From an uncultured Wenzhouxiangella sp. (GTDB lineage: Bacteria > Pseudomonadota > Gammaproteobacteria > Xanthomonadales > Wenzhouxiangellaceae), in NCBI GenBank assembly GCA_913057195.1, contig CAJXNL010000014.1, forward strand, positions 1 to 53,551: 53,551 nt of DNA, written 5' to 3'. Positions within the stretch are counted from its first letter, which is position 1. Each line of letters starts with the position of its first letter. Below are positions 1 to 53,551 of this stretch, piece after piece. The notes beneath the pieces are model-generated. The model ran no database searches. It was not told the DNA's origin and was given only the letters and a program-made list of their open reading frames with translations. A program made the position numbers and the translations under genes.

Positions 1-1196
1 ACCTGATTGTTCAGCGCATTGAATCGCATCAAGGCATCGAACGCCGCCTCATATTGCCCCAGCGCCTGATACACATAGGCAAAACCTTCATACACCGAGC
101 GCTGCTCATAGGGCCGATCCATGGAATTTAGAATGGTTTCGGCTTGCTCATATTTGGCCAGGGCTTGATCGTAGTTTTCCTCTAAATAATAGGTCACGGC
201 CTGATTGATGTGATTGATGCCCACACCATAATCCAAGCCCAATGATTTTGAGATTTCCAACGCCTGATCGAAATACTCCAGCGCCTGCGGATAATCGCCC
301 ATATCCCGGAGCACGTTGCCGAGGTTGTTATAAAACATGGCCTCGACCACCGCATCATCCAAGGCACGCGCTTGCGCCAACCCGTCTTCGTAGACCGCCA
401 ATGCTCGAGCGTTTTCATTGACTTGCCGATAGGCCGCCGCTTGCGATAGGCGCACACGAACCAACAGCGCCGTTAAGCCTGCCGCATCGGCGACCTCCTC
501 AGCACGTGAAAAATACCGAAGTGCTCGCTCGGTCTCATTCAACCGCCGCGAGACATCGCCCAAAGACAAAAACAGCTCGCCTTGGGTGATGGGTTCAATC
601 CCCTCCACCTGCAGCCCGTTCAGATACACCTCCAGCGCCTGCTCAAACGCCCCAGTCGCTGCGTGCACATCCCCCACCCAGCGCTGAATATCGGCCGCCA
701 AGGGCTGATCTTGCGCCAGCTGACGCGCTTTGATCAAAAACTCCAGCACCCGATCGTCCGCCGCCACCCCAAAAGCCAGCCGACCGGCGCCAAAGTAAAT
801 GTCTCTGGCCATTTGGAGGCGAAGACGCGGTGCAGTCTCGTCCACCCAATCCATCAGCCGGGTCACCTCATCGGTCGTGAGGACCGACTCGCCACCTGCC
901 AGACGCGCCTCAATCCACGCACCCACCGCCCGGGGGTCAGAAAAATCAACGGCCTCCAACGGCTCACTGCCCGGCGCCGATGACGATGCCTGAGCGATGC
1001 GCACCTTTTCGTCCATTTGAGTCGAGCTGGACTCGACCGGCGTGGGCGGCGCCTGTTTCGATGATTGTGTCGACGACTGTGCTGACGACTGTGGTGACAG
1101 CTGCGCCCCACCCAGCATCGGCCATCCAAGGCACAAGCCGCACAGCAGCATCCAAGCCAGCGCGGTCTGATGTCCGATTGTCGATCGCTTATGCAC
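1..1196 (-). CDS. Secreted TPR-repeat protein, 3' end cut by window edge
   Basis: One continuous minus-strand frame of about 398 codons enters from the left edge, so the C-terminus is missing. The GTG start at 1196 gives a basic N-terminus (MHKRST) and a hydrophobic stretch rich in Leu, Trp, Cys and Gly at about residues 13-35, read as a signal peptide; an in-frame ATG at 1151 is an alternative. A Ser/Gln/Thr-rich linker follows, then repeated helical units typical of tetratricopeptide repeats (for example YNNLGNVLRDMGDYPQALEYF, and ALGQYEAAF near the edge). TPR arrays are protein-interaction scaffolds; the partner cannot be read here. The start overlaps the ppnN stop by 8 nt (GTGCATAA), so the two are probably co-translated. 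Function unknown; TPR plus export is well supported. Confidence 0.8.
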   Translation of the reverse strand, partial: MHKRSTIGHQTALAWMLLCGLCLGWPMLGGAQLSPQSSAQSSTQSSKQAPPTPVESSSTQMDEKVRIAQASSSAPGSEPLEAVDFSDPRAVGAWIEARLAGGESVLTTDEVTRLMDWVDETAPRLRLQMARDIYFGAGRLAFGVAADDRVLEFLIKARQLAQDQPLAADIQRWVGDVHAATGAFEQALEVYLNGLQVEGIEPITQGELFLSLGDVSRRLNETERALRYFSRAEEVADAAGLTALLVRVRLSQAAAYRQVNENARALAVYEDGLAQARALDDAVVEAMFYNNLGNVLRDMGDYPQALEYFDQALEISKSLGLDYGVGINHINQAVTYYLEENYDQALAKYEQAETILNSMDRPYEQRSVYEGFAYVYQALGQYEAAFDALMRFNALNNQ

Positions 1197-2613
1197 TGTT
1201 GACCACTCGGTAGCAGGGTTCATAGGCGGCTCCCCCGGGCAGCTTCATCCGATGATCTCGGACAAAGCCGCTTAGTAGCTCATCCAACGCCTGCATGATT
1301 TTGGCGTCTCCTCGAATTTCGAATGGGCCATGCTCACGCACCGCCGCCACACCGGTGGGTTTGACATTGCCCGCGACAATGCCTGAAAACGCACGCCGCA
1401 AATTGGCTGCCAGTCGGTGAACAGGCAAATCACCCGCAATCTCCAATCCTGTCATCGCCTCATGGGTGGGCTCAAAGGGGTGTTGAAACTCCGGATCAAT
1501 GGTCAACAACCAGTTGTAGTAGAACGCGTCGTTGCTCTCCATCCGCCAGTGCTTGACTTGCTCCATCCCCTCGGCCATGGCCCGCGCCACCGCCGGCCCA
1601 TCGTCAACAATGATGGTGTACAACGACTGAGCTTGGGCCCCCAGCGTCATGCCAATGAAGGCATCAATCTGCTCGAAATAAGCCTTGGCACCCTCAGGCC
1701 CTGTGAAAATCAACGGAAACGGCATGTCGCGATTGGCCGGATGCAACAGCACGCCCAAAATGTATAAGATCTCTTCTGCGGTGCCCGCCCCGCCTGGAAA
1801 AACCACCACGCCGTGGCCCAAGCGGATGAACGACTCCAGTCGTTTTTCAATGTCGGGCATGATCACCAAGCGATTGACGATGGGATTGGGCGACTCGGCA
1901 GCAATGATGCCTGGCTCCGACAGGCCCACGTACTGACCCGGCAAAATGCGTTGCTTTGAGTGGCCAATGGTCGCCCCTTTCATCGGCCCTTTCATCGCGC
2001 CTGGGCCGCATCCTGTGCAGATGTCCAGGCCTCGAAGGCCAAGTTGATAGCCCACCTCTTTGGTGTATTCGTATTCCTCTCGGCTGATTGAGTGCCCTCC
2101 CCAACACACCACAAGCTGCGGCTCGCGCTCGGCATCCAAGGCGCGCGCGTTTCTTAAAATATCGAAAGTGGCTGAGGTGATGCCCGCAGAGTCATCGAGA
2201 TCAAAATACGGATTGGGCTTGACTTCGGTGTGGTAGTAGATGATGTCTCGAATGACCGAAGACAAAAGCTCTCTGATCCCTCGAATCATCTTTCCATCGA
2301 CAAACGCCCCACCTGGCGCGTTGTCAAGATCGATCCGAATGCCGCGATTGACCTGGTGAATTTCAATGCTGAAGTCATGGTAATCGGCCAAAAGCTGCTC
2401 AGCATCATCGCCTTGCAGACCAGAATTCAACACCGCCAACGCACAGCGTCGGAGAGTCGCGCCCATCTCAGAACTGGCATCAGACAACCGAGCAACCTCG
2501 GCTTGGGACAGTAAATTTAAGGCCCCGGCCGGATAAACGCTGGCCGATACTTTGCTCACCGGGTGCGCGTCTTGGGCAAAAGTTGCGCGCGGCTCATTGG
2601 TGTACGTTCGCAT
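1189..2613 (-). CDS. ppnN: Pyrimidine/purine nucleotide 5'-monophosphate nucleosidase PpnN (LOG family)
   Basis: 474 aa, close to the family length of about 454. The LOG-type Rossmann core shows CWGGHS (170-175), GCGPGAMKGPMKGA (201-214) and the signature PGGAGTAEE (273-281), which in this family binds the phosphoribosyl group and supplies the catalytic Glu. PpnN cleaves the N-glycosidic bond of nucleoside monophosphates, releasing base and ribose 5-phosphate, and in E. coli is stimulated by (p)ppGpp. The flanking N- and C-terminal domains typical of PpnN are present, which separates it from the short LOG cytokinin-type proteins. ATG start at 2613 has no clear Shine-Dalgarno; a TATTCT hexamer ends 6 nt upstream, so a leaderless message is possible. 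The secreted TPR gene follows with an 8-nt overlap. Confidence 0.92.
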   Translation of the reverse strand: MRTYTNEPRATFAQDAHPVSKVSASVYPAGALNLLSQAEVARLSDASSEMGATLRRCALAVLNSGLQGDDAEQLLADYHDFSIEIHQVNRGIRIDLDNAPGGAFVDGKMIRGIRELLSSVIRDIIYYHTEVKPNPYFDLDDSAGITSATFDILRNARALDAEREPQLVVCWGGHSISREEYEYTKEVGYQLGLRGLDICTGCGPGAMKGPMKGATIGHSKQRILPGQYVGLSEPGIIAAESPNPIVNRLVIMPDIEKRLESFIRLGHGVVVFPGGAGTAEEILYILGVLLHPANRDMPFPLIFTGPEGAKAYFEQIDAFIGMTLGAQAQSLYTIIVDDGPAVARAMAEGMEQVKHWRMESNDAFYYNWLLTIDPEFQHPFEPTHEAMTGLEIAGDLPVHRLAANLRRAFSGIVAGNVKPTGVAAVREHGPFEIRGDAKIMQALDELLSGFVRDHRMKLPGGAAYEPCYRVVNSA

Positions 2614-2720
2614 CCGGTCAGAATAACCGATTTTTATTGATCATTCTATTGTTGTGATTTGATTTTGGGTGACCATCTATCGATCATCGCGTCAAAGTGA
2701 GCTACACTATGGCCCACGTT

Positions 2721-2797
2721 CGGGGTGTAGCTCAGCCTGGTAGAGCACTGCCTTCGGGAGGCAGGGGCCGGAGGTTCGAATCCTCTCACCCCGACCA
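2721..2797 (+). tRNA. tRNA-Pro(CGG)
   Basis: A 77-nt cloverleaf: acceptor CGGGGTG pairs with CACCCCG, the anticodon arm is CTGCC-TTCGGGA-GGCAG giving anticodon CGG, the T-loop is TTCGAAT, and CCA is encoded. Very similar to E. coli proK in its anticodon arm. A weak -10-like TACACT lies at 2703-2708 with no good -35. Confidence 0.95.
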
Positions 2798-2821
2798 GCC
2801 CAACCTCGCTTCACCAGTCCA

Positions 2822-2839
2822 CGCGGCGCGCACGCCGCG
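2822..2839. other. GC-rich hairpin between tRNA-Pro and the TonB receptor
   Basis: A 7-bp perfect stem (CGCGGCG / CGCCGCG) with a CGCA loop sits 25 nt after tRNA-Pro and 58 nt after the receptor stop on the other strand. It may slow converging transcription, but there is no T-tract on either side, so I do not call it an intrinsic terminator. Confidence 0.35.
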
Positions 2840-2897
2840 CCAATCACAACGTCTCAAGGCCAATCCTATCGACCTCGTCAGGCCATGCCTCAGTCAG

Positions 2898-5054
2898 TCA
2901 GAAAGAACCGACCACATTCAGCGTCCCGTGCCGCGGTGCACCCACACTCGCCTGATGGGTGGCATGCGCATGCGGGAAGTACAGTTTATCGGTGAGGTTT
3001 TCGATATTCAGTTGCAACCGCAACCGATCGGAGATCGTGTAGTACAGCGCAGCATCAAACCGCGTATAGCTTGGCAAAAATGCGGTGTTGGCACTGTCGA
3101 TGAAACTCCGCCCTTGATAAGTCGCACCCACGCCCACGCCCAACGCATCGCTCACGTCGAACTGCCCCCAAATCGAGGCCATGGTTTTTGGCAATTCTCT
3201 CGGCGTTCGTCCCGTTGGGCCGGTTCGCTCGACAATCTCGCCATTGAGCCGGCTGTAATTGGCAGTGACCAACACCCGATCGGTCAACGCGCCGGTCAGC
3301 TGAAATTCCACACCGTCAATTTCAGCGTCAATCACATCCAGCGTGGATGGGTCAAAATCTGCGACCTGAGGCGAGGATTGTTCGTTTTCGAAGACCGCTG
3401 CGCTCAAGCTCAAGCGATTGGTGGCGTCCCATTTGATCCCGAATTCTTGGTTGGTGAAGGTATCGGGGTCCAAGGCCTGCTTTGCCCCATTGATGTCAGC
3501 ATACTGCTCGCCACTTCGAGGCAAGAACGACTTGCTGTAACTGAGGTAGATCGAGACGTTCTCTTGTGGCTTGAAAATCAAACCGCCCCTGGGCGTCACT
3601 TCCTCATCCACCCGAGTGCGCGATGCCAACACCGTTGGATCATTGTCAAAGACCTCAATGTCAAACCGGTCAAAGCGCGCGCCCAAGACCAGATCAACAT
3701 GATCGTTGAGCTGGATTTCGTCCTGAATAAAAAGCGAAGTCACCTGCAAATCCACGGCGGTGTCGTCATTGAAATCGCTGAAATCCACTCGGAACGACTC
3801 ACCCAAAGCGTTGACCCCACGCCCACCGTCAAACGCCAGCGGTCGGGTCACGCTGAACGATTCTCGATCGGCCTGGGTGGTTGAAAACACCGGATTGAAT
3901 CTCGACTGATCAGAGGCCGTATCAATGAACTCAACGCCCGCCATGAGGGTATGTTCAATGTCGCCTGTCATGACTTCTGCGATGAGATTGCCAGAGACAA
4001 TCAAGTTTTGGCGAACGGTGTCATCAATGTAGCCATCAAGCTCGACCACCTGCGAGCCGGGATCATAGTCGGTGGCGTAGTAGTTGGCATAGACCTTGTC
4101 ATAATCCCCATAAAAGAGATTGATGTTGCCTTTAATGCGATCGGTGAACAAGTGCTCTGCATTGGCACGCACCACATGGGCCGTCAACTCATGATAGTTG
4201 TTTTGAGGATCGGCAAAGACAATGTCTTTTAGGGCCTCCACTGGGCGACCACGCGCCGTTGGAATCCCCCGGTCAATGAAACGTTGATGATCGATGTACT
4301 CATAGGCGATGTCGATGGTGGTGTCATCTGACAGGGCATATCGAAACTTCGGATTTATACCCACTCGGTCGCCGTCATAAAAATCGCGGTGATTGTCGAC
4401 ATATTCAACCATCGCGTTGAAACGAAGGGCCGAGCGAGGGCCGGTCGAGACGTTGCCATCGATTCGAGTGGCGTAGCCACCAAAGCCATCAACGCCGGCG
4501 GTGTAGTCCAAAAATGCCTGGTCAAGCCGGGGCTTTTTGGTCACGCGGTTTAATATGCCGCCGGTGCCACCGCGTCCAAACAACAACGCATTGGGCCCGC
4601 GCAGGATCTCGACTTTTTCAATGTTGTACAAGGGGCGGTAATACTGAACATCATCGCGGTTCCCATCAACGAAAAAATCTGCCGTCGAGCGCACCCCCCG
4701 AAACACCACCGCATCTCGGTGACCCTCGCCTTGGGAGACATTCACCCCTGGGGTGTATTGGATGATCTGCTCAACGCTGTCAAACCCCCTGGCGGTGATT
4801 TCTTCGGCGGTGATCAGGCTCAGACTCTGCGGCACATCAATGATGGGCGTGGGGGTTTTCACCGACTGCGACTCATTGACTGACAGGTATTGCTCTGCCT
4901 GGACGGTGACTCGATCGACCACGTCACTTGACGACGACTCAGCGTCTGGTGTGAGGGCTTCTGGCGCCACATCGGCCCAGACCCCCGCGGACACCGCTAA
5001 CAACCCCACCATGCTGGCGCCCGCCAGCCGGCTTAACATCAAACGAGACCTCAT
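2898..5054 (-). CDS. TonB-dependent siderophore-type outer-membrane receptor
   Basis: 718 aa, the usual size. Signal peptide 1-27 (cleavage after VWA), then a TonB-box-like segment DRVTVQ (47-52). The plug domain spans about 65-175 with the family motifs DVPQSLS (73-79), RGVRS (119-123), FVDG (128-131) and VEILRGPNALLFGRG (148-162). The remainder is a beta-barrel rich in alternating aromatic strands and ends in the outer-membrane signature aromatic Phe (VVGSF). The plug signature is that of ferric-siderophore receptors (FhuE/FpvA-like), which take up Fe(III)-chelates using TonB-ExbBD energy; the ligand cannot be told from sequence. No Fur box matching the consensus was found upstream. The next gene upstream on the same strand is a secreted phosphoesterase, 145 nt away, so substrates other than siderophores remain possible. 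Confidence 0.9.
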   Translation of the reverse strand: MRSRLMLSRLAGASMVGLLAVSAGVWADVAPEALTPDAESSSSDVVDRVTVQAEQYLSVNESQSVKTPTPIIDVPQSLSLITAEEITARGFDSVEQIIQYTPGVNVSQGEGHRDAVVFRGVRSTADFFVDGNRDDVQYYRPLYNIEKVEILRGPNALLFGRGGTGGILNRVTKKPRLDQAFLDYTAGVDGFGGYATRIDGNVSTGPRSALRFNAMVEYVDNHRDFYDGDRVGINPKFRYALSDDTTIDIAYEYIDHQRFIDRGIPTARGRPVEALKDIVFADPQNNYHELTAHVVRANAEHLFTDRIKGNINLFYGDYDKVYANYYATDYDPGSQVVELDGYIDDTVRQNLIVSGNLIAEVMTGDIEHTLMAGVEFIDTASDQSRFNPVFSTTQADRESFSVTRPLAFDGGRGVNALGESFRVDFSDFNDDTAVDLQVTSLFIQDEIQLNDHVDLVLGARFDRFDIEVFDNDPTVLASRTRVDEEVTPRGGLIFKPQENVSIYLSYSKSFLPRSGEQYADINGAKQALDPDTFTNQEFGIKWDATNRLSLSAAVFENEQSSPQVADFDPSTLDVIDAEIDGVEFQLTGALTDRVLVTANYSRLNGEIVERTGPTGRTPRELPKTMASIWGQFDVSDALGVGVGATYQGRSFIDSANTAFLPSYTRFDAALYYTISDRLRLQLNIENLTDKLYFPHAHATHQASVGAPRHGTLNVVGSF

Positions 5055-5116
5055 CTATCGTGCTCCTTAGCCATTGATCACTCGGCCGCCAAACGACCGG
5101 GCGCCAATATAGCACG

Positions 5117-5145
5117 ATTTTAGTCCTGTATTGCTTCAAATCCAA
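5117..5145 (-). promoter_or_regulatory. Candidate sigma-70 promoter of the TonB receptor gene
   Basis: Read on the minus strand: -35 TTGGAT (5145-5140), 17-bp spacer, -10 TAAAAT (5122-5117). The ATG at 5054 lies about 55 nt after the predicted start. The -35 is weak, so regulation by an activator is possible. Confidence 0.4.
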
Positions 5146-5199
5146 ACGAAATCTTGACCTGACCGACCAGCCAGGTCGAGACCCATCAGCTTTTTGAAG

Positions 5200-7161
5200 T
5201 CAATCCTCCCACGGCTCGGTACGCCAAAAGCGCGGCGGCTTTTGGTCAACCACCTCAACAATCAACCGATCCTCACTGACCCGGCGGTGGCGATCGATGC
5301 TGGTGACGCGAATGCGATGGATGCCAATGGGCAAGTCGCTGGGCAGCCGCGCGGTCCAAAGGTGCATGTTGTGCTCTGGCATGCGCCGACCTTGGGGGCG
5401 GGGCGTGCCTTGTCGCGAGGTGCCCTTGAAGACCTCAAACCCATTGGCGCGGTCATCGCCTTGCAAAGAGCGCACCGCCGAGCGGGCCGTGCTCATCAAC
5501 CGCCGGGTGGAGAATGGATCGGCGTACATCGGGCCTTGGTTCATGCCCTCGCCCGCCCCTTGCTGGGTGCGCTGCATGGTTTGTTTCGGTCCACCGTTCA
5601 ATCGGTAGCTGACCTCAGTGCTCGCCGAGCCCAGCCAAACGTTGACCGCCAGCAGCACGCCATCGGCCAGCTCGTCGGGCGTGACCACATTCAAATCCCC
5701 CAAGTCATGCAGCGAATACGGCGGAACGGCGTCTGACGATTGCGCTTCCTCAGAGGCCATCCAAGCATCGAGGGCTTGATGCATCCGCCGAAACCGCGGG
5801 GTGTTTAAGCTCACCCACTGACGCCGATTGGGATCAATTCGTGACCCTCGATAAGACTCCACATAGTCAGTGCCTTCAAACGCCAGCATTAATACGCCTT
5901 TCGGCGCACCCATCCGCTGAAGCGCCATTGGGATCGAGTTGATGTCCAAATCCCCCTGATACCAACCGCCAGAGGCAGCACCCGCGACGATGTGGCGAAA
6001 CGGCAGCTCAGCCACACCGGTTTGCGCTTCCCAACCCTCAAAAGACTGGCCCGGGTCATGGTTTTCCAGCGAGTGGGTGTGGCCAGACAAACTCAACCCT
6101 GGACGACCCGCCAGCAGCGCGTGGAGCTCGCCGGCGTTGTCGGTTTGGTGGATGGCGCTGGCGGTGTCCACAAAAGACACCAAGGGGGCGTGATGCATCA
6201 ACACCACGCGTTTGTCTTTTGGCGTCAGCGCCAGGAGATTCTCCAACCAGCGCATCTGTACCGCCTCCACCCGCGCGTTGTAGGCTTTCCGGTCTTGGTT
6301 CAGACACCGCTGTCGACCCGGGCGCTGCGCATCACGCTCGCTGCAGGGGTAGACAATGTTATTTAAGGCGACAAACAGCACCTCGCCCACTTCGAAGGCG
6401 TAGTAATCCGGCATCACCTTCGATCGCCAAGTATCGGCGCGATCGGCTGGCGTTGTCGCATCAAAATCCATGTCGTGGTTGCCAAACACAAACCACTGCG
6501 GCACGCCGACTTGACGACCCAAAGCCATCACCCGATCGAGCAGCGCCAAATCATCGCCCACCACATCGCCTAGATAAATCATGCAATCGCCATCACTCAA
6601 CCCAGCAGACATGATGTCCACCAACGCGCTGTCTCTGAAATGCCCCACCTCGTCGTTTGAATACGCCTGGGCATCACCAATCACCGCGCAGCGAAACGCA
6701 TCGGTGGGCCCATCAACCCGGCTCAAGGCAAAATCAATCGATGCCGGCAGCGGCCCGGTCGGTGCCAACCCACCAAATCGAAGATCACTGGCCGAGCCTG
6801 CTGGCTTGTGGGTGTAGGCAAACTGCGGCACAAAGTCGTCGTTGGTCGGCACCGACCATCCCGCCGGCTGAATCACCATCACCGACATGTCATCGCGCAC
6901 CGGCAACCGGTAGCGGCCGTCGGCATCGGTTTCAACCACCGCCAACCCATTGCTGACTTTGACATCGGCCACCCCCGGCTCTGCAGCTTGGCGCACGCCG
7001 TCGCGGTTGAGGTCATGGAAGACAATCCCCGTGACCGACTCTGGGGCTTGGCTGAAGCTTGGGCCTGCCAGCATCAGGGCGACCAGGCCCGCCACGCACG
7101 CGAAGCGGAAAACTGCCCCTGAGAATCGGGAGGTGTGGGGGTGGGTTTGAGATGTTGGCAT
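5200..7161 (-). CDS. Secreted calcineurin-like metallophosphoesterase with N-terminal SdrD-like domain
   Basis: 653 aa from the ATG at 7161, preferred over an in-frame GTG 12 nt upstream because GGAG lies 6-7 nt before the ATG. Hydrophobic signal segment at about 19-38. Residues 43-85 resemble an SdrD-like Ig fold (HDLNRDG... EPGV). The catalytic domain shows GDAQ (162-165), GDVVGDD (198-204), GNHD (227-230), LMHH (321-324) and GHTH (360-363), the dinuclear-metal ligands of calcineurin-like phosphoesterases. The first motif is D-x-Q rather than D-x-H, as is common in the sub-family that carries this N-domain. A C-terminal beta-rich domain follows (about 430-640). Likely periplasmic or outer-membrane phosphoester hydrolysis; substrate unknown. 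Downstream neighbour is the TonB receptor. Confidence 0.85.
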   Translation of the reverse strand: MPTSQTHPHTSRFSGAVFRFACVAGLVALMLAGPSFSQAPESVTGIVFHDLNRDGVRQAAEPGVADVKVSNGLAVVETDADGRYRLPVRDDMSVMVIQPAGWSVPTNDDFVPQFAYTHKPAGSASDLRFGGLAPTGPLPASIDFALSRVDGPTDAFRCAVIGDAQAYSNDEVGHFRDSALVDIMSAGLSDGDCMIYLGDVVGDDLALLDRVMALGRQVGVPQWFVFGNHDMDFDATTPADRADTWRSKVMPDYYAFEVGEVLFVALNNIVYPCSERDAQRPGRQRCLNQDRKAYNARVEAVQMRWLENLLALTPKDKRVVLMHHAPLVSFVDTASAIHQTDNAGELHALLAGRPGLSLSGHTHSLENHDPGQSFEGWEAQTGVAELPFRHIVAGAASGGWYQGDLDINSIPMALQRMGAPKGVLMLAFEGTDYVESYRGSRIDPNRRQWVSLNTPRFRRMHQALDAWMASEEAQSSDAVPPYSLHDLGDLNVVTPDELADGVLLAVNVWLGSASTEVSYRLNGGPKQTMQRTQQGAGEGMNQGPMYADPFSTRRLMSTARSAVRSLQGDDRANGFEVFKGTSRQGTPRPQGRRMPEHNMHLWTARLPSDLPIGIHRIRVTSIDRHRRVSEDRLIVEVVDQKPPRFWRTEPWED

Positions 7162-7238
7162 GGCGCTCTCCACATTAAGTCAGGTTGGACTGATTCATTC
7201 GGCTTGGGCGATGCAAAGCTCGCTTTGAGGGTGGGACA

Positions 7239-10200
7239 TCAGTGGGTGTCGGCATCCAAAGGCTGGAATAAAAACTCCAAGTCTTGGGCCTTAAGATCCA
7301 CCGCGCCGCCGCCGCTGATCAAGCCGTCAATCAGCGCGCGCTTGCTGGCCTGCATCGCCACAACCTTTTGTTCGACCGTGTCTTCGGTGAGCAAGCGATA
7401 CACAAACACCTTGTGGTCTTGCCCAATTCGGTGCGCACGATCGGTGGCCTGATCCTCGACGGCCGGGTTCCACCACGGGTCATAATGAATGACCGCATCG
7501 GCGGCGGTGAGGTTCAAACCCACCCCGCCGGCTTTCAAACTGATCAAAAACAGCGGCGCTTCAGAGCGCTGGAACCGCTCAACCACATCCTCCCGATCCT
7601 TGGTCTGGCCGGTCAGGCGCACATAGTCGATGCCCTCAGCCGCCACCTCGTTTTCGATCAGATCCAGCATGCCAACGAATTGTGAAAATAATAAGACACG
7701 CCGGCCTTCGTTGATTAACTCAGGCAACAGCGACATCAACAAAGCAAGCTTCGCTGACGGCGGCGGCTTGTGCTCGTCGTCTTTGAGCAGCCGTGGGTCG
7801 CAGCAAATTTGGCGAAGCTTCAACAGCGCATCGAGCATGACCATGCGACCGCGCTCTGGGCCATGATGCTGAAGCGCATAGCGCACTTTGTCATGCAGCT
7901 GGATCCGCTGGGCCTCATACAGGCGCCGCTGGGCTGGGTTGAGCGGGACAGATCGAATGATCTGGGTTTTTTGGGGCAGCTCAGGCGCGACCGCCTCTTT
8001 CGTGCGGCGCAAAAAGAAGGGCCGGATGCGCTGGGCCAGCAACGCATGGCGGTCACGGTCATGATTTTTTTCAATGGGCTGGCGAAACCACCGCCGAAAC
8101 TGCTCGCGGTTGCCCAACAGCCCCGGCATCAAAAAGTCATACAAACTCCACAACTCGCCTAAGTGGTTCTCCAATGGCGTGCCGGTCAGACACAATCGGT
8201 GGTTGGCTTTCAATTGGCGCACCGCGGTGCTGACCCCCGCGCGGGGATTTTTGATCGCTTGGGCCTCATCGAGGATCAGCAGGTGCCAGTGGTGTTTTTT
8301 GAGGATGTTGACATCGCGCGCAATCAGCGGATAACTGGTGAGAACCACATCGGCTCGAGCCAGCGCCTGGCGCTTTTTCTTGCGCTGGGTGCCGTGCCAC
8401 AGACAGACATTCAACGATGGCGCAAACCGCTCGGCCTCGCGGCGCCAGTTGAACATCAACGAGGTGGGTGCAATCACCAACGTGGGTTTTTCCGCGCGCT
8501 TTTCAGCCTTTTCGATCAGGATGTGGGCGAGCGTTTGGATGGTCTTGCCCAGCCCCATGTCGTCGGCCAAAATCCCCCCAAACCCAAAGCCGCGCAAAAA
8601 CTGCAGCCACGCCAAACCCACTTGTTGATAGCCCCGCAGCGTGGCCTGCAAAGCGGCTGGTGTCGGACGCGGCTCGATGCTTTCAAACTGCTGAAGCTCC
8701 TGGGCCAGATCGGTGAGGTCGCGGTCCCCGCGGAGCTGCCAACCATCGGCCGCCTGGCCAATGTCGCTCAGCCTTGAACGCGGCAACCGCAATCGCCAGT
8801 GCTGGAGATCCAAAGCGCCGGTGGGCTCGGCCCGTTTGTCGAGGATATCCAACAGTCCCGTCAACGCGGCGCGCACCCGCCACACGGGCACCTGAACACG
8901 GCGTTGGGCATCCAGTGCAAGCAAAAGATGCGGCGATTTCTTGCCGCGTCGGGCGCTCGATGAGCTTAATAGCTTTTTCAGTTCTGCCGTCGAGGCTTGC
9001 TCGACATAGCGCATCAGCGCCGGCAGCAAAGAATGCGACTCGCCGCCAATCTCCACGCCCAAGTCAAGATCAAACTGATCGCCCTGAGCGGTTTTGAGCT
9101 CCCCATACCAGCGCCTGGGCTTGACCAAACTCAGCGCCAGTGCCTTCGATTGACTCACACGCCAACCTTTTTTCTTCCATCCCGACAGCGTGGTCTGAAT
9201 GGCCAGCCAACGCGCCTCATCTGCGCCCAAATCAGCGACCACCCACACCCCGTGATGGGGCGCTTGATAGTCCACGCCTTCAATGCGCTCCAAAGGCAGC
9301 AGCCCCAACGCTTCCAACGCCTCCACCGACGCGCCCTCCGCGTCCCGGTCGCGCTCGATGGCCCACACCACCGCCCGATGGGCACCGGACTGGGCCGACT
9401 CAGGGGCCGTTTGGGTGGTGCGGTCACTGTGCCAGTCGACCGTCGTGCACCCGTAATCAAACGACAGGCTCACCGCTGGGAGGGTGACAAAGCGACCGGC
9501 GCGCGCGATGGTGATGTTGTGCATCGTCGCCACGGGTGTGGGTGACTCGGCCGAATGCTCGGTGCGCTCGATCGCCTGCGGCGTCGGCAAGGCTTGGCTC
9601 ACGGACTGAGTTGACCAGGGCTTGACCTGACTTGCCCGCAGCGGCTCACCGGCCAAGTAATCCAGCGCCTGCGCCATCTTGGGCTCGATCTCAATGGGGT
9701 GGGTAGTGCCGGTGTCAATGTCGATCCACCAAGGCGGGTTCAGGGGCAACACGCAGCCCGCTTGGGCGGCGCTCGAATCGCGAGGTGACCAAATCAGGGT
9801 TTGAGCGCCATCCTCCCTCAGTTGCCAACGCGCTTGACAGGCCATGGCCTCGCCCAAACGAAGGGGCAGCCCTTGGGGCTCATCCTCCCCACTTTGTGCG
9901 TCGCAATCCATGCACAACACCGCGCGCTTGGAGTCAATCATGGCCCGCACGAGCTCGCCTGACGACAGCCCCAGTGGGAACCACACCAGCCCAGGGAGCT
10001 GGGCGCTGCGGTCGGCCAAATCGTGCAGCACGTCGCGGTCTAAATCACTGATCCACGTGCTCGCACGGGCCTTGGCCTCATCCTCAATCAGCCGCTGTGG
10101 TGAAAATGGCGCCGGCGCACCAATGATCCCCGCCAACGGCGCGCGCACCGGACATACGCTCAAATGGGCCTGATCGGCCGACAGGCACAGCCGGTACACC

Positions 10201-10301
10201 AATCGATGATATGGCCGCGCCTGCGACGATCGCTCCGCCCGTTTGCCCGAGCCGCTGGCAGGGCCCGATGGTGGTGGCTTGGCGCCGGTGTGTGTGCTCA
10301 T
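7239..10301 (-). CDS. SNF2/RapA-family DNA translocase (DEAD/DEAH helicase)
   Basis: 1020 aa. The C-terminal half is a complete SNF2 motor: motif I DDMGLGKT at about 578-585, motif II DEAQ at about 677-680, LTGTPLEN (motif III), LISLKAGGVGLNL (motif V) and QATDRAHRIGQ near 948 (motif VI). The first 560 residues are a divergent, low-similarity region; the RapA N-terminal tudor-like domains are not evident and I cannot name what replaces them. No SWIM zinc motif is visible. Such bacterial SNF2 proteins remodel protein-nucleic acid complexes, some acting on RNA polymerase; the specific role here is unknown. ATG preceded by GGGGTG. Downstream gap of 77 nt to the phosphoesterase; upstream gap of 89 nt to the oxidase gene. 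Confidence 0.88.
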   Translation of the reverse strand: MSTHTGAKPPPSGPASGSGKRAERSSQARPYHRLVYRLCLSADQAHLSVCPVRAPLAGIIGAPAPFSPQRLIEDEAKARASTWISDLDRDVLHDLADRSAQLPGLVWFPLGLSSGELVRAMIDSKRAVLCMDCDAQSGEDEPQGLPLRLGEAMACQARWQLREDGAQTLIWSPRDSSAAQAGCVLPLNPPWWIDIDTGTTHPIEIEPKMAQALDYLAGEPLRASQVKPWSTQSVSQALPTPQAIERTEHSAESPTPVATMHNITIARAGRFVTLPAVSLSFDYGCTTVDWHSDRTTQTAPESAQSGAHRAVVWAIERDRDAEGASVEALEALGLLPLERIEGVDYQAPHHGVWVVADLGADEARWLAIQTTLSGWKKKGWRVSQSKALALSLVKPRRWYGELKTAQGDQFDLDLGVEIGGESHSLLPALMRYVEQASTAELKKLLSSSSARRGKKSPHLLLALDAQRRVQVPVWRVRAALTGLLDILDKRAEPTGALDLQHWRLRLPRSRLSDIGQAADGWQLRGDRDLTDLAQELQQFESIEPRPTPAALQATLRGYQQVGLAWLQFLRGFGFGGILADDMGLGKTIQTLAHILIEKAEKRAEKPTLVIAPTSLMFNWRREAERFAPSLNVCLWHGTQRKKKRQALARADVVLTSYPLIARDVNILKKHHWHLLILDEAQAIKNPRAGVSTAVRQLKANHRLCLTGTPLENHLGELWSLYDFLMPGLLGNREQFRRWFRQPIEKNHDRDRHALLAQRIRPFFLRRTKEAVAPELPQKTQIIRSVPLNPAQRRLYEAQRIQLHDKVRYALQHHGPERGRMVMLDALLKLRQICCDPRLLKDDEHKPPPSAKLALLMSLLPELINEGRRVLLFSQFVGMLDLIENEVAAEGIDYVRLTGQTKDREDVVERFQRSEAPLFLISLKAGGVGLNLTAADAVIHYDPWWNPAVEDQATDRAHRIGQDHKVFVYRLLTEDTVEQKVVAMQASKRALIDGLISGGGAVDLKAQDLEFLFQPLDADTH

Positions 10302-10390
10302 ACACCCCTAAGTTGGCATGACAAACCCCCATCATAACCCCAACCTTGGCCCCAGGGCGAGCCAGGTGGCGTTGGCCAGGCACCGGTGCG

Positions 10391-11815
10391 CTAGACCACT
10401 TTCCCGGGGTTAAACACGCCGTTTGGATCCAGGGCCTCTTTGAGCCGCCGCATCGCCCAGAGCTTGGCGGGGTCCCCTCGCTCGGCCAACGCCTGGCGGC
10501 GCAGCAACCCCACCCCGTGCTCCGCGGCCAACGCACCGCCGAACGCATCGACTTGATCAAACACATACTCAACAATCGCCGCCTCGTGTTCGACCAAGGC
10601 CTGGGGCTGGCCGGCGGGCGGGACGAGATTGAAGTGCAGGTTGCCATCGGCCAGGTGGCCAAACGCGCACAGGCGAACCCCAGGCACGCGGTCTTCGAGA
10701 CCGGCTTGGGTGTGCTCGATGAAGGCCCCAAACGCGGGGGTGGGCACAGAAATGTCGTGCTTGAGCGCGGTCCCCTCGACCTGCTGAGCATCCGAAATGC
10801 CCTCGCGAATCATCCACATCGTCTGCTCGTCACTTTGGCTCTGGGCGATCACCACGTCCAACACATCACCGGCCTCGTACGCGGCCATCAGCGTGCCCAT
10901 CAATCGATCCTCCAGTGGGGCTTCGGGGTCTGGGCTGTCAATGCCAATCAAGACCTGCCATGGACAGGCCTCATCCAAAACCGGGCGCGTGCTCAGACCC
11001 TGCTCGGCCCGGGCTTTGGCCACCAAATCAATCGCCAACGCGGGCATCAACTCAAACGCGCGAAGGTGATCGGCCAACGCCGAGCGCACCCGATCCAAAA
11101 GCGCCAGCGCCTGATCGACCGAGGCCACACCCACCCAAGCCGTGGCGCTGACTTTGGGCGCGGGGACCAGCGCCAAACTCGCGGCGGTGATCAGCCCCAA
11201 AGTGCCCTCGGAGCCGACCAAGAGGTCTTTCAATGAATAGCCCGTGTTGTCTTTTCTCACCTCACTTAAACCGTGCCAGATTTGGCCATCGGCCAGCACC
11301 GCCTCCAAGCCCAACACCTGGGCACGCGCGTTGCCATAGGCCACCGTCAACACCCCGCCGGCGTTGGTCGCCAAGATCCCCCCGATGGTCGCCGATTGAC
11401 TGGACGCCAAATCCACTGCCAACCGAAGCCCATGCTCCGCCGCCGCCGCTTGCGCCACCGACACGGGCACGCCCGCTTCGGCCACCATCAGGGCGGACGC
11501 CGCATCCACCCGACGGATGGCCGCCATGCGCCCAAACTGAACAATCACCTCAGACCGCTCACCTTGGGTCACCGCCCCACCGACCAAGCCGGTGTTGCCC
11601 CCTTGCGGCACCATCGCCACCCCTTGCGCGGTGCACGCTTGGACCATCGCCACCAAACACTCGGTCGAGGCGGGGCGAAGCACGGCCAACGCTTGGGAGC
11701 GATATCGCCCCCGCCACTCGCGCTCATAGGCCCCCAGATCATCGCGCTCGGGGCGCAGCACGCTGCCTGCGCCCAGACGCTGCTCGAGCTCGTCCAACCA
11801 ATCAGTCGAGGGCAT
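10391..11815 (-). CDS. FAD-linked oxidase of the D-2-hydroxyacid dehydrogenase (GlcD/D2HGDH) type
   Basis: 474 aa from the ATG at 11815, chosen because GAGG lies 6 nt before it; an in-frame GTG at 11827 is less likely. PP-loop FAD-binding domain with PQGGNTGLVGG (70-80) and SATIGGILATNAGG; the C-terminal FAD-oxidase domain contains GHLADGNLHFN (about 383-393), EHGVG and the end signature DPNGVFNPGKV. This architecture is shared by glycolate oxidase GlcD, D-lactate dehydrogenase and D-2-hydroxyglutarate dehydrogenase. The GHxxDGNLH histidines bind the divalent metal that holds the hydroxyacid. Which substrate is used cannot be decided here. The start overlaps the pepQ stop by 14 nt, so the two genes form one transcription unit. 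Confidence 0.86.
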   Translation of the reverse strand: MPSTDWLDELEQRLGAGSVLRPERDDLGAYEREWRGRYRSQALAVLRPASTECLVAMVQACTAQGVAMVPQGGNTGLVGGAVTQGERSEVIVQFGRMAAIRRVDAASALMVAEAGVPVSVAQAAAAEHGLRLAVDLASSQSATIGGILATNAGGVLTVAYGNARAQVLGLEAVLADGQIWHGLSEVRKDNTGYSLKDLLVGSEGTLGLITAASLALVPAPKVSATAWVGVASVDQALALLDRVRSALADHLRAFELMPALAIDLVAKARAEQGLSTRPVLDEACPWQVLIGIDSPDPEAPLEDRLMGTLMAAYEAGDVLDVVIAQSQSDEQTMWMIREGISDAQQVEGTALKHDISVPTPAFGAFIEHTQAGLEDRVPGVRLCAFGHLADGNLHFNLVPPAGQPQALVEHEAAIVEYVFDQVDAFGGALAAEHGVGLLRRQALAERGDPAKLWAMRRLKEALDPNGVFNPGKVV

Positions 11816-13133
11816 CGAACGCCTCACGCGTGAGGTTCACCGGACCCGATGGGGTGATGTGAACGTTGTCTTCAATGCGTATCCCGCCAAACGGGGTCAG
11901 CGCCTCCACCAGTGCCCAATCGATCTGCGCCCCCGCCGGCGCTGCTTTCAAGTCACTGAGCAACATGGGAATGAAATACAGGCCCGGCTCGATGGTCACC
12001 ACATGCCCGGCCTCGAGCACCCGTGTCAATCGAAGCATGGGGTCAGTTGCAGGCGGTGGCGCGGCTTGGCCCTCGGGCGACACCAACCCCGCCACATCGT
12101 GCACCTGCGTGCCCAAAAAATGCCCCAAGCCGTGCGGAAAAAACGTCCTGGTGATGCCCGACTCGACCAGGGCATCGGCCGATCCAGAGGCCAGCCCCGC
12201 TTGGCGCAGGATCTCAGCGATGCCTCGGTGGGCCTGGTGGTGCATGTCAACAAACGAATGGCCCACTTGGGCACTGACACACAGGCGCCGCTGCAAATGA
12301 TCCATGGCGTCCACCAATCCTTGAAAAATCCCCCCAGCCTCAGAGGCCACAGGGCCGACGTGGGTGCGGGTCACGTCGCTGGCATACCCAGCAACATCGG
12401 CCCCCGCATCCAGCAAAAACGTCCGCGCCTGTTGCGGCCGTTCGGTTTGGCGGTGTTGATAGTGCAACGTCGCCGCGTGCGCGTTGAGCGCCACAATCCC
12501 ATCGTAGGGCAGCGTTGCAGGGTCTGCGTTTAATCCCCGGATGTAGGCTTGAAAGATCTCAAGCTCACTGTGACCGGCCAAAAAGGCCTCGCGTGCGGCT
12601 TGGTGGCCGCGCGCGGCTTGGCCGTTCGCCAGAAAAATTTGTCGGCACTCATAGTCGCTCTTGCGGGTCCGATCGTCGTCCAATGCCTGGAGCAGCTTGG
12701 GTGGATTGATGGCCATGTGCTCACCCAGGCCCGCCAAGTGCGCCTCATCCCCGATCGCGGCGGTCGCCTCAACGCGGGCCAAGCGCCCCATCCACTCGTC
12801 GGCCGTTTTGACGATGCGCACATCAAACTGATCGGCCCACCATGCCTCTGGCGGCGCCGGCGGCGAATGCCAGAAATCATCGGGTTGCAGATACCACAAG
12901 AGGGGCTGCTGACCAGCGTGGCATTCCAGCATGCAGTCGGGCGCGTAGGGCAAAGGCAACCACGCGGTGAAATGCCCATGCGCGCGAAACGGCATCGCCC
13001 GGTCATCGAAGCGCGGATAAGCCACCCGGCCTGAGTGAATGAACAACACATCAAACCCCGTCTCATTCAATAGATGATCCAGCCGGTCGCGCTTGTGGCG
13101 AATGTGGGCGGCGTACAGCGCGTGATCGCTCAT
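11802..13133 (-). CDS. pepQ: Xaa-Pro dipeptidase (prolidase) PepQ
   Basis: 443 aa, equal to E. coli PepQ. Pita-bread metallopeptidase fold with all five metal ligands visible: D242 and D253 (LDAGADVAGYASDVTRTH), H338 (HGLGHFLG), E382 (IEPG) and E421 (IRIEDN). The enzyme hydrolyses dipeptides with C-terminal proline, using two Mn2+ ions. SD GGAG lies 8 nt before the ATG. A TACAAT -10-like element at 13173-13168 lies upstream, without a good -35. It leads a minus-strand unit with the FAD oxidase and is divergent from cysS. Confidence 0.93.
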   Translation of the reverse strand: MSDHALYAAHIRHKRDRLDHLLNETGFDVLFIHSGRVAYPRFDDRAMPFRAHGHFTAWLPLPYAPDCMLECHAGQQPLLWYLQPDDFWHSPPAPPEAWWADQFDVRIVKTADEWMGRLARVEATAAIGDEAHLAGLGEHMAINPPKLLQALDDDRTRKSDYECRQIFLANGQAARGHQAAREAFLAGHSELEIFQAYIRGLNADPATLPYDGIVALNAHAATLHYQHRQTERPQQARTFLLDAGADVAGYASDVTRTHVGPVASEAGGIFQGLVDAMDHLQRRLCVSAQVGHSFVDMHHQAHRGIAEILRQAGLASGSADALVESGITRTFFPHGLGHFLGTQVHDVAGLVSPEGQAAPPPATDPMLRLTRVLEAGHVVTIEPGLYFIPMLLSDLKAAPAGAQIDWALVEALTPFGGIRIEDNVHITPSGPVNLTREAFDALD

Positions 13134-13233
13134 TAAAAACTCCGGATTTCAGTTACACTGGGCATTCATTGTAGCTTGATAGCCTGCTTGGACAGCGGCC
13201 TGAATTGATCCCAGCCGCGCGCTTAGACAAACC

Positions 13234-14628
13234 ATGACCATCTCACTGTACAACACGCTGACGCGTCAAAAAGAGACCTTCGTCCCGAAAGATCCCCAGC
13301 GGGTGACGATGTATGCCTGCGGGCCGACGGTTTATCACTACGCCCACATTGGCAATGCGCGACCGGCGGTGGTGTTTGATCTGCTGTATCGATTGCTCTT
13401 GGGCCAATTCAAGGAGGTGGTGTATGCCAGAAACATCACCGATGTTGATGACAAGATCAACCAAGCCGCCGAGGATCAAGGCGTGGATATCGCCACGATT
13501 GCTCAGCGTTACGCCGATGCCTATCACGCTGACATGGCCGCCCTCGGGGTCGCGCCGCCAACGATTGAGCCGCGCGCGACCGATCACATGGGCGAGATCA
13601 TCGCCATGATTGAGCAATTGATCGACAAAGGTGCGGCCTACGTGGCCGAGGGTCACGTGCTCTTTTCGGTGAGCACTTTTAACGACTACGGCCGATTGTC
13701 CGGTCGCGATCGGCGCGAAATGCTGGCGGGCGCGCGCGTTGATGTGGCCCCCTATAAAAAAGACCCTGGGGATTTTGTGCTGTGGAAGCCCGCCAAAGAC
13801 AATGAGCCAGGCTGGCCCAGTCCGTGGGGTCGGGGCCGGCCGGGGTGGCACATCGAGTGCTCGGCGATGAGCGCGCATCATCTGGGCGAAGTCATCGATA
13901 TCCACGCCGGCGGTCAAGACTTGATCTTTCCTCACCATGAAAATGAGATCGCCCAATCGCGCTGCGCCCACGGCACCGACCACTTCGCCCGCTACTGGTT
14001 GCATAACGGCTTTGTCACAGTCGATGGCAAAAAAATGTCCAAGTCGCTGGGCAATGTCTTGACTGTCCATGCGCTATTGAAAGACTGGCCCGGTGAGGTG
14101 CTTCGCTATGTGCTGCTGACCGCCCATTATCGCCAGCCCTTGGACTGGTCGGACAAGGTGGTCAAACAAGCCCAAACCAATCTCGATCGCCTCTACCAAC
14201 GCCTGGCCGACCATGGTCCCATCACCCCTCACTCAGGGGCGATCGACCCCGATCGGGTGGATGCTGGCGTGCTGGCCGCTTTAGAAGACGACTTGAACAC
14301 CCCCACCGCTTTGGCCGCCCTCAACCAACTGGCCAAGTCCATTGACCAGGCCGAGCCCGCCGATCAACCGAAGCTGGCGCAGCGGTTGGCCGACAGCGGT
14401 CACGCCTTGGGGCTGTTGCAAACACCGCCGGCCACCTGGCTGGCCCAGCGGCAAAACGAAGTGGCCATGAGCGAGTCGGCCATCGCCGCCAAGATCGAGG
14501 CGAGAAACGCCGCCCGCGCGGACAAAGACTTTGCCCGGGCCGATGCCATCCGCGATGAACTGGCCGCCGCGGGCATTGTCATTCAAGATGGACCCGAAGG
14601 CACGACCTGGGAGGCCGCGAAACGATGA
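13234..14628 (+). CDS. cysS: Cysteinyl-tRNA synthetase
   Basis: 464 aa, usual length. Class I synthetase signatures: HIGN (38-41) for HIGH and KMSKS (267-271). Zinc ligands of CysRS are present: C29 (CGPTVY), the Cys of WHIECSAMS, and the His/Glu of FPHHENE. It charges tRNA-Cys with cysteine. The ATG has no obvious SD (preceded by acaaacc). Its stop overlaps the sufE start by 4 nt (ATGA), an arrangement that couples cysteine charging with cysteine-derived sulfur transfer. Confidence 0.97.
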
Positions 14629-15074
14629 GCCAAGACCCCAAAGCCACGCAAGCTGACATCATCGCCGAGTTTGAGTTTTTTGATGATTGGATGGACAAAT
14701 ACCAGCATCTGATCGACTTGGGCCGGCAGATGCCCCCCTTTCCCGACGCGCTCAAAACCGATGACAACATTCTTAAAGGCTGCCAATCCAACGTGTGGTT
14801 TGTCTCAACAGGCGATCGTGATGAGCTGGCGTTTCAGGCGACCTCGGATGCGGCCATCGTCTCAGGCTTGATTGCGCTGCTGCTCAAAATCTACTCCGGT
14901 GCCAGCGCGCAAGCGATTGTCGACACCCCGGCTGACTTCATTGACGCCATTGGGTTGAGCCAGCACTTATCGGCCACCCGAGCCAATGGCCTCTCGGCCA
15001 TGCTCGAGCGCATCCAGGCGACCGCGCGCTCAGCACTTGCCGCCGAGGGCCCCTCTCCCGATCGGGCGTCTTAA
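14625..15074 (+). CDS. sufE: Cysteine desulfuration protein SufE
   Basis: 149 aa; family about 138. The sulfur-accepting cysteine is C53 in [10 protein letters not shown], equivalent to C51 of E. coli SufE. SufE accepts persulfide sulfur from the desulfurase SufS and passes it to the scaffold SufBCD. No sufS or sufBCD lies in the window, so this copy is detached from a suf operon; CsdE is the closest alternative name, but no csdA is nearby either. Translationally coupled to cysS. Confidence 0.9.
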
Positions 15075-15086
15075 AAGCCGGCTGGA

Positions 15087-16079
15087 CTACCGGTCGGCGC
15101 GCTCCAATACGCTCAAGGCCACCCGACGGTTTTGTTGGCGGTTGGCCCTTGAGGTGTTCGCCACTGCCGGACTCGACTCGCCATAGGCGCGCACTTCCAG
15201 CCGACGCGCGGCCACGCCTTGGTCGGTGAGGTGTTCAAACACCGCTTGAGCGCGCTGTCTGGACAGGTTTTCGTTGTAGGCCTCTGAGCCGATGTCGCAG
15301 GTGTGTCCACCCACTTCGATCAGCACCAGCTCGTTGTGCGCTTTGAGCACCTCGGCCGCCTCGTTCAGCGTCTGGGTGGCTTCAGGTTTCAGGGCATGCG
15401 AGTCAAACTCAAACAGCACCATGGCATTGAACTCAAACAGCGGCTCAGGCTCCGGCGTGGGCTGAACCACCGGTGCGCGCTGTGCGACAGGCTGTGGCTT
15501 GGGTTGCGATCCAAAGTGATACACCAGTGACGCTTGCACCATCAGATCGTCAAACCCTGAGCTTTGATCAAACGTCGCTCGGTCATTGTCGTGGCGCCAT
15601 GCCGCCTCAATGCGCGTCGATAGTTTTTCAGAGTAGCGATGCGACACCCCCACGCCGGCTGTGGCATAAACGTCGCGGCCTTGGTCAAAACCGTTGTCGT
15701 GCTCTTGAAGCCCCGCACCCAACATCAGATACGGGCGGGTGGCGTGGTCAGGCCGAAAATAATAGCGGCCCACCACGCCATAGCCCAACTGGCGGGTCTC
15801 GGCCACGCCGGTGGGCGTTGGACGATCAAAATCCATGCTGTAGCGGTCAATTTGGACATCGATGCCAATGTGATCGGTGAGCATTCGCCCAAAGCTCAAT
15901 CCATAGATCAAGTGCCCGCTGCCATCGACCTCACGCTTGCTGTCTTCCCAAACCAACCCAGAGGAGATGCCCACATACCAGCGCGTGTCCGGCGCGTTGT
16001 TGGCCTGCGGTTGTGCCATGGCTGAGGTGGCGATCGATGTCGCAGCAACCAAAGCACCCAGAAGATTTCTTTTCAACAT
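15087..16079 (-). CDS. OmpA-family outer-membrane protein
   Basis: 330 aa from the ATG at 16079. This start is preferred over the ATG 9 nt upstream (16088), because the SD AAGGA would abut the upstream one but is properly spaced for this one. Signal peptide 1-22 (ATSAMA). Residues 30-185 form an eight-strand-type beta-barrel with alternating aromatics, ending in YHFGS. A Pro-rich linker (QPKPQPV... PTPEPEP) leads to the C-terminal OmpA/Pal domain with FEFDSHALKPEA, VGGHTCDIGSEAYNENLSRQRA and NRRVAL, the peptidoglycan-binding region. It tethers the outer membrane to the wall; a pore role is possible. Three 17-bp tandem repeats lie directly upstream. Confidence 0.9.
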   Translation of the reverse strand: MLKRNLLGALVAATSIATSAMAQPQANNAPDTRWYVGISSGLVWEDSKREVDGSGHLIYGLSFGRMLTDHIGIDVQIDRYSMDFDRPTPTGVAETRQLGYGVVGRYYFRPDHATRPYLMLGAGLQEHDNGFDQGRDVYATAGVGVSHRYSEKLSTRIEAAWRHDNDRATFDQSSGFDDLMVQASLVYHFGSQPKPQPVAQRAPVVQPTPEPEPLFEFNAMVLFEFDSHALKPEATQTLNEAAEVLKAHNELVLIEVGGHTCDIGSEAYNENLSRQRAQAVFEHLTDQGVAARRLEVRAYGESSPAVANTSRANRQQNRRVALSVLERADR

Positions 16080-16100
16080 GCACTGCATCCTTAAATTTAT

Positions 16101-16151
16101 GGGGCCTCAAGATCAACGGGGCCTTAAGATCAATGGGGCTCTAAGATCAAT
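16101..16151. repeat. Three tandem 17-bp repeats upstream of the OmpA-family gene
   Basis: Copies at 16101-16117 (GGGGCCTCAAGATCAAC), 16118-16134 (GGGGCCTTAAGATCAAT) and 16135-16151 (GGGGCTCTAAGATCAAT) abut without spacers. Copies differ by 2-4 bases. Each has one GATC. They end 22 nt before the OmpA-family ATG region, in its leader or promoter, and 71 nt after the dksA stop. Confidence 0.9.
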
Positions 16152-16222
16152 TGAATGAAAACCGGTGGAGCGCCCCGCCGCGCGTCCGTCCCGGCGTGAG
16201 GCATTGGGCATTGAGCGAGACG

Positions 16223-16657
16223 TCAGCGGCTGTCTTTCATTTGCTTTTGCTTCAACTCCCAACGCTCTTGGGCATCCAAGCACAACGTTGCAATCGGGCG
16301 CGCCTCTAGGCGAGACAAACCGATTTCTTCGCCGGTCTCCTCACAATAGCCATAGGTGTTTTCATCCACCCGCGCCAGCGCCTGATCAATTTTGTTCAAC
16401 AGCTTTCGATATCGATCACGGGTCCGAAGTTCCAATGAATTTTCCGTTTCTCGACTGGCCCGCTCCGCCTCATCGCCAACATCGCGAACCTCGCGCCGCA
16501 AGTTGTCGATCGTTTCTTGTGATTCTGCGATCAGATCATCGCGCCATTGCAAAAGTTTTTGGCGAAAGTACTCCAAGTGCTTTGGGCACATGTACTTTTC
16601 ACTTTCTTTTGGCTTATACCCCTTGGGGAGCTTGACTGGTTTTTTAGCTGTGGCCAT
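16223..16657 (-). CDS. dksA: RNA polymerase-binding transcription factor DksA, two-cysteine type
   Basis: 144 aa (E. coli 151). The coiled coil (about 30-100) bears the acidic tip D59 and D62 (RDVGDEAERA), equivalent to D71/D74 that reach the polymerase secondary channel. The C-terminal zinc-finger region reads C105-EE-T108 and C126-LD-A129, so only one Cys of each pair remains, as in zinc-independent DksA variants. DksA with ppGpp represses rRNA promoters and activates amino-acid promoters. It is divergent from yidD, 88 nt apart, and 143 nt upstream of the OmpA-family gene. Confidence 0.93.
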   Translation of the reverse strand: MATAKKPVKLPKGYKPKESEKYMCPKHLEYFRQKLLQWRDDLIAESQETIDNLRREVRDVGDEAERASRETENSLELRTRDRYRKLLNKIDQALARVDENTYGYCEETGEEIGLSRLEARPIATLCLDAQERWELKQKQMKDSR

Positions 16658-16710
16658 TCAATCTCTCAACCTCTTGATAACGTCAGTGACTCGAAACAGC
16701 ATCCGAATCC

Positions 16711-16739
16711 TTGTTTGGAGCCGACCGATTATATATCCT
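16711..16739 (+). promoter_or_regulatory. Candidate yidD promoter, leaderless spacing
   Basis: -35 TTGTTT (16711-16716), 17-bp spacer, -10 TATCCT (16734-16739). The yidD ATG begins 6 nt after the -10, so transcription should start at or next to the start codon. No SD is present, consistent with a leaderless message. Confidence 0.45.
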
Positions 16740-16758
16740 TTGAGCATGTCCCTGACAA
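16728..16758 (-). promoter_or_regulatory. Candidate dksA promoter, overlapping the yidD start
   Basis: On the minus strand, -35 TTGTCA (16758-16753) lies inside the first yidD codons; -10 is TATATA (16735-16730, spacer 17) or TATAAT (16733-16728, spacer 19). It shares its AT-rich core with the yidD promoter on the other strand, so the two may exclude each other. Confidence 0.5.
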
Positions 16759-16979
16759 GTCTTCTGCAAGGATTCATAAAAGCGTATCGCTACCTGCTCT
16801 CACCGTGGATCGGTGGGCAATGCCGCTTCAGCCCCACATGTTCGGTCTATGCCGAGCAGGCCATCGAGCTGTACGGCCCTTGGCGAGGAAGCTGGTTGGC
16901 CATGAAGCGACTCGCGCGCTGCCACCCGTTGTGTTCAGGCGGCGAGGATCCGGTGCCCGGGAATGAAGACGCGCCCTAA
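16746..16979 (+). CDS. yidD: Membrane protein insertion efficiency factor YidD
   Basis: 77 aa, typical size. The family core is visible: amphipathic N-terminus (FIKAYRYLLSPW), QCRFSPTCSVYAEQAIELYG and CHPLCSGG with conserved cysteines. YidD lies at the inner face of the cytoplasmic membrane and assists YidC-mediated insertion. The start is the ATG at 16746: the longer open frame upstream has no family similarity and covers dksA in antisense. The gene normally sits between rnpA and yidC next to rpmH; here it stands alone beside dksA, with an alpha/beta hydrolase gene 9 nt downstream. Confidence 0.93.
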   Translation: MSLTSLLQGFIKAYRYLLSPWIGGQCRFSPTCSVYAEQAIELYGPWRGSWLAMKRLARCHPLCSGGEDPVPGNEDAP

Positions 16980-16987
16980 CTTGGCGT

Positions 16988-18037
16988 ATGCTGATCCTAA
17001 CGCCAAGACTTGATCAGGGGGCTGACACGGCCATGGACACTGTCGCTGCGCCGGTGACCACACTGGCAACCATTGAATCCATTCTGCCAAGCGCTCCGGG
17101 TTTGATCACCGCAGCACTTTTGCTGATCATCGCCGCTGTGCTGTGGTTTGTCTGCCCTGGACCCCTGGGGCGATTGGCGCAGTGGGCAGAACGTCGGCGG
17201 GGTGGCTTGACAGTGCGCCGCGCCCGCCACGATGGCGTCAGCTGGCATTGGCTTGAAGGCGGCCAAGGCGAACCCCTCGTGCTTTTGCATGGCTTCAACG
17301 GTGACGCCCATCACTTTGCCCGCGCCGCGCGCCATTTGGGTCAACACTTCCGACTCATCGCCCCTGACATCCCCGGTTTTGGTGAAACCCGGCTGAGCCA
17401 ACCCATCTCGCACCGCATCGAAGACATCGCCCAACGGCTCCTGGCTTGGCTTGATCATCAACAGGTGGACACATTTTATTTGGGCGGCAATTCCATGGGC
17501 GGCTACATTGCCATGGCGATGGCCCAACAAGCGCCCGAGCGCGTGCGTGCGCTTTGGCTGCTGGCCCCTGGGGGCGTGCATCAAGCGCCACTGTCTCCGG
17601 TGCTTCAGGAGGTCGCTGAGGATCGGCACAACCCGTTGGTGGTGCGCAACAGGCAAGATTTCGAAGTGCTTTTGGACTATTGCTTTGTCCAACGGCCTTG
17701 GATGCCCGGGCCGCTGATTCGTCACTTGGCCCACCGGGCCCATCGAACCTGCGAGCAAAGCCTGGTGATTTTTGATGCCATGCTGCATGACTCACCGCCC
17801 CTGGAACAGCTCGCCGATGGGCTGACCACGCCCGCCTTAATTTATTGGGGACAAGACGATCAGGTGCTCCACCCGCAAGGCGCAGCCATCATTGAAGGCT
17901 TGATGCCCCACGCGCACCGCATTGTGGTCTCAGGCATGGGTCACCTTCCGATGATTGAATCCCCTCGCGCCAGCGCTGAGGCCTGGCTGGCGTTCACCGA
18001 GCAGCTCGCACGCGAGCGTGACGGGGCACCCGCTTAG
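16988..18037 (+). CDS. Membrane-anchored alpha/beta hydrolase (lipase/esterase-like)
   Basis: 349 aa from ATG 16988; an ATG at 17033 is an alternative. A single hydrophobic segment at about 36-56 anchors the N-terminus. The hydrolase fold carries LLHGFNG (99-105, oxyanion hole region), nucleophile elbow GNSMGG with S169, acid D290 or D291 (YWGQDD) and H319 (GMGHLP), a complete catalytic triad. The arrangement, with an N-terminal anchor, resembles bacterial family V lipases, but the acyl substrate cannot be fixed. It follows yidD by 9 nt on the same strand and its 3' end overlaps the convergent kdkA by 4 nt. Confidence 0.85.
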   Translation: MLILTPRLDQGADTAMDTVAAPVTTLATIESILPSAPGLITAALLLIIAAVLWFVCPGPLGRLAQWAERRRGGLTVRRARHDGVSWHWLEGGQGEPLVLLHGFNGDAHHFARAARHLGQHFRLIAPDIPGFGETRLSQPISHRIEDIAQRLLAWLDHQQVDTFYLGGNSMGGYIAMAMAQQAPERVRALWLLAPGGVHQAPLSPVLQEVAEDRHNPLVVRNRQDFEVLLDYCFVQRPWMPGPLIRHLAHRAHRTCEQSLVIFDAMLHDSPPLEQLADGLTTPALIYWGQDDQVLHPQGAAIIEGLMPHAHRIVVSGMGHLPMIESPRASAEAWLAFTEQLARERDGAPA

Positions 18038-18789
18038 CCGCGGTAACGGTCAATCTTGGCCATCAGTTCGCCACGCGACAGCGGCACATCAAGGCGGTGT
18101 TTGGCCAACGAGGCACACAGCCTTGCCACCATGCGCTGACCGGCCCGCGGACGCGTGCCCACGCGTGCGCGATCAAAATCAATGAACCACCAGCGCTCGG
18201 CCTCGTCGCACAGGACATTGTGGGCGTTCAGATCAGGGTGATAGACCCGCGCATCCACCAAGGCCGCCAAGGCCCGCGCGAACCCCGCCCAATCCAACGA
18301 TTGGCCCTGGGCCAGGCGATGGGCCAGCGTCTGCGCGCCGTCGATCCACTGGGTCATCAGCGCCTGTCGGTACCCCCACACACTGAACCGCTCGACGCTG
18401 GCCAGCAGCGGTCGGGGCACCCCCAAGCCTGCTTGATGCAAACGATCGAGCAGCCGAAACTCTCTCAGCGCCCGGGTTCGCTCAAGCCCGTTATAGACGT
18501 AGCGATCTCGACTGATGCGCGCCACCCAGCCGCCGCGCTGATAGCGACGCAGCACCGCACAATCCACCCGCGCGTGGTCTCCAAGCTCAATTAAGACAGA
18601 TCCCCCGCGTCCGCCGAGCCGCTGTCTCACCCGCCCCAATGCATCCCAGTGCGCGCGTCTTGCCCACTCAAGTTCAACCCGATCGAGCTGGCTTTGATCG
18701 TATACCATGGTGACATCACCCGCCGTGGCGTCTGACCCGCGCCATGTCACCATCGAAGCGGGCGTGGGCGTGCGCTCGAGATCAACCAT
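18034..18789 (-). CDS. kdkA: 3-deoxy-D-manno-octulosonic acid (Kdo) kinase KdkA
   Basis: 251 aa from the ATG at 18789; an upstream GTG at 18819 would overlap the divergent glycosyltransferase and is less likely. Lipopolysaccharide-kinase (Kdo/WaaP) fold: catalytic loop HPDLNAHN (184-191) and metal-binding IDFDRAR (203-209), with a Lys/Arg-rich N-lobe. KdkA phosphorylates the first Kdo residue of lipid A-Kdo at O-4, making an acidic inner core. WaaP-type heptose kinase is the alternative, but length and motifs fit KdkA better. Divergent from a GT9 glycosyltransferase, 23 nt apart. Confidence 0.86.
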   Translation of the reverse strand: MVDLERTPTPASMVTWRGSDATAGDVTMVYDQSQLDRVELEWARRAHWDALGRVRQRLGGRGGSVLIELGDHARVDCAVLRRYQRGGWVARISRDRYVYNGLERTRALREFRLLDRLHQAGLGVPRPLLASVERFSVWGYRQALMTQWIDGAQTLAHRLAQGQSLDWAGFARALAALVDARVYHPDLNAHNVLCDEAERWWFIDFDRARVGTRPRAGQRMVARLCASLAKHRLDVPLSRGELMAKIDRYRG

Positions 18790-18812
18790 CGGCGCCGCGT
18801 CTGGATGTATCC

Positions 18813-19883
18813 ATGACACAAGACCATGCCATGACTGATCCTGACCCTCGATCCATCTGTGTGATTCGTTTATCGGCTCTAGGGGACGTGTGCCACACCG
18901 TGGCGATGGTGCGTGCGCTCCGCGATGCCTGGCCCGAGACTGCCATCACCTGGATCATCGGCAAAAAAGAAGCGCCATTGGTTCGCCATATAAAAGACAT
19001 TCGTTTCATTGTATTCGACAAGCGCCGAAACCTTGCGAGTGTGCTGCACATCCGTCGAGCCCTTGCCCAAGAGCACTTTGATGCGCTCATCCTGGCCCAA
19101 ACGTCCTTGCGCGCCAATCTGTTGAGTCTGGCCATTCGCGCCCAACGCCGGGTGGGTTTGGGTGGCCGCCACGCCAAAGAGGGCCATCGGTGGGTGATCA
19201 ACGAAGCGATTGATCTGCCCGAGCGCATCCATCAAGCCGAGGCCATTTTTGCGTTCGCGCCCCATGTGCTCAACCGGCCCTCGATGGCGCTGGGCCAGGT
19301 CAACCGCGCGGTGCCGGTGCCGCCCGAGGCCGAGGCCTTTGCCATCGAGCACCAGCCCCAAGGCCGACACGCGGTCTTGATCTCGCCGTGCTCATCCCAT
19401 CCACAGCGCAACTGGCCGGCCGAGCACTACGCTGAGGTGGCCGATTGGGTCACCGCGCACACCGGCCGTCCGGTGATTCTGATCGGGGGCCCCAGTGAGA
19501 CAGAACGCGCCATGGGTCAGGCCATTGAAGCGGCCTGCAAGCACCCTGTCACCAACCTCATCGGCCAAGACACCCTTGATCAAGCCCTGGCAATGATGGC
19601 GCGGGCGGCGTGCGTCATCACCCCAGACTCGGGACCGGCCCACATGGCCGATGGTTTGGGCACCCCCGTGGTCGGCGTCTATGCGGCCACGCGCGTGGCT
19701 CGCTCGGGTCCTTGGGCATCGCAAACCTGGTGCGTCGATGGTTTCGCCCTCGCCGCCAAGCGCTTTCGCAGCGCCGGCGAAGATCAACTCCCGTGGGCGT
19801 GTCGGATTCAGGCCGACGGCGTGATGAGGGTGGTGCCCCCAGCCGCGGTGATCCAATCGCTCAAACGGTTGTGGGGGCTTTGA
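18813..19883 (+). CDS. Glycosyltransferase family 9 (heptosyltransferase-like)
   Basis: About 356 aa from ATG 18813; ATG 18831 (MTDPDP) is equally possible. The GT9 N-domain begins with ICVIRLSALGDVCHTVAMVRALR, in which the acceptor-side Ala-Leu-Gly-Asp is typical of WaaC/WaaF; the C-domain has SPCSSHPQRNWPAEHYAEV, LIGGPSE and ITPDSGPAHMADGLGTPVVGVY, the ADP-heptose-binding signature. It probably adds heptose (or a related sugar) to the inner core. The S-H-P/RNWP element instead of the usual G/S-RP may reflect another acceptor. Together with divergent kdkA it forms a small LPS-core locus. Confidence 0.82.
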   Translation: MTQDHAMTDPDPRSICVIRLSALGDVCHTVAMVRALRDAWPETAITWIIGKKEAPLVRHIKDIRFIVFDKRRNLASVLHIRRALAQEHFDALILAQTSLRANLLSLAIRAQRRVGLGGRHAKEGHRWVINEAIDLPERIHQAEAIFAFAPHVLNRPSMALGQVNRAVPVPPEAEAFAIEHQPQGRHAVLISPCSSHPQRNWPAEHYAEVADWVTAHTGRPVILIGGPSETERAMGQAIEAACKHPVTNLIGQDTLDQALAMMARAACVITPDSGPAHMADGLGTPVVGVYAATRVARSGPWASQTWCVDGFALAAKRFRSAGEDQLPWACRIQADGVMRVVPPAAVIQSLKRLWGL

Positions 19884-19908
19884 TGCGGGGCCGCTGATGG
19901 GCGACCCA

Positions 19909-20304
19909 TCAGCGGTATTCTGCGTACGACTTCTCTTCAACCAGGCGAGAACCCAAGGCCAGATTGATTTTCTTTTTGACCTCGGCGCGCCGGTCATTGG
20001 TTTGATAGACCGCCCGCGCCAGTTCAATGAATCGATCGTTGAAGTCCTTGTTCGATTCACAGACCCGAATCTCATCTTCGATGGCCCACAGCGACTCATT
20101 GATTGTTTTCAATTCATCGCGCAGCGCGTCCAGGCCCGGCGCTTCGAGGCCAGCATCTGACCAAATCTCACTCAAGACACGCCACTCATGCTCGATGTTG
20201 TCGAGCTTATCGGCATCGGTGATGCGCACGCGCTTGATCTCTAGAATGGTGAGCTTATCGAGAAGCTCACCTGGCGAGACAGGAGCCAACAGTTGCATGA
20301 TCAT
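19909..20304 (-). CDS. DUF6165 family protein
   Basis: 131 aa, soluble, highly charged, no signal or membrane segment. The start PVSPGELLDKLTILEIKRVRI (residues 8-28) and the long helical remainder match the DUF6165 family, whose members often lie near lipopolysaccharide or polysaccharide genes; no biochemical function is established to my knowledge. It starts 8 nt after the pnp stop on the same strand, so it is likely the third gene of rpsO-pnp, and is convergent with the GT9 gene. Confidence 0.8.
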   Translation of the reverse strand: MIMQLLAPVSPGELLDKLTILEIKRVRITDADKLDNIEHEWRVLSEIWSDAGLEAPGLDALRDELKTINESLWAIEDEIRVCESNKDFNDRFIELARAVYQTNDRRAEVKKKINLALGSRLVEEKSYAEYR

Positions 20305-20312
20305 CGCCCCGC

Positions 20313-22427
20313 TTATTCGGACGCGTCGCTGTCGCCACCGCCTTTGTTCAGCGACTTCATCGACAGACGGATCCGGCCTTGCTTATCGACTTCCAAGACC
20401 TCGACTTTGACTTTGTCGCCCTCGGACAAGGCATCAGAGACGTTTTCAACGCGCTCATCTGAGATCTGCGAGATGTGAACCAACCCGTCTTTGCCCGGCA
20501 AGATCGTCACGAAGGCACCGAAGTTCATGATCTTGGTCACCGTGCCCTCATACACCGCACCCACCTCCACATCGGTGGTGATCTGTTCAATCCGGTGGCG
20601 CGCCTCATCGGCGGCCTCTTTGTTGACCGAGGCGATGGTGACCGTCCCATCGTCTTGAATGTCAATGGTGGTCCCGGTTTCTTCGGTGATTGCACGAATT
20701 GTTGCCCCACCCTTGCCGATCACATCCCGAATCTTGTCGGGGTGGACCTTGATGGTGAACAATCGCGGCGCGTACTGGCTCATCTCTTGACGCGGCTCGT
20801 TGATGCACTGGTTCATGTGATCCAAGATGTGCTTGCGGCCTTCTTTGGCCTGCGCCAGGGCCACCTGCATGATCTCTTGGGTGATGCCATCGATCTTGAT
20901 GTCCATCTGCAGCGCCGTGACCCCGTCCTCGGTGCCCGCCACTTTAAAGTCCATGTCCCCCAAATGGTCCTCATCGCCCAGGATGTCACTCAACACCGCA
21001 AACCGATCCGCGTCCTTGATCAGGCCCATGGCAATGCCCGCCACCGGCGCTTTGATCGGCACCCCGGCATCCATCATCGCCAAAGAGCTGCCACACACGC
21101 TGGCCATCGAACTTGATCCGTTGGACTCGGTGACCTCTGAGACCAACCGCAGCACGTAGGGGAAATCCTCAGGCTTGGGCAACACCGCCACCAAAGCGCG
21201 TTTGGCCAGTCGGCCGTGACCAATTTCGCGGCGCTTGGGCCCGAGCATGAAGCTGGTCTCCCCAACACAAAACGGCGGGAAGTTGTAGTGAAGCATGAAC
21301 TGGTCTTTGTACTCGCCTTCGATCGCATCAATGATCTGCGCATCGCGCCCCGTGCCCAGGGTGGCCACCACCATCGCTTGGGTCTCGCCACGGGTGAACA
21401 AAGCCGACCCATGGGTTCTGGGGAAAATGGAGGTGTGCATATCCAAAGGCCGCACCGTGGTCAAGTCGCGGCCATCGATTCTGGGGTGACCCGACAGCAC
21501 CCGATCGCGAACATAATGCTTTTCCAAAGCCGAGAACGCATCGCCGACTTCACCGGCGTCCAACGCCTGGGCATCGTCTTCGGGGCACAGCTGATCAATG
21601 ACGCGTTTTTTAAGCGCATTAATCGCTTCGCGGCGCTGCACTTTGTCGGTGTGTTGATAAGCCTCATGCAAATCATCTCCGACAAGCGCTTTGACTCGAT
21701 CGGCGACGCCTTCAGGTTTGGGTTCGGGCTGCCAATCCCAAGCGGGCTTGCCGGCCTCAGCCGCCAACTCAGCGATGGCTTGGATGGCCACTTGCATCTG
21801 CTCGTGACCAAACGTCACCGCGCCGAGCATTTCTTCTTCGGTCAACAAGTCCGCCTCAGACTCCACCATCAACACCGCCTTGGAGGTGCCGGCCACCACC
21901 AGGTCAAGCCGCGAGTCTTGAAGCTGCGTTTGGGTGGGGTTTAAGACGTAATTGCCGTCGACAAAGCCGACCCGCGCACCCGCAATGGGCCCTTGGAAAG
22001 GCACGCCCGCCAGGGCGAGGGCCGCCGAGGCGCCCAGCATCGCCGGGATATCGCCATCGACTTCCGGATTGGACGACATGACCGTGGCGATGACTTGAAT
22101 CTCGTTGTAGAACTCATCGGGAAACAGTGGACGGATGGGCCGATCAATCAGCCGCGAGGTCAACGTTTCTTTTTCGGTGGGCCGGCCTTCGCGCTTGAAA
22201 AATCCACCTGGGATTTTGCCGGCGGCGTAAAACTTTTCTTGGTAATTGACCGTCAGTGGGAAGAAGGCCTGGCCAGGCTTGGCCTCTTTTCGGGCGACGG
22301 CGGTGACCAACAGCACGGTGTCGTTCATGTTGATCAAGACCGCGCCATCGGCTTGACGCGCCACGTGGCCGGTTTCAATGGTCACATTGTGCTCGCCGAA
22401 CTGAAAGGTTTTGGTGTGCTTATTCAC
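20313..22427 (-). CDS. pnp: Polyribonucleotide nucleotidyltransferase (PNPase)
   Basis: 704 aa (E. coli 711). Two RNase PH domains (about 10-220 and 310-545, with [10 protein letters not shown] and [17 protein letters not shown]), an alpha-helical linker, a KH domain ([21 protein letters not shown]) and an S1 domain ([13 protein letters not shown]). PNPase degrades RNA 3' to 5' by phosphorolysis as a trimer and is a degradosome component. The order rpsO-terminator-pnp matches E. coli; in that species the intervening hairpin region is the site of RNase III-dependent PNPase autocontrol. Confidence 0.97.
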
Positions 22428-22460
22428 TTAATTGGACTCCAATTGTCTCTTATTCAATGC

Positions 22461-22496
22461 AAAACACCCCGGGACAGCGAGGCTGCCGGGGTGTTT
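22461..22496 (-). terminator. Hairpin/terminator between rpsO and pnp
   Basis: An 11-bp stem (AAACACCCCGG / CCGGGGTGTTT; 22462-22472 and 22486-22496) with a 13-nt loop that can pair further (CAG/CTG), followed on the minus strand by TTTT. It resembles the partial terminator between rpsO and pnp in E. coli and probably sets the S15:PNPase ratio. Confidence 0.8.
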
Positions 22497-22528
22497 CAAA
22501 GGCTTTCTCAAAATAGTGAGGCCGGATC

Positions 22529-22798
22529 TTAACGGCGCAGACCCAGCCGCCCGATCAAATCGCGATAGCGCTGGATGTCTTTTTTCTTCACATAATCGAG
22601 CAAAGAACGGCGCTGGTTGACCAGCTTTAAAAGACCCCGACGCGAATGGTGGTCTTTTTTGTGCTCAGCAAAATGCTCGGTGAGGTGCTCAATTCGCGCG
22701 GTCAAAAGCGCCACTTGGACTTCGGGTGACCCCGTGTCTCCTTGTGACAGCTGGTGGGTTTTCACCACCTCCGCTTTTTTTTCTGCAGTCAACGACAT
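22529..22798 (-). CDS. rpsO: 30S ribosomal protein S15
   Basis: 89 aa from the ATG at 22798 ([11 protein letters not shown]), the exact family length; a longer frame upstream adds 8 non-conserved residues. Conserved S15 segments: [33 protein letters not shown] and the C-terminal [14 protein letters not shown]15 binds 16S rRNA helices 20-22 early in 30S assembly. It is normally downstream of truB; here it leads an independent rpsO-pnp unit with its own promoter and a long leader. Confidence 0.97.
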
Positions 22799-22981
22799 GG
22801 CCTGTGATCTCTCCAGCCTCATTTGTAAGTGGGTTGATCTTAACTAAAAGATCAACAAATAACGCGACCGGGCTTTTCCTTAAAGCCTGCTCAAGTCCCC
22901 CAGCACGCCGATTTTTTTCCAAAGCCACGGCGTGTGGTGGCGAACAGTCTTGGAGCAAAAGCCCCGATCGCACGATGTAAG
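22799..22981 (-). promoter_or_regulatory. Structured rpsO 5' leader (about 183 nt)
   Basis: This is the gene-free part between the predicted start at about 22981 and the rpsO ATG. On the minus strand it can form, in order: CACGCCG / CGGCGTG around a T/A-rich loop; GGCTTT-aagga-AAAGCC; and a perfect 9-bp hairpin GTTGATCTT / AAGATCAAC (22856-22848 and 22841-22833, 6-nt loop) about 35 nt before the ATG. S15 represses its own mRNA in many bacteria through unrelated leader structures, so an autoregulatory role is likely but not shown. Confidence 0.5.
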
Positions 22982-22987
22982 CACGCT

Positions 22988-23017
22988 ATTGTAGCCTTTT
23001 ATTTGGGTGGCTGACAA
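22988..23017 (-). promoter_or_regulatory. Candidate rpsO promoter
   Basis: -35 TTGTCA (23017-23012), 18-bp spacer, -10 TACAAT (22993-22988); each hexamer has one mismatch to consensus. Between here and liuB (23018-23183) I see no gene; a TAAAAT at 23105-23110 could be a weak liuB -10 but has no -35. Confidence 0.65.
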
Positions 23018-23183
23018 GTCGATTCCACGGCGCAGGCCAACCGGCAAGGGCCCAAACCGAATTGATGGTCCGCACCCGAATCCGACCTCGGCGCCAATTC
23101 ACGCTAAAATGCCAAGACCTTGAGGTCATGGTGCCCGCCGCGCCAGATCGTATCAAGAACGACCACACCCGGGAGTCCCGCCA

Positions 23184-24800
23184 ATGGCGACATTGACAAG
23201 CCAGATCAACCCACATGAGGCCGAATTTCAAGCGCGTCAGACGCACCATCGGGCCTTGGCGGAGGACCTGGCCGCGCTCAGACAGCGACTGGCCGAGGGC
23301 GGATCGCCGGCCGCTCGGGCCAAACACACCGAACGCGGCAAACGCCTGCCGCGCGAGCGGATTGACCTGCTGCTCGACCCTGGAAGCCCATTTTTGGAGG
23401 TGGCCCCGCTGGCGGCGCACGGCTTGTATGACGACAGCGCGCCGGGCGCGGGCGTGATTGCCGGCATCGGGCGCATTCACGATCGCTTGTGCATGGTCGT
23501 GGCCAACGACGCCACCGTCAAGGGCGGCACTTACTATCCGATGACCGTTAAAAAACATCTGCGCGCTCAAGAGATTGCATTGGAAAACCACCTGCCCTGT
23601 CTCTACCTGGTCGATTCAGGCGGGGCGTTTTTGCCGCTGCAAGATGAGGTCTTTCCCGATCGCGATCACTTTGGACGGATTTTTTATAACCAAACCCGAC
23701 TGTCTGCGCTGAACATCCCTCAGATCGCTGTGGTCATGGGCTCTTGCACCGCAGGTGGGGCCTATGTCCCGGCGATGTGCGATGAGGCCATCATCGTCAA
23801 AAACCAAGGCACCATTTTCTTGGGCGGCCCGCCGTTGGTGAAAGCCGCCACGGGCGAAGAGGTCGACGCCGAAACCCTGGGCGGCGGGGATGTCCACACC
23901 CGCCTGTCGGGCGTTGCAGATCACTTGGCCGACAGCGACGATCACGCCCTGGCTTTGGCCCGTGATCTGGTCTCACACCTCAATCGCCCCAGCGCGCCAC
24001 CGCCGCCACAAACGCCACAGCCGCCGCTGTTTGATGCCGAAGACCTCTACGGGATTGTCCCCACCGACACCCGCTATCCTTACGACGTCACCGAGGTCAT
24101 CGCGCGGCTGGTGGACGCATCCGCGTTTGTCGAGTTTAAGGCCCGCTTCGGCACCAGCTTGGTGTGTGGGTTTGCGCACATCGAAGGCTACCCGGTGGGC
24201 ATCGTGGCCAACAACGGCATTTTGTTTGGTGAGTCGGCACAAAAAGGCGCGCACTTTATTGAACTGTGCAATCAGCGCGGCATTCCCCTGGTCTTTTTAC
24301 AAAACATCACCGGCTTTATGGTGGGTCAAGCCTATGAGCACGGCGGCATTGCCAAAGACGGCGCGAAGATGGTCACCGCCGTGGCCAACGCCAAAGTGCC
24401 CAAGTTCACGGTCATCATCGGCGGCTCATTTGGCGCGGGCAACTACGCGATGTGTGGGCGCGCCTACCAACCCAGGTTTCTATGGACCTGGCCCAATGCA
24501 CGGATCTCAGTGATGGGCGGCGAACAAGCCGCCAGCGTCTTGGCCACGGTCAAACGCGACGCCATCGAGGCCCAAGGCGAGTCATGGTCTACCGAGGACG
24601 AGGCGGCGTTTAAAGCCCCGATCCAAGAGACCTATGAGCGTCAAGGCCATCCTTACTACGCGTCCGCACGTCTTTGGGACGATGGCGTGATCGACCCCAA
24701 AGACACCCGCCAAGTGCTGGCTTTGGCCCTGGCCACCGCGGATCAGGCCAAAGCCTTCGACAATCACCGCGCCATGGATTATGGCGTGTTCAGGATGTAG
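23184..24800 (+). CDS. liuB: Methylcrotonyl-CoA carboxylase beta subunit (carboxyltransferase)
   Basis: 538 aa, family about 535. Crotonase-fold carboxyltransferase with [31 protein letters not shown] (the acyl-CoA site), [11 protein letters not shown] and [16 protein letters not shown], and the MCC-type end DYGVFRM. It transfers carboxyl from biotin to 3-methylcrotonyl-CoA, giving 3-methylglutaconyl-CoA in leucine breakdown. SD GGGAG before the ATG. First gene of liuB-liuC-liuD. Geranyl-CoA carboxylase is the nearest alternative; adjacency to a LiuC-type hydratase favours MCC. Confidence 0.92.
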
Positions 24801-24803
24801 ACC

Positions 24804-25631
24804 ATGACCCAAGAGCCGCCCCCCACCCATGCGTCGTCGCCCGTGATGCTCGCCCACGATGCTCGGGGCGTGGCCACGTTGACCCTGAACCGGCCCCAAG
24901 TGCACAACGCCTTCAACGCCGAGGTGGTCACGGCGTTGACAGACACCTTCAATGCCATGCACGCCGATCCGCCCAGAGCGTTGGTGCTCACCGGCGCGGG
25001 CGCCAGCTTTTCTGCCGGGGCGGACCTCAACTGGATGCAGGCCATGGTCCATGCCAGCCAAGCCGACAACGTGGCCGACGCAAGGCGCCTGGCCCAGATG
25101 TTTCGCCACCTCGACACCCTCCCGTGCCCCACCGTGGCCCGAGTCAACGGCGCTGCCGTGGGCGGTGGCGTGGGCCTGATTGCCTGCTGCGATCTGGCGG
25201 TGGCCATCGAGGACGCGCGCTTGGGCTTAAGTGAGGTTCGCCTGGGACTGAGCCCCGCCACCATCGCGCCATTCGTGGTCGCCAAAATGGGCCTGGCTCA
25301 GGCTCGGCGCTGGATGCTCACCGCCGAGCGCTTCGATGCCAAGCAGGCGGTGGCCCTTGGCCTGATCACCGACATCACGCCGGCCGATCAGCTCGATGGC
25401 CACATTGAGGATCTGTTGGCGCTGCTGTTGGCCGGTGGCCCCAGCGCACAGGCCCACACCAAAGCCATTCTTCGCGCGCTGTCCACACTGAACGACCCTG
25501 ACGCCATCGATCAAGCCACCGCCGAATGCATCGGCGCGCTGCGGGTCTCGCCCGAGGGCCAAGAGGGTTTGCGGGCGTTTCTGGACAAGCGCGCGCCCCA
25601 GTGGTTCAGCACCACCCACACTGACCCATGA
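24804..25631 (+). CDS. liuC: Methylglutaconyl-CoA hydratase
   Basis: 275 aa crotonase-family protein. Oxyanion-hole segment SAGADLNWMQ, with GADLNWM typical of methylglutaconyl-CoA hydratases, then NGAAVGGGVGL and LSEVRLGLSPATI, which replace the usual catalytic-Glu segments of enoyl-CoA hydratase with the AUH/LiuC pattern. It hydrates 3-methylglutaconyl-CoA to (S)-HMG-CoA. It begins 3 nt after liuB and overlaps liuD by 4 nt (ATGA), so it is translationally coupled. Confidence 0.9.
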   Translation: MTQEPPPTHASSPVMLAHDARGVATLTLNRPQVHNAFNAEVVTALTDTFNAMHADPPRALVLTGAGASFSAGADLNWMQAMVHASQADNVADARRLAQMFRHLDTLPCPTVARVNGAAVGGGVGLIACCDLAVAIEDARLGLSEVRLGLSPATIAPFVVAKMGLAQARRWMLTAERFDAKQAVALGLITDITPADQLDGHIEDLLALLLAGGPSAQAHTKAILRALSTLNDPDAIDQATAECIGALRVSPEGQEGLRAFLDKRAPQWFSTTHTDP

Positions 25632-27691
25632 GCGCCATGGGCCGGGTACTGATCGCCAACCGCGGCGAAATCGCGTGTCGGATCATTGACAGCTGCCAGC
25701 GCATGGGCCTGATCGCCATTGCGGTCTACGCTGAGCCTGACCGGCATGCGCGCCACGTTCGCTTGGCCGACCAAGCGCTGGGCATTGGCCCGGCTTTGGC
25801 CCGAGACTCCTATCTCAATATTGATGCGATCATCCAAGCCGCGCGCGACAGCCAGGCCGATGCCATTCACCCCGGCTATGGATTCTTAGCCGAAAACGCC
25901 GACTTTGCCCAAGCAGTCATCGATGCGGGGTTGGTCTTCATTGGACCCCACCCCGAGACCATTCGGACCATGGGGTCCAAAGCAAAAGCCAAAGCGCTGC
26001 TCGGTCCAGAAGGCGTGCCGTTGATCCCGGGCTTTCATGGTGACGCCTCGTCAGACGAGGCCTTGATCGATGCCGCACAAGCGCTGGGCATGCCGCTGAT
26101 GGTCAAAGCCGCCGCCGGCGGTGGAGGCAAAGGCATGCGCATTGTCAAAGACCCCGAGGAGATCGCCGATCATTTGCAGGCGGCCCGACGCGAGGCCCAA
26201 GCCGCCTTTGGCGACGATCGGCTGATTCTTGAGCGCTATCTCAATCGGCCCCGACACATTGAGGCCCAAATCTTAGGTGACATGCATGGCCGGGTGATTC
26301 ATTTGTATGAGCGTGACTGCTCCAGCCAGCGACGCCACCAAAAAGTGATCGAGGAGGCCCCCGCCTCGCGCCTTGACCCCAATCTTCGCCAAGCGCTTTT
26401 GGACGCGGCCGTGCAGGCTGGACAAGCGGTCGGCTATGTCGGCGCGGGCACGGTGGAGTTCTTGGTCGACGAAGACAGCGCGTCGTTTTATTTTTTGGAG
26501 ATGAACACACGTCTACAAGTCGAGCATCCCGTCACCGAATTGATCACCGGATTCGACTTGGTCGAATGGCAGCTTAAAATTGCCATGGGTGAGGCACTGC
26601 CCGCACAAGAGACCGTGTTGCCACCGACCGGCCACGCGTTCGAAGCAAGGGTGTATGCCGAAGATCCCGCACGCGGATTTTTGCCTGCCACTGGCACTAT
26701 ACGAGCGGTGCATTGGCCCGCGGATGTGCGCATTGACAGCGGCATTGACGCGGGCGATGCCGTGGGCATCGACTACGACCCGCTGCTTGCCAAAGTGATC
26801 GTCCATGGCCCTGACCGAGCGAGCGCTTTGGAGAAGCTCCAGCGGGCTTTGGCGACGTGTTGGATCGATGGGGTGACCACCAACCTGGGTTTTTTGAGTG
26901 CGCTTGCCGCCGATCCAATGATGGTGGCGGGCACGGTGGACACCGGCCACCTGGATCGGGCACTGGCCAATCAACTCGCGCCCGATGCGCGCCTCGACAA
27001 CACCGCGGCGATGATTGGCGCATCGCTCTGGGCGCAATATGAGCAGCGACGGCTCCACCAGCGCCTGGGCGCCAATCCTTGGGCGGCCTCCACCGGCTGG
27101 CGCGCCAGCTTGCCCTCGATGGGCCAAACCTGGTGGGTGGCATCGCTGGATCAACCCGACCAGCCCCCCACGGCCATTGCCCTGTTAGATCACGGCCAAG
27201 GCGCCCGCGTTGAGCGCGACAGCGATCAAAGTGACGGCCATGAAGCCGGCCGCGTCTACCCCATCGAGTGGCATGCTTTGCATTGGACCGAAAGCTCTTA
27301 CCACACCCTCGTCGAGATCAGCTTAAGCATCGACCACCACACCATCGATGCCATGGCCCATCTTCATCCGCGCGGTCACGTGGAGTGGGTCAGCGGCGGC
27401 CAACGATATCGGGTCGCCATCCAGCAGCAGTGGCTGGGTCGGGAGGATCAGATCGAAGCCACGGGGGCAATCACCGCCCCCATGCCAGGCCAAGTCACCG
27501 CCCTTCATGCCCGCGTGGGCCAAACGGTCCAAACCGGCGAGCTGTTGGCGCTGATGGAGGCGATGAAAATGGAGCTGTCTATCCGCGCACCAATCGATGG
27601 CACGGTGGCTGCGGTCCATGTGCGCGTCGCCGATCGCGTGGACGCCGCCGCTGCCCTGATCAACATCGACCCTGCCGACAACGACAGCTAA
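25628..27691 (+). CDS. liuD: Methylcrotonyl-CoA carboxylase alpha subunit (biotin carboxylase + biotin carrier)
   Basis: 687 aa, family about 660-670. Biotin carboxylase domain (about 5-450): ANRGEIACRI, HPGYGFLAENADFA, the ATP-grasp AAAGGGGKGMR, ERDCSSQRRHQKVIEEAP and MNTRLQVEHPVTE. A middle domain of low similarity precedes the C-terminal biotinyl domain, with biotin-accepting K647 in EAMKMEL. It carboxylates biotin with ATP and bicarbonate and partners LiuB. Its stop lies 2 nt from the convergent parC stop. Confidence 0.92.
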   Translation: MSAMGRVLIANRGEIACRIIDSCQRMGLIAIAVYAEPDRHARHVRLADQALGIGPALARDSYLNIDAIIQAARDSQADAIHPGYGFLAENADFAQAVIDAGLVFIGPHPETIRTMGSKAKAKALLGPEGVPLIPGFHGDASSDEALIDAAQALGMPLMVKAAAGGGGKGMRIVKDPEEIADHLQAARREAQAAFGDDRLILERYLNRPRHIEAQILGDMHGRVIHLYERDCSSQRRHQKVIEEAPASRLDPNLRQALLDAAVQAGQAVGYVGAGTVEFLVDEDSASFYFLEMNTRLQVEHPVTELITGFDLVEWQLKIAMGEALPAQETVLPPTGHAFEARVYAEDPARGFLPATGTIRAVHWPADVRIDSGIDAGDAVGIDYDPLLAKVIVHGPDRASALEKLQRALATCWIDGVTTNLGFLSALAADPMMVAGTVDTGHLDRALANQLAPDARLDNTAAMIGASLWAQYEQRRLHQRLGANPWAASTGWRASLPSMGQTWWVASLDQPDQPPTAIALLDHGQGARVERDSDQSDGHEAGRVYPIEWHALHWTESSYHTLVEISLSIDHHTIDAMAHLHPRGHVEWVSGGQRYRVAIQQQWLGREDQIEATGAITAPMPGQVTALHARVGQTVQTGELLALMEAMKMELSIRAPIDGTVAAVHVRVADRVDAAAALINIDPADNDS

Positions 27692-27693
27692 GC

Positions 27694-29949
27694 TTAGCGC
27701 GTCGGCGCACCCCGCTTAAGACCGGTCACCCGCTGGAATCCGCGGGGCAGCTTGCGACCGCGCTGGGCCCGCTCGCCCCAGTAGTGGTCGGTGTCATCCC
27801 AGGTGACTTTCATGTGACGTTGGCCCGCCCAGACTTCGGCGTGCTCGCCCTCGGCCAACACCACCGCGCCGACCAGGCGCTCGCCCTCACTTCGGGCCTT
27901 GGGTGGAATGTGAATGATCTTGTTGCCTTTGCCTTTGGCCAGTTCAGGAAGCTCCTCCACATAAAACGCCAGCAAATGGCCCGCCGAAGTCACCGCCACC
28001 AAGATCCCCTCTTCGGGGTCTGTGATCGATGCAATCGGCAATGCTCGGCCCCCTTTGGGCACGCTCAGCAGGGCTTTGCCGGCTTTTTGTCGCGTGTGCA
28101 GGTGGCCCAAGGTGGTCACAAACCCATGCCCCTGATCGGAGGCCAGCAGCACCGCGTGCTCATCATCGCCCACGGCCACCCCGACCACGGCGGTATCCGA
28201 CGCGATGGCGAATCGACCCGTTAACGGCTCGCCAAGGCTGCGCGCCGATGGCAGGCTGTGGGTGGGCAAGCTGTAGCTTCGACCGGTGGCATCCAAAAAA
28301 CACGCCAACTGATTCGAGCGGCCCCGCGCATAGCCAAGCAAAGCATCGCCCTCGCGGAAATTGAGCTCGGCGGGGTTCACCTCGTGGCCTTTGGCCGCCC
28401 GAACCCAACCGTTCTCACTGAGAATGACCGTCATCGGCTCGGCCGGCACCAGCTCGGTTTCGCTGAGCGCTTGGGCGGCCTCGCGCTCAACCAGCGGTGA
28501 GCGTCGCTCATCCCCATAGCGTTTGGCGTCGTCTTTCATCTCATCGCGAATCAGGCGGGTGAGCTTTTTCGGCGAGGCCAAAAGGCCCTCCAAGGCCGCG
28601 CGCTCACTTTCGAGCTCATCGCGCTCGCCTTGGATTTTCACCTCTTCGAGCTTGGCCAAATGGCGAAGCTTCAGCTCTAAGATCGCCTCAGCCTGTGTTG
28701 CAGTCAGACCAAAGCGTGCGACGAGCTCAGCCTTGGGCTCGTCTGATTGACGAATAATGGCGATGACTTCATCAATATTGAGATAGGCCACCAACAGGCC
28801 TTCTAGGATATGCAGCCGATCCACCACCTGATCAAGGCGGTGCTCCAAACGCCGCGTGACGGTTTGACGACGATAGTCAATCCAGGCTTGCAACAGCGAC
28901 TTCAAATCGCGCACGCCAGGCTTGCCATCGTTGCCGATGACATTGAGGTTCACGCGAATCGATTTCTCAAGATCGGTGGTGGCAAACAAGTGCGCCATCA
29001 ACGCCGCCACATCCACGCGGTTGGACTTGGGCACAATCACCAAACGCGTGGGATGCTCATGGTCCGACTCATCCCGAAGGTCGGCCACCATCGGGAGTTT
29101 CTTGGCCTGCATTTGTTGGGCGATCTGTTCAAGAATCTTGGCCGGTGAGACCTGATGGGGGAGCGCGGTGATGATGAGCTGATCGCCCTCTTGGTTCCAC
29201 ACCGCGCGCTGGCGAATCGGTCCATGCCCAGTCTCGTAAACCGTTGCAATCTCCTCGGCACTGGAGACAATCTCTCCCCCGCCGGGAAAATCGGGCCCTT
29301 TGATGTGTTCAAGCAGGGCCGACAGAGGCGTTCGGGGCTTTTCTAACAGCAAGGTGGTGGCGCTGACCACCTCATTGAGATTGTGCGGCGGGATGTCGGT
29401 TGACATCCCCACGGCAATGCCTTGGCCGCCATTGAGCAAGATGTTGGGCAGCCGGGCGGGCAATAGCTTGGGCTCTTTCAATGAGCCGTCAAAGTTCGGC
29501 ACCCAATCGGCCGTGCCCATCCCCAATTCTTGGAGCAGCACTTTTGAGTAGGCCGACAGGCGCGATTCGGTATAGCGCATGGCCGCAAACGACTTCGGAT
29601 CATCGGGCGAGCCGAAATTCCCTTGGCCATCGACCAGTGGGTAACGGTAGGAGAAAGGCTGGGCCATCAACACCATGGCCTCGTAGCACGCCAAATCACC
29701 GTGGGGGTGAAACTTACCAATCACATCGCCCACGGTGCGAGCGGATTTTTTATGCTTCGAGGCGGCCGACAACCCCAGCTCGCTCATCGAGTAGACAATG
29801 CGCCGTTGGACGGGCTTTAGACCATCACCGACATGGGGCAAAGCGCGATCCAAAACGACGTACATGGCGTAGTCAAGATACGCGCGCTCGGCGTAATCAC
29901 GAAGTTCAATCGGCTCGAAAGAATCATTGAGGGATGTGTGTGTGTTCAT
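27694..29949 (-). CDS. parC: DNA topoisomerase IV subunit A
   Basis: 751 aa (E. coli 752). Winged-helix/tower domain with the catalytic Y126 ([11 protein letters not shown], equal to E. coli Y120) and a C-terminal beta-pinwheel of GyrA-like blades. A constant offset of 6 residues to E. coli places L86 ([10 protein letters not shown]) at the position of S80 and E90 at E84, the quinolone-resistance-determining residues. The L86 codon is TTG. ParC with ParE decatenates daughter chromosomes; no parE is nearby. The GyrA box (QRRGGRG) expected in GyrA is absent, supporting ParC. Confidence 0.95.
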
Positions 29950-30085
29950 GGCGATTATTGTCGCCTAAAACACGCCCTTTGGCGAGATCAGATCGGCCCG
30001 CGCCATTTCCTCATATCATCCAATGACGCTCGCACCCCCGCCCCCAGGCGCGCTTTGTTAGCGGCTGAGTTCGGGCCTTAAGGGG

Positions 30086-30655
30086 CTATAAGAAGCCGCC
30101 CAATGCCAACGCGATCAGCACCGCAATCATGCCCGTCAGCCCGGTGAGAATGAGGCTGGGCTGCCAGCGGCTTTGCGCTTCTTGGCGCGACAGCCACTGG
30201 ACGGGTGAGGTCAGCGGGGTCTCCGGTCGAGCCTCGCTGGCCTTGATGGCGCGCAGCAACTCTTCAATTAAAGGATCAGAAAAATGGTGGGGGTCAAACT
30301 TGGTGAGGCGTTCGCGGGTTAACAGGCGGTGGATGTAGGCGTCAACATTGATGTATTTCATCGACCACTTATCAAACAGCCGTTGCACGACCGGCCGCTT
30401 CCACAACAGCCACACCTCTTGGTGACGATCGTCTTCTAAAATTCGATCATACAACGCCTCAACCGCATCGCGCTCGCCTTCCAAGGCCTGAAAGAAACAG
30501 CCATTGTCAAAGCACAACACCCCGGTGATGCCGTCTTGAATGTTGCGGGCTTGGGCTTGGCGAATAATTTCGTCAACGGTTTGGTGACGCGCACCCACGT
30601 GCTGGTCACAAAACGTCGCCTTGCTGGCATAAACCAATCGAATTAAATCTGACAT
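30086..30655 (-). CDS. BLUF-domain blue-light sensor with C-terminal membrane anchor
   Basis: 189 aa. BLUF domain at 1-100 with the photoactive residues in place: Y9 (RLVYAS), N38 (ARNIQDGITGVLCF), Q56 (FFQALEG) and W97-S-M99 (KWSMKYI). BLUF binds FAD and signals light by rearranging the Tyr-Gln hydrogen bonds. After a charged linker (about 105-160), a single hydrophobic helix at about 166-188 ends the protein, so it is probably a tail-anchored inner-membrane protein. No EAL, GGDEF or cyclase output domain is attached, so output must be through a partner. No clear SD. It stands alone between parC and a methyltransferase gene. Confidence 0.88.
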   Translation of the reverse strand: MSDLIRLVYASKATFCDQHVGARHQTVDEIIRQAQARNIQDGITGVLCFDNGCFFQALEGERDAVEALYDRILEDDRHQEVWLLWKRPVVQRLFDKWSMKYINVDAYIHRLLTRERLTKFDPHHFSDPLIEELLRAIKASEARPETPLTSPVQWLSRQEAQSRWQPSLILTGLTGMIAVLIALALGGFL

Positions 30656-30766
30656 GCTGGTGCTTTATGCACGCCACCACACTCAACATCACGATCAGGT
30701 GGGCGCCAAAAACCTCAATTGCGAACTGAGCGACCAACATAGTCCAGACGTCTCAACAAAGCGTGA

Positions 30767-30788
30767 ACGGGCCGCTGATGCGGCCCGT
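30767..30788. terminator. Perfect hairpin between the BLUF and methyltransferase genes
   Basis: A 9-bp perfect stem (ACGGGCCGC / GCGGCCCGT) with a 4-nt loop lies 42 nt after the methyltransferase stop (minus strand). The run after it is only mildly T-rich, so it may act as a weak terminator or an mRNA-stabilising end. Confidence 0.5.
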
Positions 30789-30829
30789 CACGGTCTTAAG
30801 CCCATCACCCTAAAGAGGGCGGCACGATC

Positions 30830-31753
30830 TTAGGCGTCAGGCTTTTGAAATTTTAGCGTGAACCGATCGCTTTCACCGATGGCGGCATAGTCTTTGTCAT
30901 CACCGTCGGCGACGCGCAGCGAGGGCGGCAGATTCCATACGCCATTGGGATGATCGGCCGTATCCAGCGGATTGGCATTGATCTCAGAGCGCGCCACCAG
31001 CTCGAATCCACTGGCCCGTGCCAACTCAATCACCTCGTCTTCATGGATATAACCACTTCGATAATCGGGATCGCGTGGGCGATCGGCCGGAAGACGATGA
31101 GAGACAATGCCCATCACGCCGCCGGGTTTGAGAACATCGAACGCGGCATCAAACACCGCCGGCAACGCACCATCACGCGCCCATGAGTGCATGTTTCGAA
31201 AACTCAAAACGCGGTCAGCCGAGCCTGGCGATCCCAAATCGCTGCGCTCGGGTGGATTGAATGGCAACACTTCAATCTCACCAAACGCATCGGGGTTTGA
31301 AAACCGCTCATCAAAGCCCGCGCGAATGCGGCGATACATGTCGCTGACCTCACCGCTCATGTCCCAGTGGGCCGCAATCAGTTGGCCATTGTCTTTGAGA
31401 TAGCGCCCCAAGATCTCAGAATACCAACCGCCCCCTGGGGAGAGCTCAACCACCCGCATGTCGGGCTGAACATCGAAAAAGCTCAAAGTCTCTGCTGGGT
31501 TTCTGAACGCATCACGTCTGCGCTGCGCCTCAGGTCGGTTCGGATGATTGATGGCGGCGAGCAACGCCGGGTTGGGTTCTAAAGACGCTGAATCCGGCGC
31601 GGCGGCATCGGCGACCGATGACATGGCAGGCTCACTCGAGTTGGATGAGTGGCCACTGTCTTGGGCTGGGTCAGGTTCACTGGCTGGCTGACAGGCCATC
31701 AAAAACGCGGCACTCAGCACGACAGCCCCACCCCATTTGATCGTTGTACGCAT
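30830..31753 (-). CDS. Lipoprotein with SAM-methyltransferase-like domain (COG4798 type)
   Basis: 307 aa from the ATG at 31753, which has a consensus SD AAGGAG 7 nt upstream; the longer open frame adds 20 residues without support. Signal peptide II with lipobox LMA-C21; the residue after Cys is Gln, which predicts outer-membrane sorting. A Ser/Ala-rich linker precedes a Rossmann methyltransferase-like fold: VVELSPGGGWYSEIL (101-115) as motif I, then DRVLSFRNMHSW and LKPGGVMGIV. COG4798-type proteins are predicted methyltransferases that often carry export signals. No activity is known to me, and SAM is not expected outside the cytoplasm. Downstream gene of a TrmB-like methyltransferase, 95 nt apart. 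Confidence 0.82.
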   Translation of the reverse strand: MRTTIKWGGAVVLSAAFLMACQPASEPDPAQDSGHSSNSSEPAMSSVADAAAPDSASLEPNPALLAAINHPNRPEAQRRRDAFRNPAETLSFFDVQPDMRVVELSPGGGWYSEILGRYLKDNGQLIAAHWDMSGEVSDMYRRIRAGFDERFSNPDAFGEIEVLPFNPPERSDLGSPGSADRVLSFRNMHSWARDGALPAVFDAAFDVLKPGGVMGIVSHRLPADRPRDPDYRSGYIHEDEVIELARASGFELVARSEINANPLDTADHPNGVWNLPPSLRVADGDDKDYAAIGESDRFTLKFQKPDA

Positions 31754-31848
31754 AAACAGGCTCCTTAGGTCACGGGTGTCAGGCCACACGGCGGGTGGGT
31801 CCCTCCCGCTCACAGGCCTTGCGCGTTGATTGTGACCGAAGCGCTCGG

Positions 31849-32553
31849 TCAGCGCAAATCACCGCTGGGCGTGATCTGAGGGCAAGGCTCGATCGGCTGG
31901 CGCCGGCTGGTGACTTCATACAGCGGCTGCCCACGCATGGCATATTTGTGCTCAAACGCACTCCATGCATGATCCTTAAGCGTGTCTGGGCTTAAGACCG
32001 CACAGTCGATGTCGGCTTGCTTGGACCAGTGGAGTGCCAAGCGCCACTCTTTAGCAAACACGCATGAGTTGGTGCGCATCGTCAGCCGCTCGCCCACCGC
32101 CAACAGCACCGGCCAGACGGGGTGACCGTGCCAACGTTTTTTAAGATGAACCGCTTTGGGATAGGGATTGGGGTAGAGCACATGGTGCGCCTCAACAGGC
32201 CACTGGGCCGACACCACCAACCGCCAAAAATCGCTCAGCTCGGCGCGGACAAACATCGCGTTGGGCTCATCACAACCGGCCTTGGCCAAGCGATGGGCAG
32301 ACCGGTCCACGCCCACGACCCAGTGATCGGGGTGGGCTTGGGCCAGCCGCTGCGTTGACTGGCCAGTGCCACAACCCGAATCCAAAATCACCCGATGCGG
32401 CGTGGATTGGATCGTGGCATGCACCTGGTCAAACGCCCATTGCGTGTGTGCTCGAATCGGCTGCATCCACGCGGTTGAGAGGTGGCGCAAAACAACCTCT
32501 TTCAAGCGAGGATGGGGGACGACCGTTGGGCGGTGAAGGCGATCCATGGACAT
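31849..32553 (-). CDS. TrmB-like SAM-dependent methyltransferase
   Basis: 234 aa from ATG 32553 (ATG 32547 also possible; neither has an SD). Motif I LDSGCGTGQST, motif II VVGVDRS and the segment LYPNPYPKAVHLKKRWH correspond to TrmB, the tRNA G46-N7 methyltransferase, where the usual text is FPDPWxKxRHxKRR. The catalytic-region Asp of FPDPW is Asn here and RHH is replaced, so the target may differ from true TrmB. It lies 76 nt downstream of tRNA-Lys on the same strand. Probably a paralogue; an orthodox trmB would be expected elsewhere. Confidence 0.7.
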   Translation of the reverse strand: MSMDRLHRPTVVPHPRLKEVVLRHLSTAWMQPIRAHTQWAFDQVHATIQSTPHRVILDSGCGTGQSTQRLAQAHPDHWVVGVDRSAHRLAKAGCDEPNAMFVRAELSDFWRLVVSAQWPVEAHHVLYPNPYPKAVHLKKRWHGHPVWPVLLAVGERLTMRTNSCVFAKEWRLALHWSKQADIDCAVLSPDTLKDHAWSAFEHKYAMRGQPLYEVTSRRQPIEPCPQITPSGDLR

Positions 32554-32628
32554 GACAGGTGGGCGCAAGGCGACGCAAAGACAAGCCTAATCGGCTTGGC
32601 CCAAGCGCGGATCGACATGGGCAAATGA

Positions 32629-32703
32629 TGGTGGGCCGTGAAGGACTCGAACCTTCAACCAATAGGTTAAAAGCCTACTGCTCTACCATTGAGCTAACGG
32701 CCC
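32629..32703 (-). tRNA. tRNA-Lys(TTT)
   Basis: A 75-nt cloverleaf: acceptor GGGCCGT / ACGGCCC, D-arm GCTC-AATGGTA-GAGC, anticodon loop CTTTTAA (anticodon TTT), variable loop TGGTT with G at position 46, T-arm GAAGG-TTCGAGT-CCTTC, encoded CCA. Confidence 0.96.
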
Positions 32704-32714
32704 GCAAGCCGACA

Positions 32715-32743
32715 ATGATAACTTGAAAACGTGAAAGACTCAA
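32715..32743 (-). promoter_or_regulatory. Candidate tRNA-Lys promoter
   Basis: -35 TTGAGT (32743-32738), 17-bp spacer, -10 TATCAT (32720-32715), 11 nt before the mature tRNA 5' end. It may also serve the TrmB-like gene downstream, since no terminator separates them. Confidence 0.6.
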
Positions 32744-32866
32744 CGCTTAGGCTTGTTTGACACGCCACCGGCACTTGACCCCTCGGCCATGGCAGCCTCA
32801 CGCCGCCTTTGCTAAGCTGGCGCATTACTGTATTGATGTGACAGACCCACCCATTGACAATGAATG

Positions 32867-32885
32867 CGGCCAACCCGCTTGGCCG
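32867..32885 (+). other. Hairpin upstream of the HMG-CoA synthase gene
   Basis: A 7-bp perfect stem (CGGCCAA / TTGGCCG) with a 5-nt loop ends 47 nt before the ATG. The coding start lacks an SD. No good promoter pair was found; TTGACA at 32757-32762 has no -10 at the right distance. Confidence 0.35.
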
Positions 32886-32932
32886 GCCATTCCACCGACA
32901 GAGCCGATGAGCCCAGCCACTGACGTAATCCA

Positions 32933-34198
32933 ATGACCGATTCCCATCACCCTCCCGTTGGCATTGATGCGCTGGCCTTGGCCTGCCCCAAAGCGTTTAT
33001 TGCCATGGACACTTTGGCTGAGGCCCGCGGTGTGCCGAGCGCCAAATACACCCAAGGCTTGGGCCAAGAGAAAATGGCGATTGCATCGCCCGTCGAAGAC
33101 ACCGTGACCCTGGCCACGGCGGCCGCCCGTCGCGCACTCGAGACCTTTGATGTCGATCCGCAATCCATCGGCACCTTGATTGTGGGCACCGAAACCGGCG
33201 TCGACCACTCCAAACCGGTGGCGGTGTATGTCCACGAGCTTTTGGGACTGCCAGAGCGCTGTCGGACGTTCGAGACAAAGCACGCCTGCTATGGCGCAAG
33301 TGCGGGGCTGACCACTTCACTCGACTGGATTGCCTCAGGCCGCGCGCGCGGTCAAAAGGCATTGGTGATTGCCGCCGACATCGCCAGCTATGGCCTCAAC
33401 ACCCCCGGCGAGCCCACCCAGGGGGCAGGCGCGGTGGCGATGGTCATCGGTGAGCACCCTCGGCTGTTGCGCATCCACCCCAACACCATCGGCGACTACA
33501 CCCGTCAAGTGATGGACTTTTGGCGACCGCTGTATTCGAAGTATGCACTGGCCGATGGGCACTACTCCATCGAGTGCTACCTCGAAGCGCTCGCCGGTGC
33601 GCGGGCCGCGGCCCTCGACGGTGGCGATGAGGTGTTTGATGAGCTGCTGGCGTGTCTTTATCACGTGCCGTTTGTCAAAATGGCGCACAAAGCCCATCGC
33701 AAAGAACTCGAGTGCGTCCACCATCGGCCCTTTGATCTCGACACCGCGGACGATCAAGCGCGTTTCGATGCCAGCTACCAACGCCTGGTGGCCCCTTGGC
33801 TGTCTTTGAATGCCCAGGTGGGCAACATCTACACCGGCTCGCTGTATTTGGCATTGATGGATCTAATCAGACAAAGTCAGGCCTCGTGGGCCGATCGGCG
33901 GGTGAGCTTGTTCTCGTATGGATCAGGCTGCGGGGCCACCTACATGCTGGGCCAAATCGCGCCTTCAGCGCACCAATGGGCCGGCCACTGTGACCCGCAG
34001 GCCGATCTGGACCAACGCCGTCGGCTGAGCGTGGGCGAGTACGAGGCGATGATTGCCGCCGTTGAGCGCGCCGAGCGCGCCGAGAAGCTCGACCCCAGCG
34101 ATTGGGGGGTCTTGGAGGGCTTGGCGTATGTGGGCACTCAAGACCACCAACGCCAATACCGCTGGTTGGGGCGCGATGCATTGACGCCCGCCGTCTGA
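32933..34198 (+). CDS. Hydroxymethylglutaryl-CoA synthase
   Basis: 421 aa, thiolase-fold. The catalytic triad of HMG-CoA synthases is complete: E87 (GTETGVDHSKP), nucleophile C119 (ETKHACYGASAGL) and H244 (LYHVPFVKM); NIYTGSLYLAL and SYGSGCGA are also conserved. It condenses acetyl-CoA with acetoacetyl-CoA to HMG-CoA. That reaction serves the mevalonate pathway in bacteria that have it, beta-branching in some polyketide clusters, or isovaleryl-CoA synthesis. No HMG-CoA reductase, mevalonate kinase, ACP or ketosynthase gene is in the window, so its purpose is open. Most gammaproteobacteria make isoprenoids by the DXP route and lack this gene. Convergent with mazG (1 nt apart). Confidence 0.9.
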   Translation: MTDSHHPPVGIDALALACPKAFIAMDTLAEARGVPSAKYTQGLGQEKMAIASPVEDTVTLATAAARRALETFDVDPQSIGTLIVGTETGVDHSKPVAVYVHELLGLPERCRTFETKHACYGASAGLTTSLDWIASGRARGQKALVIAADIASYGLNTPGEPTQGAGAVAMVIGEHPRLLRIHPNTIGDYTRQVMDFWRPLYSKYALADGHYSIECYLEALAGARAAALDGGDEVFDELLACLYHVPFVKMAHKAHRKELECVHHRPFDLDTADDQARFDASYQRLVAPWLSLNAQVGNIYTGSLYLALMDLIRQSQASWADRRVSLFSYGSGCGATYMLGQIAPSAHQWAGHCDPQADLDQRRRLSVGEYEAMIAAVERAERAEKLDPSDWGVLEGLAYVGTQDHQRQYRWLGRDALTPAV

Positions 34199-35008
34199 TC
34201 AGCGCTTGAGGGTCTTTTTCACGGTCTGCCAAAGCGCCTCTTTGCCCTCCAGATCGAGGTCCTCTAAGGATTGGCCGCGCGCTTGGGCCACGGCCTCCAT
34301 CTTACGAAACCGGGTTTCAAACTTCCGATTGGCCCGCCGCAGCGCCAGATCAGGATCAAGATCCATGCGCCGGGCGACATTCGTCAGCACCAGCAAAGCA
34401 TCGCCCAATTCATCTTCGATCGAATCGACATCGCCGGTCTCAATCGCTTCTTTAAGCTCATCGATCTCCTCGTCAAGTTTGACCAACACCGACGGCATAT
34501 CGGGCCACTCAAACCCCACGCGGGCAGCGCGTTTTTGGAGCTTTAAGCATCGCGTGAATGCCGGCAGCCCCGTGGCCACGCCCGCCAAAACGCTCTCGTC
34601 GGCATCGCCTTTCTCAGCCCGCTCTTGAGCCTTAATCCGCTCCCAGTTGGCCGCCACCGCGTCCGGATCAGTGACCGTGGTGTCTGAAAAAATATGCGGA
34701 TGGCGTCTTTCGAGCTTATCGATGATGTGCTCGACCACGGCAGCAAAATCAAACGTTCCGCGTTCTTGACCCAAGCGCGCATAAAACACCACTTGAAACA
34801 ACAAATCCCCGACCTCATCCGGCAGCGCCTCAAAGTCTGACCGCTCGATGGCGTCGGCCACCTCGTAAGCCTCTTCAATGGTGCATGGCGCAATGGTTTT
34901 AAAATCCTGCGCCAAATCCCAAGGGCAACCCGCGCTGGGGTCTCGAAGCGCGGCCATGATCGTCAACAACCGATCCATTCGACCCACGTCCACCGATGGT
35001 GTGCTCAT
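34199..35008 (-). CDS. mazG: Nucleoside triphosphate pyrophosphohydrolase MazG
   Basis: 269 aa (E. coli 263) from the ATG at 35008, with SD GGAGAGG; the longer frame upstream overlaps intergenic DNA without similarity. Two MazG units: the first has CPWDLAQ, EEAYEV (45-50) and DEVGD (64-68); the second has EEIDELKEAI and EDELGDALLVLTN. Their acidic residues bind Mg2+. It hydrolyses NTPs to NMP and PPi and in E. coli lowers ppGpp. Separated by 52 nt from the CtlX-like gene upstream. Confidence 0.94.
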   Translation of the reverse strand: MSTPSVDVGRMDRLLTIMAALRDPSAGCPWDLAQDFKTIAPCTIEEAYEVADAIERSDFEALPDEVGDLLFQVVFYARLGQERGTFDFAAVVEHIIDKLERRHPHIFSDTTVTDPDAVAANWERIKAQERAEKGDADESVLAGVATGLPAFTRCLKLQKRAARVGFEWPDMPSVLVKLDEEIDELKEAIETGDVDSIEDELGDALLVLTNVARRMDLDPDLALRRANRKFETRFRKMEAVAQARGQSLEDLDLEGKEALWQTVKKTLKR

Positions 35009-35060
35009 AAGCGAAAACCTCTCCTGGCCCGCGCCAACGACATGTGCGCTTTGGCACGCA

Positions 35061-35978
35061 TTAAAAGATTTCACCAATGCAGCAGCGCACGCTGCCGCCG
35101 GCTTTTTCAATTTCATCCATCGCCACCGGATGGAGCTTAAAAGCGCTGCGCTCAAGCTGATCAAGGGTGGCCGGTCGCAGCCGATCCATGGCGGTTTGCG
35201 AAATCAGGACATCTTCGAAAGTCACCGCCAAGCAGTTGCCCGCAAACGCCCTTTTTTCATCGTCAGAAATCACAACCGCCTGCCCGTCAAAGGCTTCAAT
35301 AATCGCATCAGCCGCCGCGGGGTCGACAAACGCATCCGGGCAGATGATCACCGTCCGTGATGCCAACACACTCATCACCACATTGGTGTGGTACTCCGAT
35401 GGCTTTAAATCAAAACAAAACGTCAAGCCAAGATCAAAGGCCTGATGCATGGCCTCAGCGCCCCGCCAATCCACCCGCGGCGTCATGCCACAAAATCCCA
35501 CTCGCCGCGCGCGGTCAATCACCAGCGCGCCGGTCAGTTCAGCCACGCAGTCTGTCGTGGACAGGTCCACACACTCGTACTCCATCAAGTCCTCGAAAAA
35601 AGCACGAATGTCTCGACGCTGGGCTTCTTGCTGGCGTTCGGGGTGTTTCATCGCGCCCACAATCAATCGCTGGCGGATGGTGGCGAACACGTTGTTGGGA
35701 AACAGATCGTCGGGGGTTTTGGACTGACCCACAAAGCGCACCACCGGGACCCCCAATTGCGCGATGCGCTCGGCCAAAGCGCGGTGTTGGTCCAACGCCA
35801 ACATCGGATCGACCGACGTGTGCGTGTCCATGTACGCGTTATCCCTGGCGGTTTGGTCGCTGATCCGAAAGCCACTGGGCTCGACCAAAAAAACCGCCTT
35901 GGGCACGCTGGCCCCATCGCGAGTCACCCCACCCCCTCGCACGGCCTCGCTAAACGCTTTGGCATCGTGGACAATCAC
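35061..35978 (-). CDS. CtlX-like amidinotransferase-fold hydrolase (arginine deiminase-related)
   Basis: 305 aa. Guanidino-group-modifying fold: FLVEPSGFRI near the N-terminus, DLFPNNVFAT, DLSTTDCVAELTGALVIDR, SEYHTNVVMSV with the catalytic His, GNCLAVTFED, and the C-terminal nucleophile C299 in SVRCCIGEIF (two adjacent cysteines; family text is ...RCM...EIF). The family includes citrulline-utilization hydrolases and relatives of dimethylarginine dimethylaminohydrolase. The substrate (citrulline, arginine or methylarginine) is not determined. It lies 13 nt downstream of dusA on the same strand. Confidence 0.8.
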   Translation of the reverse strand: MIVHDAKAFSEAVRGGGVTRDGASVPKAVFLVEPSGFRISDQTARDNAYMDTHTSVDPMLALDQHRALAERIAQLGVPVVRFVGQSKTPDDLFPNNVFATIRQRLIVGAMKHPERQQEAQRRDIRAFFEDLMEYECVDLSTTDCVAELTGALVIDRARRVGFCGMTPRVDWRGAEAMHQAFDLGLTFCFDLKPSEYHTNVVMSVLASRTVIICPDAFVDPAAADAIIEAFDGQAVVISDDEKRAFAGNCLAVTFEDVLISQTAMDRLRPATLDQLERSAFKLHPVAMDEIEKAGGSVRCCIGEIF

Positions 35979-35991
35979 GCCGCCACCGGCA

Positions 35992-37041
35992 TTAAATTGC
36001 CCCTCCGTCGATCAGCCCCTCACCGGGCCAGTCCAGCCCCTCCAGCGCTGGGTTGAAACAGCTCGGCTCGGGGCAGGCATCGAGCAGCAGCTGTGGGGTG
36101 GCATCGGGCCGATGCATGGTTTGACTTAAACGCTGCCGCCACCCGCGCGCCCCTGGCTGGCCATGAAACAACCCCAGCATGTGGCGGGCCACCTGGTGCA
36201 CTCGCCCGCCTTGTTCAACGTGGGCGTGAGTGTAGTCCACCATCCGCTCGACCACCCAGCGCCGAGAAGGGGGCACCGGTTGGCCCAGCTCAGCGGAGAC
36301 TTCCGCCAAAAGCCAAGGCATTTGATAGGCCGCCCGACCCAGCATGACGCCATCAAAGGTCTGAAGCTGATCGACCACTTTGGCCACCGAATCAATCCCC
36401 CCATTAATGATCACTTCAAGATCGGGGAAAGCGCTTTTCAAAGCCGCCACCCGCGGATAATCCAAAGGAGGCACCTCTCTGTTTTCTTTGGGGCTTAGCC
36501 CCTTCAGCCATGCCTTTCTGGCGTGCACCACCACCGTGGTGATCCCCGAGGTGATCGCCTGATCGATGAACGCCAAAAACGCGTCTTGAGAATCCATCTC
36601 ATCGACACCGATGCGACACTTCATGGTCACCGGTGCATCCGTGGCTTCGGTCAGCGCCGACAAACACTCCGCCACCAAAGCGGGCTCTTTCATCAAGCAC
36701 GCGCCAAAGCGGCCCTTTTGAACCCGATCAGAAGGACAGCCCACATTGAGGTTGATCTCATCATAGCCATACTCACAGGCCACGGCAGCGGCGCGCGCCA
36801 GTTCATCGGGCGCCGAGCCCCCCAGCTGCACCGCCACAGGGTGCTCGCTGGCATCAAAGCCCAATAGCCGGTCTCGGTCGCCATGAATCACCGCGCCGGT
36901 GGTGACCATTTCGGTGTAGAGCCACGCGGTGGGCGCGAGCAAACGGTGGAAGTAGCGGCAGTGACGATCGGTCCAGTCCATCATCGGCGCCACCGATAAC
37001 GTGCGCGGGGGAAGCGGGTGTTGTGTGGCGGCGGCTGACAT
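35992..37041 (-). CDS. dusA: tRNA-dihydrouridine(20/20a) synthase DusA
   Basis: 349 aa from the ATG at 37041. FMN TIM-barrel with SVAPMMDWTDRHCRYFHR at the N-terminus (the DusA form), the catalytic Cys in NVGCPSDRVQKGRFGACLM, MKCRIGVD, VHARKAWLKGLSPKENREVPPL and the FMN-phosphate site NGGI/GRAAYQMPWLL. It reduces U20/U20a in the tRNA D-loop using NADPH. The longer frame to 37086 would overlap the divergent oxygenase. A TACAAT hexamer ends 6 nt before the ATG and there is no SD, pointing to a leaderless mRNA. Confidence 0.93.
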   Translation of the reverse strand: MSAAATQHPLPPRTLSVAPMMDWTDRHCRYFHRLLAPTAWLYTEMVTTGAVIHGDRDRLLGFDASEHPVAVQLGGSAPDELARAAAVACEYGYDEINLNVGCPSDRVQKGRFGACLMKEPALVAECLSALTEATDAPVTMKCRIGVDEMDSQDAFLAFIDQAITSGITTVVVHARKAWLKGLSPKENREVPPLDYPRVAALKSAFPDLEVIINGGIDSVAKVVDQLQTFDGVMLGRAAYQMPWLLAEVSAELGQPVPPSRRWVVERMVDYTHAHVEQGGRVHQVARHMLGLFHGQPGARGWRQRLSQTMHRPDATPQLLLDACPEPSCFNPALEGLDWPGEGLIDGGAI

Positions 37042-37047
37042 CGCTTC

Positions 37048-37068
37048 ATTGTAAATTTTATTTATAAT
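37048..37068. promoter_or_regulatory. 21-bp palindrome with two divergent -10 elements (dusA / oxygenase)
   Basis: Arms ATTGTAAAT (37048-37056) and ATTTATAAT (37060-37068) around TTT form an inverted repeat with one mismatch. The right arm ends in TATAAT (37063-37068), 6 nt before the oxygenase ATG at 37075. The left arm, read on the minus strand, ends in TACAAT (37053-37048), 6 nt before the dusA ATG at 37041. -35 matches are poor on both sides. The AT-rich block stands out in GC-rich surroundings. Confidence 0.6.
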
Positions 37069-37074
37069 GGGCGC

Positions 37075-38037
37075 ATGGACAAACAAGCCACCGACCGCAT
37101 CCCCGTTCTCTCACTGACCGATTTCACTGGCCAGCGAGACGCCTTCACCGACACCTTGGGTCAAGCCTATCGCCAGTTTGGGTTCATTGGCATCCGAGAC
37201 CATGGCATTGATCAGGCCATCATCGACGAGGCCTATGCGCAATTTAAAGCCTTTTTTGCCTTGGACGACGAGACCAAAGCACGCTACCACCGGCCTGGCA
37301 TCGGCGGCGCGCGGGGCTATACCGGCTTTGGGGTGGAGCAGGCCAAAGACCACAGCGTGCCTGACCTAAAAGAGTTTTATCATGTCGGCCGCGAGATTGA
37401 ACCCGGCCAGCCCAACCCATGTCCCGATCAGCTCCTGGCCAACATCTGGCCAGAAGAGACCCCTCAGTTCAAGCAAGCCGCGGTCGATCTTTACAACGCG
37501 CTTGATGCGGTGGGGACCACACTGCTGTCGGCCATGGCGATTGATCTGGGCCTGGATGCCGACTGGTTCAATGACAAAGTCAACTACGGCAACTCCATTC
37601 TTCGCCCAATCCACTACCCGCCGATTGAGGCGCCCCAGCCCGGTGCGGTGCGGGCCGCACAACATGAAGACATCAACTTGATCACGCTGCTGATCGGTTC
37701 GAAAGAACAAGGCCTGGAGATCCTCACCCGCGATGGCGACTGGATTCCGGTCGATACCTTGCCCGGCACCATCGTCGTCAATGTCGGTGACATGCTGCAA
37801 CGTTTGACCAACCACGTGTATCTATCGACCACCCACAAAGTGGCCAACCCCGATGATGATCACTCCACCGCAGCCCGGTATTCGATTCCCTTTTTCCTTC
37901 ACCCCAATCCGGATTTTTTGATCAAGACCCTGCCCGGCTGCATCAGCGACGACAACCCCGATCGCTACCCCGAGCCCATCACCGCTCACGGGTATTTGAT
38001 GGAGCGCCTCAACCAGATCGGCTTGTTGAAAAACTAG
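37075..38037 (+). CDS. 2-oxoglutarate/Fe(II)-dependent oxygenase, isopenicillin N synthase-like
   Basis: 320 aa. N-terminal DIOX_N-like region (IPVLSLTDF... QFGFIGIRDHGI) and a C-terminal double-stranded beta-helix with the Fe(II) triad H197-x-D199 (AQHEDIN) and H254 (THKV), plus R268-Y-S270, which binds 2-oxoglutarate in this family. IPNS itself uses no 2-oxoglutarate, but the RxS motif is kept in both groups. The substrate is unknown; bacterial members are usually annotated only as COG3491 oxygenases. No antibiotic biosynthesis genes are nearby. Probably leaderless (see 37048-37068). Confidence 0.85.
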   Translation: MDKQATDRIPVLSLTDFTGQRDAFTDTLGQAYRQFGFIGIRDHGIDQAIIDEAYAQFKAFFALDDETKARYHRPGIGGARGYTGFGVEQAKDHSVPDLKEFYHVGREIEPGQPNPCPDQLLANIWPEETPQFKQAAVDLYNALDAVGTTLLSAMAIDLGLDADWFNDKVNYGNSILRPIHYPPIEAPQPGAVRAAQHEDINLITLLIGSKEQGLEILTRDGDWIPVDTLPGTIVVNVGDMLQRLTNHVYLSTTHKVANPDDDHSTAARYSIPFFLHPNPDFLIKTLPGCISDDNPDRYPEPITAHGYLMERLNQIGLLKN

Positions 38038-38131
38038 CTCAAGGGATGGGGCCGATGGCCTGGGGTGGATGCGGCCTGGCAGCACCCATCGGGTGACGTC
38101 AAAGCCTTGAAGCTTATTCGAAACTTAACAG

Positions 38132-38785
38132 TCAGCGAGACTCGACGCCGGTTTCGGTCGCCACCAGCACTCGATCCGCCCCACGGCGGGCGAAGATCCC
38201 GGAACTGACCACGCCGGCAATCTGATTGATGGCGGTTTCGGTGCTCACCGGGTCAACCAAATCCAACCCCCGCACATCCAGAATCAAATGGCCATTGTCG
38301 GTGGTGATCCCATCACGAAGCGCCGGTTGCCCACCCAGCGCCACCAGCTGACGGGCCACATAGGCTCTGGCCATCGGGATCACCTCCACCGGCACCGGAA
38401 ACTCACCCAACACGTTCACGCATTTGGTTTCATCGACAATGCAGATAAACTCGCGAGCCGCCGCGGCAATGATTTTTTCTCGAGTCAGCGCCCCACCCCC
38501 GCCTTTGATCATGCGCCGATGCCCATCGACCTCATCCGCGCCGTCGATGTAGAGCGACAAATCCCCGGTGTGATTGAGATCAAGCACATCCACACCCATC
38601 GCATTCAGACGAGCGGTGGTCTCATCGGATGACGAGACCGCGCCTTTTAAAGGGATCTTGGCCGTGGCCAAAGCGTCCATAAACGCATTGACCGTCGATC
38701 CTGTGCCCACGCCCAAAACCATGCCCGCATCGACGTGCGCCAATGCCGCTTGGGCCACTTCTATTTTCAGTCGCGCTTGGCTCAT
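38132..38785 (-). CDS. rpiA: Ribose-5-phosphate isomerase A
   Basis: 217 aa (E. coli 219) from the ATG at 38785; the longer frame overlaps the upstream gene. Signatures [31 protein letters not shown] and [13 protein letters not shown] contain the substrate loop, the catalytic Asp/Glu region and Lys. It interconverts ribose 5-phosphate and ribulose 5-phosphate. Starts 4 nt after the EVE gene, in a unit EVE-rpiA. The 38038-38131 gap holds only short GC-rich inverted repeats. Confidence 0.95.
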
Positions 38786-38789
38786 TCCA

Positions 38790-39257
38790 TCAGCCGGCGT
38801 GCTCAAGCCCAATCAGGTAGTCCCATTGGGCATCGGTCACGGGCATGATGGAGAGTCGGTTGCCCTTGCGAACCAACGGAAAATCGCCCAAATGATCGGC
38901 GTGTTCTTTGATCTCAGTCAACGAAATGACCCGATCCGTGTGGCGAACATACTGGACATCACGAAGCAACCAGCGAGGCGCCTCAGGCGAGCTTTTCTCA
39001 TCAAAGTACTGTGAGTGCGGGTCAAACTGCGTGTGGTCGGGGTAAGGCTCAGAGGCGATGGTCATGATCCCAACAATGCCTGGGACCTTGCAGTTGGAGT
39101 GATAGAAAAAAGCCCGATCGCCCACACGCATTTGGTCGCGCATAAAATTTCGGGCCTGGTAGTTTCGAATCCCGTCCCAAGGCTCGATGCCTTTCGGACA
39201 GGCTTTCAAATCGTCGATGCTGAACGCATCAGGCTCAGACTTCATTAACCAATTCAT
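38790..39257 (-). CDS. EVE-domain protein
   Basis: 155 aa, the whole length being one EVE (PUA-like) domain: [16 protein letters not shown] at the start, [24 protein letters not shown] and PGIVGIM. EVE domains form an aromatic cage and are related to YTH readers of modified bases; in bacteria they occur as modified-cytosine or tRNA/rRNA-linked proteins, with exact targets mostly unknown. It sits 4 nt after the fau stop and 4 nt before rpiA on the same strand, so it belongs to the fau-EVE-rpiA unit. No restriction or DNA-modification genes are nearby. Confidence 0.9.
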
Positions 39258-39261
39258 GGCG

Positions 39262-39876
39262 CTATTCTACCCACAACCGCCCCCGGTCTGTCACCACCAT
39301 CGCCATCGACACATCCCACGACTCAACGGGCAGCGCATCGACCTGCTGAAAGGCGTAGCCCACACCCACCTTAAGCGGGCTTGACGCCGCCACAGAGGCC
39401 AGCGTTCGATCGTAAAAGCCCCCGCCCATTCCCAGGCGCGCGCCCGCCGCCGAAAACCCCACCAGCGGCATCAGCACCCAATCGAGGGTCTCGATCGCAA
39501 CGCGGGGTTGATCCACCGGCTCAGGGATCCCAAAGCGGTTGGCCGTCATGGGCACGTTGGGATCATACCGATGGAAGGTCAGCGCGTCCCCCTTGAGCGC
39601 CGGCAGAGCCACTTCACGACCCGACTCGATGAGTCGGTGCGCCACAGGCAACAGATCCGGCTCGCCGCCGTGGGCGACAAACATCGCGATGGCGTGGTTG
39701 GGGTGCGGGGTCTCCAACACCGCACTGAGCACATGCGCACAGACCTGCGCATCCAGCGCGCGGCGGCGCGTGTCCGTCAACGCTTGACGCGTGGCTTTGA
39801 GTCGCGTTCTCAGGGCCTGTTTCAGGTGAGCGGGGTCGCTGGGCGCGGCCGTGGCCTCGGGTGGGTGTTTGGGCAT
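39262..39876 (-). CDS. fau: 5-formyltetrahydrofolate cyclo-ligase
   Basis: 204 aa (E. coli Fau/YgfA 182-199). LKQALRTRLKATRQAL at the N-terminus, MFVAHGGEPDL, the signature LMPLVGFSAAGARLGMGGGFYDR (phosphate/ATP loop) and VGVGYAFQQVDALPVESWDV. It converts 5-formyl-THF to 5,10-methenyl-THF with ATP. As in E. coli it follows the 6S RNA gene and zapA on the same strand; in that species fau is transcribed together with 6S RNA. Confidence 0.94.
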   Translation of the reverse strand: MPKHPPEATAAPSDPAHLKQALRTRLKATRQALTDTRRRALDAQVCAHVLSAVLETPHPNHAIAMFVAHGGEPDLLPVAHRLIESGREVALPALKGDALTFHRYDPNVPMTANRFGIPEPVDQPRVAIETLDWVLMPLVGFSAAGARLGMGGGFYDRTLASVAASSPLKVGVGYAFQQVDALPVESWDVSMAMVVTDRGRLWVE

Positions 39877-39901
39877 GGTGAACCACTCAGCTCAAAAATA
39901 A

Positions 39902-40092
39902 GACGCCCTCCGCCGATGCCGCTGTGGTTCAGTGACCTTGAACCAATGGGTTCAAGTGGGTCGGCTCTTGGCTGCTTTAGGCGATTCGCTTTAAAACGAA
40001 TATGCTCACCACATCCAAATCCGCCGTCCCGAGGTCAATCAATAGGGACAAGGCATATTACATTCCCACTGGCGAACACCGCAGAGAACGTC
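39902..40092 (-). ncRNA. ssrS: 6S RNA
   Basis: The 237-nt gap between zapA and fau holds a 6S RNA on the minus strand. The closing stem is 12 bp (GACGTTCTCTGC at 40092-40081 with GCGGAGGGCGTC at 39913-39902). The 3' half carries the hairpin TTGAACCCATTGGTTCAA and GCGGCATC, nearly as in E. coli 6S; GGTGTTCGCCAG and GTGAGCATATTCG match the expected arms and central bubble. The 5' end is probably near 40095, given -35 TTGATC (40130-40125), 17-bp spacer and -10 TAGACT (40107-40102), the -35 lying inside zapA. 6S RNA mimics an open promoter and sequesters sigma-70 holoenzyme in stationary phase. Confidence 0.9.
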
Positions 40093-40113
40093 AGGGGAGT
40101 CAGTCTATTCTTT

Positions 40114-40404
40114 TCACCCCGCTTGATCAAGCGAGGCCGCCAACTGCGCGATGCGCTGATCGATGCTTTCGGCGTGGTGTGCCCGCTCTTCTTTGAGCTG
40201 TTTGTTTTCAGCCGCCAAGTTCAGCGCGCACATCACCGCTATCTTTTCGATTGAGGTCACTTTCCCGCTGTCACGAATGGCGCGCATTTGCTCATCCAAC
40301 GCCAGTGCTGACTCCACCAAAGTCCGTCGCTCATCTTCTGAGCACATCACCCGAAACTCACGATCTAAAATGCGCACGGTCACTGGCTCTCGACTGACAC
40401 TCAT
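40114..40404 (-). CDS. zapA: Cell division protein ZapA
   Basis: 96 aa (E. coli 109). N-terminal VTVRILDREFRVMCSEDE, the ZapA globular head, then a coiled coil (about 60-94: LAAENKQLKEE...). ZapA crosslinks FtsZ filaments at the Z-ring. Its ATG overlaps the stop of the ZapB-like gene by 4 nt, giving a coupled pair. The 3' end contains the predicted 6S RNA -35. Confidence 0.92.
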   Translation of the reverse strand: MSVSREPVTVRILDREFRVMCSEDERRTLVESALALDEQMRAIRDSGKVTSIEKIAVMCALNLAAENKQLKEERAHHAESIDQRIAQLAASLDQAG

Positions 40405-40661
40405 GAGCCCAACCCCGCCAGCTCCAGGGCCTTCAACCGTTCAATCATCGCCTCAACGCGCGAGCGCGCCTCTTCGTTGCGCTGCACCAAGGCCGCGCGC
40501 TCTGCCACCAACGCGTCTTGGCGCTGGTGCAGCAGTCGATTCTCCTCTTCCAAAGCGGCCACGCGGTCATTCAGCGTGGCCAAGTGCTGAGCAATGCGCT
40601 CCAGCTCGTGCGCGGTTTTTTGAGCATCGCCGCCAGCGGCGTTGGTTTGATCTGTACTCAT
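40401..40661 (-). CDS. ZapB-like coiled-coil protein (TIGR02449 type)
   Basis: 86 aa from the ATG at 40661, which has SD GGGGTAAG; the open frame upstream to 40721 is not supported. Almost the whole protein from residue 17 is a coiled coil with heptad Leu/Ile/Val (ELERIAQHLATLNDRVAALEE...). Short coiled coils directly upstream of zapA are found in many gammaproteobacteria and are thought to be ZapB-like division partners. Sequence alone cannot prove that role. Confidence 0.8.
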   Translation of the reverse strand: MSTDQTNAAGGDAQKTAHELERIAQHLATLNDRVAALEEENRLLHQRQDALVAERAALVQRNEEARSRVEAMIERLKALELAGLGS

Positions 40662-40810
40662 TGACTTACCCCGTGTCCTCAATCCCGACTGATCGGCCAT
40701 GGCATCTGACAAGCTTGCCACCGATTCATGCCGATAAGGCCACTATCATAGAGCCTTTCAGGCCGCAGCGACAAGCGCTCACCCACCTCAGCGGTGATAA
40801 ACTGGCCGTT

Positions 40811-41425
40811 ATGGAATCGCAATCCCCCGACACCCTGAACTGGGCGCTGGCGCTGGCCCCCAGTCGCGATGCCGCTGGCATCAGCGAGGCCCATGGGCTG
40901 ATGACCGGCCTGGTGGCGGCCAGTCCGCAAATCGACATGGACACGCTGTGGCACCACTGGGCACTTTTGAACCTCAACAGCGATCTGGCGGCCGATGACC
41001 CCGCCAATCCCAAAGACGAGTTCTGGCCCCACCTTAAGGCCGCGTTGGAAGGCATTCAAAACGCGCTGCAATCGCCTGACATGGCTTTCGACGCGCTGGT
41101 GCCGGCCACCGATCAACCCTTAAGCCAGCGCACCGAAGGCCTGGCGCACTGGTGCAGTGGCTTCTTGTCAGGCTTTGGCGCCAGCGGCGGCACCATCCAA
41201 GACAGTGAGGCGCAAGACGCGCTTGGGCTTCTCGGCGAGATCGCGCGTGCTGCCAGTGAGCCCGACGCCGACGACGCCCCCAGCGAAGACGATGAGCGCG
41301 CGTTCAGCGAGCTTGTTGAGTTTGTCAAAGTCGCCGCGCTCTTGCTCCACGATGACCGGCGCGCGCAACTGGATATCACACCCTCCGCGACGCCCTCGAC
41401 GACACCCGATGGATCCCACGCCTAA
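40811..41425 (+). CDS. ygfB: UPF0149 family protein YgfB
   Basis: 204 aa from the ATG at 40811. A longer frame extends back to 40163 but covers zapA and its partner in antisense, so it is rejected. UPF0149 features: EAHGLMTGL near residue 27, DEFWPHL, and RTEGLAHWCSGFLSGFG, then an acidic stretch and EFVKVAALLLHDD. YgfB precedes pepP-ubiH-ubiI in many gammaproteobacteria, as here; in Pseudomonas a YgfB homologue affects ampD and beta-lactam resistance. A possible -10 (GATAAA) lies 9 nt before the ATG. Overlaps pepP by 17 nt. Confidence 0.9.
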   Translation: MESQSPDTLNWALALAPSRDAAGISEAHGLMTGLVAASPQIDMDTLWHHWALLNLNSDLAADDPANPKDEFWPHLKAALEGIQNALQSPDMAFDALVPATDQPLSQRTEGLAHWCSGFLSGFGASGGTIQDSEAQDALGLLGEIARAASEPDADDAPSEDDERAFSELVEFVKVAALLLHDDRRAQLDITPSATPSTTPDGSHA

Positions 41426-42716
41426 TTTCGACGCCGAGGCGCACCTCAAACGCCGCCAGCGGCTGATGGCCGAGGTGGGCGATGATGCGGTGGTGGCGAT
41501 TGCCGCCGCACCGGTCAAGCTTCGCAACAACGACGCCCCCTACCCCTATCGCCAAGACAGTGATTTTTTATATTTGACCGGACTCAATGAGCCCGAGGCG
41601 GTGCTGGTGCTCACCCCAGGCGCCAAAGTCGAGCAAACGTTTTTCTTGCGCGCCAGCGACCCCGACAAAGAGCGCTGGGATGGGGCGCGACTGGGCATTG
41701 AAGGCGCAAAAGAGGTGCTTGGGATGGACGCGGTCTTTGATATTGAAACGCTCGATGCCAAGCTGCCAGGGTTGATGTCCCACCGCTCCAAGCTGTACTA
41801 CTTGATGGGCCAACACCAACAGTTTGAACAGCACCTCAATGAGCTCCGGGCAGACATGCACCAGCGCAGCGACATGGCCGGACCCACCACGGTGGTGTCC
41901 TTACAGCCCCTCCTCCATGAACAGCGCCTGATCAAGTCTGCCGATGAGATCAAGCACATGAAACGCGCCGCCGCCATCTCTTCACAAGCGATGCAGCACG
42001 CCATGACCCGTGCGCTGAGCGCGTCCAATGAAACTGAGCTGCACGCCACCTTGCTTCACACCTTCACCGAACACGGCGCCGTGCCGGCTTATCAACCCAT
42101 CGTCGCCGGCGGTGAGCGCGCATTGGTGCTTCACTATGTGACCAACAACCAAGCCTTAAACCCCGATGCGCTGGTGCTGATTGACGCCGGCTGTGAGGTC
42201 TGTGGGTACGCCGCTGACATCTCCCGAACGTTTCCTGTCAGCGGGCGATTCACCGACGCCCAAAAAGCGCTTTATGAAGTCGTCTTAACGGCCCAAGCGC
42301 GCGCCATCGAAGCGGTGCAAGTCGGCGCGTCTTACCACGCGTTTCACGAGGCGGCGGTGGCGGCATTGACCGAGGGTTTGATCGAGCTTGGCCTGTTGTC
42401 GGGCAGCGTGGACGACAACATCGCCCAGGCCCACTACCGACGGTTTTATATGCACAAGACCGGCCACTGGCTGGGGCTCGATGTCCATGACGTTGGCGAC
42501 TACCGAATCGATGAGCAGTGGCGCGTGCTTGAGCCCAACATGGTCTTGACCGTTGAACCCGGCCTCTACATTGACCATGGCGATGACATCCCCCCCGAAT
42601 TCCGTGGCATCGGCATTCGCATTGAAGACGACGTGCGCATCACCCGTCAAGGGCCCGAGGTGCTGAGCCGCGAAGTGCCCAAGACCATCGAGGAGATTGA
42701 GCGATGGATGGCGTGA
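41409..42716 (+). CDS. pepP: Xaa-Pro aminopeptidase PepP
   Basis: 435 aa (E. coli 441). Starts MDPTPNFD at 41409. N-domain with RQRLMAEVG and YRQDSDFLYLTGLNEPEAVLVL; catalytic pita-bread domain with the metal ligands in LIDAGCEVCGYAADISRTFPVSG (two Asp), HKTGHWLGLDVHD (His), TVEPGLYI (Glu) and IRIEDDV (Glu). It removes any N-terminal residue preceding proline. This is the second proline-peptidase in the window besides pepQ (29 kb away). Overlaps ygfB by 17 nt and ubiH by 13 nt, within one operon. Confidence 0.94.
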   Translation: MDPTPNFDAEAHLKRRQRLMAEVGDDAVVAIAAAPVKLRNNDAPYPYRQDSDFLYLTGLNEPEAVLVLTPGAKVEQTFFLRASDPDKERWDGARLGIEGAKEVLGMDAVFDIETLDAKLPGLMSHRSKLYYLMGQHQQFEQHLNELRADMHQRSDMAGPTTVVSLQPLLHEQRLIKSADEIKHMKRAAAISSQAMQHAMTRALSASNETELHATLLHTFTEHGAVPAYQPIVAGGERALVLHYVTNNQALNPDALVLIDAGCEVCGYAADISRTFPVSGRFTDAQKALYEVVLTAQARAIEAVQVGASYHAFHEAAVAALTEGLIELGLLSGSVDDNIAQAHYRRFYMHKTGHWLGLDVHDVGDYRIDEQWRVLEPNMVLTVEPGLYIDHGDDIPPEFRGIGIRIEDDVRITRQGPEVLSREVPKTIEEIERWMA

Positions 42717-43975
42717 GCGCTTCAAGGGCCGAACAACGCCCCTACGACGCGCTTGTGTCCGGGGCAGGGTTGGTCGGTTCGGCCGTGGCGTTGGGCTTGG
42801 CCCGCATGGGCCAGCGGGTGGCTTTGATCGAGCCTCACGCGCCCGCGCCCGTCAGCGCCCCCGAGCACGATCGGCGCACCCTGGTGTTGAATGCGGCCTC
42901 GATCAACCTGCTCACCCACCTTGGCGTCATCACCGACCGTCTGCCCCGTGTGCCGATTGAACGGATTGTCATCAACCGCCAAGGTGGATTGGGGCATTTG
43001 ATTTTGGATGCGCATGAGCACCGCGCCCTCATCGGCGATGACACCGACCCCGAGCGCCCTTATTTTGGGCAGGTGGTGGTGGCGGCGGCGTTGGGCGAGG
43101 CGCTGCAGGCGTGCATCACCGCTCAACCCAATATTGATTGTTTAACGCCTGCGACCGTCAGCGGGTTTGTCCAACACGCCGATGCGGTTGAGGCGACGCT
43201 GGCAGACGGCACTCGACTGATCGGCTCAGGGCTCATTGGCGCCGACGGCAATGCGTCTTTGATCCGCCAATTGCTCAACGTCGCCACCGAGCACCACGAT
43301 TATGGACAAAGCGCCATGGTGTTCAACTGCCAAGCCGCGCGCCCACAGCCCCACACCGCGTTCGAGCGGTTCACGCCGCAAGGGCCACTGGCGCTGCTGC
43401 CCCAAGCCCACGGCCGCTATGGGGTCGTTTGGATTGATCACCACCGCGCCATTGACGAGGCGATGACTTGGTCGGATGAGGCCCTCTTAGACCGCCTTCA
43501 GGCTCGCTTCGGCCCGCGGCTGGGCGCCTTTTCCAAAGCCAGCCCGCGACAACGCTACCCGTTAATTCAGCAGCGCACGCCGCAGCCGGTGGATGGGCGG
43601 GTGGCGCTGCTGGGCAATGCCGCCAACGCTGTCCACCCCGTCTCCGCCCAGGGGCTGAACCTGGGCCTTCGCGATGTCGCCGGCTTCATCGACGCGGTGG
43701 CCGCACACAGCGATTGGCCCGAGGCGTTGCAAACTTATCAACATCAGCGCGCCCAAGATCAGCGCGCCACGCTTCGCTACACCGACACCTTGGCGCGAAC
43801 GTTTGCCCATCGAAGCGGGTTGATCCGAGGCTTGGGCGGTTTGGGTTTGGCGCTCCATGCCGCGTGGCCTGCCCTACAAAACCGTCTGGTGCGAAGCGCG
43901 ATGGGTTTTCGTGAACCCCGCGCCGAGTGGACCCGCCCGGGCTCAAGCCTCGGCGCCTCGAAGGTGGCCCGATGA
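42704..43975 (+). CDS. ubiH: 2-octaprenyl-6-methoxyphenol hydroxylase (UbiH-type)
   Basis: 423 aa flavin monooxygenase. Rossmann GAGLVG (20-25), the second FAD motif GADGNAS, and GNAANAVHPVSAQGLNLGLRD, the signature of ubiquinone-hydroxylase FAD proteins (GNAAH is GNAAN here). UbiH hydroxylates C1 of the ubiquinone ring precursor using O2. The order pepP-ubiH-ubiI matches E. coli, which is the main reason for naming this one UbiH and the next UbiI. ATG overlaps the pepP end by 13 nt. Confidence 0.88.
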   Translation: MDGVSASRAEQRPYDALVSGAGLVGSAVALGLARMGQRVALIEPHAPAPVSAPEHDRRTLVLNAASINLLTHLGVITDRLPRVPIERIVINRQGGLGHLILDAHEHRALIGDDTDPERPYFGQVVVAAALGEALQACITAQPNIDCLTPATVSGFVQHADAVEATLADGTRLIGSGLIGADGNASLIRQLLNVATEHHDYGQSAMVFNCQAARPQPHTAFERFTPQGPLALLPQAHGRYGVVWIDHHRAIDEAMTWSDEALLDRLQARFGPRLGAFSKASPRQRYPLIQQRTPQPVDGRVALLGNAANAVHPVSAQGLNLGLRDVAGFIDAVAAHSDWPEALQTYQHQRAQDQRATLRYTDTLARTFAHRSGLIRGLGGLGLALHAAWPALQNRLVRSAMGFREPRAEWTRPGSSLGASKVAR

Positions 43976-45192
43976 GTGCAGACGACACCCTGTTGGTGGT
44001 CGGTGGCGGGGTGACGGGCGCCACCACGGCCGCGCTGCTCGCCCAAGCCGGATGGTCGGTGGCCGTGGTGGATCGACGCGGCTTTGACATGCACTCACCG
44101 CAGCCGAACGATCGCGTGGTGGCGCTTGGATTGGGGGCCCAACGCGTGTTCAAACACTTAGGGCTCTGGTCTCGGCTGATGGAAGGCGCCGTCACCCCTT
44201 ATCCCACAATGGTGGTGGAGGCCAAAGGCCACCGACTCACCTTTCATGCCGATGCCCACGGCTTACCCGAGTTGGGATTTATCGTGTCCATCCCGTGGCT
44301 TGAAGCGGTGTTGGCAGAACACATTCAAGCCCAAGAGAACATCGAACTTCATGCGCCGGCGACGTGGTCTGACTTTAAAGTCACCGATGACGGCGTTCGG
44401 CTTTATCTGGGCCCCAACCCCCAAACGGTCACTGAGACCTTATCCGGTGCCTTGTTGGTCGGCGCTGACGGCGCCGGGTCAGCGGTTCGTCAACGCGCCG
44501 GCATTGAGCACACCGCCATTGACTACAACCAGCAAGCCCTCATTGGCCCGGTGGTGACCGCGCGGCCCAACCCCGGCATTGCCTGGCAGCGGTTCACGCC
44601 GTCGGGGCCCTTGGCGCTTTTGCCGTTGCCCAACGGGCAATCTTCGATTGTCTGGTCGATCCCCACCCATGAGGCCAGCGCACACCGATCGCTCCCGCCC
44701 GATGAGTTGGTTCAGGTGGTCAATGACGCCCTCGGGGCCACGCCCCCCGATCCAATGGGCCTCATCCAGGCCATTGACGCCCCGCAGTGGTGGCCTTTGA
44801 AGCGTCAGCGAGCGCATCGGCTCCAGCAGGGCCGAGTGGTGCTGGTGGGCGATGCGGCGCACTCGGTTCATCCACTGGCCGGACAGGGCTTGAACTTGGG
44901 CCTGTTGGATGCAGCAGCATTGGCCGAGTGCCTCCAGCCGGTGATCGAGCACCGCACAACCGGCGCTTGGACCCAAGCGCTGGCTCGATACGGCCGCTGG
45001 CGGTTGTCGAACACCACGGCAGCCGGCGAAGGCATCCACTGGATCAATGCTTTGCACCACACCCCCATGGGGCTGGGGCAGCATGCTTTGGGGCTGGCGC
45101 TGGCCGCGGCCAACCGGGCCTGGCCCATTCGCCAGGCGCTGATCAAGCGGGCGACCGGGATTGATGCCGACGCGCCTTTGATCTGTCGCTGA
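43972..45192 (+). CDS. ubiI: 2-octaprenylphenol hydroxylase (UbiI/VisC-type)
   Basis: 406 aa from the ATG at 43972, overlapping the ubiH stop (ATGA). FAD motifs GGGVTG (11-16), GADGAGS and GDAAHSVHPLAGQGLNLGLLD. UbiI hydroxylates C5 of the ring, an early O2-dependent step. The first 85 residues differ from UbiH mainly in the substrate loop. Position after ubiH suggests UbiI; UbiF or a broad-specificity UbiM/UbiL-type hydroxylase cannot be excluded. Two ring hydroxylases in one operon support an aerobic respiratory lifestyle. Confidence 0.86.
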   Translation: MSADDTLLVVGGGVTGATTAALLAQAGWSVAVVDRRGFDMHSPQPNDRVVALGLGAQRVFKHLGLWSRLMEGAVTPYPTMVVEAKGHRLTFHADAHGLPELGFIVSIPWLEAVLAEHIQAQENIELHAPATWSDFKVTDDGVRLYLGPNPQTVTETLSGALLVGADGAGSAVRQRAGIEHTAIDYNQQALIGPVVTARPNPGIAWQRFTPSGPLALLPLPNGQSSIVWSIPTHEASAHRSLPPDELVQVVNDALGATPPDPMGLIQAIDAPQWWPLKRQRAHRLQQGRVVLVGDAAHSVHPLAGQGLNLGLLDAAALAECLQPVIEHRTTGAWTQALARYGRWRLSNTTAAGEGIHWINALHHTPMGLGQHALGLALAAANRAWPIRQALIKRATGIDADAPLICR

Positions 45193-45194
45193 GT

Positions 45195-46109
45195 ATGCCG
45201 TCTTCGTCTCGACCCACGCCGCCCTTGTCAGCCACCCTTGGCCTTCTTGCCGGGGCGATCATGATCTCGTTTGCGGCGGTGTTTGTGCGTTTGTCTGACA
45301 TGCCGCCCACCACCTCGGGGTTTTATCGGATGGTGTTTGGGGCATCGGCGTGGCTGGTGTTGCTTCTGGCCGTCCCCGCGATGCGCGAGGGCTGGCAAAA
45401 GACCTGGCCAAGCTCGATCTTGATCGGCGCGTTTTTTTGTGCCGACATCTGGTTTTGGCACCAATCGATTGCGTTCATTGGCCCGGGGTTGTCGACCCTG
45501 CTGGCGAATTTTCAAGTCTTTATCTTGACGATGGTGGGCGTGGTGTTTTTTAAAGAGCACGTGCACTGGCGTTTTGGGCTGGGTGTGGGCTTGGCCATGG
45601 CCGGGCTTTGGCTGCTGTTTGGACGCGAATGGACCGAACTGAGTTTGCAAGCACGCTCAGGGGTGTGGCTGGGATTGCTCACCGCGTGTGCCTACGCGCT
45701 GTACCTTCTAAGCCTTCGAGGCTTTCAAATCAAACACCCCACCGTCCGACCTGAAGCGCGGCTGATGCAGGTCACGCTGTGCTGCGGTGTGATGCTTGGC
45801 ATCATCAACGGCATTGAGGGGCATGGCTTTGCCATTCCCTCAACCCAATCTTGGCTGGCTTTGATTGGGTTGGGGCTGTTTTGTCAGGTGCTCGGTTGGC
45901 TGCTGATCACCAAAAGCCTGCCTCAGCTCCCCGCCGCCGTGGTGGGGTTGTTGCTGCTGATCCAACCGGCCGCATCAGTGGGCTGGGATGTGTGGTTTTT
46001 TGAATTGGACTTGTCCACCGGCAAAGCGTTGGGTGCTGGCTTGGCCTTGGTGGGCATTTATTTTGGTCTCCGGGCCAGCAGAGGTTCTGATAGCATAGCC
46101 AAACCATGA
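45195..46109 (+). CDS. EamA/DMT-superfamily transporter
   Basis: 304 aa with about ten hydrophobic helices in two EamA repeats (roughly 12-145 and 155-297). GFYRMVFGASAW and FKEHVHWRFGLGVGLAMAGLWLL are typical EamA text, the latter matching the end of the first repeat; GLLLLIQPAASV matches the second. Inner-membrane exporter or permease; substrate unknown. It starts 2 nt after the ubiI stop and overlaps suhB by 4 nt (ATGA), so it is part of the ygfB-suhB transcription unit. Confidence 0.88.
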   Translation: MPSSSRPTPPLSATLGLLAGAIMISFAAVFVRLSDMPPTTSGFYRMVFGASAWLVLLLAVPAMREGWQKTWPSSILIGAFFCADIWFWHQSIAFIGPGLSTLLANFQVFILTMVGVVFFKEHVHWRFGLGVGLAMAGLWLLFGREWTELSLQARSGVWLGLLTACAYALYLLSLRGFQIKHPTVRPEARLMQVTLCCGVMLGIINGIEGHGFAIPSTQSWLALIGLGLFCQVLGWLLITKSLPQLPAAVVGLLLLIQPAASVGWDVWFFELDLSTGKALGAGLALVGIYFGLRASRGSDSIAKP

Positions 46110-46933
46110 CCAATCCCTACATCAACGTGGCCACAGAGGCGGCGCGCCAAGCCGCCTCCTTAATGAAAAAATACGCCACCCGCTTAGAGTCCATCCCCAT
46201 CGAGCGCAAAGCGCGCGCCGACTACGTCACCGATGTTGATCGCGCCTGCGAGCACGTGATTAAAGACCACATTCTCAAGCGCTACAAAGACCACGCGTTT
46301 TTGGGTGAAGAAACAGGCAAAGTCGGCGACAGCGACCACGTCTGGATTGTTGATCCCATCGATGGGACCACCAACTATCTGCGCGGTCTGGGGCACTATG
46401 CGGTCTCGATTGCCCTTCAAGTAAAAGGTCGTATCGAACATGGGGTCATCTATGACCCCAACAAAGACGAGTTATTCACCGCCTCACGGGGCGAAGGGGC
46501 GTTTCTGGACGCACACCGGATCCGGGTCAGCGGCCGCGCGTCACTCGACGGCGCGGTCTTGGCCACCGCTTTCCCGTTTCGGTATCGACGGTTGATGCCG
46601 GCATATCGCGCCATGTTTGATGATTTGTTTGAACACATCGAAGACATCCGCCGCCAAGGCACGTCGTGTTTGGATCTGGCGTATGTGGCCTGCGGCCGAC
46701 TGGACGGCTATTGGGAGCTCGGCCTCAAACCTTGGGATCTCGCTGCCGGCGCACTGATGGTCCAAGAGGCCGGTGGCGTGGTCATGGATGTGGCCGGCGG
46801 TGAGCGGTGGCTGCAATCAGGCCACATCGTGGCCGCCCCGTTTAAGTTGATCACGCCCATGCGCCACGCGATCGAGCCCCATCTCACCGAAGCAATCCAG
46901 GCCAAGCTCAAAGACCCGCCCCACCTCGCCTAA
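46106..46933 (+). CDS. suhB: Inositol-1-monophosphatase / Nus factor SuhB
   Basis: 275 aa (E. coli 267). Lithium-sensitive phosphatase fold: FLGEETG (metal Glu), WIVDPIDGTTNY (metal Asp residues and catalytic Thr) and WELGLKPWDLAAGALMVQEAGG. In E. coli SuhB is also part of the rRNA antitermination complex and binds the NusA AR2 domain; nusA lies 4 kb away on the other strand. C-terminal 4 nt overlap the convergent truB. Confidence 0.93.
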   Translation: MTNPYINVATEAARQAASLMKKYATRLESIPIERKARADYVTDVDRACEHVIKDHILKRYKDHAFLGEETGKVGDSDHVWIVDPIDGTTNYLRGLGHYAVSIALQVKGRIEHGVIYDPNKDELFTASRGEGAFLDAHRIRVSGRASLDGAVLATAFPFRYRRLMPAYRAMFDDLFEHIEDIRRQGTSCLDLAYVACGRLDGYWELGLKPWDLAAGALMVQEAGGVVMDVAGGERWLQSGHIVAAPFKLITPMRHAIEPHLTEAIQAKLKDPPHLA

Positions 46934-47841
46934 AGGGGGAAGACCGCGCGCGGCTGAAGTTGACCGTGCACGCACTGGGCCAGCCCCACCACCACGCCTT
47001 GATGAAAGACGCACACCCAATCGAGCTCACCCATGGTTTGGGGGGCTTTCATGGCCACCATCCGGCCTTGACGAAAATCCACCAGTTGCTCGGGCGATAA
47101 GGCCACTGCGGGCCAGTCCGGCACCGCCTCGTTGATGGGTCGAAGACACGCCCAGCGCTCGGTCTGTTCCATCTGTTCCAGTGTTTCCAGGCGATGGGCC
47201 GCGGTCAGTTCAAACGGCGACGCTTGGGTGCGTGTCAGCTGACACAGATGGGCCCCGCAGCCCAAGCGCTCACCGATGTCTCGGACCAGCGATCGAATGT
47301 AGGTTCCCTTGCTGCACCGCACCGCCACCTCAAATCCAGGGGCGGTGGCATCGTCCAGGTGCCAGGCCACCAGCGCAAGATGGTCAATGCGCACCGACCG
47401 CGGTGGCCGCTCAACCACCTGCCCCTCGCGGGCCATGGCATACAAGCGCCGCCCTTGGTGCTTCAGCGCAGAATACATGGGAGGCACCTGCTCAAGCTCA
47501 CCGACAAACTCGGCCAGCACCGCCTCCACGCCCGAGGGGCTGAGCGATGGAACGGGGCGCTGCTGGACCAGGTTGCCCTCGGCGTCTTCGGTGTCGGTGG
47601 TCTTGCCCAAATGCAGTCGGGCGCGATAGGCTTTGTCGGCGTCAACCAAGTGCGCAGCAATGCGGGTGGCGTGTCCCAAACACACCACCAAAAGCCCGGT
47701 GGCCATGGGATCCAGCGTGCCGGTGTGGCCGGCTTTTTTGATGCCGAACAGGCGCTTGATGCGGCCTAAGACCTGATTGGAGGTCATCCCTTGGGGCTTG
47801 TCGACCAACAGCAAACCGCCGCCTGGTTGTGCGCGTGCCAT
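46930..47841 (-). CDS. truB: tRNA pseudouridine(55) synthase TruB
   Basis: 303 aa (E. coli 314). LLLVDKPQGMTSNQVLGRIKR, AGHTGTLDPMATGLLVV with the catalytic D44, RCSKGTYIRSLVRDIG and a C-terminal PUA domain (about 240-300). It isomerises U55 in the T-loop of tRNAs. Last gene of the minus-strand rimP-nusA-infB-rbfA-truB run; rpsO-pnp, which usually follow, are 24 kb away. Confidence 0.95.
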   Translation of the reverse strand: MARAQPGGGLLLVDKPQGMTSNQVLGRIKRLFGIKKAGHTGTLDPMATGLLVVCLGHATRIAAHLVDADKAYRARLHLGKTTDTEDAEGNLVQQRPVPSLSPSGVEAVLAEFVGELEQVPPMYSALKHQGRRLYAMAREGQVVERPPRSVRIDHLALVAWHLDDATAPGFEVAVRCSKGTYIRSLVRDIGERLGCGAHLCQLTRTQASPFELTAAHRLETLEQMEQTERWACLRPINEAVPDWPAVALSPEQLVDFRQGRMVAMKAPQTMGELDWVCVFHQGVVVGLAQCVHGQLQPRAVFPL

Positions 47842-47851
47842 GGCTGAGCCG

Positions 47852-48199
47852 TTACGAGCGCCGTGATTTGGCGAGAAGCGCCTCGATTCGCGCGCCCGCC
47901 TCAGAGGCCGTGTCTTGGAAGAACTTAAGGGTGGGCATCATCCGAAGCCGCGTGCGCTTGGCCAGCTCGTGACGAATCGATCCGACGTTTTCGTTCAAAA
48001 AGTCCAACAGCGGATCCACCTCATCGGCCTGATAGATCGCCACAAACACTTTGGCATGGGACAGATCTCGGGCGACCTCAACATCGGTCACGCTGAAAAG
48101 CCCTGGGGGGATCTCATGCTGAAACGACTGCTGGATAATGGCGGCCAATTCGCGGCGCAAAAGGCCCGCCACCTTGTCAGCGCGCTGAACCACGCCCAT
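47852..48199 (-). CDS. rbfA: Ribosome-binding factor A
   Basis: 115 aa (E. coli 133). KH-like fold: RADKVAGLLRRELAAIIQ, SVTDVEVARDLSHAKVFVAIY and LRMMPTLKFFQD are diagnostic. RbfA binds the 30S subunit during 16S 5'-end maturation. Lies 10 nt before truB and 20 nt after infB in the same operon. Confidence 0.95.
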   Translation of the reverse strand: MGVVQRADKVAGLLRRELAAIIQQSFQHEIPPGLFSVTDVEVARDLSHAKVFVAIYQADEVDPLLDFLNENVGSIRHELAKRTRLRMMPTLKFFQDTASEAGARIEALLAKSRRS

Positions 48200-48219
48200 T
48201 CACCGATCGCGCCATCGAA

Positions 48220-50832
48220 TCAATCATTCGATGGCTCATCCAGGGTCCGCTGAACCTCAACGCGCTCAAAGCATTCGATCTGATCGCCCACCTGAACATC
48301 GTTGTACTGCTTGACGCCAATGCCGCACTCGGTGCCCGATTGGACTTCCTTGGCGTCGTCTTTAAACCGCCTCAGCGACTCGAGCTCGCCCTCAAACACC
48401 ACCACGTTGTCGCGAAGCACGCGGATGGGGTTGGCACGCTTGACCACGCCATCGACCACCAAACACCCGGCAATCGCGCCGAGCTTCGATGAGCGGAACA
48501 CGTCTTTGACTTCGGCCAGACCGATGATCTCTTCGCGGGTCTCGGTGCCCAGCAAACCCGTGATGGCTTTTTTGACATCGTCGATGACTTCATAAATCAC
48601 GCTGTAGTACTTCAGCTCCAAGTCTGCCTCTTGGATCACGCGGCGCGCGGCCGCATCGGCGCGCACATTGAAGCCAATGATGATCGCCCCAGAGGCCTGA
48701 GCCAGGCTGGCATCCGACTCGGTGATTCCACCCACGCCGGCAGCGATCACCTCGACTTTAATTTCGTCGTTGGACAACCGAGTCAGCGCGTCACGAAGCG
48801 CTTCCACTGAGCCTTGCACGTCGGCTTTGATCATCAAGTTCACGGTTTGACGGTCGCCGACTTGACCTTCTTCCATCTGATCGAAGAGATTTTGGAGTTT
48901 GGCGGCCTGTTTCTCCGCCAGGCGCCCTTCCCGAGACGACTCTTTGCGGGTCTCGGCCGCATCCCGCGCTTTGCGCTCATCGGCCACGGCCAACACATCA
49001 TCGCCTGCGTTCGGCACGCCCGACAGGCCCAACACCTCTGCCGGCATCGATGGGCCAGCGGATTTGATGGCCTGTCCCGTTTCATCAAACATCGCCCGCA
49101 CTCGACCAAACTCTTGGCCCGCCAAGAGCATATCGCCTTGGTGCAGCGTGCCGTCTTGAACCAGCACCGTGGCCACCGGTCCACGGCCTTTATCCAGCGC
49201 CGATTCGACCACCACGCCGCGGCAGCGTCGCTCAGGTGAGGCTTTGAGTTCGAGCACCTCCGCTTGCAAGACGATGGAATCAAGCAGTTGGTCAATGCCC
49301 TCGCCACTGATGGCAGAGACCGGCACAAAAATCTCTTCACCGCCCCACTCTTCGGGAACCACTTCTTCGATCGCCAGCTCTGAGCGCACCCGCTCAGGAT
49401 CCGCCTCGGGTTTGTCCATCTTGTTCACCGCCACGATCAGCGGCACGTTGGCTGCACGCGCATGCTGAATGGCCTCTTTGGTCTGCGGCATCACCCCATC
49501 GTCGGCCGCAACCACCAACACCACAATGTCGGTCGCCTGCGCGCCCCGAGCCCGCATCGCCGTAAAGGCCGCGTGTCCCGGCGTATCCAGAAACGTCACC
49601 GTGCCGTTGTTGGTCTGGACGTTGTATGCGCCGATGTGCTGGGTGATCCCGCCGCTTTCGCCCGCCGCGACTTTGGCGCGGCGAATGTAATCCAAAAGTG
49701 AGGTCTTGCCGTGATCGACATGGCCCATCACGGTCACCACCGGTGGCCGCGAGACCGCCTCAAAGCCATCGTCGGCAGCCTCTTCAAAGAGCTCTTGCTC
49801 GATGTCTTTGTCTTCGGCCGGCTTGGCTTCGTGGCCCATCTCTTCGACCACCAAAATGGCAGTGTCCTGATCCAGCGGCTGGTTGATGGTGACCATCGTG
49901 CCCATCCCCATCAAAGTCTTGATGACTTCACCGGCTTTGACCGCCAACAGCTTGGCCAAGTCACCAACGGTGATGGTCTCAGGGATCTCCACCTCACGCT
50001 TGACCGGCTCGGTGGGCATTTGGAAGCCATGCTCGGTGCTCGCGGCGGTGCTTGGCGCACGCCGCTGTGGCTTGGCCTTGCGACGCTTGCTCTTGGGCGC
50101 GACATGCAGCTCTTCACGGTAGCGCTTGCGACCCTCATCGCCGTCGTCTCGTGGGCCTTTTCGCTTGCGCTCAGCGTCTTTCTCGGCGGCCTGCTTGGCG
50201 ACTTTGGCTTCCACCTTGGCTTGCGCCTCAGCCATTGCGCGCTGACGCTCAGCCTCTTGACGTTCGGCTTCCTCGCGGGCCTCACGCGCCGCCCGCTCTT
50301 CGGCTTTTTCTGCCGCCAACGCTTCGCGTCGGGCGGCCTCTTCAGCCTCTCGCTGGGCGCGTTCTTGCTCGCGACGTTTCGCGTCCTCGGCGGCCTGACG
50401 CTCAGCCGCTTCGCGCTCGGCCTGCGCTTTGGCCAAGGCCTCTGCGGCCGCTTCGCGTTCGGGATCGTCTGAGCGGGTGTCTTCCACCGCCCCGCGTTTG
50501 ACATAGGTGCGTTTCTTGCGCACTTCAACGTTGACCGTTCGCGACGGTTGAGCACCGCGGGTTCTTGCTCGCCCCGCGCCACCGCTGGGGACTTTCAGCT
50601 CAGAGACCGTTTTGCGCTTGAGCGTGACCTTGCTTGGCGCTGAAGGCCCTGTGGTGTCGTCGAGCTTGCCGTGACTGGTGCGAAGGTAAGCCAGCAGCGC
50701 TTTCTTATCGTCATTGCTGACCCCCGCCTCAGGTCCTGAGACTTCAATCCCCGCTTCTTTGAATTGCTCGATCAGGCGAGAGACTTCAACGCCCAATACA
50801 TCAGCGAGTTGTGAGACGGTCACATCAGACAT
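48220..50832 (-). CDS. infB: Translation initiation factor IF-2
   Basis: 870 aa (E. coli 890). N-terminal IF2_N domain ([23 protein letters not shown]), a long Ala/Glu/Arg/Lys-rich helical linker at about 120-240, a second IF2_N ([28 protein letters not shown]), the G domain with GHVDHGKTS (about 371), DTPGHAAF and NKMD, and beta-barrel domains. It delivers fMet-tRNA to the 30S P site as a GTPase. The initiator tRNA gene lies 2.6 kb upstream on the same strand. Confidence 0.97.
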
Positions 50833-50863
50833 GCAATCTTCCTTTAGGTGCGCTTTTTAAATT

Positions 50864-52405
50864 TTACTCTTCGTCAAACCAGTGTGCACGGGCAGCCATG
50901 ATGAGCTCAGCGGCCTGCTCGGCCTCGAGCCCCTCGATGTCCTCAAGCTCATCGGTGGCGCAGTCGGCCAAGTCATCGCGCGTGCAAATGCCTTGCTCCG
51001 CCAGCGCGTACGCCAGGGTTTCAGTCATGCCCGCCAGATCCAAAAGATCCTGCTGAGGCTTGTTGCTCTCGAGCTTTTCTTCTGAAGCAATCATTTGGGT
51101 GAGCAACGCATCGCGCGAGCGTTGGCGGAGCTCAGCCACGATGGCCTCATCAAATTCCTCAATCGCCAACAGCTCAGACTCGGGCACGTAGGCGACCTCC
51201 TCGATGTTGGTGAAGCCCTCAGCCACCAAGATCGTGGCAAGCTCTTCATCGACATCGAGTTTTTCTTTAAACATTTCCAGAACAGACCGCGATTCAGACT
51301 CGGCTTTTTCATCGGCCTGCTCGACGGTCATGACATTCAGCGTCCACCCGGTCAACTCAGCCGCCAAGCGCACGTTTTGGCCACCTCGACCAATCGCTTG
51401 CGAGAGGTTGTCTTCTTCAACGGCGATGTCCATGCTCTTGGAGTCTTCATCGACCACGATTGAGGCGACCTCTGCCGGTGCCATCGCGTTGATCACAAAC
51501 TGCGCCGGATTCTCATCCCACATGATGATGTCAACACGCTCGCCGGCCAGCTCGTTGGACACCGCCTGCACCCGCGAACCGCGCATGCCCACGCACGCCC
51601 CGATGGGATCGGTTCTCGGATCCAAGGCATGCACCGCAATCTTGGCGCGCCGCCCAGGGTCTCTGGCGGCCCCTTTAAGTTCAATGAGCTCTTGTCCAAT
51701 CTCGGGGACTTCCAGTTTGAACAGCTCAATCAAAAACTCAGGCAAGGTTCGGCTGACAAACAGCTGCGGGCCGCGCTGGTCGGGGCGGACCTCATAGAGA
51801 TAACCTCGGATGCGGTCTTTCAACCGGGCCGTCTCGCCGGGAATGGCGTGGCGAGCGGGGATGAATGCCTTCGCGTTCTCACCCAAATCAACAATCATGC
51901 CGCCGCGCTCCATGCGCTCAACCTGGCCATACACCAGCTCGCCAACGCGCTCGGCGTAGGCCTCCACCACCAACTCGCGTTCGGCTTGGCGGACTTTTTG
52001 AACGATGACCTGCTTGGCTGCTTGCGCGGCGATGCGACCGAACTCAGGGGGCTCCATCGACTCTTCGATGTAGTCGCCCACCTCGAGTGAGGCGTCTTGC
52101 GCCTTGGCATCGCTGAGACGGATTTGGCGATCGGCCGACTCAAAAACCACCTGGTCTTCATCCATCTCTGTGCTCTTGGGGCCGTCGGGCGCGTCATCTG
52201 GCAGCACCTCCCAACGACGAAACGCTTCATAGGCACCGGTTTGATGATCAATGCTGACCCGGACGTCAATGTCTTCAACACTGCGCCGCTTGGCCGCCGA
52301 GGCCAGCGCCGCCTCAATCGCCTCAAAAATAATGCCTTTATCCAGTCCCTTCTCGTTCGAGACGGCTTCGGCCACCTGTAAGATTTCTTTGCCTTGGTCG
52401 CTCAT
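50864..52405 (-). CDS. nusA: Transcription termination/antitermination factor NusA
   Basis: 513 aa (E. coli 495). N-terminal RNA polymerase-binding domain (1-125), S1 domain (LVYGQVERMERGGMIVDLG, about 132-200), KH1/KH2 (EIGQELIELKGAARDPGRRAKIAV... GRGGQNVRLAAELTGW) and two C-terminal acidic repeats with helix-hairpin-helix character (about 365-510). NusA modulates pausing, rho-independent termination and antitermination. In E. coli it regulates its own operon through leader terminators, and a leader with terminator precedes rimP here. Preceded by a palindrome-rich gap. Confidence 0.97.
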   Translation of the reverse strand: MSDQGKEILQVAEAVSNEKGLDKGIIFEAIEAALASAAKRRSVEDIDVRVSIDHQTGAYEAFRRWEVLPDDAPDGPKSTEMDEDQVVFESADRQIRLSDAKAQDASLEVGDYIEESMEPPEFGRIAAQAAKQVIVQKVRQAERELVVEAYAERVGELVYGQVERMERGGMIVDLGENAKAFIPARHAIPGETARLKDRIRGYLYEVRPDQRGPQLFVSRTLPEFLIELFKLEVPEIGQELIELKGAARDPGRRAKIAVHALDPRTDPIGACVGMRGSRVQAVSNELAGERVDIIMWDENPAQFVINAMAPAEVASIVVDEDSKSMDIAVEEDNLSQAIGRGGQNVRLAAELTGWTLNVMTVEQADEKAESESRSVLEMFKEKLDVDEELATILVAEGFTNIEEVAYVPESELLAIEEFDEAIVAELRQRSRDALLTQMIASEEKLESNKPQQDLLDLAGMTETLAYALAEQGICTRDDLADCATDELEDIEGLEAEQAAELIMAARAHWFDEE

Positions 52406-52434
52406 GGCTGGTTTTTCGTCCTCACACGCAAACG

Positions 52435-52480
52435 CTTAAATTTAAGTTTTCAAGTGAATCACCGAGCAACTTTAAGTTGC
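52435..52480. promoter_or_regulatory. Two short palindromes between rimP and nusA
   Basis: CTTAAATTTAAG (52435-52446, perfect) and GCAACTTTAAGTTGC (52466-52480, perfect about a central T) lie in an AT-rich part of the 112-nt rimP-nusA gap. They could be an operator, an internal promoter or an mRNA processing site; no convincing promoter pair is seen. Confidence 0.4.
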
Positions 52481-52517
52481 CCTTCTTCGGTCCTGGCCGA
52501 CTGACTTCTCGCCGACC

Positions 52518-53090
52518 TCAATTGTTGGAACTTCTTTTGTCCTTGGCTTGTTTGAGCCATTGATCCATGTCGGGTTTGAGCTTGGCTTTGGCGACCTGCG
52601 ACAGCGGCAAAGCCTGCTCGCCCTGATCGGTGAGCATGACCACGCTTGCACCGACCTCATCATCGATCACCGAGACCAGCGTGCCCTTGAATGCCCGCTG
52701 GCGCCGCCCGCTGGTCTCATCGACCAGTGGCGCCACCAAATGCACTTCCGCACGCTCGCCCACGAACCGCTCGAAGTGCGAACGGCGAAAAAGCGGCCGC
52801 TCAACCCCAGGCGAAGAGACCTCTAAGCTGTACTCACCCGAGATCGGATCTTCAACATCAAGCCAGGCCGAAACCTCGCGACTGACCCGCTCGCAGTCGT
52901 CCACATCGATGCCGCTGTCGCTCAGCGGCTGATCAAGGTGGCCATCGGCCCGAGCATCATCGGGCTGATCGATGTAGACGCGCACCAATCGGTTTTTGGG
53001 GTTGGAGACATACTCCACGCCCACCAGCTCATAGCCCAAATCTTCAACCAGCGGCGTCAGCTGCTCGGTCATGTCATCGGCAATGGCCAT
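52518..53090 (-). CDS. rimP: Ribosome maturation factor RimP
   Basis: 190 aa from the ATG at 53090, which has SD AGAGGTGG; the open frame to 53174 would run into the terminator. LTPLVEDLGYELVGVEYV, VRVYIDQ, GIDVDDCERVSREVSAWLDVEDPI and YSLEVSSPGVERPLF are RimP signatures. Slightly longer than E. coli (150) owing to an insert after DQPDD (about 51-62) and a basic tail. RimP acts in early 30S assembly with S12 and S19. First protein gene of the operon. Confidence 0.95.
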   Translation of the reverse strand: MAIADDMTEQLTPLVEDLGYELVGVEYVSNPKNRLVRVYIDQPDDARADGHLDQPLSDSGIDVDDCERVSREVSAWLDVEDPISGEYSLEVSSPGVERPLFRRSHFERFVGERAEVHLVAPLVDETSGRRQRAFKGTLVSVIDDEVGASVVMLTDQGEQALPLSQVAKAKLKPDMDQWLKQAKDKRSSNN

Positions 53091-53156
53091 CAATCCACCT
53101 CTTTGGGCGCCCAACGGGCCCTCAACAACGCCACTTGGCCACAAACATTTGGCCAC

Positions 53157-53187
53157 AAAAAAAGCCCCTATCACCAGGGGCTTTTTT
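53157..53187 (-). terminator. Strong intrinsic terminator upstream of rimP
   Basis: A 12-bp stem (AGGGGC plus T/A pairs; 53158-53169 with 53176-53187) with a 6-nt loop is followed on the minus strand by seven T. It lies between the upstream promoter and rimP, 67 nt before the rimP ATG, so transcripts must read through it to express the operon. It is nearly symmetric and could also act on the other strand. Confidence 0.88.
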
Positions 53188-53311
53188 CAATAAAACCTGG
53201 TCGCAGATCGCTCAGACCGCTTCACTGAGTCGCGTCACGATCAATCAACGCATCCTCAGCACACGGTCGGCATTGACGATAGGGCCATCAACGCCAATCT
53301 GCTCAAACTAG
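53157..53311 (-). ncRNA. Candidate attenuated leader or small RNA between tRNA-fMet and rimP
   Basis: The 380-nt gap between rimP and tRNA-fMet has no gene, but a good promoter (53346-53318) and a strong terminator enclose about 155 nt. The segment has an internal hairpin CTCAG / CTGAG (within 53209-53232) and one short frame of 10 codons (ATG GCC CTA..., TGA). It may be an attenuator leader of rimP-nusA-infB or a stand-alone small RNA. The rest of the gap (53347-53470), up to the tRNA, shows nothing. Confidence 0.5.
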
Positions 53312-53317
53312 TCGGTC

Positions 53318-53346
53318 ATTGTACTGCGTTATCGCGAAAGTCTCAA
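53318..53346 (-). promoter_or_regulatory. Strong sigma-70-like promoter upstream of rimP
   Basis: -35 TTGAGA (53346-53341), 17-bp spacer, -10 TACAAT (53323-53318), one mismatch in each hexamer. Predicted start near 53311. It lies 125 nt downstream of the tRNA-fMet 3' end. Confidence 0.68.
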
Positions 53347-53470
53347 CCGAAGGCGGCGATCGCCCCGCTGCATTTGCTGGCCCCAACGGGTGCGGGGTCT
53401 GCTTTGGGGGCAATGCGTGCTGGGGGCGGTCTGGACCAAGACCGATGTTTACAAGGGATCGGTGTCCAAT

Positions 53471-53547
53471 TGGTAGCGGGGGCAGGATTCGAACCTGCGA
53501 CCTTCGGGTTATGAGCCCGACGAGCTGCCAGACTGCTCCACCCCGCA
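53471..53547 (-). tRNA. Initiator tRNA-fMet(CAT)
   Basis: A 77-nt initiator tRNA: anticodon arm TCGGG-CTCATAA-CCCGA with the three G-C pairs specific to initiators, T-arm GCAGG-TTCGAAT-CCTGC, encoded CCA. Positions 1 and 72 are T and T, hence unpaired as initiators require, although E. coli has C-A. It lies directly upstream of rimP as metY does in E. coli. Confidence 0.95.
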
Positions 53548-53551
53548 ACTG

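Follow-up and report, generated by a model that had tools for sequence, protein, structure and literature searches.

Back-to-back, probably leaderless promoters in the 33 bp between dusA and an oxygenase gene, and the occurrence of similar arrangements in the same bacterial order

Introduction

Leaderless mRNAs made from a -10 box that lies 6-7 nt before the start codon are well described in Mycobacterium tuberculosis. The short interval between dusA and a divergently oriented gene for a 2OG-Fe(II) oxygenase, in an uncultured member of the genus Wenzhouxiangella, resembles those genes in that the -10 spacing would put +1 on the ATG, and in the lack of a Shine-Dalgarno sequence. It is unlike them in that two such promoters face each other within 33 bp, and do so in a gammaproteobacterium.

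A different type of comparison is with bidirectional promoters. According to PMC10268837 and PMC12825309, these form a class in which the start points are 7-25 bp apart, mostly 18, and the -10 element is shared, and polymerase exclusion is described for starts at those distances. Facing -10s, and divergent starts too close for two polymerases, are common to that class, as portrayed there, and to the present locus; here, however, the -10s are separate, the distance between the predicted starts is greater, and both products would be protein-coding mRNAs starting on ATG. Restriction-modification systems are also pertinent, as PMC5333194 describes divergent promoters with overlapping core elements for EcoRV and CfrBI, and a leaderless C transcript for AhdI. 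The likeness is that overlapping divergent promoters couple two genes and that leaderless transcripts occur. In that account, though, the traits belong to different systems, being leaderless in AhdI and overlapping but not leaderless in EcoRV, and the regulator is a C protein, whereas no regulator is known for dusA and the oxygenase. Both leaderless mRNAs and closely spaced divergent promoters are known by themselves, and their combination as a conserved design was not found in the literature searched; specifically, no paper recognisable as dealing with leaderless dusA, leaderless queG or divergent leaderless promoters in pairs came out of a search of open-access literature.

The intergenic region

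The window, i.e. the whole stretch of 53,551 nucleotides that was analysed, is part of a genome of 1.775 Mb that is 98.9% complete. Throughout, ‘order’ refers to the GTDB order, NCBI placing the genus Wenzhouxiangella in Chromatiales. The features of the locus, together with the comparable gene pairs dealt with below, are collected in Table 1.

Read directly from the sequence, the gap between the dusA ATG on the minus strand and the oxygenase ATG on the plus strand is 33 bp. The dusA start is the sole in-frame ATG candidate of its frame and is 17 codons ahead of the APMMDW core, and the nearest solved chain to the oxygenase is 3oox_A, itself a putative 2OG-Fe(II) oxygenase (E 4.8e-88). An earlier note on this DNA had pointed to a -10 hexamer exactly 6 nt before each ATG, TATAAT on the plus strand and TACAAT on the minus, and the sequence confirms both. 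Its statement that neither gene has a Shine-Dalgarno sequence also holds by eye, no such run being visible before either ATG; the gene list made for a sample of the genome flagged no motif of this sort for the oxygenase start, and that list omitted dusA. The hexamers are, as had been described, the ends of one near-perfect inverted repeat, whose 9-bp arms have a single mismatch (where one -10 box has C and the other T) around a 3-bp centre. The A/T spacer between the boxes would occupy roughly -14 to -22 with respect to either start. At a distance of 17 bp the -35 positions, judged by eye, are poor on both strands (ATCGCT at 37040-37045 on the plus, ATGCGC on the minus), and each would-be -35 site overlaps the start codon of the opposite gene.

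Table 1. Features of the dusA/oxygenase locus (window positions) and other gene pairs with a -10-like box 6 nt before both start codons
Feature	Location or occurrence	Strand	Basis, remark or gap between boxes
dusA, tRNA dihydrouridine(20/20a) synthase, 349 aa	35992..37041	-	NCBIfam equivalog NF008774, 485.6 bits (cut-off 269)
dusA start codon ATG, predicted mRNA +1 (37041)	37039..37041	-	sequence read
dusA -10 box TACAAT, 6 nt before ATG	37048..37053	-	identical in 3/3 genomes with the pair
21-bp inverted repeat, outer parts being the two facing -10 boxes	37048..37068	.	
9-bp A/T-only spacer common to both promoters	37054..37062	.	putative role
Oxygenase -10 box TATAAT, 6 nt before ATG	37063..37068	+	identical in 3/3 genomes with the pair
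Oxygenase start codon ATG, predicted mRNA +1 (37075)	37075..37077	+	sequence read
2OG-Fe(II) oxygenase, 320 aa, DIOX_N and 2OG-FeII_Oxy domains	37075..38037	+	
rpiA	38132..38812	-	beyond the oxygenase from dusA in the window
queG/nnr	43 genomes: 42 in family f12, one in f3		8-28 bp
prmC/alpha-beta hydrolase	12 loci, one genus		10-15 bp; further prmC loci named by eye
mpl/TusA-like	2 genomes		5 bp; TusA model below cut-off, Pfam above
queC/queE, both queuosine-pathway genes	L185 (G155), around 1003-1058		28 bp
dtd/lipid A acyltransferase-like			12 bp
dusA/acnD	L189 (G378), around 1004-1047, another family of the order		16 bp
YiiD-type thioesterase/MFS	the window's own genus		25 bp
TetR-like/MFS	G332		18 bp

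Conservation and gene order in relatives

A dusA match was present in 60 of the 61 genomes searched, paralogues being included among the matches, and the oxygenase in 24 of the 30 searched within the genus. The two genes adjoin in only three genomes of the genus, G000, G007 and G021, and in these a gapless alignment covers the 39 bp that include both start codons. The -10 hexamers are identical at 12/12 positions in all three, whereas the remaining part of the 33-bp gap is so at 7/21 (Fisher P 1.6e-4, this and the other P values assuming independence of sites and genomes), with the N6 stretches keeping 1/6 and 2/6 positions, the latter being the stretch between box and ATG on the oxygenase side, and the 9-bp interior between the boxes keeping 4/9. 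The three genomes are far apart, since only 36 of 212 fourfold sites of the two genes (22/107 and 14/105) are identical in all of them. The interior is A/T at 9/9 positions in G000, 8/9 in G007 and 9/9 in G021, and its symmetry beyond the hexamers extends to three of four pairs in G000, none of four in G007 and four of four in G021. From sequence comparison, then, what is conserved is the boxes, their distance to the ATG and an A/T-rich interior, and not the full dyad. With regard to the conservation that had been looked for in relatives with the same gene pair, the promoters stand, hexamers and N6 spacing being present in 3/3, and the inverted repeat does so only in part.

When not linked to dusA, the oxygenase gene has glmM directly upstream in all 17 loci fetched from the genus, often with an ATGA overlap (glmM was named by HMM in three of the loci, and four more genomes in which the oxygenase is unlinked lie outside the 17-locus set). 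Among the 15 unlinked loci with an assigned start, none has TAnnnT 4-8 nt before it, versus 3/3 paired loci with the box at 6 nt. In several relatives (e.g. L023, L024, L028, L030, L031) rpiA directly precedes dusA on the same strand, and in G000, G007 and G021 the oxygenase sits between the two. Other neighbors are also encountered. In L025, L029, L032 and L035 dusA is divergent from an EVE-like gene (named by eye; it has no NCBIfam match), and in L039 and L040, from other Pseudomonadota, one of them a Novosphingobium, a relative of the oxygenase, at 51-53% identity, and an EVE-like gene are in divergent orientation.

Spacing of -10 boxes before start codons

Whether the distance of 6 nt is distinctive can be judged from dusA at large and from other genes of the same genome. 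In a set of 54 dusA loci (30 + 24, one of them partial), a TAnnnT box at a spacing of exactly 6 from an in-frame ATG is present in 12, and the other spacings between 0 and 30 average 0.9 each; the remaining 42 loci have no such box at spacing 6. Nine of the 12 are outside the three genomes with the dusA/oxygenase pair, and two of these nine are in other families. For the window's genome, the sample comprised 453,551 bases (stretches totalling 400 kb plus the window) and the in-frame ATG candidates of 350 predicted genes. Here TAnnnT occurs 13 times at spacing 6 against a mean of 3.5 at other spacings (Poisson P 8e-5), and the stricter TAnAAT five times against a mean of 0.475 (P 1.4e-4). The gene finder was of a crude codon-usage type, and its list of 13 spacing-6 genes, which misses dusA itself, includes mnmA, epmB, ubiG, a gene for an OxyR-like regulator, zipA and ppnN, with several of the 13 boxes being weak (e.g. 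TAGGCT, TATGCT).

Recurrence of the double arrangement

With at most one mismatch allowed, the fixed pattern CAT-N6-ATTNTA-N9-TANAAT-N6-ATG was found in 13 of 299 genomes of the order, and the reversed pattern in 2 of 299. Exact matches came from five genomes, three with dusA/oxygenase and two with queG/nnr, and the one-mismatch match in G284 is likewise queG/nnr. The other ten fixed-geometry loci that were examined, all of family f9, did not show two long ORFs at both ATGs, two of them (L110 and L123) not being located at the expected place.

When the gap between the boxes was left free at 0-30 bp, ACAT-N6-ATTNTA...TANAAT-N6-ATG occurred in 37 of 398 genomes of the order and its reversal in none, and the TCAT form in 39 of 397 with one reversed; substitution of N10 for N6 on both sides gave one genome of 398, and one for the reversal. 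The samples for the ACAT, TCAT and N10 patterns overlap heavily, and the 37 and 39 matching genomes are 65 different ones. The searches cover only pairs with T or A after the ATG of one gene (ACAT and TCAT). The excess in the order derives mainly from one family and one pair, with queG/nnr accounting for 43 of the 65 genomes (beyond the representative, its loci were named by BLAST versus L115, and in L149 only nnr was recognised).

The loci read were 30 of the ACAT form, 30 of the TCAT form and 15 further stretches, leaving out e.g. second hits of G124, G153, G173 and G325. Among them nine pairs, dusA/oxygenase included, have plausible ORF starts on both sides, the names given in Table 1 being based on NCBIfam or Pfam matches for one representative of each pair. 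As the variable-gap patterns gave gaps of 5-28 bp, the exact N9 geometry is not special, and N9 as a required gap was rejected. The interiors of many of these arrangements are GC-rich, and the queG/nnr spacer is not A/T-rich. Divergent pairs involving HutF (G174, G293) were not counted, as HutF would there begin about 43-47 residues inside its model, and G169, G148 and G136 were rejected as pairs because they have no two genes at the ATGs. By these sequence criteria the double, putatively leaderless design recurs in this bacterial order. Outside the order there is little or no excess, since a class-wide sample for the TCAT form gave matches in 7 of 323 genomes versus 4 for the reversal; three of these matches (G668, G537, G451) have longer ORFs on both sides. 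That in G668 (L199), where yidD and an unnamed ORF are divergent, has its N6 boxes, with a gap of 7, in a near-perfect long palindrome.

Proposed mechanism and alternative explanations

The reading preferred here, which we regard as probable, is of two minimal sigma70-type leaderless promoters that stand back to back and are mutually exclusive, with the palindrome being for the most part a consequence of the way the two -10 boxes face each other, and no operator. A -10 box 6 nt before an ATG should place the first base of the RNA on the A of that ATG, so that both mRNAs would be leaderless. This had been proposed in the earlier note, and comparison lends it support: the N6 spacing is kept in the three genomes with the pair, box occurrence peaks at spacing 6, and the version with N10 is found in 1/398 genomes as against 37/398. 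RNA polymerase covers far more than 34 bp. As the predicted start points are just that distance from each other, polymerase bound at either promoter would also occupy the second, and only one gene would be initiated at a time. The A/T spacer may take the place of the poor -35 boxes on both strands, which would be an alternative to the activator that the earlier note had suggested on account of them; according to PMC12825309, the lack of a -35 can be made up for by AT-rich sequence near -18. Given that the queG/nnr interiors are GC-rich, an A/T interior is not a general part of the design. From an evolutionary perspective, the dusA half is probably the older promoter because a box of this kind also precedes dusA in other relatives that do not have the oxygenase next to it, and the oxygenase would have moved between rpiA and dusA from behind glmM, the gene orders being observed and the direction of the move being our interpretation of them.

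The symmetry of the region invites a different explanation, namely that the inverted repeat is an operator at which one symmetric regulator, perhaps responsive to oxygen or iron, switches both genes, much as the earlier note had suggested. We consider this quite unlikely. Arms of 9 bp with a single mismatch, and the continuation of symmetry into the interior in G021 and for the most part in G000, are in its favor, and a palindromic operator would be natural in G332, in which an MFS transporter gene is paired with a TetR-like gene. However, interior symmetry is absent from G007 although both hexamers are kept, three of four complementary pairs are not rare by chance in an A/T-only interior, and facing -10 boxes look symmetric by themselves. 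The same double-N6 design is also present at other pairs whose gaps and interiors differ, and dusA and the oxygenase are apart in the other members of the genus examined. A search of the 1.775-Mb genome for the 21-bp palindrome, with up to three mismatches, found no second copy, and on this ground it was rejected as a regulon site, though a single-site local regulator would need none. The involvement of one symmetric DNA-binding protein is thus unsupported, by virtue of the absence of interior symmetry in G007, the uniqueness of the palindrome and the presence of the design elsewhere at other gaps. For coupling of the two genes through oxygen or iron no evidence emerged, the oxygenase being directly behind glmM in every fetched locus that lacks the pair.

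A further possibility is that of a bidirectional promoter in the published sense, taken in a wider form such that one shared -10 region is opened both ways. Both start sites would be within 34 bp, the -10 boxes are turned towards each other, two polymerases are unlikely to bind at once, and PMC12825309 describes such promoters as having low basal activity and showing competition. Against this, the predicted starts, 37041 and 37075, are 34 bp apart and so outside the 7-25 bp of the described class, and there are two separate conserved -10 boxes, 9 bp apart, instead of one that is shared; this explanation is judged unlikely. Lower again on the scale, and in our view very unlikely, is that only dusA is leaderless, with the TATAAT before the oxygenase being either a chance match in AT-rich sequence or a -10 that serves a longer transcript at a different position. 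The stretch around that TATAAT is indeed AT-rich, and the plus strand has no good -35 at 17 bp (the ATCGCT noted above), but TATAAT-N6-ATG is identical in the three genomes with the pair while the intervening stretch from box to ATG is largely changed, and no such box precedes the unlinked oxygenases with an assigned start.

Broader implications

A more general proposition, which is offered tentatively and is perhaps rather doubtful, is that back-to-back leaderless promoters would be a recurrent class of the order, mutually exclusive in use and preferential for enzymes that modify the translation machinery, with output tied to the choice made by polymerase and to ribosomes competent for leaderless mRNAs. 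Modifiers of that machinery in such pairs are represented by dusA twice with different partners, queG, queC/queE, prmC and dtd. At least one gene for tRNA or release-factor modification is present in six of the nine pairs, or seven with the TusA-like gene counted, a striking but raw proportion, in which queG/nnr and prmC dominate one family.

If true, the arrangement would be close to the tightest drive for two divergent genes, at 33 bp and with a leader on neither side, and would provide natural DNA for studying the choice of direction by polymerase, as well as the way in which enzymes that modify tRNA and release factors use leaderless translation in a gammaproteobacterium. From a practical perspective it is a warning that what looks like an operator palindrome between divergent genes may instead be a pair of facing -10 boxes.

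Other observations in the window and its genome

Single boxes at the same spacing are found before other genes. Within the window, on the minus strand, an EVE-like gene (named by eye) at 39257 has TAGAAT-N6-ATG, and ppnN at 2613 has TATTCT-N6-ATG; both are likely leaderless. Elsewhere in the window's genome epmB, which functions in EF-P modification, is preceded by TAAACT at 6 nt from the ATG (L057:6270, minus strand). The window also contains a 6S RNA gene, at 39903-40090 on the minus strand (Rfam RF00013, 90.9 bits).
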